Shown: positions 1 through 64,000 of the stretch, one piece after another
Numbering within the stretch: the first letter of the stretch is position 1
Layout of the letters: each line of letters opens with the position of its first letter
Virus record (IMG/VR): IMGVR_UViG_3300046820_000903
Location: 1 to 64,000 of that record
Length of the DNA stretch: 64,000 nucleotides
Strand: one strand, 5' to 3'
DNA from: a virus
Position numbers and translations under genes: made by a program
Notes under the pieces: model-generated
Told to the model about the DNA's origin: nothing
Databases searched by the model: none
The model's input: only the letters and a program-made list of their open reading frames with translations

Positions 1-1
1 G

Positions 2-153
2 GGCTATGGCGGTTATGGGGGCTATGGCGGTTATGGGGGCTATGGCGGTTATGGGGGCTATAACTGTAGCCCAGGTGGCTATGGGGGCTATGGCGGTTAT
101 GGTGGCTATGGCGGGCACAGTAGTTATAGTGGTGGCTATGGCGGATATGGCGG
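2..153 (+). repeat. In-frame 18-bp Gly-Tyr coding repeats
   Basis: The unit ggctatggcggttatggg is repeated exactly at 2-19, 20-37 and 38-55, then continues as degenerate copies to about 153. The unit length is a multiple of three and each copy encodes Gly-Tyr-Gly-Gly-Tyr-Gly. The near-identity of the first copies at DNA level suggests recent slippage or recombination, a plausible way to vary the length of the surface protein. Confidence 0.9.
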
Positions 154-373
154 ATACGCATCTAGCCGTTTAAAACTATATGGTTATATTGACGGCAACA
201 AATTGGTCCTACGTACTTTGTTAGACCATTTAGGACTTGGTTGCGTAGTCACTGGCGTTGTGAATATGACTGTTACAATGAGTCATCCAAATACAGTTAC
301 GGAAAACGGTGTAACACTTACACTCCCAACTCCAACTGTAACCCAAATTGTTCCTTGGTACATTGTTATCTAA
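2..373 (+). CDS. Gly/Tyr-repeat surface protein, 3' part (5' end outside window)
   Basis: The reading frame is open from the first base of the window to a TAA at 371-373, so only the C-terminal 123 residues are visible. The first 50 or so residues are tandem Gly-Tyr-Gly-Gly repeats with a few Ser, His, Cys and Pro interruptions. A roughly 65-residue non-repetitive tail rich in Val, Thr and Leu follows. Glycine-rich repeats of this kind occur in phage tail-fibre tip adhesins (polyglycine-II type) and other virion surface proteins, and the glycan genes downstream fit a receptor-binding locus. The family is inferred from composition only. Confidence 0.6.
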   Translation, partial: GYGGYGGYGGYGGYGGYGGYNCSPGGYGGYGGYGGYGGHSSYSGGYGGYGGYASSRLKLYGYIDGNKLVLRTLLDHLGLGCVVTGVVNMTVTMSHPNTVTENGVTLTLPTPTVTQIVPWYIVI

Positions 374-386
374 TTGGTTAAAGTGA

Positions 387-420
387 ATTATATGCGTTGG
401 TAAATAACAGCGCATATAAT
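387..420. repeat. Perfect 10-bp inverted repeat between genes
   Basis: ATTATATGCG at 387-396 and CGCATATAAT at 411-420 form a perfect 10-bp stem with a 14-base loop. It lies in the 64-bp gap after the repeat protein and before the next gene. No T-run follows, so it is not a standard intrinsic terminator. A transcript-end stabiliser or processing hairpin is possible. Confidence 0.7.
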
Positions 421-437
421 AATTCTGGGACCAATGA

Positions 438-785
438 ATGGACGATAAAAAACTAAATGAGGCCTTAGCCTTTGCTAATTACAGGCTCACCTTACAGGTA
501 CAGCGTCAAAACATTGAGGCCAGAGTTGAAGCGGCCTTATTAGTATCTTACAATGGTGCTCTTTTTAAAGCATCACAAGCACTTATTAACTTTGTTTCAT
601 TGCGAGTAATACGTAATGAACAAGTGCTAGTAGAAGATAACAGCAATAATGTTATCACTATTGAAGATGCTAATGCTTTTTTAAAAGCACTACTAGATGC
701 ATATGATTCTGCTATGCAATTAAAACAGCAAGAACAAAAACGACTAAAGTCAGCAAGAAGCACACCTAAAATTGTAGGACTCTAA
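438..785 (+). CDS. Small helical protein of unknown function
   Basis: This 115-residue protein is not recognised. It is largely helix-forming, rich in Ala, Leu, Gln and Asn, with a basic C-terminal tail (about residues 96-112) and no membrane segment or cysteine. The ATG at 438 is preceded by a weak GGGA at 428-431; another ATG at 434 is in a different frame. It sits between the repeat surface protein and the first glycosyltransferase-like gene, two bases before the latter. A fibre-assembly or structural role is possible but unproven. Confidence 0.7.
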   Translation: MDDKKLNEALAFANYRLTLQVQRQNIEARVEAALLVSYNGALFKASQALINFVSLRVIRNEQVLVEDNSNNVITIEDANAFLKALLDAYDSAMQLKQQEQKRLKSARSTPKIVGL

Positions 786-786
786 A

Positions 787-1665
787 ATGAGTACCCAAGG
801 CTTCATGATGTTCGCTTACAACAACGAACAATTAGATTATACTCAGTTAGCATTAGTAGCCGCCTACGCTGTAAAAAAGCACATGCCAGACTATCCTGTT
901 GTGTTAGTTACAAATCAACAAAGCTTAGAACATTGTAAAAACACACACGGTCATTTAATGATGGCTGCCGCCTTTGATGACATTGTTTTAACCAATCCCG
1001 AATACGAACGCAACATGCGTCTACATTATGACGGCGCATACCATAGTTTCAATGCACAATTCACTAACACCAACAAGCACGACATTTACAACCTAAGCCC
1101 GTTTGATGAAACAATTTTGATAGACACAGATTACTTGTGCGGCAACAACAACCTATCAAAGCTATTTGGTGGCCAACACGATGTTGCCATGTTTAGGGAT
1201 GCTCGCAACTTAAGATGCGAAGAACCATTTACAACAGAACGTTGGTTACACTATGCTGGTATTCGCATGTGGTGGTCAACTGTGGTATACTGGCGCAAGA
1301 GCGAAGAAGCTGAACACTTCTTTAACATTTGGTCAGCAGTTAAAAAGAACTGGGAGTATTATCGCTTCCTGTATAAATTCCCCGGTACGTTATATCGCAC
1401 AGACTACTCTGCTAGTATTGCAGCTCACATGTGCGATGGCTGGACAGACGGTGGCTTCATTGGACAGATTCCCAACTTTATGCGTTATCAAGATCAGCGT
1501 GATGATATTGTAGAAGTGCTTGGTCCTAATCACTGGGTAATGATGAGCAATCTGCCAGAAGAGTGGAAGAACATGGTTGTTGAAATCAAAGGCGAAGACG
1601 TTCACTTGATGAACAAGAAAAGCATACTTCGTAACTATGATAAGATCATGGAGAACCTAGCATGA
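787..1665 (+). CDS. GT-A fold glycosyltransferase-like protein
   Basis: The 292-residue protein has the layout of a nucleotide-sugar glycosyltransferase. An N-terminal alpha/beta region (about 5-70) is followed by a hydrophobic strand ending in Asp113-Thr-Asp115, the DxD-type motif that binds the metal and nucleotide diphosphate. The C-terminal half is rich in Trp, Tyr and His. The start ATG at 787 follows AGGACT, and the stop overlaps the next ATG by four bases (ATGA), implying translational coupling. The sugar donor and acceptor cannot be deduced; phage surface or host glycans are likely targets. GT8-like assignment is by motif only. Confidence 0.65.
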   Translation: MSTQGFMMFAYNNEQLDYTQLALVAAYAVKKHMPDYPVVLVTNQQSLEHCKNTHGHLMMAAAFDDIVLTNPEYERNMRLHYDGAYHSFNAQFTNTNKHDIYNLSPFDETILIDTDYLCGNNNLSKLFGGQHDVAMFRDARNLRCEEPFTTERWLHYAGIRMWWSTVVYWRKSEEAEHFFNIWSAVKKNWEYYRFLYKFPGTLYRTDYSASIAAHMCDGWTDGGFIGQIPNFMRYQDQRDDIVEVLGPNHWVMMSNLPEEWKNMVVEIKGEDVHLMNKKSILRNYDKIMENLA

Positions 1666-2363
1666 CATTCTTTGTAATTGTACCGCCGGGTAAAGATAAC
1701 TTAGCTGAAGTTTCTAAAATTGACATTGGTTTTGTGTTGCCAGGTTCTCGAGTTGAATTTGTCAAAGTTGATGCTGTGCCATCTTCACAACTTAAAATAC
1801 TTGCTTCTTTGAATTTAGAAGCAGGTGATGTTATTTGTTTTGCTGGACTATGTGTTAGACGTACTACTATTGATATAATAGAGCTATCTAAATCTACCAA
1901 GTTGAATTATATGCCAGGTGCCGGAGTTGATCATAGAGGTGTACATATTCCTGCTGGTAAAATTAGTTGTAGGCAACCAATTGAAAAAAACTATCAAACA
2001 GCTTGGCCGTACTTAATGGTTATTGGTAATCCTGAAACTGCTAAAATTAGTTTTGAACTATTTGAACATCTAAGTCCTACAGACTATTGGCCTAATTATG
2101 TTCCTGACATGCCAGAACTTATACACCTATTAGGCGTAATATCAATGACAGGATATTGGCAAGTACCAGAATGGTTCAAGTTAGTTGACCTTAGCATTAG
2201 AGACTTAGAGCTTGCCCCAGTAATGTATACTAGCCATACTTGGCATGATTGGATTGCTTTCTACCCAGCCAACAGCAATTTTAAATTAGAAAATCACGCA
2301 CAGCTATTTCCTGTATGGCTCGATGGAAGTGAAAAACCATTGGAGCATTGGAAACGTGGCTGA
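1662..2363 (+). CDS. Conserved-looking phage protein, unknown
   Basis: This 233-residue protein has no motif I recognise. Alternating hydrophobic strands fill residues 1-80, and the second half is rich in Trp, Pro and His. There is no signal peptide or transmembrane segment. It is coupled to the upstream glycosyltransferase-like gene through a four-base ATGA overlap and runs into the next gene, so it is very probably part of the same operon and function. Confidence 0.65.
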   Translation: MTFFVIVPPGKDNLAEVSKIDIGFVLPGSRVEFVKVDAVPSSQLKILASLNLEAGDVICFAGLCVRRTTIDIIELSKSTKLNYMPGAGVDHRGVHIPAGKISCRQPIEKNYQTAWPYLMVIGNPETAKISFELFEHLSPTDYWPNYVPDMPELIHLLGVISMTGYWQVPEWFKLVDLSIRDLELAPVMYTSHTWHDWIAFYPANSNFKLENHAQLFPVWLDGSEKPLEHWKRG

Positions 2364-3330
2364 TATTGAGTTTGAATTACGTAAGCGTAAAAAGGTACGC
2401 CAAGACTTCTGGTCTATAAAGTACAATGTACACAATGGTTACATTGAATCTATTGAAGCTGGCAACAAACTTTTACCGGATCATTTAATTGTATCATATG
2501 CCAAAGTAAAAGATATACTGGCTGGTAAACTAAACCAAAACGATTATCGTGTTGCATTCAATGAAAAGCTAGGTGCTCTTGACTTGGTTGATATTAAACG
2601 ACCTAGAGAGTTTAAAAAGAAACAAGTATGGGTTGGATGGTTAAGCGCAGGCGAAGCAGATCTTAACATCTTTAGCCCGCTGAGAATTATACTATTCGGT
2701 GACACTGGTATTATGCGTGTAGAAGCCAGTAGAGAATGGTCTACTAGTTTGCGAGAAACAATGGATAGACGCACAGACCTAGAAGATGTTCCATTCTTTA
2801 TAAGTGATGTCGAAGATCCACATCAACTGTTAGGTCATGATAAAATTAGACTAGTTGACATTGTAGAACGTGGATACTGGGAAAAACGCTTATGGTCATT
2901 CATGGATCATGATAATGTACAGCGAATACTTTACCAAGGGTTGCAAATACGCATAAACATGCCGCCAGTGGCCAGCGAACTGTCATTGACACGTATGGTC
3001 CAATACAGTCCATTCACTGGTATCATTGACGAGTCATCAGTTATCAGTCATCGAGGCCGTGGCAAGCATATTTCTGTTTTTACCAAAGACGGCGGCATAT
3101 GGGCACAAAGTCATTATGAAAAGGGTAATGCTATTGATCATTTAATTGGCAACTTACGTGTAGCAGTTGTAAAAGGAGATGACCCAGAAGATTTTGTTGC
3201 CTGGGCAGAAATGCCAGCACTGATGCTAAGACAGCCACAACCATTTGAAATCTTACCAGATTGGCAGTACCAGAGCACTCCAAGTCTGTTATATAAAGCT
3301 AACAACATTGATATAGGAGTACTATCTTGA
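2356..3330 (+). CDS. Unknown protein of the glycan operon (GTG start)
   Basis: The 324-residue product is not recognised. I chose GTG at 2356 because it overlaps the preceding stop by eight bases and GGAG lies about ten bases upstream. An in-frame ATG at 2323 has no ribosome-binding site and would overlap by 41 bases. The protein is soluble, with charged N-terminal residues and a mixed alpha/beta body. Its stop overlaps the TTG start of the next gene. Confidence 0.65.
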   Translation: MADIEFELRKRKKVRQDFWSIKYNVHNGYIESIEAGNKLLPDHLIVSYAKVKDILAGKLNQNDYRVAFNEKLGALDLVDIKRPREFKKKQVWVGWLSAGEADLNIFSPLRIILFGDTGIMRVEASREWSTSLRETMDRRTDLEDVPFFISDVEDPHQLLGHDKIRLVDIVERGYWEKRLWSFMDHDNVQRILYQGLQIRINMPPVASELSLTRMVQYSPFTGIIDESSVISHRGRGKHISVFTKDGGIWAQSHYEKGNAIDHLIGNLRVAVVKGDDPEDFVAWAEMPALMLRQPQPFEILPDWQYQSTPSLLYKANNIDIGVLS

Positions 3331-4298
3331 AAACCCCAATTACAGAATTTGACGTAGTGTTTATCAGCTATGATGAGCCAAACGCAGATGAGAATTACGC
3401 CGACTTGCTAGAGAAATGCCCATGGGCCAAACGTAGCCATGGTGTATATGGCAGTGATGCTTGCCATAAAGCGGCAGCAAAGTTAGCTGAAACAGAACGT
3501 TTCATTACCATTGATGCTGACAACAAAGTGCGCCCAGACTTCTTTGAACTTGAGTTGGACTTACATAAGTTTGATCGCAGTGATGTATTAAGCTGGAGTG
3601 GTAAAAACGTTATCAATGGCTTGGTATATGGCAATGGCGGTGTCAAGTTATGGCCCAAGAAGGTTGTTGAGCAAATGCGTACACACGAAGCAGTTGACTG
3701 TGGAGCAGGCGCAGTTGACTTTTGTTGGGATATTCACTATCATCAACTAAACAACATTTACAGTGATGTGTATAATAACAGTACTCCATATCAAGCGTAT
3801 CGCGCTGGGTTTCGCGAAGGTGTTAAGCTTGCTCTAATTGATGGCCGCCCAATGGACTGGCGTCAAATTGCTGATAAAAACAACTTTAAGAACCATCGCA
3901 GACTACTAGTTTGGATGAGTGTTGGCCAAGATGTACAAAATGGATTATGGGCCATGTATGGTGCTCGCTTAGGTTGCTATCTAACTAACCTACGCAAAGA
4001 CTGGGACTACAAATTAGTTGCTGACTTTGAGTGGCACAATGCTTACTGGGCAGAAGAAGTTATGCCACAGTTTGCTGGCACAGAAGTAACTTGCCCTGTT
4101 AGCAAGTACTCATATGATGCTTCTAAGTTAATGGAAGAAACCAAAAAGCTTGGCAGAGTATTACATCAAGACCTACGCTTAGAAATTGCTGACCTAGACG
4201 AAGCAGGCAGTCGCTTCTTTAAGGCCAGTTACTTTAACCCACATCGTCTTGGCCCAACAGTCAAAGAAAGCGATGTAGAACAGTTTATTGCGGAGTAA
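3327..4298 (+). CDS. GT-A glycosyltransferase-like protein, tandem paralogue 1
   Basis: The 323-residue protein carries Asp63-Ala-Asp65 after a hydrophobic strand, the usual DxD position of GT-A glycosyltransferases. A Phe-Cys-Trp-Asp motif near residue 132 and an Arg-Ala-Gly-Phe-Arg-Glu segment are shared with the gene at 5161. Translation starts at TTG 3327 with AGGAG nine bases upstream, and the TTG overlaps the preceding TGA. It is the first of three tandem paralogues (3327, 4302, 5161). Donor and acceptor are unknown. Confidence 0.7.
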   Translation: MKTPITEFDVVFISYDEPNADENYADLLEKCPWAKRSHGVYGSDACHKAAAKLAETERFITIDADNKVRPDFFELELDLHKFDRSDVLSWSGKNVINGLVYGNGGVKLWPKKVVEQMRTHEAVDCGAGAVDFCWDIHYHQLNNIYSDVYNNSTPYQAYRAGFREGVKLALIDGRPMDWRQIADKNNFKNHRRLLVWMSVGQDVQNGLWAMYGARLGCYLTNLRKDWDYKLVADFEWHNAYWAEEVMPQFAGTEVTCPVSKYSYDASKLMEETKKLGRVLHQDLRLEIADLDEAGSRFFKASYFNPHRLGPTVKESDVEQFIAE

Positions 4299-4301
4299 TC
4301 A

Positions 4302-5174
4302 TTGTTAGATGTATTCTTCATCACAATGGGAGAACTGGGTAGCGATGTCAATTGGAATCGTTTACTAGAGTTTGTCCCAAATGCCAAAAAAGTAGAAAAT
4401 GTAAAAGGCATTTATAACGTACACAAAGCCTGTGCGGAACAAAGTACAACTGATAATTTTTGGGTAGTAGATGCTGATGCGTGGATTGTTAATGACTTCT
4501 CTTTTGATTGGAAACCTGATCCTGCTGTAAAGTATTGGAATGTTCCCGAAACAGAATGTGTTGTTATATGGCCAAGCTACAATCCTGTCAACGAACTTGT
4601 GTACGGGTACGGCGCAGTTAAAGTATTCCCACGTAAACCTTTTTTAGAAGACCGTGGATGGTCTATTGATATGAGCTTGTCAATTGCCAAAGTAGTTGTA
4701 TCCAAAGACATTGTCAGTTGCGAAACACGATTTAACGCCACACCCGAATCTGCCTGGATAGGTGCATTCCGTGAATGTGCCAAGCTGTCAAGTTTATCAA
4801 TGGTAAAAACTCGTATTCGTAAATCTGTTGCCGCAGAAACAAAAAGTTTACTAGACCTTGAAAATCATATACAGTCTCAACCATGGGACAACAATAAAAA
4901 AGCAAACTATCGTCGCACACAAACCTTGCTAATACAAGAACGTTATAAAGACGAGCAAAGTATTTTCAAGTACTGGGAAGAAATTGAAACTTACAGTCGA
5001 CGTAGATTAACTTGGTGTACACATGGATGGCACAAGACAAACGGAAACTACTCACTGCTAGGGGCACAGGCTGGCAGCAAATTTGGATTAGAAAACAGTG
5101 ACAACCTAGATGCATTAGATCTGATCAATGACTGGGATTGGCTAAAAAAGGAATTTAAAAATGTCAATGTTTAA
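4302..5174 (+). CDS. GT-A glycosyltransferase-like protein, tandem paralogue 2 (diverged)
   Basis: At 290 residues this is the most diverged of the three tandem paralogues. It keeps the N-terminal strand, the His-Lys-Ala segment near residue 41 and Asp57-Ala-Asp59, but lacks the Phe-Cys-Trp-Asp motif of its neighbours and carries a charged insertion at about 160-200. The start is TTG 4302, supported by GGAG seven bases upstream; the next in-frame ATG would delete the first core strand. It may have a different specificity or be a non-catalytic partner. Confidence 0.65.
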   Translation: MLDVFFITMGELGSDVNWNRLLEFVPNAKKVENVKGIYNVHKACAEQSTTDNFWVVDADAWIVNDFSFDWKPDPAVKYWNVPETECVVIWPSYNPVNELVYGYGAVKVFPRKPFLEDRGWSIDMSLSIAKVVVSKDIVSCETRFNATPESAWIGAFRECAKLSSLSMVKTRIRKSVAAETKSLLDLENHIQSQPWDNNKKANYRRTQTLLIQERYKDEQSIFKYWEEIETYSRRRLTWCTHGWHKTNGNYSLLGAQAGSKFGLENSDNLDALDLINDWDWLKKEFKNVNV

Positions 5175-6129
5175 TGTTATCAAGAACCCAACAATCTATA
5201 AAAAGATGTTGGATGTTCCTGTTGTGTTTTTAAGTTTTGATGAACCCAATGCAGATGAGAATTGGGAATTGCTAAAGTCAATAACACCACACAAGAACAT
5301 TGCCAGAGTACATGGCGTTGTTGGATTTGATGCGGCACATAAAGCCGCTGCCGCTGAGTTCCCGAAGAGTGAATATATTATCACAGTTGATGCTGATAAC
5401 AAAGTTGATCCAAAATTCTTTGATAAGTTTTTACCAGAAGGCATGGACGGTAAAGTTAGCTTTACCTGGGGCGGCCGCCAGTTTACAAATGGCCTAATGT
5501 ATGGCAACGGTGGATTGAAAATGTGGAGCACAGAACATCTTGCTAATATGCGTAGTCATGAATTGGCCACAGAGGAACGAGATGCTGTTGATTTTTGTTG
5601 GGATTTCAACAGGTATAAAGAACTAGCAGGTTGCCATTCTACTGTGTACACCAATGCCAGTGCTTATCAGGCCTTTAGAGTTGGATTTAGAGAAGGTGTC
5701 AAGCTTAGTATGGAACAAGGCCAGGTAATACCATTTGCTGATTGGACAACGACCATGCATGCCGCAAACTTTCAACGTTTATTGACATGGATGACAGTGG
5801 GTGCTGATGTTGAAAATGGTGCCTGGAGCATGTTTGGCGCTAGGTTAGCTGTTAAACTTTTACAATACGATGACTTTGATTTTGTAAACATTAGAGATTA
5901 TGCCTGGTTCAATGAATTCTTTGCTGAAGAATCAAAGCATAATCCTACCAAAGCCAGTAAGGCTCTTGGAAAACAAATTAGCCAAGGACTTGGTTGGGTA
6001 CTTCCAGACTTTGATGAGGATCAGAGTCGATTTGTCAAAATGACTCAATTGCATCCTGCCAAGTCATTGACATACGAAGATGTTCGTTGGAGAACAAATT
6101 TAAAACTATTTGGATGGTTCAATGGATAA
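5161..6129 (+). CDS. GT-A glycosyltransferase-like protein, tandem paralogue 3
   Basis: The 322-residue product is close to the gene at 3327 along most of its length. Shared blocks include Asp-Glu-Pro-Asn-Ala-Asp-Glu-Asn near residue 27, Asp77-Ala-Asp79, Asn-Gly-Leu near 107, Phe-Cys-Trp-Asp and Phe-Arg-Glu-Gly-Val-Lys. About 15 extra N-terminal residues are unique to it. ATG 5161 follows AAGGA and overlaps the upstream gene by 14 bases. The tandem arrangement points to local duplication followed by divergence. Confidence 0.7.
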   Translation: MSMFNVIKNPTIYKKMLDVPVVFLSFDEPNADENWELLKSITPHKNIARVHGVVGFDAAHKAAAAEFPKSEYIITVDADNKVDPKFFDKFLPEGMDGKVSFTWGGRQFTNGLMYGNGGLKMWSTEHLANMRSHELATEERDAVDFCWDFNRYKELAGCHSTVYTNASAYQAFRVGFREGVKLSMEQGQVIPFADWTTTMHAANFQRLLTWMTVGADVENGAWSMFGARLAVKLLQYDDFDFVNIRDYAWFNEFFAEESKHNPTKASKALGKQISQGLGWVLPDFDEDQSRFVKMTQLHPAKSLTYEDVRWRTNLKLFGWFNG

Positions 6130-7312
6130 TATTAAACCAATAGACAACAACTCAGAGCTACGTAGTTCGTTGATTTATTTTGTTGATGAAGCCATTGGCT
6201 GGCGCAAAAGTTTACATCATTATCAACGTTTCCTTGAAACAGGTGAAACCATTGAACTTGAGCATCTTATCATTGAAGTAGGCCGCGAACACTTTTTTGA
6301 TTTTTATCCGTTGTTGAATGCTGTTAAAGAAAACAATGACAGAGAAGGCATGATGACAATATATCATGGCATGGAAAGAGGGCTTTACGTTCCAGAGTCT
6401 TGGGAAGTCGTCGGGGGGAAAAAACTTAACACAGTAAGCGTTGAGTTTAGTGATAATCTTTTCAACACTACAGCAAGCTGGTGGAAACTTCGAGACTGGA
6501 CAGAAAACAATATCAAAGAAACTGGGACAGATGGACTTTCAGTTTTAGCACTAGCTCACCAGATTATTATTGATGCTAGAAATGATTTCTACAAGATCTT
6601 TGAACTATTTGAAGTACTACTTGGAAACAATACTCTTTTATCCTGTATTGCAGATACTGATATTAAAAAGTTAGGCAAAGTCGTTGGAACATATTATCCA
6701 CTACAAGCAAGGCACATAGAACGCTTGGCATCAGCTGTGGCAAACAATCCAACTCTAAATTGGAAAGATGCACTAAGTCGCAATCAAGTGAAAAGTAAGT
6801 TATGGCTCATTGACAAACTTAAAGAACACAGGATGTATCCAGAGAAACGCAGACTCACTGACCCAGAACACACAACTATTATTGTAGGTGGCTGGGTAGG
6901 CCTGCTGCCGTTTCTAATGTCAATGAAAAATATGCATCTAGATAGTGTTGTTAATGTTGACATTGATTCGTCTGTACACATTGCGGCTAACGAATTAAAT
7001 CTTGGAAACTTTACAAAGTTTAAAAATTCCAAAGAAGATATACGTACCTTGGACTTTACAAAGTTCAAGAAACTACTCGTCATTGACACTATTGTAGAAC
7101 ACTTTGAGAATCATGGTGAATGGGTAGCAACATTACCTAGCAACGCAAACATTGTACTACAAGGCAACGATATGTTCCATGTACCCGACCATGTCAACTG
7201 CCATAAGACGCTAGAAGAATTTACCGACTCGTGTGGATTGACTGATAAAAAATGGTCCGGCGAATTACCGCTGTATAAGTGTAATAGATATATGGCTATT
7301 GGAAAAGTATGA
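6122..7312 (+). CDS. Protein with C-terminal class I SAM methyltransferase-like domain
   Basis: The protein has about 396 residues. A helical N-terminal part (about 1-240) precedes a Rossmann-like region, where a glycine-rich strand-loop (Val-Gly-Gly-Trp-Val-Gly, about 255-260) and a following acidic strand resemble motifs I and II of class I SAM methyltransferases. ATG 6122, with GGATGG just upstream, is preferred over TTG 6110. The gene overlaps its neighbours by eight and four bases. A sugar or peptide methylation role fits the operon; the substrate is unknown. Confidence 0.6.
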   Translation: MDNIKPIDNNSELRSSLIYFVDEAIGWRKSLHHYQRFLETGETIELEHLIIEVGREHFFDFYPLLNAVKENNDREGMMTIYHGMERGLYVPESWEVVGGKKLNTVSVEFSDNLFNTTASWWKLRDWTENNIKETGTDGLSVLALAHQIIIDARNDFYKIFELFEVLLGNNTLLSCIADTDIKKLGKVVGTYYPLQARHIERLASAVANNPTLNWKDALSRNQVKSKLWLIDKLKEHRMYPEKRRLTDPEHTTIIVGGWVGLLPFLMSMKNMHLDSVVNVDIDSSVHIAANELNLGNFTKFKNSKEDIRTLDFTKFKKLLVIDTIVEHFENHGEWVATLPSNANIVLQGNDMFHVPDHVNCHKTLEEFTDSCGLTDKKWSGELPLYKCNRYMAIGKV

Positions 7313-7824
7313 GCCTGAGAGCAGAACGCACTCCTGTGCAAATAGATTTGCAACGTCTAATTGAAGAAGCAATGAAGTTGACATGGGACGAAGAAACACA
7401 ACAAACTAGATTTCAAGTTGCTATCCAAAATGGTGGTACGCATGATTGGGATGAAGGGACCGGGTCTAGGCCGGGTGTAGCCGAAACACAATGGGATAAG
7501 TTGCATCCAAATTTAGTTGGCACTTGGTGGGACACTGATTTCTTTCCTAGCTTGCCATGGAAAGTGTATCGCACACGTATTATGACTATGGAAGGTCGTA
7601 AGTGCTACAGTATACACAAAGATGACAATCCAAGATTGCATATTGCGTTAAAGACAACCAATCAGGCAAGATTTATCTTTACCAAACCCCCAGAGATTAT
7701 ACACATACCAGCAGATGGGCATGTATGGTGGGTAGATACACGCAACGAACACACAGCAATAAATGGCGCAATTGAACCAAGAGTACATTTGCTAATGAGC
7801 TTGGCTAACACTGATAAAGATTAA
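7309..7824 (+). CDS. 2OG-Fe(II) oxygenase-like protein (aspartyl hydroxylase type)
   Basis: This 171-residue protein shows the iron-binding triad of 2-oxoglutarate dioxygenases: His103-Lys-Asp105 and a distal His148, followed by Arg158 in the place that binds the 2OG carboxylate. Small size and spacing resemble the aspartyl/asparaginyl beta-hydroxylase-like group. It is coupled to the methyltransferase-like gene by an ATGA overlap. It is one of four such oxygenases in the window (also 11628, 14126 and 29271). The substrate is unknown. Confidence 0.7.
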   Translation: MSLRAERTPVQIDLQRLIEEAMKLTWDEETQQTRFQVAIQNGGTHDWDEGTGSRPGVAETQWDKLHPNLVGTWWDTDFFPSLPWKVYRTRIMTMEGRKCYSIHKDDNPRLHIALKTTNQARFIFTKPPEIIHIPADGHVWWVDTRNEHTAINGAIEPRVHLLMSLANTDKD

Positions 7825-7839
7825 TGGCTACATACACAT

Positions 7840-8502
7840 ATGAGTTTATATGTAAAAACAACCAACGCTGATGAATTTGAAGAGTATAGAAATGATTACA
7901 TTGTCTTCTTGAAAAAAATTGCACACTTAAAAAGTCCTGCTTTTGTTAATATGGGTCCACAGATGCCCATGGGATTTTTACATCTGGTTGATAATTTAAA
8001 ACGTTGGCGTAAGGACGAAGGGCAAATTAGTTTGCTCTATGATGATGTAAGTGGATCAATAGTTGGTATCAGCGCAGTTGAAAAATGCCAATTGTCAACT
8101 CATCTTAGTTCAGGTGGTAATCGTTGTTGGATACTTCCAAAGTATAGACAAAACAATGAAATAACAAAGTATCTTTTAAAATCTAATTTGGATTGGACTA
8201 GAACCCAAGGCAACGCCGGAATGATGCTCACATTCAATGAGTACAATAAATGGATATATGATACCATTCTAAAACTGTCTACCAACTCTGGTGCTACGCT
8301 AGGTACAGTATGGAGCGATTGGTGGGATGACTGCTATGCATTGCCAAGGATGGTACGACTACACAATACTCCGCAATGGGCTGTAATAAAACCATTGAAC
8401 CAAGAAAGTTGGGAGTCACTGATTGAAGAATTAGACAAGAAGTATGGCGTAAGAGATAAGCCCTTTATCACAACATCAGTAAAAAATGTCCAATATCGTT
8501 AA
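7840..8502 (+). CDS. GNAT-like acetyltransferase candidate
   Basis: The 220-residue protein has the rough plan of a GNAT enzyme: mixed alpha/beta N-terminus, a strand with Val-Gly-Ile-Ser near residues 70-75, and a basic loop followed by a helix at about 95-120 where acetyl-CoA would bind. The classical Q/RxxGxG/A signature is degenerate, so the call is tentative. ATG 7840 has no good Shine-Dalgarno sequence but a weak TAAATA-like box (CTACATA, 7828-7834) ends five bases upstream. The gene overlaps the next by 17 bases. Confidence 0.5.
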   Translation: MSLYVKTTNADEFEEYRNDYIVFLKKIAHLKSPAFVNMGPQMPMGFLHLVDNLKRWRKDEGQISLLYDDVSGSIVGISAVEKCQLSTHLSSGGNRCWILPKYRQNNEITKYLLKSNLDWTRTQGNAGMMLTFNEYNKWIYDTILKLSTNSGATLGTVWSDWWDDCYALPRMVRLHNTPQWAVIKPLNQESWESLIEELDKKYGVRDKPFITTSVKNVQYR

Positions 8503-9439
8503 TACAGAAAACAACTTCCTTACCTACTACTATAACGATGACCCCAATCAGCGTTGGAGGTATGACAAGTATGACACAACTCATATGCAAGTTAAGGGAT
8601 GTACTCGTCGCCCGTTCAGCTTTAAAACAGAAATTGTTCGAACAGCAAGAGCATTAACAGCCATTTATCCTGACATTACTGTTTTCATGAGTGGTGGTCT
8701 TGATAGTGAAATAGCATTACGAGCATTTTTAGCCGCAGGACTTAAACCCAAGTTAGCAACAGTTCGATTTCCAAATGGAGCAAATGATCATGACATTGGT
8801 CCTATGCTAAAGATGATTGCCCACATGGGCCTAGACTGCCAGATTATAGATTTTGATATAGAAAAGTTTGTTGAGTCCGGAGAGTGTTATGAAGTTGCAA
8901 AACGCTATCAAGCATATAGTCTATATCAACAAATGCTATTACGTGTAGCAGAAAATTATGCGGCACCAATGATCACGGTCGACGAAGTTGAGTTAGAAAA
9001 AATTCCTAGGATTGATTGGGACACAGGCAAAAGTAAGCTAGAATGGAACTTTTTAAAGAAGGAAGACCAAGACGGAGTATGGAGAAGGTTCAACGATAAG
9101 ACAGGGATACCTGCACTAAACAATTTTTATACATACAGTCCCGAGTCAATGTTAGCTTTTTTAGATATACCAATAGTTGACGATTTAATCAATGATAGAA
9201 TATATGGCAAGCTTGGATGGACCAGTAGTAAAATTCAAATTTACTCAGACACTGGCTTTCAGTTTAAGCCAAGACCAAAGTTTACTGGGGTAGAAAATTA
9301 TATGCATCTGTGGAATCAGGTACAGTACAACATTGCAGAACATCTAGGGGAGATTATACCTGCGTTCTATGTAATTCCAGCACTGGAATTAAGAAACAAT
9401 TTAAGAGTAGGGAAAGAATCAATATGTCATTCATTTTAA
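8486..9439 (+). CDS. PP-loop ATP pyrophosphatase (asparagine-synthase-like/QueC-like superfamily)
   Basis: The 317-residue protein has a textbook PP-loop, Ser69-Gly-Gly-Leu-Asp-Ser74, at the end of a hydrophobic strand. Enzymes with this motif adenylate a substrate carboxyl or carbonyl before amidation or thiolation. There is no glutaminase domain and no zinc cysteine cluster of the QueC type, so neither true asparagine synthetase nor QueC is supported. Two other PP-loop proteins occur here (12404, 47797). The operon suggests modification of a sugar or peptide. Confidence 0.7.
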   Translation: MSNIVNTENNFLTYYYNDDPNQRWRYDKYDTTHMQVKGCTRRPFSFKTEIVRTARALTAIYPDITVFMSGGLDSEIALRAFLAAGLKPKLATVRFPNGANDHDIGPMLKMIAHMGLDCQIIDFDIEKFVESGECYEVAKRYQAYSLYQQMLLRVAENYAAPMITVDEVELEKIPRIDWDTGKSKLEWNFLKKEDQDGVWRRFNDKTGIPALNNFYTYSPESMLAFLDIPIVDDLINDRIYGKLGWTSSKIQIYSDTGFQFKPRPKFTGVENYMHLWNQVQYNIAEHLGEIIPAFYVIPALELRNNLRVGKESICHSF

Positions 9440-10086
9440 AACCGTTAAACGAAAACGATATCGACTTCATGGTAGCGTCGGCTGTTAGCATCTACGAAGA
9501 CAGTGATCCCGACAAGTACCCTGACTTTAAAATTACCAATGACCTAGACAGGGAAACTCGTTTTAGAAAGTTTTTTAGACTGTTTGTAATGCCTGCAAGA
9601 TTTAACAATCATAATGTGCGTAAAGCATTTGGATTGTTTAAAGACGACGAGTGTGTTGCATTAGTGGGAGTTAGGCGTTGGGCACACATGCCTAGCTGGA
9701 GCATTAGCTGGTTATTAAGTCCTAGTATTGGTCCTCGTTTTATTCCTATGTTTAGAATTATAGTTGCCGAACTATGCAAGTTCCACGAAGAAGCTGGTAT
9801 GAATGAATTCTTTGTTTCCTATCCGTCTAGTAGAGAATCAGCATATAGCAGAATTATGGCGCCAGTACGTGAACGTTATTACAGCTTTGTTGAGTGTACT
9901 ATTAAAAAAGGCGAAAGACATTCGTATGGATTTATTCATGAACTAATGGGCGGCGTATTACATCCACACGATATGAGTTTAAGAAGATATATACTGAGAA
10001 GAGAGAATACAGAGCCGCTCAACGCCGGCGGAAAAGTAATAAGAAATAAAAAAGAGACTACTGATGACAATAATAGCATGGCTTGA
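9424..10086 (+). CDS. GNAT-like acetyltransferase candidate 2
   Basis: I place the start at ATG 9424, which overlaps the PP-loop gene by 16 bases and gives 220 residues; an upstream in-frame ATG at 9310 would bury 38 residues in the previous gene. The N-terminus (Leu-Asn-Glu-Asn-Asp) and the mid-protein strand-loop-helix resemble GNAT proteins, and the gene lies in the same operon as the candidate at 7840. The C-terminal 30 residues are basic and probably disordered. Function is inferred from fold pattern only. Confidence 0.5.
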   Translation: MSFILKPLNENDIDFMVASAVSIYEDSDPDKYPDFKITNDLDRETRFRKFFRLFVMPARFNNHNVRKAFGLFKDDECVALVGVRRWAHMPSWSISWLLSPSIGPRFIPMFRIIVAELCKFHEEAGMNEFFVSYPSSRESAYSRIMAPVRERYYSFVECTIKKGERHSYGFIHELMGGVLHPHDMSLRRYILRRENTEPLNAGGKVIRNKKETTDDNNSMA

Positions 10087-10963
10087 TACACAGCGAGAAT
10101 TATATCGCAAAACCCACCAGATACCATACATTTTAGCTGTATGGTTTCCTTACCATTTAACAGCAATTGCCGCATTTATATGGGCATTTGCAACTGGCTG
10201 GTCTTGGTGGTACCCTGTGTGGGCTATACTAGGTTGGATATTGTTAGATGGTGTTGGTAATAACTTAACATTGCATCGCTTCCTAAGTCACAAGTCATGG
10301 AAACCTTATAAATGGATGGAACCATTTTTATTGTGGGCAGGTGTTATGGTAGGTGAAGGTAGTCCTTTATGGTGGGCGGCATTGCATCGTGGACACCATC
10401 ACAGAGTAAGCGATCAGCCTGGCAAAGACTTTCATACACCAGTTGAAAATGGTTGGTTGTGGAGTTACATGGCGTGGCAGTTTGCAGTTAAACAAGATAC
10501 TGTAAGTTTCCGCTATGCTGTAGATCTTTTAAAAGATAGACGAGTAGTATTCTGCCACGAACACTATAACAAGATTATATTGTGTACACTATTACTAAGC
10601 GCATTTCTATTTGGCTTACCATTTACAATTTGGTTCTTTATTGTTGGTAGCTTGATGAGTTTGCATGCCGACGGCCTTGTTAACACGTTTGGTCATGTGC
10701 CTGCCGCGGGATATAGAAATTTTAATACCAAAGACCAAAGTACAAATGTCTGGTGGATTGGTTACTTCCACTGGGGTAGTGGTTGGCATAACAATCATCA
10801 CCAAGAAGCTTCTAGCTTTGATTTTGGTAGTAGTGTAAGCGGTCGAGCACATGAACTTGATCCGTGTATGATTTTAATGATTCCTTTTGCACCTCCTTCG
10901 GAAGTGAAACGCTTGTGGTCTAGGCGTAAAGATGCTATACTAGCGTATAACACCAAGGAATAA
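10064..10963 (+). CDS. Membrane fatty acid desaturase (acyl-CoA delta-9 type)
   Basis: The 299-residue membrane protein has all three histidine boxes of the di-iron desaturase family: His71-Arg-Phe-Leu-Ser-His76, His108-Arg-Gly-His-His-His113 and His242-Asn-Asn-His-His246. Hydrophobic segments lie around 22-65, 84-104 and 170-205. These enzymes introduce a cis double bond into an acyl chain using oxygen and electrons from a ferredoxin or cytochrome b5. A 7Fe ferredoxin is encoded at 30021. Desaturases are uncommon in phages; host membrane remodelling is a plausible role. Confidence 0.9.
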   Translation: MTIIAWLDTQRELYRKTHQIPYILAVWFPYHLTAIAAFIWAFATGWSWWYPVWAILGWILLDGVGNNLTLHRFLSHKSWKPYKWMEPFLLWAGVMVGEGSPLWWAALHRGHHHRVSDQPGKDFHTPVENGWLWSYMAWQFAVKQDTVSFRYAVDLLKDRRVVFCHEHYNKIILCTLLLSAFLFGLPFTIWFFIVGSLMSLHADGLVNTFGHVPAAGYRNFNTKDQSTNVWWIGYFHWGSGWHNNHHQEASSFDFGSSVSGRAHELDPCMILMIPFAPPSEVKRLWSRRKDAILAYNTKE

Positions 10964-10965
10964 AA

Positions 10966-11631
10966 ATGAATGTTAAGTTATTGTCTTACTCCCAACCTAC
11001 AAAAGAATTTGCGGATTTGGGAGTTGCAGACGCTCAGGAACTTATTGCGTATTGCGCCCGTGTGTCCAATCCTAGCAACCAGCTCAACACAGAGACATCA
11101 GAAAAGCTTATACGCTATCTTATTAAACACGCACACTGGAGTCCACTTGAAATGGTCAGTGCCTGCATTGAAATTACAACCACGCGAGACATTGCCCGTC
11201 AAATCTTACGACACAGAAGTTTCAGTTTCCAAGAGTTCTCTCAACGCTATGCTGACCCAACAAAAGATCTCAATTTTGTTACAAGAGAAGCTAGACTTCA
11301 AGACCCCAAGAATAGACAGAACAGCGTCGAAGTCGATGACCAGCTGTTACAAAATGAATGGTACAGAGCTCAACAACGAGTCATCTATGCCGCACAACGT
11401 GAGTACGAGTGGGCTATTAAAAATGGCATAGCCAAAGAACAAGCTCGTGCTGTGCTACCAGAAGGACTTATTGAAAGTCGTTTGTATATGAATGGTACAT
11501 TGCGTAGTTGGATTCACTTTATTGAATTGCGTAGTGCCAATGGCACACAAAAAGAACATCAGGAAGTTGCTCGAGCCTGTGCTGAAGTTATTGCTACAGT
11601 ATTTCCAATGGCAACAAGTTTAACACAATGA
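10966..11631 (+). CDS. thyX: Flavin-dependent thymidylate synthase
   Basis: The 221-residue product carries the ThyX signature Arg82-His-Arg-Ser with Gln-Glu-Phe-Ser-Gln-Arg-Tyr continuing to residue 95, and the length is typical for the family. ThyX methylates dUMP to dTMP with methylene-tetrahydrofolate and FAD, as a homotetramer. ATG 10966 has AAGGA upstream, and the stop overlaps the next gene by four bases. It supplies thymidylate for phage DNA synthesis. Confidence 0.95.
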   Translation: MNVKLLSYSQPTKEFADLGVADAQELIAYCARVSNPSNQLNTETSEKLIRYLIKHAHWSPLEMVSACIEITTTRDIARQILRHRSFSFQEFSQRYADPTKDLNFVTREARLQDPKNRQNSVEVDDQLLQNEWYRAQQRVIYAAQREYEWAIKNGIAKEQARAVLPEGLIESRLYMNGTLRSWIHFIELRSANGTQKEHQEVARACAEVIATVFPMATSLTQ

Positions 11632-12407
11632 TTAAAACCATCAACAACCAACCTTGGATTAGCTTTGACAAGCATGTGGATATTGATGCACTCAATGCTC
11701 TTAAAATAGAAACATGCAAAGGCTTTGCACAGAGTTGGTCGGTTGGTCACGTGCTTCCTAGCGTAGCTGGTATTGGTCCTAACTGGCCAGATGGCAAAGA
11801 TGCATTACCAACGCCTGTTGGCAGAGAACTTGTTGATGTAATGCACTATACTAAACGTAATGTAGATGCCCTAGGTCATAATGAATTGCTAGAACTAACA
11901 AAAGACATTAACTCATATGGTTATATGTTCTTAAAGTTAATTGGTGACAACTTGGGCATTGGTTATAACTTGTATCTACGTGCGCCAACTACACAAGACT
12001 ATAACGACAAGCACTTAGAAAGTAAAACAACTTGGACTAAAGCCGCCGCGAACTTTAAGCCTCTTATCAAATGGGTACACGATCAAAGCATCTTTAGCGA
12101 AATTGGTCGTGTTGTTGTTTTCTTTAACGATCAAGATCAGCATTGCTTGATGCATAGAGACCGTAGTGATCTTAATCCTGTTGCTACTCCTGATAACTTT
12201 ATTTGGATTAACTTATTTCCCGACCGTAAGCAGTTTTACATTTACGATGGTGAAACAGGAGAAGAGCATCCTGTCACTGATCAAGTAGCTTGGTTTGATA
12301 CTGAAAACTGGCATGCCAGTAAAACCAGTCCATTTGCCGCTTTCAGTATTCGCTTTGATGGTGTGTTTACAAAAGAATGGAAGGCCAAAAACGGCCTTCC
12401 TGATTAA
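11628..12407 (+). CDS. 2OG-Fe(II) oxygenase-like protein
   Basis: The 259-residue protein shows His176-Arg-Asp178 and distal His229 followed by Arg242, the metal and 2-oxoglutarate ligands of the dioxygenase double-stranded beta-helix. The N-terminal 150 residues are not recognisable and probably define the substrate. It is coupled to thyX by ATGA and is the last plus-strand gene before a convergent boundary, where its stop overlaps the stop of the minus-strand gene by four bases. Confidence 0.7.
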   Translation: MIKTINNQPWISFDKHVDIDALNALKIETCKGFAQSWSVGHVLPSVAGIGPNWPDGKDALPTPVGRELVDVMHYTKRNVDALGHNELLELTKDINSYGYMFLKLIGDNLGIGYNLYLRAPTTQDYNDKHLESKTTWTKAAANFKPLIKWVHDQSIFSEIGRVVVFFNDQDQHCLMHRDRSDLNPVATPDNFIWINLFPDRKQFYIYDGETGEEHPVTDQVAWFDTENWHASKTSPFAAFSIRFDGVFTKEWKAKNGLPD

Positions 12408-13468
12408 CCTGTATAAGTTTTGGTAGCCGTTAGCTTACCAGTTTCGTCTTGCCATAAAAATCCCCACGCATTGTTATAACGTGTTATTGTTGGCAAGCTA
12501 GGCCACTTAGTTTTAAACTTAAAGTAGTTGTCATTTGGCCAAATTTCATTAATTAGTTTCTTGGCAGGTAACTTGTAAGTATTCCATCGTCCACCTACTT
12601 TATCTTCTTTTGTATATAACGCCCAACGTTGATAGTTTTCGCTGTCAAAGAAGTTAATTACATTGGCGGCCATGTACTCTGCTTGTTCAGCAGTTGGAGA
12701 GTGCATACTCATGCGATATTTGACAGCTTGCCACTTCATAGCATAGTTGAGCCACCATAAGAAATCATGGTTAGTGTCAATATTAATAGGTGCGGCATTA
12801 ACAAGATCATAAAGCATTTGTTCACGCTCGTCTCTATGACCCTCAACCTTATCTAATAACCAAACTAAACTTTCAGTTTCCCAGTTGCCATGAATACACT
12901 TGTAATCTCTAATAGAGTCCATGTAACTCTTTAAGGTCAAGCTACCAAATAAGTTATCAGCACATTCACCAGTGACACATACATAGTCTGGATTAGTTAC
13001 AATACTATAAAAGTGATTACTTGAAATAAGGTTATGCCCAAAGTTTGGAAGAATCATCTCATAAAAGAATTCTGGATTCTCTAGTTGACTGTCTTCATTG
13101 AAAGCAAGTAGTGTACGGTCTTTGACACGCAGCCATGCAGGATGACTAACAAGTAAACATACGATTAGTGTACTATCTATGCCACCGGAGTATAGTATAA
13201 CAAGATTCTTTTTATTGGATTCTTCAAATTGTTTTACAATCTGATCTATGCGGTTGTAGCTACAGCTATCAAATGTTTCTACAACGCCAAATTCAGGAAT
13301 AGGACTATTGTTAAAGATTGGTACTCCGGGAATATCTAATGTGCCAGTACGATCGCTAAGACTAATCCATGGATTAAACATTTTAAAAAAACTTCTGTTT
13401 ACTGGAGACAACTCAATTGATTCATCAGTTAGTAAACGATGTGGGATATAGTATAATAAATTTTTCAT
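12404..13468 (-). CDS. Asparagine-synthase-like PP-loop protein
   Basis: The 354-residue protein contains the PP-loop Ser94-Gly-Gly-Ile-Asp-Ser-Thr100 and Thr-Gly-Glu-Cys-Ala-Asp-Asn-Leu-Phe-Gly at 166-175, which matches the Gly-Glu-Gly-Ala-Asp-Glu-Leu-Phe loop of the asparagine synthetase B synthetase domain. The N-terminal glutaminase domain with catalytic Cys2 is missing, so free ammonia or another nucleophile would be needed. Stand-alone domains of this type amidate sugars or peptides in biosynthetic clusters. The stop of the gene at 13468 overlaps its start. Confidence 0.75.
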   Translation of the reverse strand: MKNLLYYIPHRLLTDESIELSPVNRSFFKMFNPWISLSDRTGTLDIPGVPIFNNSPIPEFGVVETFDSCSYNRIDQIVKQFEESNKKNLVILYSGGIDSTLIVCLLVSHPAWLRVKDRTLLAFNEDSQLENPEFFYEMILPNFGHNLISSNHFYSIVTNPDYVCVTGECADNLFGSLTLKSYMDSIRDYKCIHGNWETESLVWLLDKVEGHRDEREQMLYDLVNAAPINIDTNHDFLWWLNYAMKWQAVKYRMSMHSPTAEQAEYMAANVINFFDSENYQRWALYTKEDKVGGRWNTYKLPAKKLINEIWPNDNYFKFKTKWPSLPTITRYNNAWGFLWQDETGKLTATKTYTG

Positions 13469-14088
13469 TACATTAACATGCTTAAGAATGAGTCCTCTTC
13501 CATAGCGGCTCTAATTTTTGTCATATCTTCTTTGTCTATTGCTTCTCTAATGGCTTGTTGGTGCTTTAGTCTAATGTACTCAAGTTTACGAATAAGACCT
13601 GCTTGATTTTCACTTTTTACTTTTATAACATTTGCCGCTGTAAGTATGTCAGTTCCTATAACATTGGCATAGTCTACTACCATACCGATGTCCCCGTTGA
13701 GATTGTTGATAACCCTGTCAGCTTGTTTGGCTTTAATTTTGTATGCTTCTTGTTGCCATGGCACCATGTTATTGAATCGTTTATAGCCATGAGCTAGACG
13801 CATGCCTAGTTCTATTGTTAAGTTTACCTTTGCTTGCAGTTGCATTGAAAGGATTTTGATATCTTTGGCTCGTTCTTCGTGAATAAATTCGGTAGTACGA
13901 GCATTTTTAAATCTTAGCACATAGTCTAAGTTGCCTTTTTTAAATTCATTAGCAATTGATTCGTCAACCGAGTACACTCTACAAATGGCTCTAAATTCGC
14001 CACCACATGCACTTTCCAAAACAGCTAGGCTTTCATTCCAAGCAAGTAGTTCGCCTTCAGCAGTACATGCCAATGCTAACCAATTCAT
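13468..14088 (-). CDS. Helical protein of unknown function
   Basis: This 206-residue protein starts at ATG 14088 with GGGAG ten bases upstream. After a short beta-like N-terminus it is almost entirely predicted helix and heptad-like, with many Lys, Glu and Arg residues (about 75-195), suggesting a coiled coil. I do not recognise the family. It shares an overlap of one base with the asparagine-synthase-like gene downstream. Confidence 0.65.
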   Translation of the reverse strand: MNWLALACTAEGELLAWNESLAVLESACGGEFRAICRVYSVDESIANEFKKGNLDYVLRFKNARTTEFIHEERAKDIKILSMQLQAKVNLTIELGMRLAHGYKRFNNMVPWQQEAYKIKAKQADRVINNLNGDIGMVVDYANVIGTDILTAANVIKVKSENQAGLIRKLEYIRLKHQQAIREAIDKEDMTKIRAAMEEDSFLSMLM

Positions 14089-14125
14089 AACTAACTCCCT
14101 ATATTGTTAAGTTAGTTATCGTTGC

Positions 14126-14686
14126 TTATTGGTCGAGTAATCCCAGATCTGGAACAAACCTTATACTAAGCATTAGACGCCGTTGATTAGATAAATTTTC
14201 AACGTTGTGAGGAACATTTACTTGAACTAATGTTGGTTCACTTATCAAGGCACGTTCTGCTATTTCGGGCTTTTCTTTCCATTCAATTTTTAAAAGCTTC
14301 AGCCCTTCTTTGGTTTTGTTCTCTACCAAATCATACTTGCCCTTGTACCAATTCATATAACCATGATCACAATTTAAAATTGGAATGTTAAGAGCAAAGT
14401 TACTGGCATTTTTTCTTTCCAGTGAATAACCGTCAATGTGTATGCCCGCACTTTCGCCTGGACCGTTTCCAAACAGTATTGCACCCTTTGGTATTCTATT
14501 AACAAATCCATGCATTGATAATGGTACATTTAGCACCCTGTACATAGTAAGCATAAATTCAGTATCGTTTATACCAAATGTCTTACTAACCAAGTCAACT
14601 GGCTCGTGTGGGACAATTTTTTCTAGAATATAGTTTTTTACTTCTGTCCAAGCAGGGCCAAGGTCAATCCTACTATAATAGGTCAT
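14126..14686 (-). CDS. 2OG-Fe(II) oxygenase-like protein
   Basis: The 186-residue product has His83-Ile-Asp85 and a distal His160 followed by Arg169-Arg170, consistent with the HxD...H...R layout of small 2-oxoglutarate oxygenases. A Gly-Asn-Gly-Pro-Gly loop just before the HxD probably lines the pocket. It overlaps the upstream membrane hydroxylase gene by four bases, so the two are translated together and may act on the same pathway. Confidence 0.65.
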   Translation of the reverse strand: MTYYSRIDLGPAWTEVKNYILEKIVPHEPVDLVSKTFGINDTEFMLTMYRVLNVPLSMHGFVNRIPKGAILFGNGPGESAGIHIDGYSLERKNASNFALNIPILNCDHGYMNWYKGKYDLVENKTKEGLKLLKIEWKEKPEIAERALISEPTLVQVNVPHNVENLSNQRRLMLSIRFVPDLGLLDQ

Positions 14687-15147
14687 TGTGCTTCCTTGTG
14701 CGACTTAAATGTACCAAATAACATATCCCAAACAGGAATGAATAATCCGTAATTTACAGATGTATTGTGATGATGTATTAGATGCCACTTGCCGCTGGTT
14801 AGATACGGATATAGATCAAACTTGGGATTATGTTCAACAATTTCTTGTATCAGAGCGGCCCATACGTAGTAAAAAACGCTAACCCACCATTCGCCAGTAA
14901 TTAAGCTAAAAAGCAATGTAGGAACAACTTCTGTAATCCAAAGATCTAATGTACTCATCCATGTATCGTTGAATAGAAACAGATTGTTCCAGTGCCATGT
15001 TGTTTGTTTATTTGTGTTAATGTATCTGTGATGATCTGCATGTGCATTAAATGCAACGGGGAAAAAACGTAACCCAATTGAATGAATTACGCGGTGTATT
15101 ACGTATAGATATAAAGTCCAGCTTATAAAAACAAAAATGTAGTACAT
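14683..15147 (-). CDS. Fatty acid hydroxylase / sterol desaturase superfamily membrane protein
   Basis: The small 154-residue integral membrane protein has the histidine clusters of the di-iron hydroxylase family: His18xxxHis22, His36-Ala-Asp-His39-His40, and His-Leu-Ile-His-His-His near residue 125. Hydrophobic segments occupy about 1-17 and 75-105. Family members hydroxylate or desaturate lipids or carotenoids. A GATAAGTA box at 15152-15159 ends four bases before the ATG. With the desaturase at 10064, this is a second lipid oxidase in the same phage. Confidence 0.8.
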   Translation of the reverse strand: MYYIFVFISWTLYLYVIHRVIHSIGLRFFPVAFNAHADHHRYINTNKQTTWHWNNLFLFNDTWMSTLDLWITEVVPTLLFSLITGEWWVSVFYYVWAALIQEIVEHNPKFDLYPYLTSGKWHLIHHHNTSVNYGLFIPVWDMLFGTFKSHKEAQ

Positions 15148-15163
15148 ACACTACTTATCACAA

Positions 15164-15931
15164 CTACGCTGGAAGTTTGCCTTCGCTTCCTGTCCAATAC
15201 TTTTTAGATGTTTCACCAGTGCGAGTAGACCATTCATAAAATTTACGGAAAGCAATGTTAGGTGAATCTTTTTGTAATAGCAAAACTGATGGCCAAGCGT
15301 CCCACCAATGCCTACTAGTAGCTTTAAGTTGATCAGTATATGCAATGTTTGATGGGTGCAATCTTAACCCAATGGGTTCATTATTGGTATTAAAATAAAC
15401 CTGACTTGGCCCATTAATAACTTCATGCTTATCCAAATAGTCAAATGTTGTTTCAACAATATCTTCCCAGACAGAATCAAACTCAGTATTAATTTGAACC
15501 CCGTTGCTATTGAAGCGTATACCTTGTATTACAACATGTCTACCATTGTAAGTTAACACATCAATTAGTAGTTCATTGGCTTCTGGTTTTCTTTTATTAA
15601 ATTTTTCCAATCGTGCAGGATTGCCTGAAATATTATTAAGCAATAGTTGAGATTGAATACCTTCGAGGAACGATTGTCCAGTGAAGTTATACGCAAATCC
15701 ACCTACAAATTTTAAACTTGAATCCCATTCTTCTCTACGCAGGTCTATTAGAGTTGCATTGTTTTCTATAGCAAATACTTCTTTACTCGGCAGAGGTTGT
15801 TGATATTCAGTTGTTACTACAACAGTAACATTAAACTTATCTTCTGTTTTTGTATCAACCCCAGCTCTAATCAACCTGAAAGCTACTTCAGATGGGTTAA
15901 CAACTAAAAGATGATTTTGTGGATTGGCCAT
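15164..15931 (-). CDS. Unknown protein, possibly ATP-grasp-like
   Basis: The 255-residue protein starts at ATG 15931 with AGGA upstream. A central block of alternating strands (about 120-180), with a Val-Asp-Val-Leu strand and a later Glu/Asn-containing strand, vaguely recalls ATP-grasp ligases, but no nucleotide loop is convincing. The C-terminus is rich in Trp and Arg. It lies among lipid and oxygenase genes on one side and conserved small phage genes on the other. I give no firm function. Confidence 0.6.
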   Translation of the reverse strand: MANPQNHLLVVNPSEVAFRLIRAGVDTKTEDKFNVTVVVTTEYQQPLPSKEVFAIENNATLIDLRREEWDSSLKFVGGFAYNFTGQSFLEGIQSQLLLNNISGNPARLEKFNKRKPEANELLIDVLTYNGRHVVIQGIRFNSNGVQINTEFDSVWEDIVETTFDYLDKHEVINGPSQVYFNTNNEPIGLRLHPSNIAYTDQLKATSRHWWDAWPSVLLLQKDSPNIAFRKFYEWSTRTGETSKKYWTGSEGKLPA

Positions 15932-15933
15932 GG

Positions 15934-16236
15934 TTATTCCTGATTAAAATGTGTAGCAAGTAATGCACCCACGAATCGTGTAACACGAGTTTTAATAAGC
16001 TCACTGTTCATCATAACTTCAAAATCAACAATTCGATCTAAGTACTGTTCTAACGACTTTATACCTAAAACTTCTTTGCTTGTTTTAATATCACTCAAAT
16101 CACTTTGCTTAAAAATTAACTCAGTACCATCATCTAGATAGACCTTTATCCAATCTATATACTCTACTGGAACTTCTTCTACATGTATTTCTCTTAACAT
16201 GTTTTCAAAGCTACGGTCTTTCTTACGAATGCTCAT
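15934..16236 (-). CDS. Small acidic phage protein, unknown
   Basis: I start this gene at ATG 16236 because GGAG lies six bases upstream; a TTG four codons earlier is part of that ribosome-binding site. The 100-residue product is acidic with a basic N-terminal end and no recognisable motif. Its stop lies two bases before the next gene's start region, so it belongs to the same operon as the genes on both sides. Confidence 0.65.
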   Translation of the reverse strand: MSIRKKDRSFENMLREIHVEEVPVEYIDWIKVYLDDGTELIFKQSDLSDIKTSKEVLGIKSLEQYLDRIVDFEVMMNSELIKTRVTRFVGALLATHFNQE

Positions 16237-16279
16237 TACTTGCTCCAAAACATTTTTATTTTATCAAACAGTCCAGTTT

Positions 16280-16939
16280 TTAAACTGTTTCTGCTTTCTT
16301 CGATGGACGTCCTCTGCCCCGTTTCACTTCGGTCGCCGGCGACGGGGATAACTTTTCTTGGACGGCCGCGACCACGTTTTTTGGGTCTAGCTTTTCTGCC
16401 TCCTCCCGTAGTCTAATAACCTCTGTTTCAAAGCTATTTGCTTGTGCCCTATATTTGGCGGCAAGTTGTACATCATCAATGACGCCAGGTGGGTTTCGTG
16501 CTGGTTCAACAACTCTTGGTGGAGGAGTTGGCACGTTGGTAGCAATATCGCTTGAACGTGTAGAACCAGAAGCCGCTTGCTCATTTCCTATTTGCTTTAA
16601 CTCGCGATTTAAATCAACTAGGTTAATAGTAACACCAGGGCGAGGTGTCATTGCAACTGACTTAGTTGGAACCTTTACCATCCAGCCACGCTGGTGAATA
16701 GTATTAAGCATGTTAGTACCATCGTGGAATGCTTGTCTAAACAAGTATTCACTTGGATCCATGCTAGCTTGACAGTTTGTACTTTCAATTGCTCTAATTA
16801 AATCATCATGATATAATTGCGGCAATGCATCAGTTGGAATAACTAACGCAGAATCAGGATCGTTGGGTACTTCTCTAAATACCACAACAATCTTTTTCTG
16901 ACTGCCGTTTACGCCTACGTGTTTAATAAATTGTGCCAT
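16280..16939 (-). CDS. Phage protein with C-terminal AT-hook-like motif
   Basis: The 219-residue product has a compact N-terminal domain (about 1-110) of a pattern I associate with conserved T4-like phage proteins of unknown role. A Pro-rich linker (about 125-155) and a helix follow, and the protein ends in Lys-Arg-Gly-Arg-Gly-Arg-Pro-Ser-Lys-Lys. Arg-Gly-Arg-Pro is the core of the AT-hook, which inserts into the minor groove of AT-rich DNA. ATG 16939 follows AAAAGGAG. A DNA-associated role is inferred. Confidence 0.65.
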   Translation of the reverse strand: MAQFIKHVGVNGSQKKIVVVFREVPNDPDSALVIPTDALPQLYHDDLIRAIESTNCQASMDPSEYLFRQAFHDGTNMLNTIHQRGWMVKVPTKSVAMTPRPGVTINLVDLNRELKQIGNEQAASGSTRSSDIATNVPTPPPRVVEPARNPPGVIDDVQLAAKYRAQANSFETEVIRLREEAEKLDPKNVVAAVQEKLSPSPATEVKRGRGRPSKKAETV

Positions 16940-16956
16940 AGCGGCTCCTTTTCTAA

Positions 16957-17226
16957 TTAAGCTTGCTCTGCGGTAACTTCTTCAGCTGGCGCTTCTGCCG
17001 GTGCCTCAGCAGTTTCTTCTGCAGGTTGTGCTGGCTCGTTAGCTTTTAAGAAAGCGGCCAACTTATTGTAAGTAGCACCAATGATTTCCATCTCTGGAGC
17101 ACGGTAGCCACCACGTTGTGCGCCCAACTCAATTGCGCCAGCTAAAACTTTTAAGTCTTGTAGTGTTAAGCCAATTGGTTGTTGGGCTTGTTGGGCTTGT
17201 TGTTCTTGTTGTTCTTGTTGTTCCAT
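16957..17226 (-). CDS. Small protein with Gln-rich N-terminus and Ala/Glu-rich tail
   Basis: The 89-residue protein has Gln-Glu-Gln repeats in the first 16 residues, a short folded-looking core (about 19-62) and an Ala-Pro-Glu tail. Both ends look disordered. ATG 17226 is preceded by TAGGAG, and a TATAAGTA late-type box lies upstream at 17266-17273, giving a leader of about 34 bases. Function is unknown; such small proteins are common in virion operons. Confidence 0.65.
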   Translation of the reverse strand: MEQQEQQEQQAQQAQQPIGLTLQDLKVLAGAIELGAQRGGYRAPEMEIIGATYNKLAAFLKANEPAQPAEETAEAPAEAPAEEVTAEQA

Positions 17227-17265
17227 TTAAATCTCCTAGGTTATAGAACGGAATATATCCACGAA

Positions 17266-17273
17266 TACTTATA
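17266..17273 (-). promoter_or_regulatory. T4-type late promoter box TATAAGTA with leader
   Basis: The minus strand reads TATAAGTA, one mismatch from the T4 late consensus TATAAATA. With T4 spacing, transcription would start at 17260, leaving a 34-base leader with AGGAG before the ATG at 17226. It lies between the terminator at 17298 and the gene, the right place to restart transcription. Confidence 0.6.
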
Positions 17274-17297
17274 GTTAGAATCACCCAAGATTTAACC

Positions 17298-17324
17298 AAA
17301 AAAAACGCACCCGAAGGTGCGTTA
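17298..17324 (-). terminator. Intrinsic terminator with UUCG tetraloop
   Basis: On the minus strand, AACGCACC-TTCG-GGTGCGTT (17323 down to 17304) forms an 8-bp stem closed by a UUCG tetraloop and runs into a long T tract. It sits just after the stop of the VWA metallopeptidase gene at 17347 and should end the strong MoxR/VWA transcripts. Confidence 0.9.
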
Positions 17325-17346
17325 AAGGAGCAACTACCTACCCAAA

Positions 17347-18567
17347 TTAATGACGGCTATGTTGTTTATGAGGAGCATAGTTAGCAGTAATACCAAACGG
17401 TGCTGTAATGTCATCACTGCCATGTACAACAAACAGCGTGTCGCAATAGTCTGGGTCGCCCCAGCTACCAAACGGATAGCCGTCTGTAAACACTACCAAC
17501 TGGTGAGGTTGAACATCATTCTGCTTCATCCATTGCCAGATGCAAGTAAAGTCTGTACCACCACCACCGGTAACCTCATACTCTGCCATGCTTCGACCAT
17601 CGTCGCCAGTAAATGTGTCTTCATTATAAATGTCAGTGTCAAATGTTACAACACGAACTTTATAAGAAGTAAACTGATCCAACGCACCTTGTACCATGCC
17701 CAAGAAGTCCATCAACATGCCTTCGTCAATAGAACCAGATGCGTCCAGTGCTACAACAATGTCAAGTTCCTCACCAGGCAATTGTCCTGGCAGTACTGCA
17801 CCAGTATGCCAAGCTTTGCGGTTAGGACGCATCCATGTGTAGTCGCTTTTAACAGAGCCACTGAACTGGATACGCAACAGGTCCTTCAAGTCCATTACAG
17901 GAGCAGTAATGTCTTTTACCAGGCGTTGAATAGCGGCCGGTGTGTTACCTGCACCTGCATTCTTGGCGGCTTGAATAACTGCCTCACGCCACTCATCGCG
18001 CAGAGCTTTGCGTTCTTCTTCTGACAGTTTCTTGAACTTAGGCTTGCCTTTACCGTCTTTACCTGGCTTGCCCTCGCCATCACCGTCTTCGCCTTCCTCG
18101 CCATCGCCTTCCATGTCCAGGTGATCGTCAAGCGTCATTTGTATAACTGTGGCATTGGCCATTAAGTCATCATATACTTCGTCGGCAGTCTTGCCTTCAT
18201 ACTTACGGTCTGCCAAGATTGGTACTGTGGTAATTGCGGTACCAACACCTTCGCGGATTAGCATGTTGTTGATAACATAGTCACCTGCCATGTTCCAAAT
18301 TTGTGGCTCACGGTCTCCGCGGCGTGTCATGTGATCAAAGATAATGTGTCCAAGTTCGTGACCAAAGCCAAAAATCATTTCACCATCTGACAACTTGCTA
18401 ACGAACTCCGAATTGTAGTAAAACTTGCGACCGTCTGTTGCAATAGTCTTGCACCATTCAACTTCTTCCAACTTTAGACGTGTCGCCAAAGGACCCCAGA
18501 AGGGATACTTCAAAAGCATAGCAACACGGCTTTTAACTAGTTTATCACGAGCAGGCAATTTAGACAT
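17347..18567 (-). CDS. VWA-domain metallopeptidase-like protein (DUF2201 type)
   Basis: The 406-residue protein combines an N-terminal zinc peptidase-like domain with His70-Glu-Leu-Gly-His74, an acidic Gly-rich linker (about 150-175), and a C-terminal von Willebrand A-like domain starting at Asp275-Ala-Ser-Gly-Ser (MIDAS-type). This order fits the DUF2201/VWA-like family, which usually pairs with MoxR ATPases as here (18933). ATG 18567 follows AGGAGCCACC, and a strong promoter lies at 18602-18630. A chaperone or protein-remodelling role is known for MoxR-VWA pairs; the phage target is unknown. Confidence 0.85.
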   Translation of the reverse strand: MSKLPARDKLVKSRVAMLLKYPFWGPLATRLKLEEVEWCKTIATDGRKFYYNSEFVSKLSDGEMIFGFGHELGHIIFDHMTRRGDREPQIWNMAGDYVINNMLIREGVGTAITTVPILADRKYEGKTADEVYDDLMANATVIQMTLDDHLDMEGDGEEGEDGDGEGKPGKDGKGKPKFKKLSEEERKALRDEWREAVIQAAKNAGAGNTPAAIQRLVKDITAPVMDLKDLLRIQFSGSVKSDYTWMRPNRKAWHTGAVLPGQLPGEELDIVVALDASGSIDEGMLMDFLGMVQGALDQFTSYKVRVVTFDTDIYNEDTFTGDDGRSMAEYEVTGGGGTDFTCIWQWMKQNDVQPHQLVVFTDGYPFGSWGDPDYCDTLFVVHGSDDITAPFGITANYAPHKQHSRH

Positions 18568-18601
18568 TTTAGGTGGCTCCTATTTGTTTCTGTATGTATC
18601 T

Positions 18602-18630
18602 ATTATACTATGTTCTTGGTTCCAGGTCAA
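18602..18630 (-). promoter_or_regulatory. Sigma-70-like promoter for the VWA gene
   Basis: The minus strand reads TTGACC, 17 bases, TATAAT. The -35 lies inside the 3' end of the upstream gene (18608-18958). The leader to ATG 18567 contains AGGAGCCACC, almost the same leader as moxR. Confidence 0.85.
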
Positions 18631-18958
18631 CCGTTTTTTCTTGTTTATTTTGTGGGCCTGATATATCCCAAATCATTGCTACTTGCGGGTCTCTAAACCA
18701 AATATTTTGCTTTGGTATAAAGTCCCAATCCAATCGCTTTAATCCTTGTTCCCTGGCCCATCTGGTAACTTCATTAATTGTGGCTCCTTTGGGATAAGTT
18801 CGGACGGACCAACTTTTCCTTTGTTCGCGGAGCCACTCGCTAACATCAGATGGGGTAGGGGGCTGGTCCGTCCAGACCTGGCGGGCTTCTGAGCCGTACA
18901 TTATTTCTAGTACGGCCCAGTCCCTTGACCTTTTATTCGTCTGTGAGTAAGTTGGCAT
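18608..18958 (-). CDS. Small unknown protein between moxR and VWA genes
   Basis: The 116-residue protein is rich in Trp, Arg and Gln with a Pro-rich stretch at 33-37 and is otherwise unrecognised. It overlaps the moxR 3' end by 26 bases, so it is translated from the moxR transcript. Its last codons encode the -35 of the VWA promoter. ATG 18958 has no good Shine-Dalgarno sequence; a later Met at residue 20 is the alternative start. A role with the MoxR/VWA pair is inferred from position only. Confidence 0.6.
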   Translation of the reverse strand: MPTYSQTNKRSRDWAVLEIMYGSEARQVWTDQPPTPSDVSEWLREQRKSWSVRTYPKGATINEVTRWAREQGLKRLDWDFIPKQNIWFRDPQVAMIWDISGPQNKQEKTVDLEPRT

Positions 18959-20033
18959 AGCGTTTGAAGAACTCTGGAAAGTTGGTCATTTTCTTACGAT
19001 CAAATACAACCTTATAGTTCTTCAATACAGTATGAGCACCCATAATAACCATCTCTGGTTCAAAGTTACTCATCATAAAGCTGAGCCAGTTATCTGCACT
19101 CTTGTTAAAGTCTTCCAACTTGCCGCTTCTCTTGCCATCTTCATAACGTGTACGAAGTTCGTAGCTTAGGCTGGTAACCAAAGCATAAGCGGCTGACACT
19201 TCCTTGCTCTTGAAGGTGGTAACTTTGCCTGACAGCACATCTGCTGGATCAGGTAAGTCTGCGGCATGCTTACGGTGTGCCATAAACTTAATTGCCATAC
19301 CTTCGCCAACCAAGCCTGCTACCATATCTGTGTTGGCAGAGTCGGGCATGTCGTCATCCAACATGTCGCTTACAAAACTCCAGGTGCGTGGAGTAGCAAA
19401 GGCACGGTCATGTTGTGTAGGATCAAAATTGTACAAGTCGCCTTTGAACTGTTTCAAGAAGCCCACCACGTGTGGATGGACTTCGTTCATAATAGCCCAT
19501 TGTTCCCAGTCTTCAAAGTCCACTCGGATCTCTAAGTGCATGAAGCGGTTAGCCAGTGGGCTAGGCATACGATATGTAACACCCTTATCACCCATTCGGT
19601 TACCTGCGGCAATTAGAACTACATTGCCTGGCAATGTGTATTGTCCAACCTTGCGGTTAAGAATAAGCTGGTAAGCCGCGGCCTGAACAGCAGGAGGGGC
19701 AGAGTTAAGTTCGTCTAAGAACAAGAATACAATGTCGTATTCTTTAGCAAAATCTGCACTAGGCAATTCTGAAGGGGTAGCCCACTTCATAGTGTTATCG
19801 CCTTGACTGTAGTAAGGGACACCTTTAATGTCCGTTGGATCCATAAGAGCCATACGCAGGTCGACAACAGCAGAGTTGGGCCACTCTGCGGCAACCTGGT
19901 TCACCATGTCGGACTTGCCAACACCAGGAGGACCCCAAACAAACACCGGGCGGCGTTTTGCAACGGCGCGGCGAAGAATAGGTTTACACTCGCTAATCTT
20001 AACGGTGCGTGTTTCGACTGTATTATTTCCCAT
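18933..20033 (-). CDS. MoxR-family AAA+ ATPase
   Basis: The 366-residue protein has Walker A Gly34-Pro-Pro-Gly-Val-Gly-Lys-Ser41 and Walker B Phe-Leu-Phe-Leu-Asp-Glu at 103-108, followed by the sensor regions of AAA+ proteins. MoxR ATPases work with VWA-domain partners to remodel or activate protein complexes; the partner is encoded 366 bases downstream. The start ATG 20033 follows AGGAGCCACC and one of the best promoters in the window (20069-20097). Confidence 0.9.
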   Translation of the reverse strand: MGNNTVETRTVKISECKPILRRAVAKRRPVFVWGPPGVGKSDMVNQVAAEWPNSAVVDLRMALMDPTDIKGVPYYSQGDNTMKWATPSELPSADFAKEYDIVFLFLDELNSAPPAVQAAAYQLILNRKVGQYTLPGNVVLIAAGNRMGDKGVTYRMPSPLANRFMHLEIRVDFEDWEQWAIMNEVHPHVVGFLKQFKGDLYNFDPTQHDRAFATPRTWSFVSDMLDDDMPDSANTDMVAGLVGEGMAIKFMAHRKHAADLPDPADVLSGKVTTFKSKEVSAAYALVTSLSYELRTRYEDGKRSGKLEDFNKSADNWLSFMMSNFEPEMVIMGAHTVLKNYKVVFDRKKMTNFPEFFKRYANLLTDE

Positions 20034-20068
20034 TTGGTGGCTCCTACTTAGGGTGTGTTAAAAATTTA

Positions 20069-20097
20069 ATTATAGCAAAGAATGAGGTATTTGTCAA
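20069..20097 (-). promoter_or_regulatory. Consensus sigma-70-like promoter for moxR
   Basis: The minus strand reads TTGACA, exactly 17 bases, TATAAT: a perfect match to the bacterial housekeeping consensus at optimum spacing. The leader to ATG 20033 is about 30 bases and contains GTAGGAG. Confidence 0.92.
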
Positions 20098-20115
20098 TAC
20101 CCCATTCCGTTGTAT

Positions 20116-20484
20116 TTAGGCAACTGCTTTTGGCAACTCGCGGCCTTCGGGCATAACTTGAGCGATAAACTCGCTTGAGTCAATTTGCTCTTTAGTCATT
20201 GGCTCTGGCAGTTCTACAAATTTAACATCTGTACAACCAGCACGGACCAAGGTACGAGTACGGCGCTTGTCGTTAGTGTAGCGAAAGGCACCACGACCCT
20301 TTTTGTCAACAGCATATCCAACGTGGGTGAAAGTTTCACCAGCGATAACTTCTGCAATAGCGGCTTCAACGACAGCAGGTGCTACTACAGGAGCGGCAAC
20401 TACCATTTCCATGACACCAGCGGCACGAGCACGAGCGGCACGTTTACGAATAGCGTCGGGGGTTTGCGAAAGAACTTTAGACAT
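20116..20484 (-). CDS. Small Ala-rich protein with conserved-looking core, unknown
   Basis: The 122-residue product begins with a basic, Ala/Arg-rich helix (about 10-25), followed by an Ala/Val/Pro-rich stretch (26-45) and a compact mixed domain (about 50-120). ATG 20484 has TTGGAG upstream and its own promoter at 20544-20572. The basic N-terminus suggests nucleic acid contact, but nothing specific is recognised. A CCTAAATA sequence overlaps its stop codon. Confidence 0.65.
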   Translation of the reverse strand: MSKVLSQTPDAIRKRAARARAAGVMEMVVAAPVVAPAVVEAAIAEVIAGETFTHVGYAVDKKGRGAFRYTNDKRRTRTLVRAGCTDVKFVELPEPMTKEQIDSSEFIAQVMPEGRELPKAVA

Positions 20485-20543
20485 ATAAAAACTCCAATTT
20501 GTTTGTTGAGTGTGTTATTGCAGAACCGTTCCGCAATAGTGTT

Positions 20544-20572
20544 ACTATACTACAGACCCAGATCCTTGTCAA
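20544..20572 (-). promoter_or_regulatory. Sigma-70-like promoter
   Basis: The minus strand reads TTGACA, 17 bases, TATAGT. It is embedded in the last codons of the 54-residue gene at 20550-20714 and drives the gene ending at 20116 through a leader of about 50 bases containing GGAG. Confidence 0.85.
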
Positions 20573-20714
20573 CCTGTTTTTGGTTCTTTGCGTGTCGTTT
20601 ATATGCAACACGACTCTGCTCAACCTTACCTTTAAAAGGGGTATTTGCAGAGTACAGTTCCACACAACGGCGCTTTGAACGCTCAAGTTTGATTGTGATA
20701 GTAGTCCGTTTCAT
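20550..20714 (-). CDS. 54-residue basic protein
   Basis: This short frame runs from ATG at 20714-20712 to TAG at 20552-20550. The product starts Met-Lys-Arg-Thr-Thr, is strongly basic (about 15 Lys/Arg), has no membrane segment and is not recognised. Support comes from the perfectly spaced promoter just upstream (20724-20752), whose -10 ends nine bases before the ATG. There is no Shine-Dalgarno sequence, so translation would be nearly leaderless. A longer frame on the same strand (20477-20686) lacks such signals. Confidence 0.6.
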   Translation of the reverse strand: MKRTTITIKLERSKRRCVELYSANTPFKGKVEQSRVAYKRHAKNQKQVDKDLGL

Positions 20715-20723
20715 AGTGTTACT

Positions 20724-20752
20724 ATTATATGTGTTTTAGAGCCAAGAGTCAA
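20724..20752 (-). promoter_or_regulatory. Sigma-70-like promoter for the 54-residue gene
   Basis: The minus strand reads TTGACT, 17 bases, TATAAT, then nine bases to the ATG at 20714. The predicted transcript has a leader of only two or three bases. Confidence 0.85.
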
Positions 20753-20797
20753 CCGGTTTTTGCACTTTTTTGACTCTTTTTTGTTGTTTTTTGCAAC

Positions 20798-20818
20798 TCT
20801 GCTTAAAAAATAAGCAGA
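20798..20818. repeat. Perfect 8-bp inverted repeat in divergent intergenic region
   Basis: TCTGCTTA (20798-20805) and TAAGCAGA (20811-20818) flank AAAAA. It lies in the 131-bp gap between the minus-strand small gene and the plus-strand gene at 20852. The near-palindrome AGTAC-TTT-GTACT follows at 20821-20833. No T-run follows on the plus strand, so an operator or transcript-end hairpin is as likely as a terminator. Confidence 0.6.
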
Positions 20819-20838
20819 TTAGTACTTTGTACTACTTT

Positions 20839-20846
20839 GCTAAATA
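20839..20846 (+). promoter_or_regulatory. T4-type late promoter GCTAAATA, five bases before ATG
   Basis: TAAATA ends at 20846; five bases (tggtt) separate it from ATG 20852. T4 late promoters have their last A at -6, so +1 would be the A of ATG. An ATG overlaps the box at 20846, but transcription from this box would begin downstream of it. Confidence 0.6.
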
Positions 20847-20851
20847 TGGTT

Positions 20852-21550
20852 ATGAATCCACGCCAAATTTTATCAGCCGCTTTTACAGCAAACGGAGGTA
20901 TTGCTGACTTTAGACCTCAATCAAATGCACTTGTTCCATTGGTGCTACCTGCGCCAGTTGGCACTTCAAACTTTTGGGTCAAGGGTCATAGCTTTCAGCT
21001 CAGTGAACGTGTTTGGCAAAACAACAATTCTGTTAAAGTAGTTGGGTTGGTATTCCATTGGTTCCTTGCACAAGATACAGGTGTTGAAACATCTTTAGCA
21101 AATAAAATTAATCCGTTGCTTGCATCTGAAGTCTACTATTTTAGAACCACTGACATGGCATGGATGGGCACGGCAGTGACGCAACTATATCCAACTATTG
21201 GTTCATTTTTAAGAATTCCAGATCTTACACAAAATCTTACATTTTGGATTAAAAACGATACACCAGTTGCCGCCCCAGAGGTTAGTAATGTTGACCAAAG
21301 CTTTTACTGTTCAGTGAGAGCAGGCAAGCCACTACTTACTGCTCCTAGCATCATGAATTCCAACTCAGCAACTATGTCAGATCGTGTAATTGCTTCGAAG
21401 ATACCTTTGAACATCAGTTGGAGAACAGAAGGTACTAAGTTAAAGTTTGGTTCAACTGGATTAAACTTTAGAATTGAAACGTTAAACAGCAGAATAGATC
21501 AAGTTGAAGTAAAGCTCGGCAGTACAAACACAGCACTTGTTAGAATTTAA
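20852..21550 (+). CDS. Isolated plus-strand gene, probable virion protein
   Basis: From ATG 20852 the product has 232 residues; in-frame ATG 20846 and TTG 20837 lie further upstream. The sequence is Asn/Thr/Ser-rich and strongly beta-forming, with no catalytic motif, as in phage structural proteins. It is the only plus-strand gene between 12.4 kb and the end of the window and is preceded by a late box rather than a sigma-70 promoter. Its stop overlaps that of the converging gene by four bases. Confidence 0.6.
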   Translation: MNPRQILSAAFTANGGIADFRPQSNALVPLVLPAPVGTSNFWVKGHSFQLSERVWQNNNSVKVVGLVFHWFLAQDTGVETSLANKINPLLASEVYYFRTTDMAWMGTAVTQLYPTIGSFLRIPDLTQNLTFWIKNDTPVAAPEVSNVDQSFYCSVRAGKPLLTAPSIMNSNSATMSDRVIASKIPLNISWRTEGTKLKFGSTGLNFRIETLNSRIDQVEVKLGSTNTALVRI

Positions 21551-21930
21551 CTTTTGCGTTGAATAGACCTGCGTAACCCATCAAGCCATAGCAAGATATC
21601 ATCGTTTACTAAACGTATTTCTATGGCATCGTTTTCCCCAAAAATACGGAAGTAACCTGCTCCGTGGTAGTAAGGCCAATCTAAGTGTTGCTCGAGACCA
21701 ATCAAATGCCCAGGCTTTGGACTCCAACCAGGAGGCATTTGATAAGACCAATATCGAAAGTGTGGTTTCATTAGTTCCCAACCAAAAGCAGTTAAGCGCA
21801 AACCTTTTTGCCGTCCTGGCTGGTAGTTTTTAAACACCGTGTATGGTGTTATTTTTGTTGCCTCCCATATATGAGGCACAGGATACTGAGCTAGGTACTC
21901 AGTTATCTTTAAAGCTAGTTCCTGACTCAT
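21547..21930 (-). CDS. Unknown phage protein
   Basis: I take ATG 21930 as start (127 residues), with AAGG upstream; an in-frame TTG at 21957 has no ribosome-binding site. The protein has a helical N-terminus and a Trp/Tyr/His-rich middle, and ends in a helix-rich basic tail. No family is recognised. It overlaps the upstream gene by 32 bases, so it is co-transcribed with it. Confidence 0.6.
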   Translation of the reverse strand: MSQELALKITEYLAQYPVPHIWEATKITPYTVFKNYQPGRQKGLRLTAFGWELMKPHFRYWSYQMPPGWSPKPGHLIGLEQHLDWPYYHGAGYFRIFGENDAIEIRLVNDDILLWLDGLRRSIQRKS

Positions 21931-22210
21931 TGATTTTGCGACCTTGTTTGAGTTCAACTACACTAAAATCTGTAGTTTTAAACATTTTGTTCAAACGGTC
22001 AGACAAGTTAAATGCATGTCCGGGGTTAGAAAAACTTACCTTTTTATATTTTGGCCCTGGGTACGAAACCAAGCTATTCAGGGTACGTAAGTTAATAGGT
22101 TTGTCTTTATAGAATACGGCATATATAGCGTCAGCCGCGAGCACCTCTTCACTTTTATACGTGCGAGGGTTTGTATTTGTTAGTATTATTGTTGGCTTAG
22201 GTCTGCTCAT
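21899..22210 (-). CDS. Small basic protein, leaderless late gene
   Basis: ATG 22210 gives 103 residues; the frame also contains an upstream TTG at 22225. The protein is basic and rich in Lys, Asn, Ser and Thr, without a recognised motif. GCTAAATA at 22216-22223 ends exactly five bases before this ATG and no Shine-Dalgarno sequence is present, which favours the ATG and a leaderless late mRNA. Confidence 0.6.
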   Translation of the reverse strand: MSRPKPTIILTNTNPRTYKSEEVLAADAIYAVFYKDKPINLRTLNSLVSYPGPKYKKVSFSNPGHAFNLSDRLNKMFKTTDFSVVELKQGRKINESGTSFKDN

Positions 22211-22215
22211 GCACT

Positions 22216-22223
22216 TATTTAGC
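22216..22223 (-). promoter_or_regulatory. T4-type late promoter GCTAAATA, five bases before ATG
   Basis: The minus strand reads GCTAAATA-agtgc-ATG. Box and spacing match the plus-strand case at 20839. GCACTT and AAGTGC flank the box as a 6-bp inverted repeat. Confidence 0.6.
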
Positions 22224-22258
22224 AAAAGTGCGTATTTAATGGACCTATTAACTACAGC

Positions 22259-22612
22259 TTAAATTGTTGTTTTGGTAGAATGAATAGTCTTTAGCTTACT
22301 GCCGTATGCTACTACACAGCTAATTTCACGATTTTTATTGTCTGTTAGTACAAGAGTCCATTCTCTAGTTTCTCTATTTGCCCAAAAAGACATCACAAAC
22401 AGATCATCAACTACGCCAGTGGCAATGATATCTTCATTATTGGCATTTAAAGTTGCTCCTACTTCTATGCTAGGGCCGCAAGTCCATTTGCTATCAACTA
22501 CAACACTTGCGGCCAACACTGGGATACACTTTGCTATAAGATATAGCAATAATCCAAATATGGCAATTTTAGTTATAAGTGGCCGCCAGCCATTGAGTAT
22601 GTTGTTGAGCAT
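22259..22612 (-). CDS. Exported or membrane-anchored small protein
   Basis: From ATG 22612 the product has 117 residues. A basic start is followed by a hydrophobic stretch (about 14-34) that ends in Val-Leu-Ala-Ala-Ser, a plausible signal-peptidase site. The remainder is a soluble beta-rich domain with two cysteines, which could form a disulphide outside the cytoplasm. It overlaps the exonuclease gene by 44 bases. The function is unknown; a periplasmic role such as superinfection exclusion is possible. Confidence 0.6.
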   Translation of the reverse strand: MLNNILNGWRPLITKIAIFGLLLYLIAKCIPVLAASVVVDSKWTCGPSIEVGATLNANNEDIIATGVVDDLFVMSFWANRETREWTLVLTDNKNREISCVVAYGSKLKTIHSTKTTI

Positions 22613-23552
22613 TATCTGAAGCCTTCTGTAATCCATACTTACCACAGAACTTCATAAAATGTGGTCCTACAGAGGGATTACGTTCTTTCTGTACAGCTTC
22701 GGCAATGGTTTGATCGAGGATAGCTTTAATATTGTCGGGTTGTGCTGTTAAGTCAATAATAGCTTTGTTGCGCTCGTAATCATCTCTAACCAAATGTTCG
22801 ACACCTTCGTGGTCGGACCAACGTTGCAACATTAGATTGTTCCACATGAATCCGCGGTTGTTTCTGTCGGCAAAGGCCTCACGGAGACCAACCTTATTCT
22901 TTGTCCCCTTCTCACGTACTCCCGGATACGCAGAGAAGACATTGTCGGAGGTGTCGCCACGCATACACTTCTCAAAGAGTAGCCATTGTGGGTCTGGTGC
23001 GGCTTTGATTTCACCAGTCTTTTTATCTTTAATAGGCTTACGCTTGTCATCAAAGTATCCTTCATGTGTAGTTAATACGCCCGAGATACCATTGAACAAT
23101 TGAACATTAGGTGCAATGAGTTGTTCAAAGTCTGTGTCGCTTGAAACGATAATGTGGTTATCGCTTGGATGCAATTGGATCCAGCGAGCAATGAAGTCAT
23201 CGGCTTCGCATACAGGATTGCGTAGTACTGTTACGTTAGTCTTAGTGCTAATGTACTCGTAGAACTTGTCAAAGCTTTCCCAAAACAGCTTTTCTTCTTC
23301 TGCCTCTGCGGTAGTATGTTTAGCACGACCTTCTGCACGATTGGCTTTATAAGGAAGATAGACATCTTTGCGCCAGCTACGACCTTCAAAGCAGAACACA
23401 ACATGTTTGCCCTGACGATCTCTCCACTCACGTAGAACAGATGCAAGAATAATGTGATAGCTCATGGCCACACGTTCTTCTGGATCACCAGTACGGATCA
23501 CGTGCCGTGCGCGAAAGAATAGATTAGCGGCGTCAACGATTAGATAGCTCAT
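22569..23552 (-). CDS. rnh: FEN-type 5'-3' exonuclease, T4 Rnh-like
   Basis: The 327-residue protein has the acidic motifs of the 5' nuclease family: Asp-Ala-Ala-Asn near the N-terminus, Arg/Lys-rich Tyr-Lys-Ala-Asn-Arg, Cys-Glu-Ala-Asp-Asp, Ser-Ser-Asp-Thr-Asp-Phe and Gly-Asp-Thr-Ser-Asp-Asn. Length and motif order match T4 Rnh, which removes RNA primers from lagging strands. The promoter -10 ends six bases before ATG 23552, predicting a leaderless early mRNA. Confidence 0.88.
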   Translation of the reverse strand: MSYLIVDAANLFFRARHVIRTGDPEERVAMSYHIILASVLREWRDRQGKHVVFCFEGRSWRKDVYLPYKANRAEGRAKHTTAEAEEEKLFWESFDKFYEYISTKTNVTVLRNPVCEADDFIARWIQLHPSDNHIIVSSDTDFEQLIAPNVQLFNGISGVLTTHEGYFDDKRKPIKDKKTGEIKAAPDPQWLLFEKCMRGDTSDNVFSAYPGVREKGTKNKVGLREAFADRNNRGFMWNNLMLQRWSDHEGVEHLVRDDYERNKAIIDLTAQPDNIKAILDQTIAEAVQKERNPSVGPHFMKFCGKYGLQKASDNAQQHTQWLAATYN

Positions 23553-23558
23553 GTGTGT

Positions 23559-23587
23559 ATTGTAGCAAGAGCTACTAGAAAAGTCAA
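23559..23587 (-). promoter_or_regulatory. Sigma-70-like promoter for rnh, leaderless geometry
   Basis: The minus strand reads TTGACT, 17 bases, TACAAT, then six bases (acacac) and ATG. With standard spacing (-10 hexamer at -12 to -7), +1 is the A of the start codon. The -35 overlaps the stop region of the upstream gene. Confidence 0.85.
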
Positions 23588-23907
23588 GCCTGATTACGAG
23601 TTTTATTGTTTGTTGCCATTCGGCCCGCTTCGGCTATAAATGAGCCATCTGCCATCCCATCCATACCAACATTACGGCAGAGTTCGGTGAACCAACCATC
23701 AACGATTTCTTCTGGTGTAGCACCTCTAAAACCATTTTCTCTTAGGAACAGCACAAAGGCAGGATTCCATTCAAGTTCGAAATAACCTTGCTTTGGATTA
23801 TTAGGATCAACATGTGCGGCAATAACATTAACCCATGGGTCTGGATTATCCTTCATTGACTTTGCAGTTGGTTTACGTTTGAATAGATTCTTAATATAGG
23901 TTAGCAT
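23584..23907 (-). CDS. Conserved small phage protein, unknown
   Basis: The 107-residue protein starts with a basic amphipathic helix (1-15) and has an Asp-Pro-Trp-Val strand and a Phe-Glu-Leu-Glu-Trp-Asn strand. The pattern is one I associate with conserved hypothetical proteins of marine T4-like phages. An AATAAGTA box ends five bases before ATG 23907, and no Shine-Dalgarno sequence is visible. The function is unknown. Confidence 0.65.
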   Translation of the reverse strand: MLTYIKNLFKRKPTAKSMKDNPDPWVNVIAAHVDPNNPKQGYFELEWNPAFVLFLRENGFRGATPEEIVDGWFTELCRNVGMDGMADGSFIAEAGRMATNNKTRNQA

Positions 23908-23912
23908 ATGAA

Positions 23913-23920
23913 TACTTATT
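23913..23920 (-). promoter_or_regulatory. Late-type box AATAAGTA, five bases before ATG
   Basis: The minus strand reads AATAAGTA-ttcat-ATG. Six of eight positions match TATAAATA, and the five-base spacing equals that of the stronger boxes at 54072 and 55393. Confidence 0.5.
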
Positions 23921-23943
23921 TTGAGAAGTTACCGGTAAACAGC

Positions 23944-24855
23944 CTAATTTGCTTTTAAGTCAAGGAAGTTATCCCACTTATATGCCTTATGAAAGAAAAA
24001 GTTAAAATACTTTTGTGGAACAGCGTGTGAATACGAACCATTTCCACGAAGACCTCTGTCCATTACTTTAGTAAACATGAACTCGTCTTTGAACTGTTTT
24101 TGCATTAATGCAACTTTATTTGTTGAAAATGCCACTGGTAAAAAGTTGGTAGTATCAATGATCCATTGAAACAGCGCCATACCTCTAGGATGTTTAGGAT
24201 AAATGTCATCCATTACAATTATAGCGTTGTCATTTATGTAGTTGGTAGTAAGGTCTTGAAAAATTTCTTGATTCTCTTCAAACGAATCAGCGGCAAGATC
24301 AAACATCACCAAATCAAATTTTCTCTGACCTGGAATGCTCTTTAGGCTAACGTACATTTCTCTATGAGGTGGATTGTCTATTTTGTAAAAGGTTGTAAAC
24401 TTCTGCCAAAAAATAACAAACTCTTCTACAGTTGACGGCGGAACACAATATTTGCCGTGTACTTCAAACATTTGTTGCTTCTCGGGATTAATGTTTTCCA
24501 GCTTCCATGTGTCTAGATGAAATTTCTTTAAGAACTTTCCTGAAAACATATCATGTCCTCTAATGAAATTTGCAAGTTCTTTTACATAGGTGCAGTTATC
24601 TATTAGAGTCCAATTGAATTTTTTATTGTCTCCGTATAGTGTATGCAATTGTTCTGTTAAGATAGGAAGCATACCAAAATAGCTACCAAGGTCAAGTATA
24701 TGTTTTGGATTGTGAGCTTCCATGAGAAGTGCAAAAAATACACAATCGGGATAGTGAAAGTTTAATGCAATATCTGGTTCATATAATGAACTACGATCTA
24801 TCGTTTTGAAGCCTTGCCATATAAAGTTTTCTGTAATTCGAGGTATGTTTAGCAT
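23944..24855 (-). CDS. Class I SAM-dependent methyltransferase-like protein
   Basis: The 303-residue protein contains Leu-Asp-Leu-Gly-Ser-Tyr-Phe-Gly at 54-61 (SAM motif I), and later Phe-Asp-Leu-Val-Met-Phe-Asp and Ile-Val-Met-Asp-Asp, typical of Rossmann methyltransferases acting on small molecules or sugars. The last 60 residues are aromatic and basic. Its start codon overlaps the stop of the small gene upstream by one base. The substrate is unknown. Confidence 0.7.
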   Translation of the reverse strand: MLNIPRITENFIWQGFKTIDRSSLYEPDIALNFHYPDCVFFALLMEAHNPKHILDLGSYFGMLPILTEQLHTLYGDNKKFNWTLIDNCTYVKELANFIRGHDMFSGKFLKKFHLDTWKLENINPEKQQMFEVHGKYCVPPSTVEEFVIFWQKFTTFYKIDNPPHREMYVSLKSIPGQRKFDLVMFDLAADSFEENQEIFQDLTTNYINDNAIIVMDDIYPKHPRGMALFQWIIDTTNFLPVAFSTNKVALMQKQFKDEFMFTKVMDRGLRGNGSYSHAVPQKYFNFFFHKAYKWDNFLDLKAN

Positions 24856-25031
24856 TAAAAAAATCTGTTTTCGCGCTTTTTAATCTCGATTAAGACATTA
24901 TCTCTCCATTCATTGGATTCTCTATACCAGTTGTCTTTTTCATCAAGTGTGCGTGAACAACCGATGCAGAAATCTTTTTCATCTATAACGCAAATGCCCT
25001 GGCAGGGGTTTGATTCATTTGCGTGTTCCAT
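24855..25031 (-). CDS. DUF1289-like small cysteine protein
   Basis: The 58-residue product carries Asn-Pro-Cys-x3-Cys and Cys-x2-Cys-x-Arg (Phe-Cys-Ile-Gly-Cys-Ser-Arg), the DUF1289 signature of small putative metal-binding proteins. I place the start at ATG 25031 because AAGG lies eight bases upstream and it follows the previous stop without overlap; upstream in-frame Mets would run far into the preceding gene. Length then fits the family. Confidence 0.75.
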   Translation of the reverse strand: MEHANESNPCQGICVIDEKDFCIGCSRTLDEKDNWYRESNEWRDNVLIEIKKRENRFF

Positions 25032-25035
25032 CGTA

Positions 25036-25290
25036 TTAACCTTGTCTGTCATAATAGTCGTGTTGGTTTTCATCAAGTTTAGTGTATAACTCTTTTGGTA
25101 AGAATAAGGCGGCAATTCTCCGGCTCATTGGCAAGTTTGTTTCTTTTGGACGTTTAATTAAAGGAGAAACTCTATAGCCCTCAAATCGTAATGATTGTAC
25201 TTGGTGGCTAAGGCCACAGCTACATATCTGCTTCAACGGCAGAGTATAGAACGTATTATCTGAACTGCAAAGATGTGACCAAGTTTCCAT
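25036..25290 (-). CDS. Small unknown protein with leaderless late geometry
   Basis: The 84-residue protein from ATG 25290 is unrecognised. It has two cysteines as Cys-Ser-Cys near residue 23 and a basic middle. A GATATATA box ends five bases before the ATG. An upstream in-frame ATG at 25305 lies inside that box, so transcription from the box would favour 25290. Confidence 0.55.
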   Translation of the reverse strand: METWSHLCSSDNTFYTLPLKQICSCGLSHQVQSLRFEGYRVSPLIKRPKETNLPMSRRIAALFLPKELYTKLDENQHDYYDRQG

Positions 25291-25295
25291 AATGC

Positions 25296-25303
25296 TATAT
25301 ATC
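25296..25303 (-). promoter_or_regulatory. Weak late-type box GATATATA, five bases before ATG
   Basis: The minus strand reads GATATATA-gcatt-ATG: six of eight matches to TATAAATA with the same five-base spacing and the same 'catt' before ATG as at 54072. Confidence 0.4.
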
Positions 25304-25649
25304 ACTTAAGGTGAGTTTTTTCTAGATTTACAATTTCTGCCTTGATAGCTTCAGCAAAGTTTAATGCTGATTGCTTGTTTAAAAGCATATGATGTTCTTG
25401 CTTGTGTACTCCATTAACAAGTATATCATACACAGCTTTTAACCTATCTCCCCAACCTTTCCAGATTGGCGTCCACGTAGTGACATAGAAGCTTACTTCA
25501 ACATCAGGGATGTCTTTATCACGTTGAACTTCAATCCACATTTTAACAGCATGGTCATCGGAGGTACAATCACACTCAACGTTAAAAACTTTAGCATCTC
25601 CAAAATCATTGTCGATGCTGATGCCCTGCGCTGGTCGTTGTGCTTTCAT
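25302..25649 (-). CDS. Small unknown protein coupled to queE
   Basis: ATG 25649 overlaps the queE stop by one base (TGATG), giving 115 residues; an upstream in-frame start at 25661 is less likely. The protein has an acidic, Cys-Asp-Cys-containing N-terminal third, Trp-rich centre and helical C-terminus. No family is recognised. Tight coupling suggests a link with the 7-deazaguanine pathway. Confidence 0.6.
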   Translation of the reverse strand: MKAQRPAQGISIDNDFGDAKVFNVECDCTSDDHAVKMWIEVQRDKDIPDVEVSFYVTTWTPIWKGWGDRLKAVYDILVNGVHKQEHHMLLNKQSALNFAEAIKAEIVNLEKTHLK

Positions 25650-26518
25650 CACTTGCCCCAACCGTTTGACCAGATGTCAACGTGCAGTCTAGGACTATAT
25701 CTATAACCACGTGCCAGTGCTTCGTCTGCAATGTGTCTAGTATTTGAAAAGTATGCTTTGTCCGTGCCACCTACTGGCATAACATAAACTTGTCCACCAA
25801 AGCCTGCTTTGCGATACTCGCTAACTGCTTGGTCTACTTCTTTAAAATCTAAGATGTTATCAATAACAAACTTTAAGTAGGTATGTCCTAGTGTTTGATA
25901 TTCGACTATAACATCGGGCTTAATAGCATCACTCCACTTTTCACCACTGGCACTTAACTTAGGGCTTACGCTAAAAGTTAGGTAGTCTCTGTCTCTACCA
26001 AAACGTGTCCATTCTTGAAACAAGTATTCATAAAAGTCTTCGTGTAACTTTTGAGTACCATTGGTTTCAAATGTTAAATTTTCTAAGTCTGCCATGCGTG
26101 GGTTGCTTAACAAACTTGGATAAAGCATTTGCCAACCCAACAACGGTTCACCACCTGTAATAACCAAATGTACATCGTTACCATTGTCTTGTAACCATTT
26201 ATGATTAGGGGTAAGGTCTAGCATTGTGTCAATGCTTTGCTCTACGGAGTAGTTTGGACTAAGATGTTTAAAAGCAGGATGCCAACTTGCATAGCTATCA
26301 CATCCTGTTTGTGCTAACGGCAAGTCCATGAATGTTTTATATAAGTGAACTTCCTTACCAATGTCATCTGGCTCTGTAGTTTTCTCGCCAGCGGGCAGTC
26401 CAAAGCCCGGACACTTAAAGTTGCAACCAAATGTGCGGAAGAACACACTAGGTACACCTACAAAGCGTCCTTCGCCTTGTGCTGAGTAAAAGACTTCACT
26501 TACTTTAAATTCATTCAT
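25649..26518 (-). CDS. queE: 7-carboxy-7-deazaguanine synthase (QueE), phage-type with split cysteine motif
   Basis: The 289-residue radical SAM enzyme has the QueE start pattern (Tyr-Ser-Ala-Gln-Gly-Glu-Gly-Arg, 11-18, then Phe-Arg-Thr-Phe-Gly-Cys). It converts CPH4 to CDG in the preQ0 pathway. Cys32 and Cys36 are present, but the third iron-sulphur cysteine expected three residues later is Phe. Cys73, in Gly-Cys-Asp-Ser-Tyr after an insertion of about 36 residues, most likely replaces it. Thr-Gly-Gly-Glu-Pro near 120 is the SAM-binding loop. Confidence 0.88.
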   Translation of the reverse strand: MNEFKVSEVFYSAQGEGRFVGVPSVFFRTFGCNFKCPGFGLPAGEKTTEPDDIGKEVHLYKTFMDLPLAQTGCDSYASWHPAFKHLSPNYSVEQSIDTMLDLTPNHKWLQDNGNDVHLVITGGEPLLGWQMLYPSLLSNPRMADLENLTFETNGTQKLHEDFYEYLFQEWTRFGRDRDYLTFSVSPKLSASGEKWSDAIKPDVIVEYQTLGHTYLKFVIDNILDFKEVDQAVSEYRKAGFGGQVYVMPVGGTDKAYFSNTRHIADEALARGYRYSPRLHVDIWSNGWGK

Positions 26519-26783
26519 AGATAGTAGACCACACTTTCAGTTTTTCAATTTTGGCTTGCTTTGCTTTGTCAAGGCCAGCTTCTGTTACAATTCCCTTTAA
26601 TTTTAACAGATCTACCATGGCAAGTACATCACCAATTTCACCTTCTAGGTGCTGTGCATTAGTTAGGGGCTTACCTGGCTTGAGGTTATCCAAACCAAAG
26701 CGATGACACTTGCTGACTGCTTGGATTACCTCTGCACATTCTTCACTGAGAATGTTCATAACTTCATGTAACTTGTTATCCAT
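26511..26783 (-). CDS. MazG-like nucleotide pyrophosphohydrolase
   Basis: The 90-residue protein has Glu-Glu-Cys-Ala-Glu-Val at about 14-19 and Glu-Ile-Gly-Asp-Val-Leu at about 49-54, the paired metal-binding helices of the all-alpha NTP pyrophosphatase superfamily. Such single-domain enzymes hydrolyse (d)NTPs or related alarmones. It overlaps queE by eight bases. Phage MazG proteins are common in marine viruses. Confidence 0.8.
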   Translation of the reverse strand: MDNKLHEVMNILSEECAEVIQAVSKCHRFGLDNLKPGKPLTNAQHLEGEIGDVLAMVDLLKLKGIVTEAGLDKAKQAKIEKLKVWSTIYE

Positions 26784-26784
26784 A

Positions 26785-27336
26785 TTAACCTAAGTCCTGT
26801 CCGTAATCATCTGTAAATTTATCTAGCTTGTGTCTTTCAATTGCGGCACGAAGTGCTTCTTCAATAAGTGCATTAAAAGTCATATCACGTTCGTGAGCTA
26901 GCTTCATATATTTTAGCAATTCTTCGTCAGTGAAGTCAACTGGTACTTGCACACGAGTATCATAGGTTTCACCATTTACAATGGCTTCTAGTTTTTCAAG
27001 GAAGTCTTCTTCTACTTCCAAATCAGTGTAGTCAACGTCATCCCACGCTTGGTTACCAAGCGCACCGCGACTAGATGCCTCAGCACTATGTTTAGCCTGA
27101 TACTTGGGATTGATTAATCGATATGCTCGATCATTTGTATAGTCACATACTTCAACTTCATATACTTTTTGGCTCTTTGTGCTAAACACAATGTTAGCAC
27201 TCCATCCACCACTACCATGGATGCCATTCCATGAACTTAGTTGATATGAGTTTGAACCATAGCAAGTCCATCCATAGTCGCCGCCTTCGGTAATACGGAA
27301 TCCAGTTGTTTCAAAAAATTGTTGCAAGCTAATCAT
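26785..27336 (-). CDS. Unknown protein with C-terminal ribbon-helix-helix-like region
   Basis: The 183-residue protein starts at ATG 27336 after AAGGAG. The N-terminal half is Gly/Ser/Tyr/Trp-rich and probably beta. Residues 130-172 read as a strand (Val-Gln-Val-Pro-Val-Asp) followed by two helices, as in ribbon-helix-helix DNA-binding folds. A DNA-binding or regulatory role is possible but not shown. Confidence 0.6.
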   Translation of the reverse strand: MISLQQFFETTGFRITEGGDYGWTCYGSNSYQLSSWNGIHGSGGWSANIVFSTKSQKVYEVEVCDYTNDRAYRLINPKYQAKHSAEASSRGALGNQAWDDVDYTDLEVEEDFLEKLEAIVNGETYDTRVQVPVDFTDEELLKYMKLAHERDMTFNALIEEALRAAIERHKLDKFTDDYGQDLG

Positions 27337-27345
27337 ACTAACTCC

Positions 27346-28185
27346 TTAAATTTCAATTAAAATGTCAGGGTTCCAACCTGACTCTTCGCCGTGCGATTCA
27401 TAACCACGTGGGTTACAAACAACTCTAGTTTCACCAATCATATAATCAAATGTTTGGTGCATATGGCCATGTGTCCATAGTTTAATCTGCGGACGATCTA
27501 ATATAAACTCACTTAGGTCGCTAGCATAGCCACCATTCATGAGTGTATCGTGTTTGTACTGCTTGCTAATGCTTTGATAGCTAGGCGCATGGTGACCAAC
27601 AACCACGCACTTCCTGTCTTTGTTGGCATCAACAATTTGCTTAATATACTCAACTGTTTTACGATGCCGGTCCATGGCATGTGCAGGACGTAGTTTAGTA
27701 TATCCATGCTCGTCATTACGAATAACACGGAAGTCATTCATCATGTCACCAATGGTATGTAAGGTCATTGGATCACCTTTGTTCATGTCAGTCCATAGTG
27801 TACCACCTACAAATAGTACACCTTCAATAAACTGCATGTCACGTTCCAAGAAGTATATGTTAGGAAATTTAGCACATTCTTCACGTAGGTGTTCTACACC
27901 TCTGTGGAATTCTCCGTGGTAGAATTCATGATTACCAGCAACATAAACCACATGCGGGAATTGAAAACTACAACGCTTTAAAAAGTCGCGAAATAACTGA
28001 GCACGAGCCTGTCCAAATTTTAGTGCGGCAATTTCTAAGTGGCTGTACTTTGCTTCGGGGTGGTCGTGTAAGTCGTTGATGATCATAATGTCACCAGACA
28101 AAATAAGGACATCATAGTCCTTGTCGTTTTTAATGTTAATGTCTACAAACTCAAGGTGTAAATCACTAACCAGTTTGATCTTCAT
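27346..28185 (-). CDS. Calcineurin-like metallophosphoesterase
   Basis: The 279-residue protein has the metal-binding motifs in order: Asp8-Leu-His10, Ser-Gly-Asp near 31, Gly-Asn-His-Glu near 95, Gly-His-His-Ala-Pro near 205 and Gly-His-Met-His near 247. Members hydrolyse phosphodiesters or phosphomonoesters, including nucleotides and nucleic acids. The gene overlaps its upstream neighbour by 20 bases. The substrate is unknown. Confidence 0.88.
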   Translation of the reverse strand: MKIKLVSDLHLEFVDINIKNDKDYDVLILSGDIMIINDLHDHPEAKYSHLEIAALKFGQARAQLFRDFLKRCSFQFPHVVYVAGNHEFYHGEFHRGVEHLREECAKFPNIYFLERDMQFIEGVLFVGGTLWTDMNKGDPMTLHTIGDMMNDFRVIRNDEHGYTKLRPAHAMDRHRKTVEYIKQIVDANKDRKCVVVGHHAPSYQSISKQYKHDTLMNGGYASDLSEFILDRPQIKLWTHGHMHQTFDYMIGETRVVCNPRGYESHGEESGWNPDILIEI

Positions 28186-28459
28186 TGCCAGCTTCCAGTT
28201 TTGCTATGGAGTTTAGTCCGTTTACTGGGATTCCATCTTCGTCAACGATTGCAAAACCATCAAAGACAAACCCAGCACCTTTACAAAAGTCTTCAAACGC
28301 TTGTAAAATTTCTTCTAGGTTGTCATGATTATGATCTAAGACAAGTTTCCTAGTACCATCATTGTAGCATAACACCCATTGTGTGTCAAGCTCATTCTTG
28401 TCTATTTTGCCTAACGAGTGCAATGCTTTAACAATGGTGTCCCAATCTTTATTGCTCAT
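28166..28459 (-). CDS. Small acidic unknown protein
   Basis: The 97-residue acidic protein (many Asp and Glu) has no recognised motif. It lies between the nucleotide-sugar dehydrogenase and the phosphoesterase and overlaps both (11 and 20 bases). A consensus sigma-70-like promoter is embedded in its codons 25-34 (28361-28389). Confidence 0.6.
   Translation of the reverse strand: MSNKDWDTIVKALHSLGKIDKNELDTQWVLCYNDGTRKLVLDHNHDNLEEILQAFEDFCKGAGFVFDGFAIVDEDGIPVNGLNSIAKLEAGNEDQTG
28361..28389 (-). promoter_or_regulatory. Internal sigma-70-like promoter
   Basis: The minus strand reads TTGACA, 17 bases, TACAAT inside the gene at 28166-28459. The nearest downstream start is the phosphoesterase ATG at 28185, about 175 bases away. 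It may boost expression of the downstream genes; being inside a CDS it could also be chance. Confidence 0.55.
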
Positions 28460-29240
28460 TGGACCTCAATGATTCGTTTAATACAGAAATGGCTCTAATC
28501 AAATCAATGTGTATGCCAGACTTAACAAGGGCCGCCTCAAATGTTTTTACATCTTTTGGAAAGCATTTTCCACTAAATCCGTACATACCATCAGCACCTG
28601 GAACTGTCCAATGGCTTACTCCAAGTCGACCTTCGTGTGTTAACAATTGTTTAACAACATCATATGAGGCACCATGTGCTTTGCATAATTGTGAAACTTG
28701 ATTAGCAAAGATAACCTTCATTGCCAAGAATGTATTTGTAGATAGCTTTGCTATCATTGCTTCCAGAGGATCTGTGATAATAGTAAGGCCAGGGTAACTC
28801 ATTACAAGGTCTGAAAACTCTTTAGCATCACCACCCAATACAATTACATTTGGATTCATTGCATCTTCTCGCCAAGTTGCTTCTCTGATATATTCAGGCC
28901 ATACAATTAAATCATCACCAAACAATTCAATCAACTTTTGAACCGACTCGATGCTTGATGTACTACGTAAAACAATCTTGCCTTTAAAACCTTTTTCTAA
29001 TGCTTCGTTAATTGCCGAGTCAACATTAGCTGTAGAGTTTTCTGGAATTGGTAGAGAATCATCTAAGTCTGTGTTTACACAAATTACAAGGTACTCTGCT
29101 TTATCCCATGAATCAGGATTAGCAATGATTCCTTTTGGTGGATCGTTAAAAATAACATCAATTGAGGGATTGAAGTTTTTTAGAAAAAGTTCTGTGGATT
29201 GGCCAACAATGCCTTGGCCTTGAATGATAATAGAGGTCAT
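28449..29240 (-). CDS. Nucleotide-sugar dehydrogenase, short form (UDP-glucose/GDP-mannose DH family)
   Basis: The 263-residue protein has an N-terminal Rossmann loop (Gly8-x-Gly-x2-Gly) and the catalytic block Gly221-Phe-Ser-Gly-Lys-Cys226-Phe-Pro-Lys-Asp of UDP-glucose 6-dehydrogenases. These oxidise the sugar C6 to a carboxylate with two NAD+. The usual C-terminal domain (family length about 390-450) is absent, so it is a shortened form. The promoter -10 ends five bases before ATG 29240. Confidence 0.8.
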   Translation of the reverse strand: MTSIIIQGQGIVGQSTELFLKNFNPSIDVIFNDPPKGIIANPDSWDKAEYLVICVNTDLDDSLPIPENSTANVDSAINEALEKGFKGKIVLRSTSSIESVQKLIELFGDDLIVWPEYIREATWREDAMNPNVIVLGGDAKEFSDLVMSYPGLTIITDPLEAMIAKLSTNTFLAMKVIFANQVSQLCKAHGASYDVVKQLLTHEGRLGVSHWTVPGADGMYGFSGKCFPKDVKTFEAALVKSGIHIDLIRAISVLNESLRSNEQ

Positions 29241-29245
29241 AATTT

Positions 29246-29274
29246 ATTTTAACACAAATAGTTTTTAATGTCAA
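29246..29274 (-). promoter_or_regulatory. Sigma-70-like promoter, near-leaderless geometry
   Basis: The minus strand reads TTGACA, 17 bases, TAAAAT, then five bases (aaatt) and ATG 29240. No Shine-Dalgarno sequence fits in the gap, so the dehydrogenase mRNA would begin at or next to its start codon. Confidence 0.8.
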
Positions 29275-30020
29275 GGACGGATTGCGTACTCTGGATACTT
29301 TGCTATGCTACGATCAAGTAGTTCTTCTAGTCGATTTACATCAATCCAGCCTTTGATAACTACAAGAATTTTTCTATACTTTGGATTAAAGTCTGCGCCG
29401 TGTAAGTAGTCTTCGTTGTTCCATGAAAACGTATTTGAGTCCTCGGGCAAGCTTATATAATAACGGCCCGACTTAGGCACACGTTTTTTTGAATTGGGCT
29501 TATACTTTTCACTTGAGCATAACCAAAAAGTTTCTTTGGGATTTTGGTCAGCTAACTTAATACGTATCTCAGTTGGAAAACGCATAATACCATCAAGCGC
29601 TGGAGGCATATTACCATCGTAATGTGCAATAATAGTTTTATGTGCGCTCCATAATCTAATTGAGCGAATTCTTACATAAGGCAGTTCTTCAAATATACGT
29701 TTAAGGTATCTGGGTTGCGAGTAAGCAAGGTTGGTTGAAACTTTTGTTTTCCATGCGGCATCTTTAAGAAGCTTTGCATCTTCGTACAATGCAAGACCGT
29801 CCCATTGAGTATGTTCAAGTGAAGGGTTGTTAGTTCCAACAGCACCACGGTCAATTATTTGTCTAGCAACGTTTTCTTTTTCTTCATGCCATATACGCCA
29901 AAACTCTTCTGGATTGTCTAGTTCAAATTTTGGTACGTCAAGTGGCAAATAAGCAATGCCCTTGTACTTTTCTATAAGTCTTGGACATTGTGAAAGATTG
30001 ATTAGAGATTCTAGACCCAT
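29271..30020 (-). CDS. 2OG-Fe(II) oxygenase-like protein
   Basis: The 249-residue protein contains His133-Tyr-Asp135 and, about 70 residues later, a Leu-His-Gly-Ala-Asp segment followed by an Arg, the usual distal metal and 2OG ligands. The arrangement resembles the aspartyl/asparaginyl hydroxylase-like group and the phage gene at 7309. It abuts the ferredoxin gene (one base apart). The substrate is unknown. Confidence 0.65.
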   Translation of the reverse strand: MGLESLINLSQCPRLIEKYKGIAYLPLDVPKFELDNPEEFWRIWHEEKENVARQIIDRGAVGTNNPSLEHTQWDGLALYEDAKLLKDAAWKTKVSTNLAYSQPRYLKRIFEELPYVRIRSIRLWSAHKTIIAHYDGNMPPALDGIMRFPTEIRIKLADQNPKETFWLCSSEKYKPNSKKRVPKSGRYYISLPEDSNTFSWNNEDYLHGADFNPKYRKILVVIKGWIDVNRLEELLDRSIAKYPEYAIRP

Positions 30021-30344
30021 TTACTTTTCCAACAAATGCGTTTTTTCTTTAACGTCTTTGAATTCATCAGCAGTTTCGAGCTGGGGCTTCTTCTTTAGGA
30101 TGGTTGGCCAAATCATACTAAGCTCTGCGTTTAATGCAATATATGGATGTTGACTTGCATCAACATCAGTATCTGCAAAAATTGCATCTACTGGGCACTC
30201 TGGCACACATACTCCACAGTCAATGCATTCATCTGGATCAATAACAATAAAGTTAGGCCCTTCTTTAAAACAGTCAACTGGGCATACGTCTACACAATCA
30301 GTGTACTTGCACTTGACACAACTTTCAGTAACTACATAAGTCAT
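30021..30344 (-). CDS. fdxA: 7Fe-8S ferredoxin (FdxA type)
   Basis: The 107-residue length and sequence layout match bacterial FdxA / Azotobacter ferredoxin I. Cys9, Cys17 and Cys50 would hold the [3Fe-4S] cluster and Cys21, Cys40, Cys43 and Cys46 the [4Fe-4S] cluster; all are present. It could feed electrons to the desaturase, the hydroxylase or the radical SAM enzymes encoded elsewhere in the window, or be host-directed. The start ATG follows GGAAA. Confidence 0.92.
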
Positions 30345-30758
30345 TTATATTTTCCAATTAGATTCAATGTATTCTTTATTATCAGGCTTATTGCCTGTAA
30401 GCCCTAGCATACTTCTGTATGCCTGCCATGCTTCTTGTACCATTGGATCTGTATGTCCACCAGTAGGTAAAAGATCTGCCCATACAGCATCTTCTTGCAT
30501 CATACTTCTATATATACCAAAGTTGCGAGGCTGGTGTATTTTGCCCTCACGAAATAGAACACTGGCTACACCTTGACAGTCAGACTCGTCTAATCCATCC
30601 AAGTATCCAGGCCTATACATATATTCTTGAATGATTGGAACCAGTTGTTCCTGTGTTTCAAACCGTGTACCAGCTACAATAACAACAACATCGTTGATAT
30701 CAACTACATCCATAACAATGTCACGAATACAACGACCTAGGCTAAAACCAACTTTCAT
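30345..30758 (-). CDS. Unknown phage protein
   Basis: ATG 30758 with AGGAG six bases upstream gives 137 residues (Met-Lys-Val-Gly-Phe); a longer frame from 30803 overlaps the upstream gene. The N-terminus has alternating hydrophobic strands (about 10-30), and the C-terminal half is Gln/Tyr/Met-rich and helical. No family is recognised. It lies between a phosphoribosyltransferase and the ferredoxin. Confidence 0.65.
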   Translation of the reverse strand: MKVGFSLGRCIRDIVMDVVDINDVVVIVAGTRFETQEQLVPIIQEYMYRPGYLDGLDESDCQGVASVLFREGKIHQPRNFGIYRSMMQEDAVWADLLPTGGHTDPMVQEAWQAYRSMLGLTGNKPDNKEYIESNWKI

Positions 30759-31261
30759 AATGTACTCCTGTTCCACCAAGATTCCCAAGGAAAATCGATC
30801 CAAATATCGTTTTCCGCTTTGTTAACGCTCATACCACAGTAGTCAGTATACTGGTTGCTGGCCTCATTGTCAACCAAAGCGGCAAACCGTATTGCACTAT
30901 GCCAATACTTTTCAATAAAATCTGGCTCAATACCAGCTACACTAGACGCCCAATCTTCCATGAGCCACTGTTGTGTTGCCCCTGAATCATTGATGTCATC
31001 AACTAACAAGATTTTCTTCCCGGCTATAACATCTTCTGGAGCCCACAGTAAAGATTCTGTTTGCGGGTTATCTCGCAATGATATCTTGACAGCTTCATGC
31101 GGCACTCCCAGGTAATGACTCATCATTATGCTTATAGGTAGACCACCACGATCGACACCTATTACAACATCCGGACGCCAGTCCTGCTTTTGCATTTGTC
31201 GAAGTATTTCCTGTACAGTATTCTGTACATCTTGCCAGCCTAGTGTTAGTTTATTACTCAT
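30755..31261 (-). CDS. Phosphoribosyltransferase (xanthine-guanine type I fold)
   Basis: The 168-residue protein has the PRPP-binding signature Ile-Leu-Leu-Val-Asp-Asp-Ile-Asn-Asp-Ser-Gly at about 84-94 and the upstream Asp-Arg-Gly-Gly loop at 37-40, both typical of type I phosphoribosyltransferases such as Gpt. These attach bases to PRPP for nucleotide salvage. It overlaps both neighbours by four to eight bases. Confidence 0.82.
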   Translation of the reverse strand: MSNKLTLGWQDVQNTVQEILRQMQKQDWRPDVVIGVDRGGLPISIMMSHYLGVPHEAVKISLRDNPQTESLLWAPEDVIAGKKILLVDDINDSGATQQWLMEDWASSVAGIEPDFIEKYWHSAIRFAALVDNEASNQYTDYCGMSVNKAENDIWIDFPWESWWNRSTL

Positions 31262-31763
31262 TGGAATCTGGTCCGCTTAAAAGTTTTTCTATTGCCTTAT
31301 ACTCATCATACATTTCTTTTAGCATGGGATACTTTTCATGCATTTCAAAATTTGGTGCAATTATTAGTAAACGCCTCTTTAGTGTTTCCATCATGTCTGC
31401 CAGTTCGTCGATATCAATTTTACTCTTTCCAGTTTTAATATAACTTTTGTTATCTTCATTGGCAATTGATATATTAGGTTGACTTGATCCTATAGTATAT
31501 GTAGACTGTCCAATTCCATTGCTACTAAGGTATGCACCGCTAGTTCCAGATAGACCTGTTATTGTTATGTTTCCCAAGTCAATAGGGTTAAGTGGACCCA
31601 AGCTAATAGTATCATATGTGCCATTTAAATCTATAGAGGCAGTTTCAATTTCTTCTGCTATAAAACCAGTTTGAGTAGACATATTTGTCTCATCCCATTT
31701 AAACTCAACAGGATCTATAGTGGACAGTACATCCTTCAATTTGTTTTTAGTATCATCATTCAT
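31254..31763 (-). CDS. Virion-type protein with S74-chaperone-like N-terminus
   Basis: The 169-residue protein begins with a segment (about 10-40) containing Phe-Lys-Trp and Gly-Phe-Ile-Ala-Glu-Glu, which resembles the conserved centre of the intramolecular chaperone at the end of tail spikes and fibres (peptidase S74). A Gly/Ser/Thr-rich stretch (45-105) and a helical C-terminus follow. It may be a detached chaperone or a small structural protein. Similarity is by eye only. Confidence 0.5.
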   Translation of the reverse strand: MNDDTKNKLKDVLSTIDPVEFKWDETNMSTQTGFIAEEIETASIDLNGTYDTISLGPLNPIDLGNITITGLSGTSGAYLSSNGIGQSTYTIGSSQPNISIANEDNKSYIKTGKSKIDIDELADMMETLKRRLLIIAPNFEMHEKYPMLKEMYDEYKAIEKLLSGPDSNE

Positions 31764-31766
31764 ACT

Positions 31767-32510
31767 TTACCGTGGGGCAAATTCTTGTTGCATTTTAATA
31801 TTGTCAAAGAACTCTTTCTTTGTACTTTGATCATCCTTAAAGGCACCTTTAAGTACTGTGGTCTGTGTCAAACTAGAGTGTGCCATAATGCCGCGATTCT
31901 CACAGCATCCGTGCGTGGCTTGAATGTATACTGCTACGTTTTCAGAGTCAGTAGCTTTGCTAATCTCGCGGGCGATGTCGTTACAAAGTTCCTCCTGGAG
32001 AGTACCTCGTCTGGCGCACCACTGGGCAATTCTTGTGTACTTCGATAAGCCAATAAGTTTATTAGCGGCAATAATACCAATATAGGCAACACCACTAACA
32101 GGCTGATGATGATGACTGCACATACTGCGAAGCTCGCTACGTACAACAAGCATACCTTCATAACGGTCCGCTGAGTCATTTGGAAATGCTGTTGCATCTG
32201 GTGGTGTTTCATATCTACCTGCCATTATTTCATTGAAGTACATTTTAGCAAGTCGTCTTGCAGTACCTTTTGAGTTTGGATCGTCTTCACGATCGATAAG
32301 CAACCTATCAAGCACTAGTTCAAATGCTTCTGCGGCTTCGTTAATTAACACTTCTTTTTCAGATTCGTTAATGTATTCGCTGATGTTGTCGCCAGCCCAA
32401 AAGCGTTTACCTTCACGCCTCATTCTAGAACGAATGTAGCCACCTAAGTAGCCTTCTGAATACCCACCATCGCCTGCCATTGCGTCCAGGCCTGTTTCTT
32501 TATTTGTCAA
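31767..32510 (-). CDS. folE: GTP cyclohydrolase I
   Basis: The 247-residue product has Cys131-Ser-His-His134 and His200-x-Cys202 with Glu-Asn-Arg-Gly following, the zinc and substrate motifs of FolE, plus the Ile-Gly-Leu-Ser-Lys loop near 153-157. FolE converts GTP to dihydroneopterin triphosphate, the first step of folate and 7-deazaguanine synthesis. The start is TTG 32510 with GGAG eight bases upstream; the next Met (32480) is possible. With queE and dpdA nearby, the 7-deazaguanine route is the likely use. Confidence 0.9.
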   Translation of the reverse strand: MTNKETGLDAMAGDGGYSEGYLGGYIRSRMRREGKRFWAGDNISEYINESEKEVLINEAAEAFELVLDRLLIDREDDPNSKGTARRLAKMYFNEIMAGRYETPPDATAFPNDSADRYEGMLVVRSELRSMCSHHHQPVSGVAYIGIIAANKLIGLSKYTRIAQWCARRGTLQEELCNDIAREISKATDSENVAVYIQATHGCCENRGIMAHSSLTQTTVLKGAFKDDQSTKKEFFDNIKMQQEFAPR

Positions 32511-32562
32511 TTTTGTTTCTCCGAGTTAATGACGTGGATGTCATATTGTTTATTGTAACATC

Positions 32563-32570
32563 TATTTAGG
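32563..32570 (-). promoter_or_regulatory. Possible late promoter CCTAAATA upstream of folE
   Basis: The minus strand reads CCTAAATA, and the TAA is also the stop codon of the gene at 32566. A start at 32557 would give folE a 47-base leader with GGAG. The same sequence overlaps a stop codon at 20113-20120 upstream of moxR. Confidence 0.35.
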
Positions 32571-32853
32571 AATTTAGCAAGACTTCACTTGGCCAACTTA
32601 GCATGTATAACATTAAATCTTCTGCCTTTTTAAAGTGTATCAGTATGGTAATGTTAAAGTCTGGTGCTAACATTATATCCTTATCTGCATTCATCTTACC
32701 AAGTTTACGCCAATTAAAGTCGTTTCCTTTGTAATCAGTTGCGGTCCATCTATTCTTGCAATTATCAATCAACCACCGCCTAATGTCTTTGAGTATAAAC
32801 AATGAAGCGGCGGTCTTGGCCGAATATACTTTATCCTTGGTTTGCGTTAGCAT
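32566..32853 (-). CDS. Small protein of the Leu-Ser/Arg-Trp-ending family
   Basis: From ATG 32853 the product has 95 residues and overlaps the glutaredoxin gene by 23 bases. Near the C-terminus it has a Phe-Lys-Lys-Ala-Glu-Asp-Leu helix ending in Tyr-Met-Leu-Ser-Trp, the pattern shared by the tandem small proteins at 43755-45812. This makes it an outlying member of that family. Function is unknown. Confidence 0.6.
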   Translation of the reverse strand: MLTQTKDKVYSAKTAASLFILKDIRRWLIDNCKNRWTATDYKGNDFNWRKLGKMNADKDIMLAPDFNITILIHFKKAEDLMLYMLSWPSEVLLNS

Positions 32854-33076
32854 AGAACTCACTTTTACGCAAGTCATCCCAACCACCTACTAACTTACCA
32901 TCAATTACAATTTGTGGAACAGCACGGGCTGATGGAACGGCTTCTAATAAGTTCTCACGAGTAAAACCATTAGTACCAATTTTATGTTCGGTGAAAGCAA
33001 TGTTCTTGCTCTTCATCCAGTTTTTTGCCATATCGCAAAACTGGCATTGTTCTTTACTATATATAACGACTTGCAT
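32831..33076 (-). CDS. Glutaredoxin
   Basis: The 81-residue protein has the redox motif Cys11-Gln-Phe-Cys14, the cis-proline block Ala-Val-Pro-Gln-Ile at 52-56 and Gly-Gly-Trp-Asp-Asp near 64-68, all standard for glutaredoxin. It reduces disulphides, commonly of ribonucleotide reductase, with glutathione. ATG 33076 follows AGGA. Confidence 0.93.
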   Translation of the reverse strand: MQVVIYSKEQCQFCDMAKNWMKSKNIAFTEHKIGTNGFTRENLLEAVPSARAVPQIVIDGKLVGGWDDLRKSEFYANANQG

Positions 33077-33511
33077 TTATTTTTCCTGTGATGTATCGTA
33101 TGTTTGTGCAAAGATGTCTTTCTTGACTGCACCAAAATCGCCCGGCCCGTGTCTAACAATGTAGTCGTTGCCCTTTGTGTATGCCAAGTCTCCCCACGAT
33201 GTATGTAGTGTACCATCGTGGTTGGCTAGTTTGGCATGTTTGTTAATTTTCTTAGGTGTAGCTGTACCATTGCCATTGTCATCATAAAGTGTTTTAAACT
33301 TCTCTGGAGTAATAGGATAATTTTCTCCTTTTGGTCCAGTCATAATGTAGTGACCTACTTCGTAGTTAACCGGACCTTCTAATGTTTTTACAGTACCTGG
33401 CTCTTTGGCAACTTCATACTTGACAGGTGCGGCCTTTTTAAATGTAGTAAAGGCACCGTCAGTGAACCAATCGTCATTGACTACTGATTCCTTTAAGTCT
33501 TTGATTTTCAT
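33077..33511 (-). CDS. Putative internal virion protein with capsid-targeting-like N-terminus
   Basis: The 144-residue protein starts Met-Lys-Ile-Lys-Asp-Leu-Lys-Glu-Ser, resembling the short N-terminal capsid-targeting peptides of T4 internal proteins, which are cut after hydrophobic-x-Glu. The rest is basic and Gly/Tyr-rich with repeated Tyr-Glu-Val and His/Gly segments. ATG 33511 has AAGGAG upstream. The internal-protein idea is inference. Confidence 0.5.
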   Translation of the reverse strand: MKIKDLKESVVNDDWFTDGAFTTFKKAAPVKYEVAKEPGTVKTLEGPVNYEVGHYIMTGPKGENYPITPEKFKTLYDDNGNGTATPKKINKHAKLANHDGTLHTSWGDLAYTKGNDYIVRHGPGDFGAVKKDIFAQTYDTSQEK

Positions 33512-33675
33512 ACATTATCTCCTTTAGTGTCTTCTTGATTTGTTAGATATTTTTCTAAGGCATCTTTAAATGCTTCTTCGGTTAGACCATGCCAACCAAT
33601 ACATTTTCCAGTCGGACTACGACCACACCCACAGCTACCAAACTCTTTGGGGTTTTCTTTAACTCTGATTTGCAT
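33508..33675 (-). CDS. Small protein with CDGSH-like Cys3His motif
   Basis: ATG 33675 gives 55 residues; a longer frame from 33759 lies wholly within the upstream gene. Residues 16-30 read Cys-Gly-Cys, seven residues, Cys-Ile-Gly-Trp-His: C-x-C-x7-C-x3-H. CDGSH 2Fe-2S proteins use C-x-C-x8-C-x3-H, so all four ligands are present with one residue less. An iron-sulphur role is plausible. The start overlaps the cytidylyltransferase gene by 17 bases. Confidence 0.6.
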   Translation of the reverse strand: MQIRVKENPKEFGSCGCGRSPTGKCIGWHGLTEEAFKDALEKYLTNQEDTKGDNV

Positions 33676-34093
33676 TTTTTTCTTTTTCTGCTTCGTACAC
33701 TCTTTTACGTAAGCTACTAGATGAAAAACTATGGTCACGCCCGTTAAAGTATAGGTCAATGTTTCGTTTGTGGCAAAGTTCCCTGCCAGTGAACTCTTTA
33801 CCTTCGTATTCTACACCTAAGATGCGAACATCAAGTGGTAATATTAACAGCAAATCTTCTAAGTCTTTTTCAGTATTGTAGACCCAAATTTCATCTACAT
33901 ACTTATTTCCTCGTAGTTGCATTTGGCGTTCAATGATACTTTGTATAGGCTTATTTTTTGTAGCCCTATCTAATGTAGGATCGTTTTGTAAGCCTACAAT
34001 TAGATAATCACATTGTGTCTTTGCTTCTTGCAACATAGAAACATGACCAGCATGTAACAAATCAAATGTTGAACAAGTAAATCCTACTTTCAA
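33659..34093 (-). CDS. Cytidylyltransferase-like nucleotidyltransferase
   Basis: The start is TTG 34093 with AGGAG six bases upstream, overlapping the previous stop by four bases; the product has 144 residues. Thr-Phe-Asp-Leu-Leu-His-Ala-Gly-His near the N-terminus is the HxGH nucleotide-binding motif of glycerol-3-phosphate or heptose cytidylyltransferases (TagD, RfaE C-domain). It activates a sugar phosphate for glycan assembly. A second member is fused at 46400. Confidence 0.82.
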   Translation of the reverse strand: MKVGFTCSTFDLLHAGHVSMLQEAKTQCDYLIVGLQNDPTLDRATKNKPIQSIIERQMQLRGNKYVDEIWVYNTEKDLEDLLLILPLDVRILGVEYEGKEFTGRELCHKRNIDLYFNGRDHSFSSSSLRKRVYEAEKEKNANQS

Positions 34094-35085
34094 GCTCTGC
34101 TCCTGTATTCTACAGAGTTGTACCATGCCCATGCAGTTTTAACAATGTTGTCAATACTACTAGAATCAGTCTTCCAACCTGTTTCTTTCTTAAATTTATA
34201 TGCACTGGCAACTAGCGTAGCAGGGTCGCCTTCTCGTCTTGGTCCAGTATGTGTTAATACCATTCTTCCCGTGATACGTTCAACGCTGGCAATGATTTCT
34301 TTAATGCTTACACCTTGGCCAGATCCTAGGTTGTATTCTACTGAGGATCCTGGTGACATGCCTTCGGAATACAATGTTGATAGGTAATGTGCATTAGCAA
34401 TGTCTTCTACATGTAGATAGTCACGTACACAGGTACCATCGGTAGTAGGGTAATCTGTGCCGTTAAGAGTAAACACACCCTTGTCAACAATTGTTTCCAT
34501 GATGCGAGCAATTAAATGAGTTGCTTGTTTCAATTGGCCATGTCTTACTTTTGAATCAGCACCACAGGCATTGAAGTAACGCAATGCTACAGTTTTAAAT
34601 CCATAGCCTTTAGCACAGTCCCGTAATACTTGCTCTGCCATTAACTTGCTTTGACCATATGGACTAATTGGAGACTTATCGCTTTGCTCTGTTAATGATG
34701 TACTATTGCCAGGGTCTCCATAAACTGCGGCACTGGAAGAAAACACTACAGTTTTTTTCCAACCTCTACTGGCAAGTGTGCTTAATAGACGAGCAGTATT
34801 ACCTACATTGTTTAGATAGTAAGGACCTGGATCGGTCATACTAGGCCCAACTAAACTTGTGCCAGCAATGTGAATAAGTGCTGATGGATTCTTATCAATC
34901 ATTAAATTGATAAACATAGGATTGGTAAAGTCGCCTGTGACAAAGGAATCTACAACACCACGTATCCATGGAGCAGTAGTATTTCTATCTACTCCAATAA
35001 CGTGATATCCTAGATCCTTAAATCTTAGAACAGTTTGTCCGCCAATATAACCATTGCAACCAGTTATAGCTACGCACTTATCCAT
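34090..35085 (-). CDS. galE: UDP-glucose 4-epimerase-like SDR
   Basis: The 331-residue extended short-chain dehydrogenase has Gly-Cys-Asn-Gly-Tyr-Ile-Gly at about 9-15 (NAD loop), Ser-Ser-Ala-Ala-Val-Tyr near 120 and Tyr-Gly-Gln-Ser-Lys near 146, with the Asn-Ala-Cys-Gly-Ala segment of GalE. GalE interconverts UDP-glucose and UDP-galactose. The length is normal. Start and stop overlap its neighbours, forming a sugar-nucleotide operon. Confidence 0.85.
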   Translation of the reverse strand: MDKCVAITGCNGYIGGQTVLRFKDLGYHVIGVDRNTTAPWIRGVVDSFVTGDFTNPMFINLMIDKNPSALIHIAGTSLVGPSMTDPGPYYLNNVGNTARLLSTLASRGWKKTVVFSSSAAVYGDPGNSTSLTEQSDKSPISPYGQSKLMAEQVLRDCAKGYGFKTVALRYFNACGADSKVRHGQLKQATHLIARIMETIVDKGVFTLNGTDYPTTDGTCVRDYLHVEDIANAHYLSTLYSEGMSPGSSVEYNLGSGQGVSIKEIIASVERITGRMVLTHTGPRREGDPATLVASAYKFKKETGWKTDSSSIDNIVKTAWAWYNSVEYRSRA

Positions 35086-36296
35086 TAGTACTTTGCTCCT
35101 GATACATGATCACGATAGCGATTGCCTGAGCGATTCCATGGTGTAGCTTTACATTCCATACCACCTTCGGCAACAGTCCCAGCAGTTTCCATAATGTCAA
35201 TGATGCGATCAACAGTACCATTGTTCCAATCGCTAATCTTACCTTGACGAACATGAACACCAGCTAGTTGAATACGAAGCTTGTTTATAGCGTCATCTAA
35301 ACTCCATGGAACATATAACCTGGTATGGTCATTGGCAAATGTCTCAGGAAAGCTACGATAGGCAGGATACAAAACATTACAACCAAGAGCATCGGCCTCG
35401 CTAACGGTGTTTGAAACCCAGTCTTGTAAAGCACAGTTGAACAGAACACGGCTATCATTGACAATACTATAATACTCATTTTTACTTAGGTCCTCGTAGA
35501 TTTTGAGTTTGTTTTGTTCTGCCATCTTGTAAGCACGTTCCAAATACTTTGGATTGTTACTGCGTAACGGACCGCCACTTAGTACTGCGAACTCAACTGG
35601 ATAGCCTGGCCATTGACGATGCCATTCTTCAATAAGATCCATAAAGAAGTCGGGTTGCTTCTCTTGGTCAAACCTTGCCGCAAAAATTACACGGTGTGCT
35701 CTTTCTGGGAAAGATTTAATTTTATTATTAACACGACCTTGTACTTCTTCCTTACCAAATGCCAGTCCGCTAATGTTATAGATAGGAGCAGTCCAGTTTG
35801 CAATACGCATATGAGCTACCATCTCTTCGTTTGTTGCAAGCACTCCTGTAACAAAACAATTTACCATTTGCTCATATGTGCTCATCCACTTGCTCATTCC
35901 CCATACGTGAACAAAGTCATCTGGGTCAATTGCTTGTGCTAAACAACGCACAAAGATACGTGGACGCAAGTTAGCAGGCACTTGATCAAGGATGTAAGGT
36001 AAGCTTTCGATACCTGGCTGGAACATGTCTTCAAAATAAATGACATCTTCATTTGTGACATCACCTCGTCGCATCATTTGAACAAGGTTCATCATTTGAC
36101 TCATACCAAAGTAACTACGGCCATGTGCGTCTAACACTTGTCCTACACTAATTGCTTTAGTATTGTCAATAGTACTTCCAGGCACTATCACATAGTTGAT
36201 GCCTCGGCGTTTAAATACAGCTTCATTCCATTGCTGGAGTTGAAGCGTGTAACGCCCTTCATAGGGCTCGAGGCCCATATAAAAGAGCTTACGCAT
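35085..36296 (-). CDS. GT-B glycosyltransferase-like protein
   Basis: The 403-residue protein has two Rossmann-like halves. The second (about 205-370) has the Arg-Phe-Asp-x2-Lys-Gln-Pro strand-loop and a later Asn-x-Val-x-Glu-Ala helix typical of family 4-like GT-B enzymes. It lies in one operon with the epimerase and cytidylyltransferase and overlaps the epimerase start by one base. Donor and acceptor are unknown. Confidence 0.65.
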   Translation of the reverse strand: MRKLFYMGLEPYEGRYTLQLQQWNEAVFKRRGINYVIVPGSTIDNTKAISVGQVLDAHGRSYFGMSQMMNLVQMMRRGDVTNEDVIYFEDMFQPGIESLPYILDQVPANLRPRIFVRCLAQAIDPDDFVHVWGMSKWMSTYEQMVNCFVTGVLATNEEMVAHMRIANWTAPIYNISGLAFGKEEVQGRVNNKIKSFPERAHRVIFAARFDQEKQPDFFMDLIEEWHRQWPGYPVEFAVLSGGPLRSNNPKYLERAYKMAEQNKLKIYEDLSKNEYYSIVNDSRVLFNCALQDWVSNTVSEADALGCNVLYPAYRSFPETFANDHTRLYVPWSLDDAINKLRIQLAGVHVRQGKISDWNNGTVDRIIDIMETAGTVAEGGMECKATPWNRSGNRYRDHVSGAKY

Positions 36297-36739
36297 TACA
36301 GCACCAATCGATTTGGGTTACAGCACAGCCCATCAACTGTGTGTGCTTTACCTTCTGGAGTCCATGGGCTTTTATAAAAGCCTACATGAATCTTAAGTGC
36401 TTTGTTAGCACGGTCTTGTGCGCTTTGCACATTAACTGTATAAGTGAAGCTACGATCTCCACTTGCCTCATGAGTACGCAACTCTGGCGTATCAATAGCA
36501 TAACTGTAAATCATGCCATCCTTACACAAGTCTGTAAGGTATTGGTTATAGAACTCCAAAGGCAAGTGCCCAAGGTCTTCAGTTAATACACCATCGTATA
36601 ACTCGCTAATTTTTAGCAAGTCAAACTTGATGTGGTTGATGTTAAGACCAGCCCTGCGGGGTTGGTAGCCATTGTTGTAACCACGGTCACCACCGCGATT
36701 GAATTTTACGTGTTGTTTAATATTGCTTGAGGCATCCAT
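36296..36739 (-). CDS. Unknown protein following the QueD-like candidate
   Basis: I start this gene at ATG 36739, nine bases after GGAGG; longer in-frame starts lie deep in the upstream gene. The 147-residue product has an Arg/Gly/Tyr/Asn-rich N-terminal tail (about 10-30), which could contact nucleic acid, and a folded alpha/beta part. No family is recognised. It overlaps the upstream gene by 23 bases. Confidence 0.6.
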   Translation of the reverse strand: MDASSNIKQHVKFNRGGDRGYNNGYQPRRAGLNINHIKFDLLKISELYDGVLTEDLGHLPLEFYNQYLTDLCKDGMIYSYAIDTPELRTHEASGDRSFTYTVNVQSAQDRANKALKIHVGFYKSPWTPEGKAHTVDGLCCNPNRLVL

Positions 36740-37085
36740 TTTCGCCATCCTCCGAAACTTCAATCCAAACTTTACGATCTGTGTACTTTGATGAGATCTG
36801 ACCATGTAGATCATCTGCCATCATTTCACAGGACTTGAAATCCAATGCCAGCGTTCCTTGCGAATATAAATTCTCTAACCAACGCTTGAACTGAATAAAC
36901 TCCACATCTCTATCATCATGAAAGACTTCGAGATACACTTTAAAGTGGAACATGTGTCGATGAGGATGTCCTAAAAAAGAAACATCATACTCGTCACCTG
37001 TTGCCAACTTAGGATCCGTAAGTGCCGCCGGATACCTATGAATACCTTCTTTGCGGAAGGTTACCCAAATCATGTCTGTTGACAT
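36717..37085 (-). CDS. QueD/PTPS-like T-fold candidate
   Basis: The 122-residue protein has His-Pro-His-Arg-His-Met-Phe-His-Phe-Lys-Val near residues 40-50, like the HGHxFxVxV zinc motif of 6-pyruvoyltetrahydropterin synthases. Leu-Asp-Phe-Lys near 82 and Glu-Val-Ser-Glu-Asp-Gly-Glu-Asn near 108-115 match the positions of the family's later Asp-Phe and Glu blocks. QueD makes CPH4, the QueE substrate, so it would fill the gap between FolE and QueE. Identification is by eye and tentative. Confidence 0.5.
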   Translation of the reverse strand: MSTDMIWVTFRKEGIHRYPAALTDPKLATGDEYDVSFLGHPHRHMFHFKVYLEVFHDDRDVEFIQFKRWLENLYSQGTLALDFKSCEMMADDLHGQISSKYTDRKVWIEVSEDGENGCLKQY

Positions 37086-37093
37086 GTTATTCC

Positions 37094-37303
37094 TTAATCA
37101 ATGTAGTTGTTAGCTTTTAAGTATACCCACATCTTCCAGTCAATTGCCTGAGCAAATTCTAGAAGCTTGTCCATTTTTTTGTTAAGTTCAGCGATACCAT
37201 CATCGCTACCGCTCTCTGCAACGGCTTCATCGGCACCAGCAGACTTTGGCAAAGGACGCTTAACCGCCTTGTTTAAATTGCCAACTTTAACATCATCGTT
37301 CAT
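37094..37303 (-). CDS. Small unknown protein
   Basis: The 69-residue protein starts at ATG 37303 after AAGGA. The first 35 residues are polar and probably disordered; the last 35 form one amphipathic helix ending in Trp-Lys-Met-Trp-Val-Tyr-Leu. It lies between the QueD-like candidate and the dpdA partner gene, in the same operon. Function is unknown. Confidence 0.6.
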   Translation of the reverse strand: MNDDVKVGNLNKAVKRPLPKSAGADEAVAESGSDDGIAELNKKMDKLLEFAQAIDWKMWVYLKANNYID

Positions 37304-37304
37304 T

Positions 37305-37883
37305 TTATATTTCCTTGTTTAGGTTTACAGGTGTATCGCCTTTATAGGCACTCCATGGCGTAAAGTACTTTCTTTTAGTGAGGTTCTCTAAAGGAACGCA
37401 CCATACACCAGGATTCGTAGCATCAAAGCTCTTGTCGTCGACTTTGATGGTTGTATTATAATTTAACAGTCTTAGGTAAGGAAGTTTTACCGAAACCATT
37501 GGAATAACACGATTGTTGTCACTGGCAGAGCTTTCTAGAAAGCCTTCAATTTGACTGGCAGTGATGTCTACTGTAATATAATCAATACTAGTGCCGTCAA
37601 GCAATTCATCAATCATGCCATCAATTTGGCGCCACGTATAATAATCATCATTTGCTACACTATGAAAGCTCATGTTAGCACCGAGATAAACGTGACGAAT
37701 GTACTTTGAATGATCGTGATAGCTAGACCTATCACCAATAATACGTTTAAGTGTATCCATGGGTTGGATACCAACAACAAACAATGTTAGCATATCCTTA
37801 GCAGGCGAACTTTCAACTTCAGTCCCAATAAAGTAGTTTACACTAGTTGTTGGGCCTGTACCATAATCACGTTCAATACTCAT
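37305..37883 (-). CDS. Conserved dpdA-adjacent protein, unknown
   Basis: The 192-residue protein has an alpha/beta pattern: a Leu-Phe-Val-Val strand near 33, a charged His-rich middle, an Asp-Tyr-Ile-Thr-Val-Asp strand near 100 and Pro-Met-Val-Ser-Val-Lys near 127. I recall similar proteins next to dpdA-like genes in marine T4-like phages, but cannot name the family. The start overlaps the dpdA stop by four bases, indicating coupled expression and a likely partner role. Confidence 0.6.
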   Translation of the reverse strand: MSIERDYGTGPTTSVNYFIGTEVESSPAKDMLTLFVVGIQPMDTLKRIIGDRSSYHDHSKYIRHVYLGANMSFHSVANDDYYTWRQIDGMIDELLDGTSIDYITVDITASQIEGFLESSASDNNRVIPMVSVKLPYLRLLNYNTTIKVDDKSFDATNPGVWCVPLENLTKRKYFTPWSAYKGDTPVNLNKEI

Positions 37884-39436
37884 TCCAAGTCCTCTTCAAG
37901 TTCCATTAACTTTTCATTGTCTAAACTTGCCATGTCATCTTCTTCTGGAAGCTCATCAACTGTGTCAAACAAGTCTTTACCTTTTGCGGCATTAGCGGCG
38001 TCAACACCACCAAAGCTAATGGAGTTTAAGAACGTTGTATTATCAACAATCATTTGACGAGCTTCTGCCATAGTAGTTGCAGGATCAAATAGAACTTCTA
38101 CAAAGTTGTTAAAGTACAAGATGTCATTTGGAATAAACTCACTTAACTGTGGAGCCTTCTTGCCAAACCCAACTGCATCTTTATAACTTACTTTGGTCCG
38201 CTCGTATTCAATATCTGCTACTCGCAATGTTTCTTGCACCGCTTGTATATGATTATACACGTTATGTGCCATGATGAGCAAGTAGGACATGGTATCCCAA
38301 CTAGTCTTTCCAACCTTACCTGTCTTGTTGGCATCGTTTGGACCAAGATAACAAATGTCGCCTGCTACCAGCCGTTCCATAATAGGACCTTGATGAGGCA
38401 TAGCCAGCTTTGAACCTTTGAGCCGCTTGTCGTCAACACTCTTGCCCATAGAATATGTTAGCTTCTGTGGAGTAAAGTAATTGTAATTGTAACTCAATGC
38501 ATAGCCACCAGCCGCAACAAACGGACTTGCCGCATCAAAGCTAATGTTGATGTTAGGATTGTGATGCTTTTGTAATTGGCGCTTGATAGAAGTCAAGTAG
38601 CAGGCCCACTTTAGACGACCAATGCCTAGGAAGTGAATCCAGTCCTTATCTGCAATAAGACCATCTTCAATCAAGTCAAGCATACGATTTAATACTGAGG
38701 GCATGTGCTTCATATTGATACCAGCAAACGCCCAACCTTCAAGTGTACGATCTTCGGTATAGCCTAACTCAACTACACTGGACTTTTTACTAAAGTGTTT
38801 GATTGTGTCGTACCACAGCTTGGAGTTATCTGGTGTGCTACCAGAGATAACGTTTAGAAACTTTGTAGCACCTGGTACACGATGCTTCATAAAGTAATGA
38901 AGGTTATGTACTGAAATATCAAGTGTATCTTCAAACTTGGTTAAACCAGTCTTAGCACTCAGCGGAGGTACTGCGGCAAACGCAGGAACGTCAAGTGTCA
39001 TTGACCAATCTGAAGTATGTTCTAAGTAGCGTAGAATTTCTTCGCGGAACTTGTCACCTTCCGCACCTTTGATGTTCTTCCAATCCATCTTGATAACACC
39101 AGTTGCCAATTGGAAACCAGAGCTATCACCTACAATTGTTGTTCGGCTACGATCACGCTTGTGAATCATTGGCTCTTTGTCATCACAACGAGTCAAGTTG
39201 CGATCAGCATGGCCTGCTGAATATAGCGCAACGCCATAGTGATAGTACGAGTCTTCTGTCTTAAGAAAGTTTACACCTTCCAAGCCGTGTTCAAAACCTG
39301 CAGGGACACGACCAGCAGGTACAAATGTTGGATCACTGGCAACCTTACCAAGTTGTTTGGTATAGAAGCCACTAATGGCTGGGAGATAAAAGGCATAGTT
39401 GCCTTCTACTGCCCTTTTGGTCATGTCAATAGTCAT
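37880..39436 (-). CDS. dpdA: DpdA-like DNA guanine transglycosylase (TGT family)
   Basis: The 518-residue protein has Gly-Asp104-Ser-Ser-Gly-Phe-Gln, matching the Asp-Ser-Gly-Gly-Phe-Gln active loop of tRNA-guanine transglycosylases, and Ser-Phe-Asp301-Ala-Ala-Ser-Pro as a candidate for the nucleophile region. No classical CxCxxC zinc cluster is visible, and it is longer than bacterial Tgt (about 375 residues). Phage DpdA proteins replace guanine in DNA with a 7-deazaguanine. The last 40 residues are very acidic. FolE, QueE and a QueD-like gene support this call. Confidence 0.8.
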   Translation of the reverse strand: MTIDMTKRAVEGNYAFYLPAISGFYTKQLGKVASDPTFVPAGRVPAGFEHGLEGVNFLKTEDSYYHYGVALYSAGHADRNLTRCDDKEPMIHKRDRSRTTIVGDSSGFQLATGVIKMDWKNIKGAEGDKFREEILRYLEHTSDWSMTLDVPAFAAVPPLSAKTGLTKFEDTLDISVHNLHYFMKHRVPGATKFLNVISGSTPDNSKLWYDTIKHFSKKSSVVELGYTEDRTLEGWAFAGINMKHMPSVLNRMLDLIEDGLIADKDWIHFLGIGRLKWACYLTSIKRQLQKHHNPNINISFDAASPFVAAGGYALSYNYNYFTPQKLTYSMGKSVDDKRLKGSKLAMPHQGPIMERLVAGDICYLGPNDANKTGKVGKTSWDTMSYLLIMAHNVYNHIQAVQETLRVADIEYERTKVSYKDAVGFGKKAPQLSEFIPNDILYFNNFVEVLFDPATTMAEARQMIVDNTTFLNSISFGGVDAANAAKGKDLFDTVDELPEEDDMASLDNEKLMELEEDLE

Positions 39437-39438
39437 GT

Positions 39439-40158
39439 TTAGTTTTGTGCGCCAGCAATATATTGATAAGCAATAAGACCGCTATTAAATTCAACCCGAG
39501 CGGCTTTCTCGCTAATGCTTAGAATAGGAGTACCTTGGCTACATTGTTTAAATGCTGTCATCATAGCTTGAATAGATAAAGCTACTGGACGCTTTAGTGT
39601 TTGTGTAGTGTCAGCAAAGGTAAACTTACCACCGTGACCACCACCTTGTCCACTACCAAATGTAAAGATCAACTTGCCGTTCTCTGTACTTGCAATAAAG
39701 TTTGGATCAATAGTAGCATACAATGTACCACGTGCCAACAATTCACTAATCTTGTTAGCTTGAGGCTGAACAACCACTTCCCAAGTTGTACCTTTAAATG
39801 TACGGCTCTTGGTTTTCATCAAGTTAGTGGGAGTCAATCGATACTCGTCCTTGTTATTGTCTTTGTTTGTAAAGACCAAACGATCTTTCTCGCTGTTTTT
39901 GTCTGTGCCAACATCTGCTGTGCTGTCTTCTGACTTGTACAAGTTTGTTAAGCCAATAAAGAAGCCCAAGTTCATCATACCGAAGTTATCTGGTAACTCT
40001 GCTACCTTATCCTTGCTGTTGGCAAGTACAGTAAGCAAGCTACCTTCTGGGTATGCTGTAAATTTTGTAGAGTCTGTTTCTTGTTCAACTAAGATCTCTT
40101 CAAAGAGGCCCAAGCTGGCGATGTTTTTTGCTACATCAAGCGCGATATCTTTTAACAT
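39439..40158 (-). CDS. Probable DNA polymerase sliding clamp (gp45-like)
   Basis: The 239-residue protein has the length of T4 gp45 (228) and the repeated strand-helix-strand layout of processivity clamps. The C-terminal half has a basic helix, a Leu-Ser-Ile-Ser strand and a final Tyr-Gln-Tyr-Ile-Ala strand. It sits immediately downstream of the DNA polymerase gene and has its own promoter (40182-40210) with AGGAG before ATG 40158. A trimeric ring tethering the polymerase is the expected role. Confidence 0.6.
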   Translation of the reverse strand: MLKDIALDVAKNIASLGLFEEILVEQETDSTKFTAYPEGSLLTVLANSKDKVAELPDNFGMMNLGFFIGLTNLYKSEDSTADVGTDKNSEKDRLVFTNKDNNKDEYRLTPTNLMKTKSRTFKGTTWEVVVQPQANKISELLARGTLYATIDPNFIASTENGKLIFTFGSGQGGGHGGKFTFADTTQTLKRPVALSIQAMMTAFKQCSQGTPILSISEKAARVEFNSGLIAYQYIAGAQN

Positions 40159-40181
40159 TGTGATTCTCCTGTCATGTATTG

Positions 40182-40210
40182 ATTATATTTAGATTTAGGT
40201 TTAAAGTCAA
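40182..40210 (-). promoter_or_regulatory. Sigma-70-like promoter, overlapping a CTAAATA box
   Basis: The minus strand reads TTGACT, 17 bases, TATAAT. The sequence CTAAATATAAT means a late-type CTAAATA overlaps the -10, so the clamp gene may be read both early and late. The leader has AGGAG before ATG 40158. Confidence 0.82.
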
Positions 40211-40226
40211 GTTCCTGTTCACCGTT

Positions 40227-42875
40227 TTAGGAAAACAAGTCATCAATAAATCCTCGGTCCTTACTAAGGCTCAAGTCCCAGTGTAATACGCCGAGCAAGT
40301 TTTCAATCTTACTGTCAATGATAGTTTCCTCCATTGCTGTATGATCAAATGGCAATTGCTTAAACCAATCTGGGAGATTCATCTCGTCAATTGGATACGC
40401 AATACTGTTAATTTGCATTGGGTTGGACCTTAGCTTGCATACAATGGCCTTTTGACCATCTGTAATATCCATACTACGCCTATCTCCAAATGCTTCTTTG
40501 ATACGATTCCAGTTAATGGCCGCCATAGCATGTCCTACTCCGCATTTACCTGTTTTGACATAAACATCTGTATGCTTAGTTAGATTATTAACACGCTTGG
40601 GTGTGCCCTTTTCCCAACCAGGGCGGCTCTTAAACTCCTCACGGAACTGTTTAACACGAGCCATGACATCTTGTTCACTCTTACCTTCCAGAGTCATGGT
40701 AAGTGCTTCTTCCAAGAACCGTTGCATGAACTCTGGAGTATCGGCTCGCTTCATGTCAAGCCCCATGGCTTTAAGCTCACCAGTGGCACCATCTTTATCT
40801 TTACGCTTGCCTTCCTTATCATAGATAAGAACAGCATAACGCTTCTTGGTCATGTAAATGCCTTTACTTGCAACTACTTCTCGACCAGCTTTGATAATCT
40901 CACCTTGGCTAGCAGGAGCATTGAACGCATAGTTCATAAACGCAGAGAAGGTATCGTTTACCTGCTCACTAATAGCATCGTACAACTCGATAATCTTTTC
41001 TCTGCTCCAATCAATCTCATCACGTTCAATTTGTTCTTTAAAGATTGGATATGCAGAGAAGTAAACAGAGTCAGTGTCACCATAGATAATTGCCTTGCCC
41101 ATATGATCCTTCTCACCTGTCAAGCAATCGTTAACAGCACCTGCCATGTGTCTAGCAACTAAGCGTCCACATAGTGTAGTTGATTGACCTAAGCGTTGAT
41201 CAAAGAATCGACTACCAGCGTTCAACAACGCACCGTAAGCAGAGTTCAAGTTAATCTTCTTAACCAGCTGTCGCTTGTCCCAGAAGTCAAACATATCTGT
41301 TCCGTAAGCTTCTTTGGCTTTTGCCTGTAGTTCTTTACGTTCAGCATACCAACGCTCTAGTAGACCTGGGATAACACCTTTACTGGCATAGCTAAAGATT
41401 GTACCGTTGCCACTGATCATCAATGGCTTACCACCATGGAATACAAAGTCGTATACTTCTGCGCTTGACATTTCACTGCTGGTACCATCTGCCCAATCAA
41501 CAATTTCTGTTTGCCCAATGTCTCGTTTCATCACAGATTCATATTCAAAGCAAGCAAACTTGCCCTCCCAAAACTCTGCAATGCCTTTGCCATTTGCAAT
41601 AAATTCGTCAATGCCGGCAAGTGTGCGTGATTGTCGTACTTGACCAATGATAGTCTCGGGACTCATATTAAGCGCACGGATCAGACTTGGATACAGACTG
41701 TTAATGTCCATACTGCCAATCCACTCATGCATGCCTGCTTTAGGTACAGCAACATAAGCACCTGCCGCGGCATTGTCTTTTGCATCATTACTGCGCCTTG
41801 GGCGGTCTGGAACCACCATGCCTAGTCTATGTGCTTCATTGATAACAGCTTGATCGGTAACTGCCACTGCACCTAGTGTAGCCCGAAGTCCTACACAGTT
41901 GGCATGACTAATCAAATTGGTAAGCTCAATGAACTTTAACTTGTCATCTAGTTTCTTCAACAACAGTACGTCTTGCCTGTTGTAGGCAATGAACTTTTCC
42001 CAGTCGTTGTTGTATAACTGATCCAGTGTGCCTTCATATGGAATCTTATTCTCACCAAGTTCATACTCACCAATGGCATCCAAGCGATAAGTGTGCATCT
42101 CATGATAGTTGTATTTTCGATACAGTTCAAGATAGTCCAGGTGAACACGACCAATAGGATCGTATGTTTCTAGTGTCTTGCCATACTTTTCAAACTCACG
42201 CTTCTTGGGGAATTGGTTCCATAGACAAATCCTTCGAGTGTGTTCTTTGCCTAGTATGCGTGTGATGCGATTGGTAGTGTAAGGAATATCAAAGCCTTCA
42301 CTGTTCCAGCCACTCAGTACATCTGCATCATCTATCAGATCCAGAAACATTTCCAACATTTCTTTTTCGTCTGCACACAAGATTGTGTCATCAAACTTTG
42401 ATACAATGTCTTTGGCAATGTTATCTGCCATTGCTTCGGGTTTAAGAACTAATGTAATAGTCCTATTAATCCATTGCAAGTGCGTGGTGATAGCAGTAAT
42501 GTAATTGAAAGGATCATCTGGCGGCGCAAAGCCTTTTACCTTGTCGTATGATACCTCAATGTCAAAAAACGCTACATGAAGGTTAGGAGCATCCATACCG
42601 CTATACACTTCTTCCAAGCAACGATTAAGCGGCTTGTAATCGCTTTCACACAGCTTTTTGTTATTGTGTATGCGCCTCTCTTTGTCAAAAGCCGCGGCAT
42701 TGCTTAGTAGGATACGACTAACACGGTCACCGGCAATGTTAGTAAACTTGCCTTTGCTATCTGGGTAATACAGTACATACTTGGCTGGATACTCTTTGAG
42801 TACCCTCTTGCCATCTACACGTTCTACAACGTGGATGATTTCTTTTTTCTTATCGTGATATGCGTCTACAAACAT
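40227..42875 (-). CDS. 43: Family B DNA polymerase (T4 gp43-like)
   Basis: The 882-residue protein has a 3'-5' exonuclease (Phe-Asp105-Ile-Glu107; Asn191-Ser-Glu-Gly-Phe-Asp196; Tyr298-Asn-Arg-Gln-Asp302). The polymerase motifs follow: A (Asp390-Ile-Asn-Ser-Leu-Tyr-Pro-Ser397), B (Lys540 to Ser-Ala-Tyr-Gly548) and C (Tyr598-Gly-Asp-Thr-Asp-Ser603). Length and motif spacing match T4 gp43 (898 residues). It is the replicative polymerase; all catalytic residues are intact. Confidence 0.97.
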   Translation of the reverse strand: MFVDAYHDKKKEIIHVVERVDGKRVLKEYPAKYVLYYPDSKGKFTNIAGDRVSRILLSNAAAFDKERRIHNNKKLCESDYKPLNRCLEEVYSGMDAPNLHVAFFDIEVSYDKVKGFAPPDDPFNYITAITTHLQWINRTITLVLKPEAMADNIAKDIVSKFDDTILCADEKEMLEMFLDLIDDADVLSGWNSEGFDIPYTTNRITRILGKEHTRRICLWNQFPKKREFEKYGKTLETYDPIGRVHLDYLELYRKYNYHEMHTYRLDAIGEYELGENKIPYEGTLDQLYNNDWEKFIAYNRQDVLLLKKLDDKLKFIELTNLISHANCVGLRATLGAVAVTDQAVINEAHRLGMVVPDRPRRSNDAKDNAAAGAYVAVPKAGMHEWIGSMDINSLYPSLIRALNMSPETIIGQVRQSRTLAGIDEFIANGKGIAEFWEGKFACFEYESVMKRDIGQTEIVDWADGTSSEMSSAEVYDFVFHGGKPLMISGNGTIFSYASKGVIPGLLERWYAERKELQAKAKEAYGTDMFDFWDKRQLVKKINLNSAYGALLNAGSRFFDQRLGQSTTLCGRLVARHMAGAVNDCLTGEKDHMGKAIIYGDTDSVYFSAYPIFKEQIERDEIDWSREKIIELYDAISEQVNDTFSAFMNYAFNAPASQGEIIKAGREVVASKGIYMTKKRYAVLIYDKEGKRKDKDGATGELKAMGLDMKRADTPEFMQRFLEEALTMTLEGKSEQDVMARVKQFREEFKSRPGWEKGTPKRVNNLTKHTDVYVKTGKCGVGHAMAAINWNRIKEAFGDRRSMDITDGQKAIVCKLRSNPMQINSIAYPIDEMNLPDWFKQLPFDHTAMEETIIDSKIENLLGVLHWDLSLSKDRGFIDDLFS

Positions 42876-42892
42876 GTATTATGTATTTCTCT

Positions 42893-43285
42893 TTAATAGA
42901 AGTGTCTAGCCAGCGCATCACGCAACTTTTCTGACTCTACTTCAATCTCAAGTTCTTTGAGTGTGTTGGTCATCACATGCTCTAGGTCATCAAAGTCATA
43001 GATAGCATTATGCAGGCCCAAGAAGCCAGCATGTTGCGCGGCCGCATAAGCTTCCGGTCCCCATCCAAAGGTATCGTATAATACACCTCGGTAGCTACGC
43101 TTTTCATCAAGTTCACCTTTACACAGCTTTTCAACCACAGCACAGAATGCCCATAGCTGTTCCTCGGGTTCAAGACTTGAGAAGTACGAATTGGCCATTT
43201 GCTGCCAGCTGTCAGCTGCCTTGGCAAACTCTCTGCCAGACTCATGCAATGCATCCATTACTTCTTGTTTTTTAATTTCATCCAT
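42893..43285 (-). CDS. Unknown phage protein upstream of the polymerase
   Basis: The 130-residue acidic protein is mostly helical with a Trp/Tyr/Gly-rich centre (about 70-90). No motif is recognised. Its start overlaps the preceding stop by one base, and the polymerase gene begins 17 bases after its stop, so it is probably co-transcribed with the polymerase. Confidence 0.65.
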   Translation of the reverse strand: MDEIKKQEVMDALHESGREFAKAADSWQQMANSYFSSLEPEEQLWAFCAVVEKLCKGELDEKRSYRGVLYDTFGWGPEAYAAAQHAGFLGLHNAIYDFDDLEHVMTNTLKELEIEVESEKLRDALARHFY

Positions 43286-43716
43286 TAATTCTCTCCAAAC
43301 AACTTATACATGAACCATTCTTCTTCTGGAATGATAGCAACGTTGAAACATTCTTTGATGTAGGTTTTCTTTTTAGGTGCGGCAAAACTTCGCTTGTGTT
43401 CCAGTGCAGGTACAAGCGCAACACGCTTTGCTGTAAAATGTTTAATACCACATACCATAATGCGGTTGTTGTCTACTGCTAATACAAACTGTCCAACTTG
43501 CAAAGACCTGCCAATAATATCTCTGTGGAATTCGTTTGGCTCAGCAACCACCGTTGGTACTTTGTGCTTTTTTGGCATGGAAGGCGGAGGGGTACCAACA
43601 GGTAGACAAGTCACTGGATTATAAGTACTACTCTTTCTCCCTTGCAGTGAAGGTGGTAAAGGGCGTGTTAAAGAAAGCCGTCTGCTGGGAAACTTTGAAA
43701 TGTTCTTGGTTGCCAT
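43285..43716 (-). CDS. Basic Pro-rich protein, unknown
   Basis: I start at ATG 43716 (143 residues), which has GGAG upstream and a strong promoter at 43741-43769; the longer frame to 43797 reads through that promoter. The N-terminal 60 residues are basic and Pro/Ser-rich, and the C-terminal 80 look like a small beta-barrel domain (Gly-Gln-Phe-Val-Leu-Ala-Val-Asp). A nucleic-acid role is possible. It heads the polymerase operon. Confidence 0.65.
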   Translation of the reverse strand: MATKNISKFPSRRLSLTRPLPPSLQGRKSSTYNPVTCLPVGTPPPSMPKKHKVPTVVAEPNEFHRDIIGRSLQVGQFVLAVDNNRIMVCGIKHFTAKRVALVPALEHKRSFAAPKKKTYIKECFNVAIIPEEEWFMYKLFGEN

Positions 43717-43740
43717 ACAATCTCCAATTGTAAAAGTACT

Positions 43741-43769
43741 AGTATAGCATATAGTTAAACGCAAGTCAA
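43741..43769 (-). promoter_or_regulatory. Sigma-70-like promoter of the polymerase operon
   Basis: The minus strand reads TTGACT, 17 bases, TATACT, 24 bases before ATG 43716. Its -35 half lies within the 3' end of the last small array gene (43755-44009). Confidence 0.85.
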
Positions 43770-44009
43770 CGCAAATAACGCCGCTTCCTCGTCGCATTCA
43801 AATTGAATAAACTTCTCTCTTAGATAACCAGGGCTATGGTAGTATGGATGCTTACAGTTTGCTTTCAGCCACTCGTCTACCAAATGATCCTTATAACTGC
43901 GTTGGTATAGTGCCTGTACACCGTCAACAGTTTTTGCATAAACTACTTTGTGCAAGACAGGAAAGTTAATGCCAGGCCATGCTTCATTGGTTTTATAAGT
44001 TACTGTCAT
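43755..44009 (-). CDS. Small array protein 8 (LRW family)
   Basis: The 84-residue product starts at ATG 44009, overlapping the previous stop as ATGA, with GAGGTGG just upstream. It ends Phe-Glu-Cys-Asp-Glu-Glu-Ala-Ala-Leu-Phe-Ala-Leu, the shared C-terminal helix pattern, but the terminal Arg-Trp is lost (Thr-Cys-Val). It is the last of eight tandem small genes. No catalytic motif is present. Confidence 0.75.
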   Translation of the reverse strand: MTVTYKTNEAWPGINFPVLHKVVYAKTVDGVQALYQRSYKDHLVDEWLKANCKHPYYHSPGYLREKFIQFECDEEAALFALTCV

Positions 44010-44263
44010 GACCACCTCAGTATAAAATACATAAGGTCGTCTTTATTCCTAAACCAAAACTTAGCATTGTTAACATACCAACGCATACCCGGTGTCCATA
44101 CTCCATCAGCAGAGCTTGGCCCGTATGTTTCCACGCACCAAGCTACCATATCATACCATCTATCTACTCCGGCCTGGGTATGGTACAAATCCCATGATGG
44201 TACAGGCTGTACAGTGTAGTAACGTGCGCCGTAAACACGGCCCTCATCTTGAGTTAACCCCAT
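44006..44263 (-). CDS. Small array protein 7 (LRW family)
   Basis: The 85-residue protein has a Trp-x2-Trp helix in the middle and ends Phe-Arg-Asn-Lys-Asp-Asp-Leu, then Phe-Ile-Leu-Arg-Trp-Ser. ATG 44263 overlaps the preceding gene by ten bases. The codons for Arg-Trp (AGG TGG) provide the Shine-Dalgarno of the next gene. Function is unknown. Confidence 0.75.
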   Translation of the reverse strand: MGLTQDEGRVYGARYYTVQPVPSWDLYHTQAGVDRWYDMVAWCVETYGPSSADGVWTPGMRWYVNNAKFWFRNKDDLMYFILRWS

Positions 44264-44529
44264 GTTAGTTTAAATAGTGCCGCTTCTTCTCTGCTTTCAA
44301 AAACAAATATTCTTCCGCAATGTTTCCATTCACATTTACATTCATTATGCAACCAGTTGGTTATATCGATTGCACGTTTATTTGGACGTAGTGCTTCAAA
44401 CTCAACTTTAACCCAACCTATGTCTACAAGCAGGCTACACATGACACCAAAGTCAATATCTTCAGCAATTTGTCGGCCTGCTCGTTCAATTATTTGATCT
44501 TGCAGTACTTGCGTCGCGGTCTTATTCAT
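44254..44529 (-). CDS. Small array protein 6 (LRW family)
   Basis: The 91-residue protein has a long N-terminal helix (5-25), a central Trp-Leu-His segment and the ending Phe-Glu-Ser-Arg-Glu-Glu-Ala-Ala-Leu-Phe-Lys-Leu-Thr-Trp-Gly. ATG 44529 lies within the end of the previous gene, behind its AAGGTGGGGA. It shares the family's strand-helix-Trp C-terminus. Function is unknown. Confidence 0.75.
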   Translation of the reverse strand: MNKTATQVLQDQIIERAGRQIAEDIDFGVMCSLLVDIGWVKVEFEALRPNKRAIDITNWLHNECKCEWKHCGRIFVFESREEAALFKLTWG

Positions 44530-44794
44530 GTCCCCACCTTAGTTTAGTCATAGTAAACATCTCTTGCGATACATCAAAGGTATTACGGTAAATCATCCAT
44601 CTACCGTCGATATGACTATACCACTCACTGCCCTCTACACCGTTTTCTCGAATCCACATGGAAACTTCTTTGCGGCATGCAATAGTGTACCAAGGCACAC
44701 CATCAACCTCAGCAGTTGTTAGCACTTCAAACGGTGGCTCTGGATAAACCACATGGGTCCATTGTTGTTGAACGGCAGTTTTAACTACTGGCAT
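44522..44794 (-). CDS. Small array protein 5 (LRW family)
   Basis: The 90-residue protein has a Pro-rich N-terminal third, a Trp-Ile-Arg-Glu-Asn helix and a C-terminus ending Lys-Leu-Arg-Trp-Gly. ATG 44794 follows AAGGTGG, which is the Leu-Arg-Trp-encoding stretch of the gene before it. It overlaps both neighbours. Function is unknown. Confidence 0.75.
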   Translation of the reverse strand: MPVVKTAVQQQWTHVVYPEPPFEVLTTAEVDGVPWYTIACRKEVSMWIRENGVEGSEWYSHIDGRWMIYRNTFDVSQEMFTMTKLRWGHE

Positions 44795-45011
44795 TGGACC
44801 ACCTTAATATAAACAAAGCACGTTCCTCTGGATCTTTTACTCGCCATAAGTCATGCCCCATAACACCGTAAAGCTCACCATGAACATTGACTTCTTGGCT
44901 TTTGCACCAATTCCAAACTTGTTCGCGCAACTTAACTGGCAATAGCACATCACGATTGTCGCCTACAATAGACAAGCCATCTTTGCTTGTTAAAAATGTT
45001 TTGACACTCAT
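44781..45011 (-). CDS. Small array protein 4 (LRW family)
   Basis: ATG 45011 shares a base with the previous stop (TAATG) and has AGGTGG upstream, giving 76 residues; a GTG nine bases earlier is less likely. The protein has a Trp-Asn-Trp-Cys helix and ends Glu-Glu-Arg-Ala-Leu-Phe-Ile-Leu-Arg-Trp followed by five more residues. Function is unknown. Confidence 0.75.
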   Translation of the reverse strand: MSVKTFLTSKDGLSIVGDNRDVLLPVKLREQVWNWCKSQEVNVHGELYGVMGHDLWRVKDPEERALFILRWSNASS

Positions 45012-45259
45012 TAGGACCACCTAAGGTTGTAAATCATTATAAACTGATTGGCTTCTTCTGCAGATTTAAACTTCCATGTATCGTAGCTGATTCTGCGAGC
45101 ATTAGAGTTTTCCTGTACCCATTCTAATACTTTTTCAATCTCATCTGGGTCAACTGTAGTTCCAAAGAACTTGTCAGACTTATGTTCGGGGTTTTCATTC
45201 AGCTGAACAGTATGTCCCCATACTCCTTGCCAGCAATATTGAGCCTTGTACCACTTCAC
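45011..45259 (-). CDS. Small array protein 3 (LRW family, GTG start)
   Basis: I choose GTG 45259, which overlaps the preceding TGA as GTGA and has GGAAG six bases upstream; in-frame ATG 45277 and TTG 45289 would sit inside the previous gene. The 82-residue product has a Trp-rich N-terminus, a Val-Leu-Glu-Trp-Val helix and the ending Asn-Leu-Arg-Trp-Ser. Function is unknown. Confidence 0.7.
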   Translation of the reverse strand: MKWYKAQYCWQGVWGHTVQLNENPEHKSDKFFGTTVDPDEIEKVLEWVQENSNARRISYDTWKFKSAEEANQFIMIYNLRWS

Positions 45260-45522
45260 TGTATGCTTCCGCCCCATACCAAATGACAATACATTACATC
45301 TTCCTTGTTACTAAAAGTAACTTCAGTGATAGTATCCCATTTGCTACTGTTTACATCACTAACATCTGTAGTATTCATGATCCACTTATCGTCATCGCCA
45401 TGATACATTTCAAAGTAAGCAAATTCTGCTTTGGTTGTCATAACAAGCGGGCTAATGTTTTCACATAACCAATTCAGCAAAGCTTCTTCGTTTGCATCAC
45501 CTATGTAGATACGGGTTTTCAT
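45256..45522 (-). CDS. Small array protein 2 (LRW family)
   Basis: The 88-residue protein has an early Leu-Leu-Asn-Trp-Leu helix, an acidic Asp/Asn-rich centre and Phe-Ser-Asn-Lys-Glu-Asp-Val-Met-Tyr with Leu-Val-Trp near the end, the diverged family motif. ATG 45522 shares a base with the previous stop (TAATG). Function is unknown. Confidence 0.72.
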   Translation of the reverse strand: MKTRIYIGDANEEALLNWLCENISPLVMTTKAEFAYFEMYHGDDDKWIMNTTDVSDVNSSKWDTITEVTFSNKEDVMYCHLVWGGSIQ

Positions 45523-45812
45523 TAGATGTTAAAGTTTAACATAAAGTATGCGGCTTCGTCTTTGTCCTTGATATGTACAGTAATCATCGGATCACCTGAA
45601 TTGAATCTAGGAGTACAGTCGGCTGTTGGACAATGTTGTTGCATCCACTTAATAAACTCATGCTGGTCTTTGCAGTAGGCCCAGCAATGCCAGCCTACAA
45701 TTTCTTCAAGAAACTCTCTTTTTGGGGCTCTTGGATCTTTGAGAAGAAAGTCTGGTATATTGTGCCAACCATCCTCACGGCGCCAGTGATGTATTGTGAC
45801 TGCTTGTTCCAT
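45522..45812 (-). CDS. Small array protein 1 (LRW family, most diverged)
   Basis: The 96-residue protein, first in the array, has a Trp/His-rich N-terminal half, a Phe-Ile-Lys-Trp-Met helix and ends Lys-Asp-Lys-Asp-Glu-Ala-Ala-Tyr-Phe-Met-Leu, matching the family helix but with Asn-Phe-Asn in place of Arg-Trp. It starts two bases after the membrane protein gene. Function is unknown. Confidence 0.7.
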   Translation of the reverse strand: MEQAVTIHHWRREDGWHNIPDFLLKDPRAPKREFLEEIVGWHCWAYCKDQHEFIKWMQQHCPTADCTPRFNSGDPMITVHIKDKDEAAYFMLNFNI

Positions 45813-45813
45813 G

Positions 45814-46101
45814 TCATAACATTCTAATTAGGCCTATGGTGTCAATTGTGGTCAACAAAATATAGTTAGCGAGCATGCCAAAAGATTTCCTAGTCCAACT
45901 AGCCCAAGCATACATAGCACAGCCAAGGATCCAAATAGGATAAAGAGTAAGAAGCGGAGGCGTGGGGACTGTGAGTGCCATAGTAATACTGCAACCAATG
46001 CTGATAGCCCAAGCAAGCAACTCAACAACAAACCGAATTCGGTTAGACTTAAAGTCATCCTGGATCCAATCTATCGTTGGCCTAACAAATACATCTAACA
46101 T
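45814..46101 (-). CDS. Small integral membrane protein
   Basis: The 95-residue protein has a short cytoplasmic-type N-terminus (about 1-22, charged) and three hydrophobic segments at roughly 24-45, 48-66 and 75-93. A Ser-Phe-Gly-Met-Leu-Ala-Asn-Tyr loop precedes the last segment, a pattern I associate with small conserved membrane proteins of marine phages. The start overlaps the previous stop by one base. Function is unknown. Confidence 0.7.
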   Translation of the reverse strand: MLDVFVRPTIDWIQDDFKSNRIRFVVELLAWAISIGCSITMALTVPTPPLLTLYPIWILGCAMYAWASWTRKSFGMLANYILLTTIDTIGLIRML

Positions 46102-46352
46102 TACACTTTGTTTTTAGTAACGATTAGAATTTCTTCGACAGCATCCAAATCACTCTGGTCCTTGTCAAAGTCACCTTTAAAAGCTTTGGTGATAGCTTTT
46201 GTCAAGACTGCGGGCTTGATTTCCATTTCTTCGGCAATTGCCGCAACTGTTTCTTTCAGGCCCACATTAAGGTCGTCAATTTCACGTTTGACTTGAACGC
46301 CTTCTTGGATCACTTTAGTCAGTTTGGCAATTTGTTCGGGGGTAAAGCTCAT
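46101..46352 (-). CDS. DsbA-like small DNA-binding protein (T4 late-transcription type)
   Basis: The 83-residue helical protein has a coiled-coil-like first half and Ile-Lys-Pro-Ala-Val-Leu-Thr-Lys-Ala near 46-54 followed by an acidic end. Size and layout recall T4 DsbA (89 residues), a double-stranded DNA-binding protein linked to late transcription. It heads the membrane-protein/small-array operon and has a strong promoter (46389-46417) with AGGAG. The assignment is from memory of the family pattern. Confidence 0.5.
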   Translation of the reverse strand: MSFTPEQIAKLTKVIQEGVQVKREIDDLNVGLKETVAAIAEEMEIKPAVLTKAITKAFKGDFDKDQSDLDAVEEILIVTKNKV

Positions 46353-46388
46353 TGTATATCTCCTGTAAATGAATATGTTACAGTAGTA

Positions 46389-46417
46389 AGTATAGCGGAT
46401 TAGCTTCGATAAGTCAA
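46389..46417 (-). promoter_or_regulatory. Sigma-70-like promoter of the DsbA-like/small-array operon
   Basis: The minus strand reads TTGACT, 17 bases, TATACT, followed by a leader of about 36 bases with AGGAG before ATG 46352. The -35 lies inside the last codons of the gene at 46400. Confidence 0.85.
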
Positions 46418-47191
46418 CTGATGATTGCGTCGGACTATATCATTTTCATCGCACACTGATCCATGTTGGATCTCCACAATCTTACAAGGACCACTAAAGG
46501 GATTGCTGATCCTGTGCCATTCACCCAATGGCACAACATAATGTTGACCTGCTGATATGGTCCTTGGTGGTAAATTGTAGCCACTGTGCATTTCACCGTA
46601 CACATCACACATGCCTGATACAATGTGCCAGTATTCGTGTCGAGACTCATGCTTTTGCATACTCAGGCTTTGACCGGGCTCAACCACCAGCTCTTTGACT
46701 TTTGTTGCCTGTCCATTGGTAGGATCATTGTATATGACCCGATATCCACCCCATGGCCGTTTTACAAATACACCTTTCCAATCACTTAGGAAATCACTGC
46801 TGGAACCGCGTTTATCTTCGCCACCAATGCCAAACTTAAAAATGATATCAGTCACAGCCATTTCTGGAATGTTGGTGGCTGTACGATCACCCCCATTGGC
46901 AAATATGATTTGATCGCTGGGGTATTCTTTTTTAACACGTTCCAATAAATCTGTAGCTGTATCGTCATTGTCATCCCAGCTCAAGACTTGATCCACTTGT
47001 TTTAAATTGCCAACAACTTCAGCACGATGATACCAGGGCATAAAGGCAGAACCTTTTTTACGTGCTAGCCAAACATCACTGTTGATGCCCACAACAAGAC
47101 AGTCGCCCAGCTCTGCGGCTGACTTTATCAATGAAATGTGGCCAGCATGAATAGGATCAAACCCGCCACTCACAACCACAACTCGCTTCAT
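46400..47191 (-). CDS. Fusion: cytidylyltransferase-like domain plus mannose-6-phosphate isomerase-type cupin
   Basis: The 263-residue protein joins two sugar-activating domains. Residues 1-145 have Gly-Gly-Phe-Asp-Pro-Ile-His-Ala-Gly-His (HxGH) of RfaE-type nucleotidyltransferases. Residues 150-263 have Arg-Pro-Trp-Gly, then His-x3-His-Glu-Tyr-Trp, the metal-binding cupin of type II mannose-6-phosphate isomerases. The pair may isomerise and activate a mannose-type sugar; it sits with a GDP-mannose epimerase-like gene (51602). The stop codon region contains the next promoter. Confidence 0.8.
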   Translation of the reverse strand: MKRVVVVSGGFDPIHAGHISLIKSAAELGDCLVVGINSDVWLARKKGSAFMPWYHRAEVVGNLKQVDQVLSWDDNDDTATDLLERVKKEYPSDQIIFANGGDRTATNIPEMAVTDIIFKFGIGGEDKRGSSSDFLSDWKGVFVKRPWGGYRVIYNDPTNGQATKVKELVVEPGQSLSMQKHESRHEYWHIVSGMCDVYGEMHSGYNLPPRTISAGQHYVVPLGEWHRISNPFSGPCKIVEIQHGSVCDENDIVRRNHQLTYRS

Positions 47192-47793
47192 AGTAATTTA
47201 GAAAACTTTTCTTTTACTTCTTCGTAGGTTGGATTATTTTCAAACCCAATCTGTACAAAATACAAATGTTCGCTGTTGAATCTGTTGTCAAACATGACAA
47301 CTTGATCTCCACGCATCATCCAGGCACCTTCTGGAATAAAAGTATCTTCATCCAGTGGGAAATCTCTTTTATTTCTATCTTCGTCCTTGACTATTACATC
47401 CTTGGAGATCCATTTGACATTGGATGTTGGATGACTTGCAAGTGTCAGATTGAATAAACATTGTCTTGCAGGTAAATCATAATCAAAGATCTTGTCCACT
47501 GCTGGATTGAACGGCGTAGTACGAATACGACCTTGCCAAGGAATACTGATGCTGAAGGGTTTTAAATTGACAATGTTCAACAGCTCAATGTTTAATCCAA
47601 TGTCTTCGATATGGTTGAGCAATTCAAACTGTCCTTGTAGGTCAGGTGTCATTCTAATCTTGCGTAACAGTCCAGTGATAGGATTGAAGTTGAGTGTTAA
47701 TTTTTTAACCTGCTCCATGTCTGCCGCAAACCATTTGTTAAAGTTCTCAACATCAGTGCTATAGTTTTTTTGAATTAGGTGTGCTTTTTCCAT
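47188..47793 (-). CDS. Unknown protein, beta-rich
   Basis: The 201-residue protein has a helical N-terminus (1-40) and a beta-rich body with a Pro/Trp/Arg segment (Ile-Pro-Trp-Gln-Gly-Arg near 82-87) and Gly-Asp-Gln-Val near 160. It overlaps the fusion enzyme gene by four bases and so belongs to the glycan operon. A cupin or oxygenase fold is conceivable but no HxD triad is clear. Confidence 0.6.
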   Translation of the reverse strand: MEKAHLIQKNYSTDVENFNKWFAADMEQVKKLTLNFNPITGLLRKIRMTPDLQGQFELLNHIEDIGLNIELLNIVNLKPFSISIPWQGRIRTTPFNPAVDKIFDYDLPARQCLFNLTLASHPTSNVKWISKDVIVKDEDRNKRDFPLDEDTFIPEGAWMMRGDQVVMFDNRFNSEHLYFVQIGFENNPTYEEVKEKFSKLL

Positions 47794-47796
47794 TTT

Positions 47797-48960
47797 TTAC
47801 TCTAAATATAAGGGATTACTCAGGCATGTCATTAGCCCTTTTTTTATTCCGCCCAACTTGATCCAGTCATTGCCAACCAAGTCTGCTAATTTTTCTAGTC
47901 CAGCTGTATATATCTGAGTATGCTTGGCATGTGCGTCCTTCAAAAACCATTCGTCTCTGGGACTCCACATCAACAGCAAATCGTGTTTGCCACTGGAATA
48001 TGTATCTGCTGACCAGTCTTCATAGACCAAACGATGGCATCCGTCATTGGTCAGATACCATGTTTTACCGTTGACAACTGCATTGCCCAGTGCATTGCCT
48101 TTTCTATTGAGCCAGCGTGAATCAAAGTCCTCTACCGGAATATTTTTAAGATATCGCATTATAACATGTCCTTGCTTGCACAGTAGATCTTTGGCATCTG
48201 GGCTCCAAAAGAAGAACTCATCATGTTCCCAGTCTCTGTTTAGGCTCTGTGTGACTGGACTAACTGAGTTATCAACAATGTCAACAAAGCGGATGGCATA
48301 ACGCCGATCCTTCTCTAGGTTAACTCTGGGCTTGTCCATGCCCCATACAAAACAAACACGCTTGCCTTGGGCAAACAGGTCCAAGTAGTCTTGATTCTTT
48401 TCTCTAATGTAGCGGCGAGCCAGTTGGTTGGGACTGAACACAGCATTTGCTTTGTATAGAAAATCAAACTTGTTATCATCCACACTAAACAGGTTGGGCT
48501 GATAGTCAATATGGTCAACTAATCTAAACTTTGTAGCAGGACTAGATTCTAGTATCTTTTCAGCCACCGGGATGGCCACACGCTTTACTTCGCTGTTGAG
48601 ATAAGTGTCCCAAGAACCATCGCCGCCAAAGTTGTGGAATGTTGCTAACTCATCTACATGTAGCCCTTGATCAATAAATGCACGAAGCATGGTATAACTG
48701 TCAGCACCACCTGACCACCATAAGACCACATAGTCATAGCGTTCTCTAATTTGTCTGGCACGAGCTTGATATAACTGTTTTAAACTTTCAGCAGGTTCCA
48801 CAGTCCAATCATACAGGCCAAATTCTTCATCATTAAAGTTCCAATGTACTGGAATAGCAGTGGCATTGCTTAACTCAATGGCTTCTACCTTGCTGTAAGT
48901 TTTGAACTTGCCAACTTGGTAAAAGCCAAACTTGTCCTTGCTTAAATGTGCGTTTAACAT
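47797..48960 (-). CDS. PP-loop ATP pyrophosphatase domain protein
   Basis: The 387-residue protein has Trp-Ser-Gly-Gly-Ala-Asp-Ser-Tyr near residues 83-90, a PP-loop after a hydrophobic strand, and Glu/Asp-rich strands after it. No glutaminase domain is present. It is the third PP-loop enzyme of the window and the second embedded in a glycan module. It may activate a carboxyl group of a sugar or peptide for amide formation. ATG 48960 follows GGAA and overlaps the previous stop. Confidence 0.7.
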   Translation of the reverse strand: MLNAHLSKDKFGFYQVGKFKTYSKVEAIELSNATAIPVHWNFNDEEFGLYDWTVEPAESLKQLYQARARQIRERYDYVVLWWSGGADSYTMLRAFIDQGLHVDELATFHNFGGDGSWDTYLNSEVKRVAIPVAEKILESSPATKFRLVDHIDYQPNLFSVDDNKFDFLYKANAVFSPNQLARRYIREKNQDYLDLFAQGKRVCFVWGMDKPRVNLEKDRRYAIRFVDIVDNSVSPVTQSLNRDWEHDEFFFWSPDAKDLLCKQGHVIMRYLKNIPVEDFDSRWLNRKGNALGNAVVNGKTWYLTNDGCHRLVYEDWSADTYSSGKHDLLLMWSPRDEWFLKDAHAKHTQIYTAGLEKLADLVGNDWIKLGGIKKGLMTCLSNPLYLE

Positions 48961-50270
48961 TATGTTCCGTATTTTTTTCTAAAATTGATTACCGACTGTA
49001 CTTTTGCTGTTTGTAAAACTCTAAAGTTAAAATCTACTATGGTTTTTATTTTTATACTTGCTTCTAATTTTTTCTCGTCTGACCAAGATGCAATTTCTTT
49101 AATCAGTTCTAACACTTTAAAGAAACGTTGGGTATCATCTGTTTCTAGATCGTAGCTTTCATCCCAAATACTATTAAATGTAACAAACCCTTGTTCGCGC
49201 ATTGCTTTTAAACTGCCACTGGTTGCAAACATAATAAATGGTTGCTTGTACGCAATAGGTTTGTAACTTTTTTCAGTCAAGTGTACAATGTTAGTAAAGA
49301 AGTTTGTTTCAGCAATAATATTAACAAAGCTGTTTTCATACAATTGTCTAGTAGAATCAAACTCGTCAAACATTAAATTCAACTTATGGTCAGGCGTGTC
49401 CAGTATTAGAGGAAGCTGTGCTTCAATGCCTGCTAGATCTTCATCTGATATAATATTCCTTGTGCTTAGTCTATTGAAGAATTGTCTGGCATGATTGGTG
49501 TATGTGCCGCCGTTGTCAATTTCCAATTTGGAAAAGCTAATGTTAAAATGTTCCAGCAAGTTGTTCTTATACAAATAAGCCAGAATGAGTACACGATGAG
49601 CCTGTGAGCCCCAGCGACGATTGAACATTAAAAACGTCTTGGACTTCTTGCCTATTGTATACTTGACTTCTTTGTTTTGTAAAATATCTTTATAGATGTA
49701 AAAGTAAAACGGAAGATATTCAAACTGTAAGCCTTCGTTGGGCTTGCTGAATCGTTGACAATAGCTGTCATAAACTTCTTGACAATTAGGACTGCATGTT
49801 AGATATATAACTTGTGACATTGGTAAACCACTGTTGCGAAAGTAGTTTTCTATCTGCATCAAGTCGCTGTCTTTTAAAATGCTTTCCAATGGACATGTTA
49901 CAAGTAGGTATGCTGTTTTATTTTTAATGCGATTAAACACATTAGCTGGCAGCTGACTCCACCCTAGCATGCCTCCTAACTTGCCTGAGCCAAAAAACTC
50001 TTCTATGCTGTGCCACCAGTAATGATTGTACTCGTACAAGAAAGTTTCATTGGGTAAGTCACATATTGGATATGTTCTGACCAGTTCAGATTTCTGAAGA
50101 AACTCATAACAGTTGGATGTTTGAAGCTCAAATTGAAGCTCATTGCCTACTCGCTTGAAATGTGTTCGGCCCGAAGCTCTGGCCATATCATACACATTGG
50201 GCGGACTATTATTGGGTATTGGATTGATTGGTCCAATCCAATCAAATACAAAATTAACCTTTTTGCTCAT
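48960..50270 (-). CDS. Glycosyltransferase-like protein, paralogue of the gene at 54086
   Basis: From ATG 50270 (overlapping the FkbM gene by 17 bases) the product has 436 residues. The C-terminal third has Thr-Glu-Lys-Ser-Tyr-Lys-Pro, then Gln-Pro-Phe-Ile-Met-Phe and a Gly-Ser-Leu-Lys segment, the pattern of a nucleotide-sugar binding end similar to GT10-type enzymes. Asn-Arg-Arg-Trp near 240 matches Asn-Arg-Arg-Pro in the protein at 54086. A longer frame to 50333 exists but lacks a ribosome-binding site. Confidence 0.6.
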   Translation of the reverse strand: MSKKVNFVFDWIGPINPIPNNSPPNVYDMARASGRTHFKRVGNELQFELQTSNCYEFLQKSELVRTYPICDLPNETFLYEYNHYWWHSIEEFFGSGKLGGMLGWSQLPANVFNRIKNKTAYLLVTCPLESILKDSDLMQIENYFRNSGLPMSQVIYLTCSPNCQEVYDSYCQRFSKPNEGLQFEYLPFYFYIYKDILQNKEVKYTIGKKSKTFLMFNRRWGSQAHRVLILAYLYKNNLLEHFNISFSKLEIDNGGTYTNHARQFFNRLSTRNIISDEDLAGIEAQLPLILDTPDHKLNLMFDEFDSTRQLYENSFVNIIAETNFFTNIVHLTEKSYKPIAYKQPFIMFATSGSLKAMREQGFVTFNSIWDESYDLETDDTQRFFKVLELIKEIASWSDEKKLEASIKIKTIVDFNFRVLQTAKVQSVINFRKKYGT

Positions 50271-50931
50271 AGGTGTTGTAAAAAATAGTATTGATAGCGT
50301 CAGCATAAATTTCTTTATAGCCATGTAAGACAAGAAGATTTCTAATTAATTTATGACTGCGTTGTATATCAGGGTAGTTGTCGTAGCCCGAATGTATATC
50401 TGATAATTCTGCAATAATCATTTTAGGTCTAAAGTCCTCTAAGCTAAACGATTCAAAGACTTCTTGCTCATAACCTTCAACATCAACAACTAGTAAGTCA
50501 AAGTCTTTGCTAATATTATGTTTATGCAAAATAGTATCTAACTTAGTGGTCGGTACAATTAGTTCTGACTCGTTGTTAAAGTGTTTATGTTCAAAAATAT
50601 TCTTGTGGGCGGCATGCATAGTATCGCTCAGTGTACTCAGTCCCCCAGCAACATGAATCTTTTTTTCGTTGTTACTATTTCCAATAGCACATTGTTCAAA
50701 TTGAACATTGTTGTTTTGATGTCGTTGCTTGCACTGGTCCATATGATCGGGTACAGGTTCTATGTAAATCCCAGTCCAACCTAGATCTGCAAGCCCGCTA
50801 GTATTAGAAAAAGATTCGCCATTAAATGCACCAACTTCAACAAAACAGCCGTTAGTTTTATTAAAATACTGTAGATAAATTTCTTTAAGATTGGTTATTT
50901 GGCAAGTAGGAGATATTCTAATATTATTCAT
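50254..50931 (-). CDS. FkbM-family methyltransferase
   Basis: The 225-residue protein has Val-Glu-Val-Gly-Ala-Phe-Asn-Gly near 32-39, the SAM loop of the FkbM family, and Val-Val-Asp-Val-Glu-Gly-Tyr-Glu near 150, the family's second signature. FkbM enzymes O-methylate sugars or polyketides. ATG 50931 has AGGA upstream. A second FkbM gene follows upstream at 50965. Confidence 0.85.
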   Translation of the reverse strand: MNNIRISPTCQITNLKEIYLQYFNKTNGCFVEVGAFNGESFSNTSGLADLGWTGIYIEPVPDHMDQCKQRHQNNNVQFEQCAIGNSNNEKKIHVAGGLSTLSDTMHAAHKNIFEHKHFNNESELIVPTTKLDTILHKHNISKDFDLLVVDVEGYEQEVFESFSLEDFRPKMIIAELSDIHSGYDNYPDIQRSHKLIRNLLVLHGYKEIYADAINTIFYNTYEQKG

Positions 50932-50964
50932 CGTTATTCAAGTCCTTTAACCAGTTATTTAATA

Positions 50965-51609
50965 CTATTGAACTATCAGCTCATAGTCTGTCACACTTAC
51001 AGTATTTAAAACGTATAGAGCATCACAGTGATCTTTGAATCTTTCAAGGTAACCAAGAGATTCCATCAGTGCTCTGAAGCCTTCATAAGTTGTTCCAGTC
51101 TTGTACATATTAAACTCACTGATTTCTGCCCACACTATGCTAGGCCGTGCCGCACCAATAGAACTGAATACTTGATGTTCAGCACCCTGTACGTCAATGT
51201 GAACAAAGTCTGGACTAGCATTATGCACAGAACAAAAGGTGTCTAAGGTAATACTGGGAACTGTATAGCCTTCGCCCCATTGCCAACGTTCATTTAATAA
51301 GTTGGGTCCTGGTTCGCATACACTACCAGACCATGGCCATTCTTGTCCGTCTAGCACAGCACTGGGATAAAAGGTTAAATTCCCATTGGAATTTGATACT
51401 GCCATATGGAAGTAGTTTATGCCATGCTCAACTGCTGTTTTTTTGTTTTGTGCTTCCCATGCACTGGCGCATTCAAATGCATAAAATGTCGCGGCAGGAA
51501 ATTCGGCTTTGATTCGTCTGGTGTCATTCAAGTCTGCGGCACCTATGTCAAATATTACTGCGTTGGGCCTTAGGTTGGTGGCCAGCCATGTTAAATTAAG
51601 ATTACTCAT
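50965..51609 (-). CDS. FkbM-family methyltransferase
   Basis: The 214-residue protein has Ile-Phe-Asp-Ile-Gly-Ala-Ala near 19-25 and His-Ile-Asp-Val-Gln-Gly-Ala-Glu near 140, matching FkbM motifs. Its start overlaps the epimerase gene by eight bases. With the gene at 50254 it would give the glycan two methylation steps; the two proteins are only distantly similar. Confidence 0.85.
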   Translation of the reverse strand: MSNLNLTWLATNLRPNAVIFDIGAADLNDTRRIKAEFPAATFYAFECASAWEAQNKKTAVEHGINYFHMAVSNSNGNLTFYPSAVLDGQEWPWSGSVCEPGPNLLNERWQWGEGYTVPSITLDTFCSVHNASPDFVHIDVQGAEHQVFSSIGAARPSIVWAEISEFNMYKTGTTYEGFRALMESLGYLERFKDHCDALYVLNTVSVTDYELIVQ

Positions 51610-52561
51610 TGATTTGTCCTTGTATCCAGTCGTATGTTTTATTCAACCCATACTCTAAGTTCTCACCAGGTGCCCAGCCTATTGTGTCTCGAATAAGTTT
51701 GTTGTGACTGTTGCGCCCCATAACTCCCGTTGGCCCATCTACATTTCTAATAGACACATTCTTGTATGCCAACTTGGCAATCAATAGAGCTAAATCATTG
51801 ATGCTGATCATACGCTCGCTACCCAAGTTTAAAGGAAACTCGCAGTCGCTGGCCATGATGCGATGTATGCCTTCTATACACTCATCAATGTACAAGAAGC
51901 TACGAGTTTGATTGCCTGGCCCCCATATCTCTACTGTGTCGCTTTCTGTGCATTGTGCTACCTTGCGACACAAGGCCGCCGGCGCTTTTTCTTTGCCGTT
52001 ATTCCAAGAACCCCAAGGACCAAAAATATTATGAAAGCGGGCAATTCTTGCTCTGATGCCATAATTGCGAGCAAAACTCATGTACAGACGCTCACTGAAT
52101 AACTTCTCCCATCCATATTCGCTGTCTGGGTCAGCAGGATACGCACTTTCTTCGCTCAGTAACGGATTGGCTGGATCCAGTTGGTTATGGCTGGGATACA
52201 TGCAGGCGCTACTACTGTAGAACACACGAGTAACACCCTTCTTGGTCATTTCATGTACAATATTCAAATTGATCATTGCTGAGTTATGTACAATGTCAGC
52301 GTCATGTTCACCAGTGAAGATATAACCTGCGCCGCCCATGTCCGCGGCCAGTTGATATATTTCGTAAATGTCTTCTGTTATCAATTGCTGTACATTGGTT
52401 TGCACACGAAGATCCATAATATGGAATTCATCTGCATCTGTAGCACTGAACTCTGGATGCTTTAGGTCAGCACCAATTACATAGTGACCTAGTCGTTTTA
52501 AATCAGTCACCAAGTGACTTCCAATGAAGCCACCGGCTCCGCATACTAATACTTTTTTCAT
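51602..52561 (-). CDS. GDP-mannose 3,5-epimerase-like SDR
   Basis: The 319-residue extended SDR has Gly-Ala-Gly-Gly-Phe-Ile-Gly at 8-14, Ala-Ala-Asp-Met-Gly-Gly near 72-77, Ser-Ser-Ser-Ala-Cys-Met-Tyr-Pro near 116-123 and Tyr-Gly-Trp-Glu-Lys near 149. A Glu-Lys-Ala-Pro-Ala-Ala-Leu-Cys block follows, all as in GDP-mannose 3,5-epimerase (GME). GME converts GDP-mannose to GDP-L-galactose or GDP-gulose. The GDP-L-fucose synthase family is the alternative. Confidence 0.82.
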   Translation of the reverse strand: MKKVLVCGAGGFIGSHLVTDLKRLGHYVIGADLKHPEFSATDADEFHIMDLRVQTNVQQLITEDIYEIYQLAADMGGAGYIFTGEHDADIVHNSAMINLNIVHEMTKKGVTRVFYSSSACMYPSHNQLDPANPLLSEESAYPADPDSEYGWEKLFSERLYMSFARNYGIRARIARFHNIFGPWGSWNNGKEKAPAALCRKVAQCTESDTVEIWGPGNQTRSFLYIDECIEGIHRIMASDCEFPLNLGSERMISINDLALLIAKLAYKNVSIRNVDGPTGVMGRNSHNKLIRDTIGWAPGENLEYGLNKTYDWIQGQINE

Positions 52562-54066
52562 TCTGATGGTTCTATAATAGTTGTTGAAGGCTGATTGTAG
52601 TTGCCTGTTTTGGCTATTTCTTTAGCCAATTTACTTACCTCATACTCTCTTTGACACCTGTCAATGAAGGTAACCATTTCAGGGAACACTTCCTTGAAGT
52701 TGGTACCATTGCGCTTGTCATGCTCTTGTATGTACAAATAAAAATCATGCCGGGCAACAACGTTTTCTCGTTTGTTTGGATCCTCAGCCTTGATAACGTT
52801 CAGTAGTCTTGCCAAGTTATCTACTTCATGCTGATAAAAGCCATCCTGATAGTCCACGTATTCAAATTGGCCCACATTTCCTGTCATCCAGTTCACATGC
52901 TTTTCCAATGTTTCTATCAGGCCTGGGCCTGCAATCAATGCACTTAAATGCCTGGGATGACGCAGGTATGGGAAGTCAAGTGTGACGCCACGAAGGCCAC
53001 TGACCTTATGTTCGGGTGTTGGTGATCTACGTATTGCAAGAATATCTTTTAAGAAATTTCTAAATTGTGGAATACTCAATATATTGAATGTACACATGAT
53101 TGTCACATCCAACTCTGGATAGCGTAGAGCCAAGTTCCATAAGTTGTAGTACCACTTGTTATAGTCCAGGCCTACACGAACATATTCGGCTTGCTTGCCC
53201 CATGTATCACAAGACGTAAAGATCTTTAAATTTCTAACCTTGCCTTCACGTTTAATTTGTTGACATTTCTCAAAGAACTTGTCAATGATGTCTTGGTCAA
53301 CACCCAGGTTAGTATTAATGGCCAGTTCTAAGTCAGGATTAGGATTTTCAATGATCCAGTCTAGTGTGCGGAATGTTTCTTTGCTTAGTAAGGGTTCGCC
53401 TCCAGTAATACGAAATACCTTTAATTCAGGATATAGTGTAGGCCACCACTTCCACCATGCGTCGATATAAGGGTTGACGTCCTTATTTGGAATAGGCATG
53501 CGGTTTGCGCTTTCCAACCAGGTAATATCTTGTGTGACAGATTGACTGAGTTTAATAGCACCATGGCGCTTGGCAGACTGCATTAGTGTACTGCTGATCT
53601 CTGGACTGCAATAACCACATCCAAAGTTACATACATTACTAAAACTCACTTCCACGTAGGCTGGAACAACATCTGCATCCCAGGGCAGTTTAGAACTGGA
53701 TTCTAAGAATGGTTCTCCCCAGACTGTATCAGCACTTTTCTTTGTACGATCCGAAACGTATGTGCCATCATTACCTGGAGCATCTTCTACTCGCCAGCAG
53801 TAGTCGCACTCTTTGGGACGTTGACCTTCCAGCATTAGTTTACGAGAGTGCTTCTTGTGCCAGGTATTGTGCAAGGCACTGGGATTGACTACAATTTCCT
53901 CTAAGGGAATTTTATGTGGACTGGGATGATGACACGAGTGTGTTTGCCCAGTGGCCAAATGAATGGTTACTTGTTGCCATTTGGCCACACAATAAGTGGG
54001 GCTGACCTTGTCCAATTCTTTATGAATACGGATCAGTCTGTCGTTGTATTGTTCGGTAATTGCCAT
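52558..54066 (-). CDS. Radical SAM protein (twitch/SPASM-like)
   Basis: ATG 54066 is chosen (502 residues) because the late box at 54072 ends five bases upstream. Cys146-Asn-Phe-Gly-Cys150-Gly-Tyr-Cys153 is the radical SAM [4Fe-4S] motif; Thr-Gly-Gly-Glu-Pro follows about 75 residues later. Extra cysteines upstream (Cys45, Cys87, Cys90) could bind an auxiliary cluster. Such phage proteins are of unknown substrate; peptide or sugar modification is likely. It overlaps the GME gene by four bases. Confidence 0.82.
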   Translation of the reverse strand: MAITEQYNDRLIRIHKELDKVSPTYCVAKWQQVTIHLATGQTHSCHHPSPHKIPLEEIVVNPSALHNTWHKKHSRKLMLEGQRPKECDYCWRVEDAPGNDGTYVSDRTKKSADTVWGEPFLESSSKLPWDADVVPAYVEVSFSNVCNFGCGYCSPEISSTLMQSAKRHGAIKLSQSVTQDITWLESANRMPIPNKDVNPYIDAWWKWWPTLYPELKVFRITGGEPLLSKETFRTLDWIIENPNPDLELAINTNLGVDQDIIDKFFEKCQQIKREGKVRNLKIFTSCDTWGKQAEYVRVGLDYNKWYYNLWNLALRYPELDVTIMCTFNILSIPQFRNFLKDILAIRRSPTPEHKVSGLRGVTLDFPYLRHPRHLSALIAGPGLIETLEKHVNWMTGNVGQFEYVDYQDGFYQHEVDNLARLLNVIKAEDPNKRENVVARHDFYLYIQEHDKRNGTNFKEVFPEMVTFIDRCQREYEVSKLAKEIAKTGNYNQPSTTIIEPSE

Positions 54067-54071
54067 AATGT

Positions 54072-54079
54072 TATTTAGT
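54072..54079 (-). promoter_or_regulatory. T4-type late promoter ACTAAATA, five bases before ATG
   Basis: The minus strand reads ACTAAATA-acatt-ATG (54066). +1 would fall on the A of the start codon. No Shine-Dalgarno sequence is present, and the box lies in the 19-base gap after the preceding stop at 54086. Confidence 0.7.
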
Positions 54080-54085
54080 ATGTAG

Positions 54086-55387
54086 TTAATCCCATAAGGT
54101 TTCAATTGCTTCTACAACTTGAGTTGAGATTAGTTGATCCATAAATGCCTTGTTGGTCAGCAGATGTCTATTGTGCTGTATTGTTGGTTGGCACTGGAGT
54201 AATAGTGCGGCAAAGTCTGCTTCACTTAGTGCAATGATACGCTTTAATGTACGAGTCAATTCAATTCCACGTTCTACAGGATCAGTTATGGCGTCATATG
54301 ATTCATCTATATACGGGCCAAAGGTTTTAAATCCATACTCACGTAGCTGTTGTAAGAATCCCGGAGCACCTGCCAACAAGAATATTTGTCCGTGTAGCAT
54401 GGGTTTAAAAATCTTTTCTGTGGGGAATATGGCATTGGTAAAGAAAAGTGTTTCAGTAACAAGATTTACAGGGTATTCATCGTATAGTGTGTTATTTAAA
54501 TCCAGTGCGTAGTTGATGTCAAAGCGATCTGTGTCTGCTATCAGCGGAAGTTTATTATACACTTGATTAAAACTGTTGTCAAGATTGTCAATGTAACCAT
54601 TGCAACGATCTTTAAGTAGTTGCCATTGATAAGGCAAGTCAAAGTCTTTGCCTTCCCAATTGATATCAGGTTCCGTAAAATGCTTGGGCATACTGACAGC
54701 ACCATGTTCTACAAGACCAAAGTGTTCCAGTAGCGTAACAAAGAATATGCGGTGCGGATACGGGCGCCTATTTAAACTCATAAAACGACGAGTACCAGGT
54801 TTCCATTTGGCCATTGGGATACCTAGTTCTGGCTTGTCCCTGTAGCGTTGATTAAAGTTAATCCAGTTGGCAAAGAATCCATACCAAGCACACTTCATTA
54901 ACACTGGCATCTTGTTTCTGCGGCACCATTGTAGATACACAGATTCTACGTTGCAAGTACTGCTGACATACAGCACACGATCTGCTAAGTTGTATTGTGC
55001 TATCCAATTGGTCAAGTCTGGGAATACTTCTTCCGTAAAGCCCTCTTCTGAGTAGTCAATTATAATGCGACAGTTGGCGTCATGCAATGCCAGTAGTCTG
55101 TTGGGATTGGAAGCAAACCACGAGTCAATCAGGGCCAGCTTCTGCTGATTCCATCCTCCGTGTAGACCAATGATTACTACACCACGTTCTGTGGCTTTAT
55201 ATTCATTAAATGTTTTAAATTCATTTTGGCTTTTAAAGTAATTGAAAATGATGTAGTCTAGTAGCGGATCAATTGTAAAGTTCTTAGAGCCTTCTTCGGG
55301 TATGTACTGTTTCAAGTAACGGTTCCATAAGTTCTCATCTGTAAAGTCTGGGGCAATGTAATCGCCATACCACGTGATAGTTGTCAT
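54086..55387 (-). CDS. Glycosyltransferase-like protein, leaderless late gene
   Basis: From ATG 55387 the protein has 433 residues. The C-terminal part has Pro-Thr-Glu-Lys-Ile-Phe-Lys-Pro, then Gln-Ile-Phe-Leu-Leu-Ala-Gly, resembling the donor-binding end of GT10-like enzymes and shared with the gene at 48960. The late box TATAAGTA ends five bases upstream of this ATG; a longer frame to 55405 lies across the box. Substrates are unknown. Confidence 0.62.
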   Translation of the reverse strand: MTTITWYGDYIAPDFTDENLWNRYLKQYIPEEGSKNFTIDPLLDYIIFNYFKSQNEFKTFNEYKATERGVVIIGLHGGWNQQKLALIDSWFASNPNRLLALHDANCRIIIDYSEEGFTEEVFPDLTNWIAQYNLADRVLYVSSTCNVESVYLQWCRRNKMPVLMKCAWYGFFANWINFNQRYRDKPELGIPMAKWKPGTRRFMSLNRRPYPHRIFFVTLLEHFGLVEHGAVSMPKHFTEPDINWEGKDFDLPYQWQLLKDRCNGYIDNLDNSFNQVYNKLPLIADTDRFDINYALDLNNTLYDEYPVNLVTETLFFTNAIFPTEKIFKPMLHGQIFLLAGAPGFLQQLREYGFKTFGPYIDESYDAITDPVERGIELTRTLKRIIALSEADFAALLLQCQPTIQHNRHLLTNKAFMDQLISTQVVEAIETLWD

Positions 55388-55392
55388 GCTGA

Positions 55393-55400
55393 TACTTATA
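55393..55400 (-). promoter_or_regulatory. T4-type late promoter TATAAGTA, five bases before ATG
   Basis: The minus strand reads TATAAGTA-tcagc-ATG (55387), seven of eight matches to TATAAATA. It follows directly after the endolysin terminator (55405-55451), the logical place for a new transcription unit. Confidence 0.72.
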
Positions 55401-55404
55401 GTCA

Positions 55405-55451
55405 AAGAAAAACCCCAACGTGCCAGGATGATCAGTCCGCAGAGGTTGGGG
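55405..55451 (-). terminator. Intrinsic terminator after the endolysin gene
   Basis: On the minus strand CCCCAAC (55451-55445) pairs with GTTGGGG (55419-55413) across a 25-base loop, followed by TTTTTCTTT. The long loop makes it weaker than the one at 17298, but position between endolysin and a late promoter supports it. Confidence 0.6.
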
Positions 55452-55461
55452 CCGTGTTAAC

Positions 55462-56097
55462 TTATTTGCTGTCAGTGTGAACTGATCGTAATACTTCTAG
55501 TATATGATGAAAGTGTGCAGTACGATCAGCTAAGCCAATTGTGCCACCGTTGATCTTTTTAGTGACTGTTGTTACATCTTCCTTGTCAGCCCATGTATTC
55601 AACTTGCGAGTATCCCAGAACCAACCTGCACTTAGTACAGCCACTGGGTTCTTGGCAACTTGATCTGGGTCTGCTACTAAGTCTAAGCCTAGTGCTTTAC
55701 CACATGATTTGTAGTTGTCTTTACCTGTCAATTGAATTACACCGCGCCCGCGAAACTTGTAGCCTTCGCCTGATGCCTCATTGCCATTGCCCATACGGTC
55801 GCAATAGGCTCTGTTTGCAATCTTTTCTGGCTTACGTGCGTATTCGTCTGCAACACCTGCAAACTTCTTAGGCCAAAAAGCCAACAATGCTTTGGCTTGA
55901 TAGTTTAAGTTTTCTTCTACTGCATTAAAGTTACCACTTTCGTGGGCAGTTTGTGCAATAAACATGGCCTGTCTTTCGGGCGTATTGATTTCAAAGTGTT
56001 CAAACGTTTCGTTTAGTCCTTCTAAGAACATAGACAAACGTTCTGACTTTGCCTGGGGCAAACATGCTTTTAACACATCCAAAGTTAATTCTGACAT
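55462..56097 (-). CDS. GH19 chitinase-like endolysin
   Basis: The 211-residue protein has Ala-His-Glu-Ser near 51-54 (catalytic Glu), Tyr-Lys-Phe-Arg-Gly-Arg-Gly-Val-Ile-Gln-Leu-Thr-Gly near 113-125 and Asn-Gly-Gly near 183, all typical of glycoside hydrolase family 19 lysozymes that cut the peptidoglycan glycan chain. There is no signal peptide, so a holin would be required. ATG 56097 has AAGGAG upstream. Confidence 0.92.
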   Translation of the reverse strand: MSELTLDVLKACLPQAKSERLSMFLEGLNETFEHFEINTPERQAMFIAQTAHESGNFNAVEENLNYQAKALLAFWPKKFAGVADEYARKPEKIANRAYCDRMGNGNEASGEGYKFRGRGVIQLTGKDNYKSCGKALGLDLVADPDQVAKNPVAVLSAGWFWDTRKLNTWADKEDVTTVTKKINGGTIGLADRTAHFHHILEVLRSVHTDSK

Positions 56098-56107
56098 AAA
56101 TGTCTCC

Positions 56108-57415
56108 TTATTGTATGTGCTTATTTAACAAATCAGAGGTTCCAGGTAGCGTTTTACGCCAGTCTGTGCCACGTGTAGTGTCTAAAAAGTCCATTAATTC
56201 TACGTAACGCTTAACTGCTAGTATGTTTTCAAACTTACTGTCAAAGTGATCAATTAACCATTTGTGAATAGTTCTACCTACAGGTGTGTCCCGTGTAGCG
56301 TATAACTCTGCTAATTCTTCCTTAGCTGAACGTGGTAAACTCATAACGCTGTGCATAGCAGGAGCATCAACAAACTTAACTTGGAATGGTACGCCTTGGC
56401 TGTGGACCCAATCTTCTGTTTCAAACATTGTATGTGTAGTGCTCATTTGTGTACAGCTTGTTAGTCTATGTAACTTAACAACGCCTTCTTTTTCGTACTC
56501 TTTAACTCGCTTAACGTTGCGTTGGAATGTGTCCCACGAACTTGTACGAATTAACTCAAAAGGTTCGTAAGCCGCATCAATGCTGCCGGCCAATTCAACA
56601 TGCTTGAAGTGACTCCAACGCTGTGCTAATTTGTCGTTAATAACTGACAAGTTAGTATCGTAGTCTAAGTATACTTCTTTAGCACGACCTGACGCAATAA
56701 TACGATCTAGCATTTCGTCGTGTGCAGGAACAATCATTGGTTCCCCGCCTGTGATGTAGATATGTTCTAGTGTAGGTAGTAGTTCATCAAACTTAGACCA
56801 CCATATGTCAGTTTCCCACCAACGTACTTCTTTTGGATTAAACAGCTTGCCGTGTTCGTTGCGTTCTAGTTTAACTCTAGGATGACCAAAGCCCCAAGGC
56901 ACTTCTAAATTATTATTGTTAAATCCAACCCAGTCTTCATACCATTGGTTTGAGTAGCTGGGTCCACAGTGAACACACTTTTGGTTACATAAGTTTCCAA
57001 AGCGTATGTCTAGTGTTGTTGGATTCCATTTGACATAGCCATTTTCGTCCATGTCTGCATTCATATAAGTGGCAGGACTTACTATGTTTGTGCTTGGATT
57101 ACGGCGCTCCATGCTTTGTCTACGACTAGCATTAATGTTCTTTGGATCGCCACCTGTTGCGCTTTCACGCTCACTACAGCATGAGCACAAGTCATGCCAC
57201 CCGCCTTGTGTTTTTACATCATTAATGCGAACTGACCTATGCCACTTACCATTGAGCCCTTGATTAGGCGTGTGTGTCATAATGTTCATTAACTTGCCGT
57301 TCTCATCAAGAGCCATGCCCTCGTTCATTGTTCGACTGTTAGTTAATGCACATATCCTATAATCGCCAAGAGGGGTTATCATCAACCCCTGCCACGGCAG
57401 TCTACAAAAAGCCAT
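56108..57415 (-). CDS. Radical SAM protein with auxiliary-cluster cysteines
   Basis: The 435-residue protein has Cys143-Asn-Gln-Lys-Cys147-Val-His-Cys150, the radical SAM motif, and Thr-Gly-Gly-Glu-Pro near 215-220. N-terminal Cys4, Cys22, Cys77, Cys79 and Cys80 could hold an auxiliary iron-sulphur cluster. It shares the overall plan of the gene at 52558 but is clearly divergent. It lies between endolysin and the giant internal-protein candidates. The substrate is unknown. Confidence 0.8.
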   Translation of the reverse strand: MAFCRLPWQGLMITPLGDYRICALTNSRTMNEGMALDENGKLMNIMTHTPNQGLNGKWHRSVRINDVKTQGGWHDLCSCCSERESATGGDPKNINASRRQSMERRNPSTNIVSPATYMNADMDENGYVKWNPTTLDIRFGNLCNQKCVHCGPSYSNQWYEDWVGFNNNNLEVPWGFGHPRVKLERNEHGKLFNPKEVRWWETDIWWSKFDELLPTLEHIYITGGEPMIVPAHDEMLDRIIASGRAKEVYLDYDTNLSVINDKLAQRWSHFKHVELAGSIDAAYEPFELIRTSSWDTFQRNVKRVKEYEKEGVVKLHRLTSCTQMSTTHTMFETEDWVHSQGVPFQVKFVDAPAMHSVMSLPRSAKEELAELYATRDTPVGRTIHKWLIDHFDSKFENILAVKRYVELMDFLDTTRGTDWRKTLPGTSDLLNKHIQ

Positions 57416-57418
57416 TGT

Positions 57419-60049
57419 TTACTTTCGGGCTAAAAAGCCCTGAGAGTTACGCTTGTATCCTTCTGGGATTAGCTTTACTTGTTTATCCAACATACAGAAG
57501 TATTCGTTTTCCTTTAATTGTGCAGATGCGTTTACAAGTGCTTGATCAAAGTTTTCATTCTTTTGTTTGTTGTGAATAGTCCACATTGTGGCATACGCAC
57601 GTTCTGGATTGTCTTTATACTGCTTTAGTAATTTCTTTTCTAAGTCTTGATCAAAGCCAGGAGGTGCGCTTTCTTTAACTTTTTTGTTGTCCTTCTTTTC
57701 AGGACGCTTGCCACCAGTTTCTTTTTCTAGACGTTGTAGTAATTCTTCATCACTGCCGCCACCCAGCTTGTCAAATGCTTTTTTAGCGCCTGCTTTGATA
57801 GTGTCAATAATACCTTCATTTACAGCAGGAGCCATTGACCTACGGCTTTCAGCCACTTGTTTGATTACAGCTTTAGCGGCTTGTGCTTGTTCTGGAGGTA
57901 ACGTAGCAATTTTAGACTGTGTATATTGTTCTACTTTGTCATCGCCGCCTAGTTTCTCAGAGGCCATGTCCCATAGTTTTTCTACACCCTTCATGCCTAA
58001 CTTTGCCGCACTATAAGCGCCATAAGCGGCCATTGGGATACCAAGTAATGGGCCTAAGATACCAACAATAGCTGGAGCACCTGCTGCCGCAACAACACCT
58101 AATCCAAGACCGCCGGCAAACTTAGCCAATGCAGGAGCGTCTTCTTCTACACCACGTTCGCCAGGAACGCTGCCACGAAAGTTCTTTTGCTTGTCTAGTA
58201 CAGCTCGCATCTTGGTCATAATACGATCAAATGCACGAGCATCTGTTAAAGCACGTAAGAACTCTTCTTGACGGCCAGCTTTCATAAAAGACTTATAACG
58301 TCCGCCAACAAAGCGAGCTTCTGGATATTCTAATGTAATTGGCTCACCACCAACCATGATTTCAGCATCTTGCCCTTGTTCAACGGCTTTTAAAATGCTT
58401 AGTATGTTCTTACGGCCTTGTTCCGATTCCATATTTGCTTCCTTAATTTTTGTTACGTTTTCAACCTTAGGATCTATGCCTTGTTCTTTTTGGCTTAGCA
58501 AATAGTCCCAAACACTTGTTGTCATCATTTCTGCTTTGGCAATTTTTTCTTGCGCCCATTCTGGCAAGTTATCGTTGTCGCCAATTGTGTCCATTAGGCC
58601 GTTGACCGCTCGAGCCATGGTACGCAGATTGCTTTTGGCCATACCTGCTTCGTCATCGTATTCAGGATTACTGGCTTCAGTCATACTTTCACCCATGCCA
58701 GCTAGATTCTGTTCTACTTGTTTAACCCATCCTGACACATCACTGCTACCGATTTCTTCTACATCGCCTACAAAGTCAGCAACTTCATCCACTGCCGCTC
58801 CTACCTTTTCTGGGCCGTGTTTGGCCAATAGGTCTGTGCGTTGCATTAGAATACGACGAATAATGGCCTGTGCTACTGGTGAGTCTTCATCACCAGGATT
58901 GTCCATCATGCCTTCCGCCACACCTTGTTCTAAGCTTTCGACAATTACGCCTAAGCCTTTATTACCTGTGCCTTCTTTATTTGGACCAAGAATTTGAGTG
59001 ACTCTGACTTTTTTACCGTCATGGGGACCACCGTTTACTGTAATTATATTACCTACTTGTCTATTAGGCTTAAGGTTAAGTTTAATCTCTTGCGGTGCAG
59101 AATTTTGTGGTTGTGCTGATTGTTGCGGAGGCTGTTCTTGCTTTTGTGCAGGTTTGCTACCCTTCTTCCACTCGTATACCTCGTCATTCAATGAAGCTCT
59201 ATATGCTAATACAAATTGTTTTTCTGACCCCGACCTGTAAACAAAGTTGTCAATTTTAGATATTTTAACTGCTTCTTTGGTTGCATTGTCAATTGCTTGT
59301 TTTGCATTATAGCAGTCAGTTAATTCACAATACTTTGTAACCAAATCATACACATTAGTTGCCATGTACTCCATTGGAGAAATACTATCTCCGGTAGAAA
59401 TTTCTATGTCGGCGGACCTAAGTCTAATTTTTAATCCGCCAGTGGCATCTGTTAGCGCCTTACCAGCATAATTAGCCCAGTAACCTGGCCCTTTAGCTTG
59501 TGCCAATGTTGGTAAACCTGCGCCAGCTACAGCGGCAGCTCCGGCACCCAAGCCTTTTAAGAATCCTCTACGGTCGATTTCTTCTAAACTGCCTTCCGCC
59601 ACACCTTCAGCAGGCTTGTCTTTCCAAGGCTTCCACATACCGTGCTTGTGATTATCTACAATGTATAGTGTATGTGTGACAGAGCCGTCTTCATTCTTAG
59701 ATTTTTCTACATCAACAACTTTTTTAGCACCCCATTCGTTCTTGTCAAACATGTATTCTTCATGGTCAGCAGTTGCTTCGTCTTGTGCCTGGATAACGTA
59801 TAACTTGTTATACTCTTTACCGTTAGGAGCAGATCCTTCTTGGTCAACATACTTTACAGCACGTTTCTGTGTGAATGCTTTGTGTTGAGCTTGACGTTGT
59901 TGACTAATAGCATCTTCGTCATCTGCGGCCTGTTGAGCAGGGCTAGGACGTGGCTCGCTGGGAACTCGAGCCTTAGGTTTAGCATTTAGCGCCGCATAAT
60001 AATCGACGTCGCTGTCAAAGTTGCGTGGATCTACTTCGTTGATTTTCAT
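57419..60049 (-). CDS. Giant multidomain internal-virion-protein candidate with buried Tat-type signal
   Basis: The 876-residue acidic protein is built of short domains separated by sites such as Val-Ala-Glu-Gly (150-153 and 377-380), Met-Thr-Glu-Ala (456-459) and Ile-Lys-Glu-Ala (535-538), which resemble T4 prohead protease sites (hydrophobic-x-Glu|Ala/Gly). Directly after the first site comes Asp159-Arg-Arg-Gly-Phe-Leu-Lys165, a hydrophobic core and Ala-Gln-Ala185: a complete twin-arginine signal peptide. Another hydrophobic region lies near 650-700. Processing and export are inferences. Confidence 0.65.
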   Translation of the reverse strand: MKINEVDPRNFDSDVDYYAALNAKPKARVPSEPRPSPAQQAADDEDAISQQRQAQHKAFTQKRAVKYVDQEGSAPNGKEYNKLYVIQAQDEATADHEEYMFDKNEWGAKKVVDVEKSKNEDGSVTHTLYIVDNHKHGMWKPWKDKPAEGVAEGSLEEIDRRGFLKGLGAGAAAVAGAGLPTLAQAKGPGYWANYAGKALTDATGGLKIRLRSADIEISTGDSISPMEYMATNVYDLVTKYCELTDCYNAKQAIDNATKEAVKISKIDNFVYRSGSEKQFVLAYRASLNDEVYEWKKGSKPAQKQEQPPQQSAQPQNSAPQEIKLNLKPNRQVGNIITVNGGPHDGKKVRVTQILGPNKEGTGNKGLGVIVESLEQGVAEGMMDNPGDEDSPVAQAIIRRILMQRTDLLAKHGPEKVGAAVDEVADFVGDVEEIGSSDVSGWVKQVEQNLAGMGESMTEASNPEYDDEAGMAKSNLRTMARAVNGLMDTIGDNDNLPEWAQEKIAKAEMMTTSVWDYLLSQKEQGIDPKVENVTKIKEANMESEQGRKNILSILKAVEQGQDAEIMVGGEPITLEYPEARFVGGRYKSFMKAGRQEEFLRALTDARAFDRIMTKMRAVLDKQKNFRGSVPGERGVEEDAPALAKFAGGLGLGVVAAAGAPAIVGILGPLLGIPMAAYGAYSAAKLGMKGVEKLWDMASEKLGGDDKVEQYTQSKIATLPPEQAQAAKAVIKQVAESRRSMAPAVNEGIIDTIKAGAKKAFDKLGGGSDEELLQRLEKETGGKRPEKKDNKKVKESAPPGFDQDLEKKLLKQYKDNPERAYATMWTIHNKQKNENFDQALVNASAQLKENEYFCMLDKQVKLIPEGYKRNSQGFLARK

Positions 60050-62163
60050 TTTCTTAATACACTTTTCATAAACTGTGTGGCCATTGCTTGCGCTTCGCTA
60101 ACTGGCTTCATGTGAGTACTTAGCCCGATACTTTCTTGGGCTGGTTGCTTACTAATATCATGGAATCCAAAGCGGTCTACCATTAGGTATGTACTGCCCA
60201 CTTTCATAATATCGCCAACGCTCATGCTGGTGTGTCCTGTGTTGCTTTGATTGATTAGATCACGTGCTTCTCCACGTGGACTCCAGTTTTCACCTTGCAT
60301 CATTGAAAACACTTTGTCTGGATTAGTTTCACGTAGTGTACCAATTTGTACATGTGTTTGTTCCAGTGTTTCTGGTGTGGGCATTTGACCCTTCTTGGTC
60401 AACCAGTTGGCACCCATCATCATGTCACGGCCTGCTTCATCGTTCCAGTACCAAACTTCTGTGCTGCCTTCTGGGTAAGCATCAGACAAGCTGGAGTATT
60501 GTGTAGCCGCAGGTCCTGCTTCTGTTTGTAATTCACGCTCGCCAAAGTAGTTTAACATTTGACGGAAGCCTTCGCCATCGTTTAGTGTTTGTTGCATTAT
60601 GGCCTTGCTTTCTGGCTTTAACTGATCAAACTTGCTTAGGATCTTGTTGGCTGTTTTAGCACTGATAGTAATGCTACTACCGTCGGCCAAGGTCATTGGC
60701 TGTGGCTTATCGTAGTCAGCTTGACGACGAATCTGCATGATAATGTTCTTGTCTGCTGATGCTTGATCAGCTGGTGTAGCTTCATCTTCTTCAGCTTCGG
60801 TTACCGGTGCCATACCGCCTACTTCACGATCTAGTTTGTCAGCAATCCATTGTACTGGATCACCTTCACGTGCTTTGGCAACACCATAAGGCATTTCACC
60901 ACTGTTTAAATAATAATCAAATAAGGCTTCGTAAAATTCTGGATTATCATCAATTTCGCCGCCAGCTTTAAATTGTTTAAATGAATCTGCAAATTGATCT
61001 AAAATACTTTCTAATTCCGGATCAACAATTAGGCCTTCATTTAAATCAATTCCTAAATCTTCAGCAAATAATTCACCAATTTCGTTGTCATCATCTGCGT
61101 CACGTTGTGCTTTATAACTTAGACGATCATAGTAGTGAAAGTGTAGATCTGTTTCTAAAGCTTGACTTAGTTCGCCGCCGGCTTTAAAGTGCTCTACAGC
61201 TTCTTCATTGTTGGCAATGATTCTGGCCAACTGTGGATCCATACGGTATTCAGCTTCTTTAACTTCGATGCCAGCTTGACGTAAAACAGCAATGTTGTCA
61301 TCGCCCAATTCTTCTTCGTCATCTAATTCCAATTGACCGTTCTTGTTAAACGTTACATTGGTTGTACCGCCTGTTTTGTCAAACTGTGGCTTAGGCGCAG
61401 AACTGGTAGCGTTGCCCATGTTGGGAGTATTGCCGCCTGCACGACTTGGAATAGTGCCTGTAGTACCAATTGTACCAAAGCCTTCGCTTACGCTTTCATT
61501 TTGTATGCCTGTTGTATGTGGGTGACGTACATAATAAGCTTGACCGCTTGCACTGATATAGTGTGGTAGTCGTTGTCCGTCACCGTCCATAAACTCTAAG
61601 TCACGTGCGCTAATGCGTGTAATACGGTTGTCCATGTCATAAAGAATTAGAAACTTGCCGTTTTGGCTCATACGTGCTTGGTCATATACCTTCATACTAC
61701 GTCCGTCGGCTGGTAAACCATATTGCTGGCGAGTATCTTGTCTAACACGATCTGTTTCTGCACGACGAATTTCATTTTGACGAGCATTATAAATTCTACG
61801 CTGTGTTTCACGTTCTGCTTCACGTTGACGAACTAGTTCTTTATAGTTAGGGCTAAAAATATCTGCCATGTGACGACCAACGCTGTATTCTGTGCCAGGA
61901 TGACGATTCTGTCCTGGCGTACCTGTATTCTGAGCATGTGCCCCGCTCATTGCAACACCAGCGGCCATTGCTGCCGGAATAATCTTTCTGGCAACATGTT
62001 GTAGGATGTCTTTACCAGCTTCGCTTAGGTCACCTTCAACAACAACAATGGTGTCAAACGGGTCTTTAAACTGCTTGACCTGCTGAAGCACAATGCCTTC
62101 ATGTAGACGACTGCTAATTTGCTTAACAACACGACCTTCACGGACTAATTGAATACGAATCAT
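60046..62163 (-). CDS. Giant multidomain internal-virion-protein candidate with buried Sec-type signal
   Basis: The 705-residue protein shows the same architecture. Near the N-terminus are Val-Arg-Glu-Gly (7-10), Val-Val-Glu-Gly (41-44) and Leu-Ser-Glu-Ala (46-49), followed by a basic and then hydrophobic stretch ending Gly-Ala-His-Ala-Gln (74-78), like a Sec signal peptide. Later sites include Val-Ser-Glu-Gly, Val-Lys-Glu-Ala and Leu-Asn-Glu-Gly. Two acidic repeats each contain Phe-Lys-Ala-Gly-Gly-Glu. Start and stop overlap neighbours by four bases or adjoin them. Confidence 0.65.
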   Translation of the reverse strand: MIRIQLVREGRVVKQISSRLHEGIVLQQVKQFKDPFDTIVVVEGDLSEAGKDILQHVARKIIPAAMAAGVAMSGAHAQNTGTPGQNRHPGTEYSVGRHMADIFSPNYKELVRQREAERETQRRIYNARQNEIRRAETDRVRQDTRQQYGLPADGRSMKVYDQARMSQNGKFLILYDMDNRITRISARDLEFMDGDGQRLPHYISASGQAYYVRHPHTTGIQNESVSEGFGTIGTTGTIPSRAGGNTPNMGNATSSAPKPQFDKTGGTTNVTFNKNGQLELDDEEELGDDNIAVLRQAGIEVKEAEYRMDPQLARIIANNEEAVEHFKAGGELSQALETDLHFHYYDRLSYKAQRDADDDNEIGELFAEDLGIDLNEGLIVDPELESILDQFADSFKQFKAGGEIDDNPEFYEALFDYYLNSGEMPYGVAKAREGDPVQWIADKLDREVGGMAPVTEAEEDEATPADQASADKNIIMQIRRQADYDKPQPMTLADGSSITISAKTANKILSKFDQLKPESKAIMQQTLNDGEGFRQMLNYFGERELQTEAGPAATQYSSLSDAYPEGSTEVWYWNDEAGRDMMMGANWLTKKGQMPTPETLEQTHVQIGTLRETNPDKVFSMMQGENWSPRGEARDLINQSNTGHTSMSVGDIMKVGSTYLMVDRFGFHDISKQPAQESIGLSTHMKPVSEAQAMATQFMKSVLRK

Positions 62164-62164
62164 T

Positions 62165-64000
62165 TTATTTTACCTTTTTCCAATCTATGCTAGGCACAGT
62201 ACTGTTTTTATTAACGAAATCTGGCTCTTTGCTTTTGCTACCTGTTAACTCTACAGGCTCCTTGCCTGTGATAGCTTTAACAGCGTCTCTGATCATTTTA
62301 TTTTCTTCATCTGTATAAGCATAGGCAAACGGACCAGCATTTGGTCCCAGCACTACTTTGTCACCGCCGCGGTTACCAGCCACGTGAATAGCATAACGAT
62401 AAAAGCCATAACCAGGATCAGTGTTTAAATGGAACATTCCTTTAATAATACTGGCCTGCTCTGGATTCATTTTATCTTCTTTAAGATAATGGTGAATACC
62501 TTCTACAATACGTTGTGCTTGCTTTACACGATGCGTATACAATTCCAATGTCGTCATACGCTGTGAGCACTCACGCATGAAGTTAGACTCTTCATCTGTA
62601 ATACCACGCGATCCACGACCACCTTTACTGCGAATACGCTTTAATTCATTGTATGCCGCAACAATAGTATTTAATGTATTTGTCAACTGCTTGATGTTCT
62701 CAGCGGCACGACGGAAGCTGCCACCGTGTTCTACTTTAAGGTCTGCGGCCATTGCGTCTGCTTCGCGGCGTGCTTTATCACGTAACCCGCCTAGAGTATA
62801 ACGACCTGCGCCACCCAATACTAACACTTCTGTGTCTGTCATTGGTTTATCTCGATCCAAGCGATAGATAACATTTTTATGATCTAATACATGTGCTTCT
62901 TTTGCAATCTTTGTATTACGGCGATTATTCATCCACTCTTTATATTGACCAAATTCATGTGGACTTAATGAAACATTATTTTTCACTTTCCAAACAATTC
63001 GCTGAATTGTTTCTGGAATATCTTTATCAATTTTACTGAAATAATCACGCATGGTAGTAAGTTTAGTTGGATCTTTTGCATCCGTATTACCTGCAAAATA
63101 ATCACGCATGGTAGCTAAACTAGATTCAAATACACCTTGCCCAATGTAAGCAGGACCTGGAGTGTACTTTTGTCCCACTGCGGCACGTGCGGCTCTACGC
63201 CTGGCTCGACGACTACGACCACGTGTCATTGGATAAGCCACTACAGCAATGTCTGCACTTGTTGTGGCACCCGGAGACGCACCACCTTCGTCTTCCATGA
63301 CATTGCCTTCTGCTAGACCATGCTTCTTCATCAAACTATAAATCTGACTGCCTGGCTTGACTGGTTGTCCAGATTTTAAAAACGCATCAATCATGCCCAA
63401 TTCTTGTTGCTTGCGTTGTGCAGACGTATCAACAGCAGGTGTTGCATTAGTGTTGCTATCGTCGTCACTGATGTCGTTGGGCTCATAATACCAGCCCATG
63501 CCCGGATCATCACTGCCAGTTTTTGCTGGATTATCAAACTTGAAATAGGCAATTTGTGTTTTGCCCCAGTAGCCTTTGAATTCGCCAGTGGCATCATTCA
63601 TGTCTTCTCGATCAAAATGATCTGCTTCAAATCGACCAAAGAAATCTATACTACGACGATATGACTCTGGCTTGGGATACTTGTAAGGATCTTCTCCATT
63701 GTCATCATCTCTGCCGTGCCCATTTGAAAATTCTTCTAAGTCTTTTTTGGCAAAGTTATCATTGTGGAAACTACCAACAATGTACCATTTTAAATCATGA
63801 TCAACATCATTGTGTTCTACGCCTATTACGTTGACATTGTAACCTCGATCGTCAAACCAACTGTTGGCATAACCCACTAGATTTTGTTTGGCTTTTTCGC
63901 CACGTGTATCAATGTTAAATCCATCGTTGCTGACATCAAATTCTTCAAACCAATCATCACCAATGATATCAGCAAGCTCGTCATCTGAGTACCAACGTCC
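62165..64000 (-). CDS. Giant multidomain internal-virion-protein candidate, 5' end outside window
   Basis: The frame is open to the right edge, so the N-terminus is missing; at least 611 residues are present, and a GTG at 63877 is internal rather than a start. A Tyr/Asp/Trp-rich domain comes first, then Leu-Ala-Glu-Gly, an Arg-rich run (Arg-Arg-Ala-Arg-Arg-Arg) suited to DNA contact, two copies of Thr-Met-Arg-Asp-Tyr-Phe about 25 residues apart, and Ile-Val-Glu-Gly. The layout matches its two downstream neighbours. Confidence 0.65.
   Translation of the reverse strand, partial: GRWYSDDELADIIGDDWFEEFDVSNDGFNIDTRGEKAKQNLVGYANSWFDDRGYNVNVIGVEHNDVDHDLKWYIVGSFHNDNFAKKDLEEFSNGHGRDDDNGEDPYKYPKPESYRRSIDFFGRFEADHFDREDMNDATGEFKGYWGKTQIAYFKFDNPAKTGSDDPGMGWYYEPNDISDDDSNTNATPAVDTSAQRKQQELGMIDAFLKSGQPVKPGSQIYSLMKKHGLAEGNVMEDEGGASPGATTSADIAVVAYPMTRGRSRRARRRAARAAVGQKYTPGPAYIGQGVFESSLATMRDYFAGNTDAKDPTKLTTMRDYFSKIDKDIPETIQRIVWKVKNNVSLSPHEFGQYKEWMNNRRNTKIAKEAHVLDHKNVIYRLDRDKPMTDTEVLVLGGAGRYTLGGLRDKARREADAMAADLKVEHGGSFRRAAENIKQLTNTLNTIVAAYNELKRIRSKGGRGSRGITDEESNFMRECSQRMTTLELYTHRVKQAQRIVEGIHHYLKEDKMNPEQASIIKGMFHLNTDPGYGFYRYAIHVAGNRGGDKVVLGPNAGPFAYAYTDEENKMIRDAVKAITGKEPVELTGSKSKEPDFVNKNSTVPSIDWKKVK

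What the first reader, a model, noticed from the sequence alone, without database searches (positions are those of the whole stretch)
54064..55400. Late promoters placed so that transcription starts on the A of ATG (two best cases)
ACTAAATA-acatt-ATG at 54079-54064 and TATAAGTA-tcagc-ATG at 55400-55385 both leave exactly five bases between a T4-type late box and the start codon, with no Shine-Dalgarno sequence. In T4 the late box spans about -13 to -6, so +1 equals the A of AUG. The phage would make leaderless late mRNAs for a radical SAM protein and a glycosyltransferase-like protein. I know of no description of systematic leaderless late transcription in T4-like phages.
Basis: partly seen in the sequence, partly recalled or inferred. 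Interest (0 to 1): 0.78.

Follow-up and report, generated by a model that had tools for sequence, protein, structure and literature searches.

The report
Phage late promoters abutting start codons
Many water-dwelling relatives of phage T4 place their late promoter exactly five bases before the start codon of late genes, so that the messenger RNA should begin on the first letter of the gene with no leader; T4 and several other relatives do not, and the prediction can be tested in phages already grown on cultured ocean bacteria.

Summary
The two motifs are at the stated coordinates, and the spacing is not chance. In 14 related phage records, TAARTA-N5-ATG marks gene starts in 40 orthologous groups, against about 5 for other spacings; N4 is the only secondary peak. 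The same peak occurs in three more distant contigs and in Pelagibacter phage HTVC008M, where 12 of 18 N5 hits are GenBank start codons, including head, tail and baseplate genes. T4, S-PM2, Phosso and 121Q lack it. Three independent features fit leaderless late mRNAs: almost no Shine-Dalgarno, a pyrimidine at -1 in 88%, and no peak at GTG or TTG. Orthologues keep the box at five bases while surrounding bases change (19 of 19 distinct upstreams in one family). T4 late boxes span -13 to -6 (PMC2988020), which puts +1 on the A of ATG. Relatives carry a gp55 late sigma factor. No 5' end has been mapped. The GT-like gene keeps spacing 4 or 5 in relatives; the radical SAM gene keeps the box but spacing varies (5, 7, about 30 with a leader). 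I found no published description; late-promoter prediction was reported to fail in pelagimyophages (PMC7029224).

The parts
54072..54079 (-). late-promoter-like box ACTAAATA, five bases before the radical SAM start codon
   Evidence: kept as ACTAAATA-N5 in L009 and ACTAAATA-N7 in L010
52558..54066 (-). radical SAM protein gene, 502 aa, predicted leaderless
   Evidence: CX3CX2C at residue 146, PHROG 14086 E 2.9e-9, Pfam PF04055 below cut-off
55393..55400 (-). late-promoter-like box TATAAGTA, five bases before the 433-aa gene
   Evidence: TATAAGTA, CATAAGTA or AATAAATA at spacing 4 or 5 in relatives
54086..55387 (-).
   Evidence: no PHROG, Pfam or PDB match; orthologues in 12 of the 14 records, box at N4 or N5 in 11
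55404..55453 (-). intrinsic terminator (GGCCCCAACC...GGTTGGGGTTTTTCTTT) after the upstream endolysin gene, directly before the box
   Evidence: fold -18.3 kcal/mol; a similar hairpin and T run stand before the box in several relatives
20841..20854 (+). TAAATA-N5-ATG before ORF 20852-21550 (232 aa)
22208..22221 (-). TAAATA-N5-ATG before ORF 21899-22210 (103 aa); same arrangement before 103-aa ORFs in G002, G003, G007, G012
23905..23918 (-). TAAGTA-N5-ATG before ORF 23584-23907 (107 aa)
15145..15157 (-). TAAGTA-N4-ATG before ORF 14683-15147 (154 aa); orthologues have N4 or N5 in 6 of 6 genomes
56122..56127 (-). leadered late-type box before endolysin gene 55462-56097: TAAATA, 24 bases with AGGAG, ATG (contrast case)
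40186..40193 (-). leadered late-type box TCTAAATA, 27 bases from TAAATA to the ATG with AGGAG, before gene 39439-40158 (contrast case)

Best explanation
These are gp55-type (T4-like) late promoters whose TATA-like box sits at -13 to -6 relative to the A of the start codon, so late transcription starts on that A (give or take one base) and the mRNA is leaderless. Shown here: the box, its sharp N5 (N4) spacing at gene starts in many genes and genomes, absence of SD, a pyrimidine at -1, restriction to ATG, ortholog conservation, and gp55 in relatives. Taken from T4: the distance from box to +1. Inferred: that the same geometry holds here, that the RNA starts at the AUG, and that ribosomes load directly on a 5'-terminal AUG. 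The same phages also use the same box with an ordinary leader carrying an SD, so late genes fall into two translational classes.
For: Spacing: raw 33/90/19 at N4/N5/N6, other spacings 10-29, control motifs without such a peak. Gene starts: 77 genes in 40 orthologous groups at N5, 32 in 15 at N4, background 5.1. In an unguided positional 6-mer scan, TAAGTA and TAAATA at spacing 5 are the strongest signals apart from SD; among 75 permuted 6-mers only overlapping frames of the same box come near. SD in 4% (46 groups) against 46% of all starts and 58% of leadered box genes. Pyrimidine at -1 in 35 of 40 against about 46% elsewhere, P 5e-8. GTG and TTG show no N5 peak. Orthologues: 19 of 19 distinct upstreams at N5 in one family, gp3 7 of 8, gp2 7 at N5, gp25 13 at N5 and 2 at N6. 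Named isolates: 12 of 18 N5 hits in HTVC008M, 7 of 13 in Mosig and 3 of 7 in Melnitz are annotated CDS starts. gp55 at E below 1e-86 in G002, G003, G011, G012, G017. T4 box at -13 to -6 (PMC2988020). N5 genes include portal, gp25-like baseplate wedge and virion proteins.
Against: No 5' end has been mapped in any of these phages. N4 is also enriched, although a rigid T4 geometry would then start on the T of ATG, so one base of slack must be assumed. The radical SAM gene is leadered in more distant relatives. In Melnitz gp3, and in the radical SAM gene of L012, the N5-ATG opens only an 8-12 codon frame upstream of the real gene. gp55 was not found in the window's own 82-kb fragment.
Confidence: 0.85

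Rival explanations
1. TAARTA at -11 to -6 is a translation signal (AU-rich enhancer or degenerate SD), not a promoter; the mRNA starts further upstream.
For: It occupies the same place as an SD (AAGGAG peaks at spacing 6, AGGAGA at 5-6), and UAAG could pair with the 3' end of 16S rRNA.
Against: Single changes that keep UAAG or A-richness are not enriched (TAAGTG 1, TAAGTT 0, TAAAGA 1, TAACTA 0 groups at spacing 5). No peak at GTG or TTG. The identical box also occurs 15-40 bases upstream of genes that have an SD. It directly follows a terminator at the GT-like gene. The -1 pyrimidine is unexplained by this view.
Confidence: 0.07
2. Host sigma-70-type promoters (TATAAT plus 6-7 bases) giving leaderless mRNAs, as in Actinobacteria or Deinococcus; not gp55-dependent.
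For: TATAAT at spacing 5 is mildly raised (9 groups against 2.7).
Against: The signal needs the terminal TA of TAARTA, which TATAAT lacks. In HTVC008M the box is mostly TAAATAG and precedes head, tail and baseplate genes, as for T4 late promoters.
Confidence: 0.06
3. A chance or compositional effect, or inheritance of a few related sequences counted many times.
For: Genomes are AT-rich and related.
Against: Counted once per orthologous group the excess remains 40 against 5; T4, S-PM2, Phosso and 121Q, scanned in the same way, have 0, 0, 2 and 0.
Confidence: 0.01

Closest known systems
Bacteriophage T4 late promoters (gp55/gp33/gp45)
   Same: 8-base TATA-like box, late structural genes, gp55 sigma encoded by relatives
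   Different: T4 TATAAATA boxes lie most often about 23-29 bases before an ATG and no T4 gene start has N5; the clade box is relaxed at its first two places and allows G in the fourth place of TAARTA
Cyanophage T4-like late promoters (S-PM2, Syn9)
   Same: T4-like phages; S-PM2 lies beside the pelagimyophages in the polymerase tree
   Different: no N5 peak in S-PM2, and no excess over control in Syn9
Leaderless mRNAs of bacteria and temperate phages (lambda cI from PRM, from memory; Mycobacterium, PMC4633059)
   Same: +1 at the A of AUG, no SD, AUG strongly preferred
   Different: host-type promoters there; here the phage's own late sigma box, used on tens of lytic late genes
Leaderless middle and late transcripts of Thermus phages (from memory, not checked here)
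   Same: systematic leaderless transcription in lytic phages
   Different: unrelated phages and promoters; hosts already rich in leaderless genes

Membership tests
T4-type (gp55) late promoter | TATA-like 8-base box about one helical turn upstream of +1 | tested here: inconclusive
   the box was found de novo and its distance to the inferred +1 matches T4 numbering, but +1 itself is not mapped
T4-type (gp55) late promoter | genome encodes the gp55 late sigma factor | tested here: met
   E below 1e-86 in G002, G003, G011, G012, G017; annotated in HTVC008M, Mosig, Melnitz; not found in the window's own fragment
T4-type (gp55) late promoter | no conserved -35 element | tested here: inconclusive
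   only the 10 bases upstream of the box were profiled, with low information
T4-type (gp55) late promoter | controls late structural genes | tested here: met
   portal, gp25-like baseplate wedge, virion proteins; gp2, gp3, gp4, gp25, tape measure in HTVC008M; position before such genes only, expression not measured
T4-type (gp55) late promoter | activity depends on gp55, gp33, gp45 and replication | not testable with these tools
   needs in vitro transcription or infection experiments
Leaderless mRNA | 5' end at or within a base of AUG | not testable with these tools
   inferred from spacing; no RNA data
Leaderless mRNA | no SD | tested here: met
   2 of 46 groups against 551 of 1205 starts
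Leaderless mRNA | AUG rather than GUG/UUG | tested here: met
   N5 groups: ATG 40, GTG 1, TTG 0

The most novel reading that the evidence does not exclude
Several lineages of aquatic T4-like phages, cultured SAR11 phages among them, run their late programme with two classes of mRNA made from one gp55 promoter type: SD-led, and leaderless mRNAs whose +1 is the A of AUG. Translation of a defined set of virion genes would then go through the leaderless pathway, with promoter-to-ATG spacing acting as an evolvable switch between the two.
Probability: 0.6. Interest if true: 0.82.

Novelty: new variant of a known kind. Interest (0 to 1): 0.74.

Why it matters
It would show that the best-studied phage late promoter has been moved onto the start codon as a genome-wide habit in aquatic phages. 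It may explain why late-promoter prediction by cyanophage methods failed in pelagimyophages (PMC7029224). It gives exact base-level 5' ends to test in cultured phage-host pairs, and it improves start-codon calls in these genomes. It also raises the question of how a lytic phage translates virion proteins without SD late in infection.

Tried and rejected
Phage bS21 as the partner of leaderless translation: present in HTVC008M, Mosig, Melnitz and G028, but also in Phosso, Atu_ph07 and a Vibrio phage, and not found in most N5 phages, so no correlation. Conserved short N5 ORFs (ATGAAATTT and similar, 11-16 codons in four genomes) as leader peptides: in the window they are codons NKYVDE inside a longer gene. 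The reversed motif ATRAAT as a gene-level control: it overlaps the real box in another frame (ATAAAT-N6), so permuted 6-mers and other spacings were used instead. T4 shows 15 raw N5 sites, but none is a gene start in the gene-level scan. A single origin of the trait: the polymerase tree needs at least three changes, though polymerase may not follow genome history.

Full report
What the window is. The window is part of an 82,291-base virus record (G000). Its DNA polymerase is closest among named phages to Sinorhizobium phage Phosso (48%), Atu_ph07 (47%) and other jumbo phages such as 121Q, so it is a jumbo T4-like phage. Relatives were fetched from IMG/VR by polymerase and by the two flagged proteins.

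The two sites. ACTAAATA-ACATT-ATG (54079-54064) and TATAAGTA-TCAGC-ATG (55400-55385) are exactly as described. The first precedes a radical SAM gene (CNFGCGYC). The second precedes a 433-aa gene that no library names. It follows an intrinsic terminator after the endolysin gene. In relatives the second site is TATAAGTA, CATAAGTA or AATAAATA at spacing 4 or 5. The first keeps the box, but spacing is 5, 5, 7, or about 30 with a leader.

Is N5 special? Without any gene calling, TAARTA-Nd-ATG over seven records gives 33, 90 and 19 for d = 4, 5 and 6, and 10-29 for every other d up to 39; the reversed and reverse-complement motifs show no such peak. ATGs at d = 5 open ORFs of at least 60 codons in 76% of cases, against roughly a third at most other spacings. 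With genes called and clustered into 608 orthologous groups, N5 has 77 genes in 40 groups, N4 32 in 15, others about 5. An unguided scan of all 6-mers by position found the SD and, at d = 5, TAAGTA and TAAATA.

Signatures of a transcription start on the A. The base before ATG is T or C in 35 of 40 N5 groups against about 46% in other genes. SD sequences are nearly absent, 4% against 46%. GTG and TTG starts show no peak. The first 40 bases are less structured, -2.2 against -3.8 kcal/mol, a weak point because start codons of the comparison set are less certain. In T4 the late box begins at -13 and has 8 bases (PMC2988020), so five further bases bring +1 to the A.

Two classes from one box. The window also holds the same box with a leader and SD: endolysin (TAAATA, 24 bases with AGGAG), gene 39439-40158 (27 bases with AGGAG) and others. 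In the clade, boxes are rare at 9-14 bases from the ATG and commoner from 15 on. Part of that gap may simply reflect SD occupying those bases.

Breadth. At gene starts the N5 peak appears in G000, G002, G003, G004, G007, G008, G011, G012, G017, in the more distant G027 (22), G028 (20), G029 (12), and in HTVC008M (11). It is absent in T4 (0, boxes near 28), S-PM2 (0), Phosso (2 in 400 kb) and 121Q (0). By raw pattern counts, Atu_ph07, RaK2, Syn9, P-SSM2, XbC2 and S-SKS1 show no excess over the reversed pattern. In HTVC008M, 12 of 18 N5 hits are GenBank-annotated starts, including gp2, gp3, gp4, gp25, a baseplate tail-tube protein, tape measure, CsgF and an adenylate cyclase. In Mosig 7 of 13 are annotated starts, including gp2 and gp3; in Melnitz 3 of 7, including the cyclase. 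Melnitz as a whole shows no excess over the reversed pattern (7 against 6). Ortholog scans: a 144-aa family has the box at exactly N5 in 19 of 19 distinct upstreams with varied N5 bases; gp3 7 of 8; gp2 7 at N5, 1 at N8, 3 without a box; gp25 13 at N5, 2 at N6, 9 leadered, 22 without a box.

Machinery. gp55 relatives are strong in G002, G003, G011, G012 and G017. N5 and N4 genes include portal, baseplate wedge and virion proteins. A polymerase tree places N5 phages in both the jumbo clade and the pelagimyophages, with Phosso, 121Q and S-PM2 lacking it, so gain or loss happened more than once.

What is known. No paper found in the held library describes leaderless late transcription in T4-like phages. 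The library lacks most subscription papers, so this is not proof of absence. PMC7029224 reports that late-promoter prediction failed in pelagimyophages. The Melnitz paper (PMC9004378) predicted 15 late promoters and names leaderless transcription only in a reference title. AR9, another jumbo phage, has leaders of 26-491 bases (PMC5312081).

Limits. No RNA data exist here. Genes were called by a simple longest-ORF method. The distance from box to +1 is borrowed from T4. N4 cases need one base of slack. Some N5-ATGs open only short frames ahead of the true gene.

Noticed in passing
Melnitz 129255-129281 (L392:29255-29281) and G002 204507 (L205:4507, - strand): The box-N5-ATG opens an 8-12 codon frame just ahead of the real gene (gp3, radical SAM): a possible 5'-terminal mini-cistron or a relic of a leaderless start.
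   Followed up: partly
G002 174234, G003 137428, G006 455, G007 23216, G008 71128, G012 91924: GGCATCAAC followed by TTAARTA (or GTAAGTA), four bases, ATG and a stop after 1-4 codons is conserved in six records; it may be coding sequence on the other strand or a non-coding transcript start.
   Followed up: no
window 42876-42890 (-) and L118-L165: The polymerase gene is preceded by AAATACATAATAC directly abutting the ATG in most close relatives: a second conserved start-proximal motif of unknown role.
   Followed up: no
G000 71660-74119 (outside the window) and orthologous group 2: A conserved gene family has the box at N7, ending in ACT before the ATG, in five genomes, which would give a leader of about two bases.
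   Followed up: partly
window 46400-57415: Two radical SAM genes (52558-54066, 56108-57415) with an epimerase, an FkbM methyltransferase and a cytidylyltransferase-cupin protein (46400-47191) suggest a surface-sugar or peptide modification island.
   Followed up: no
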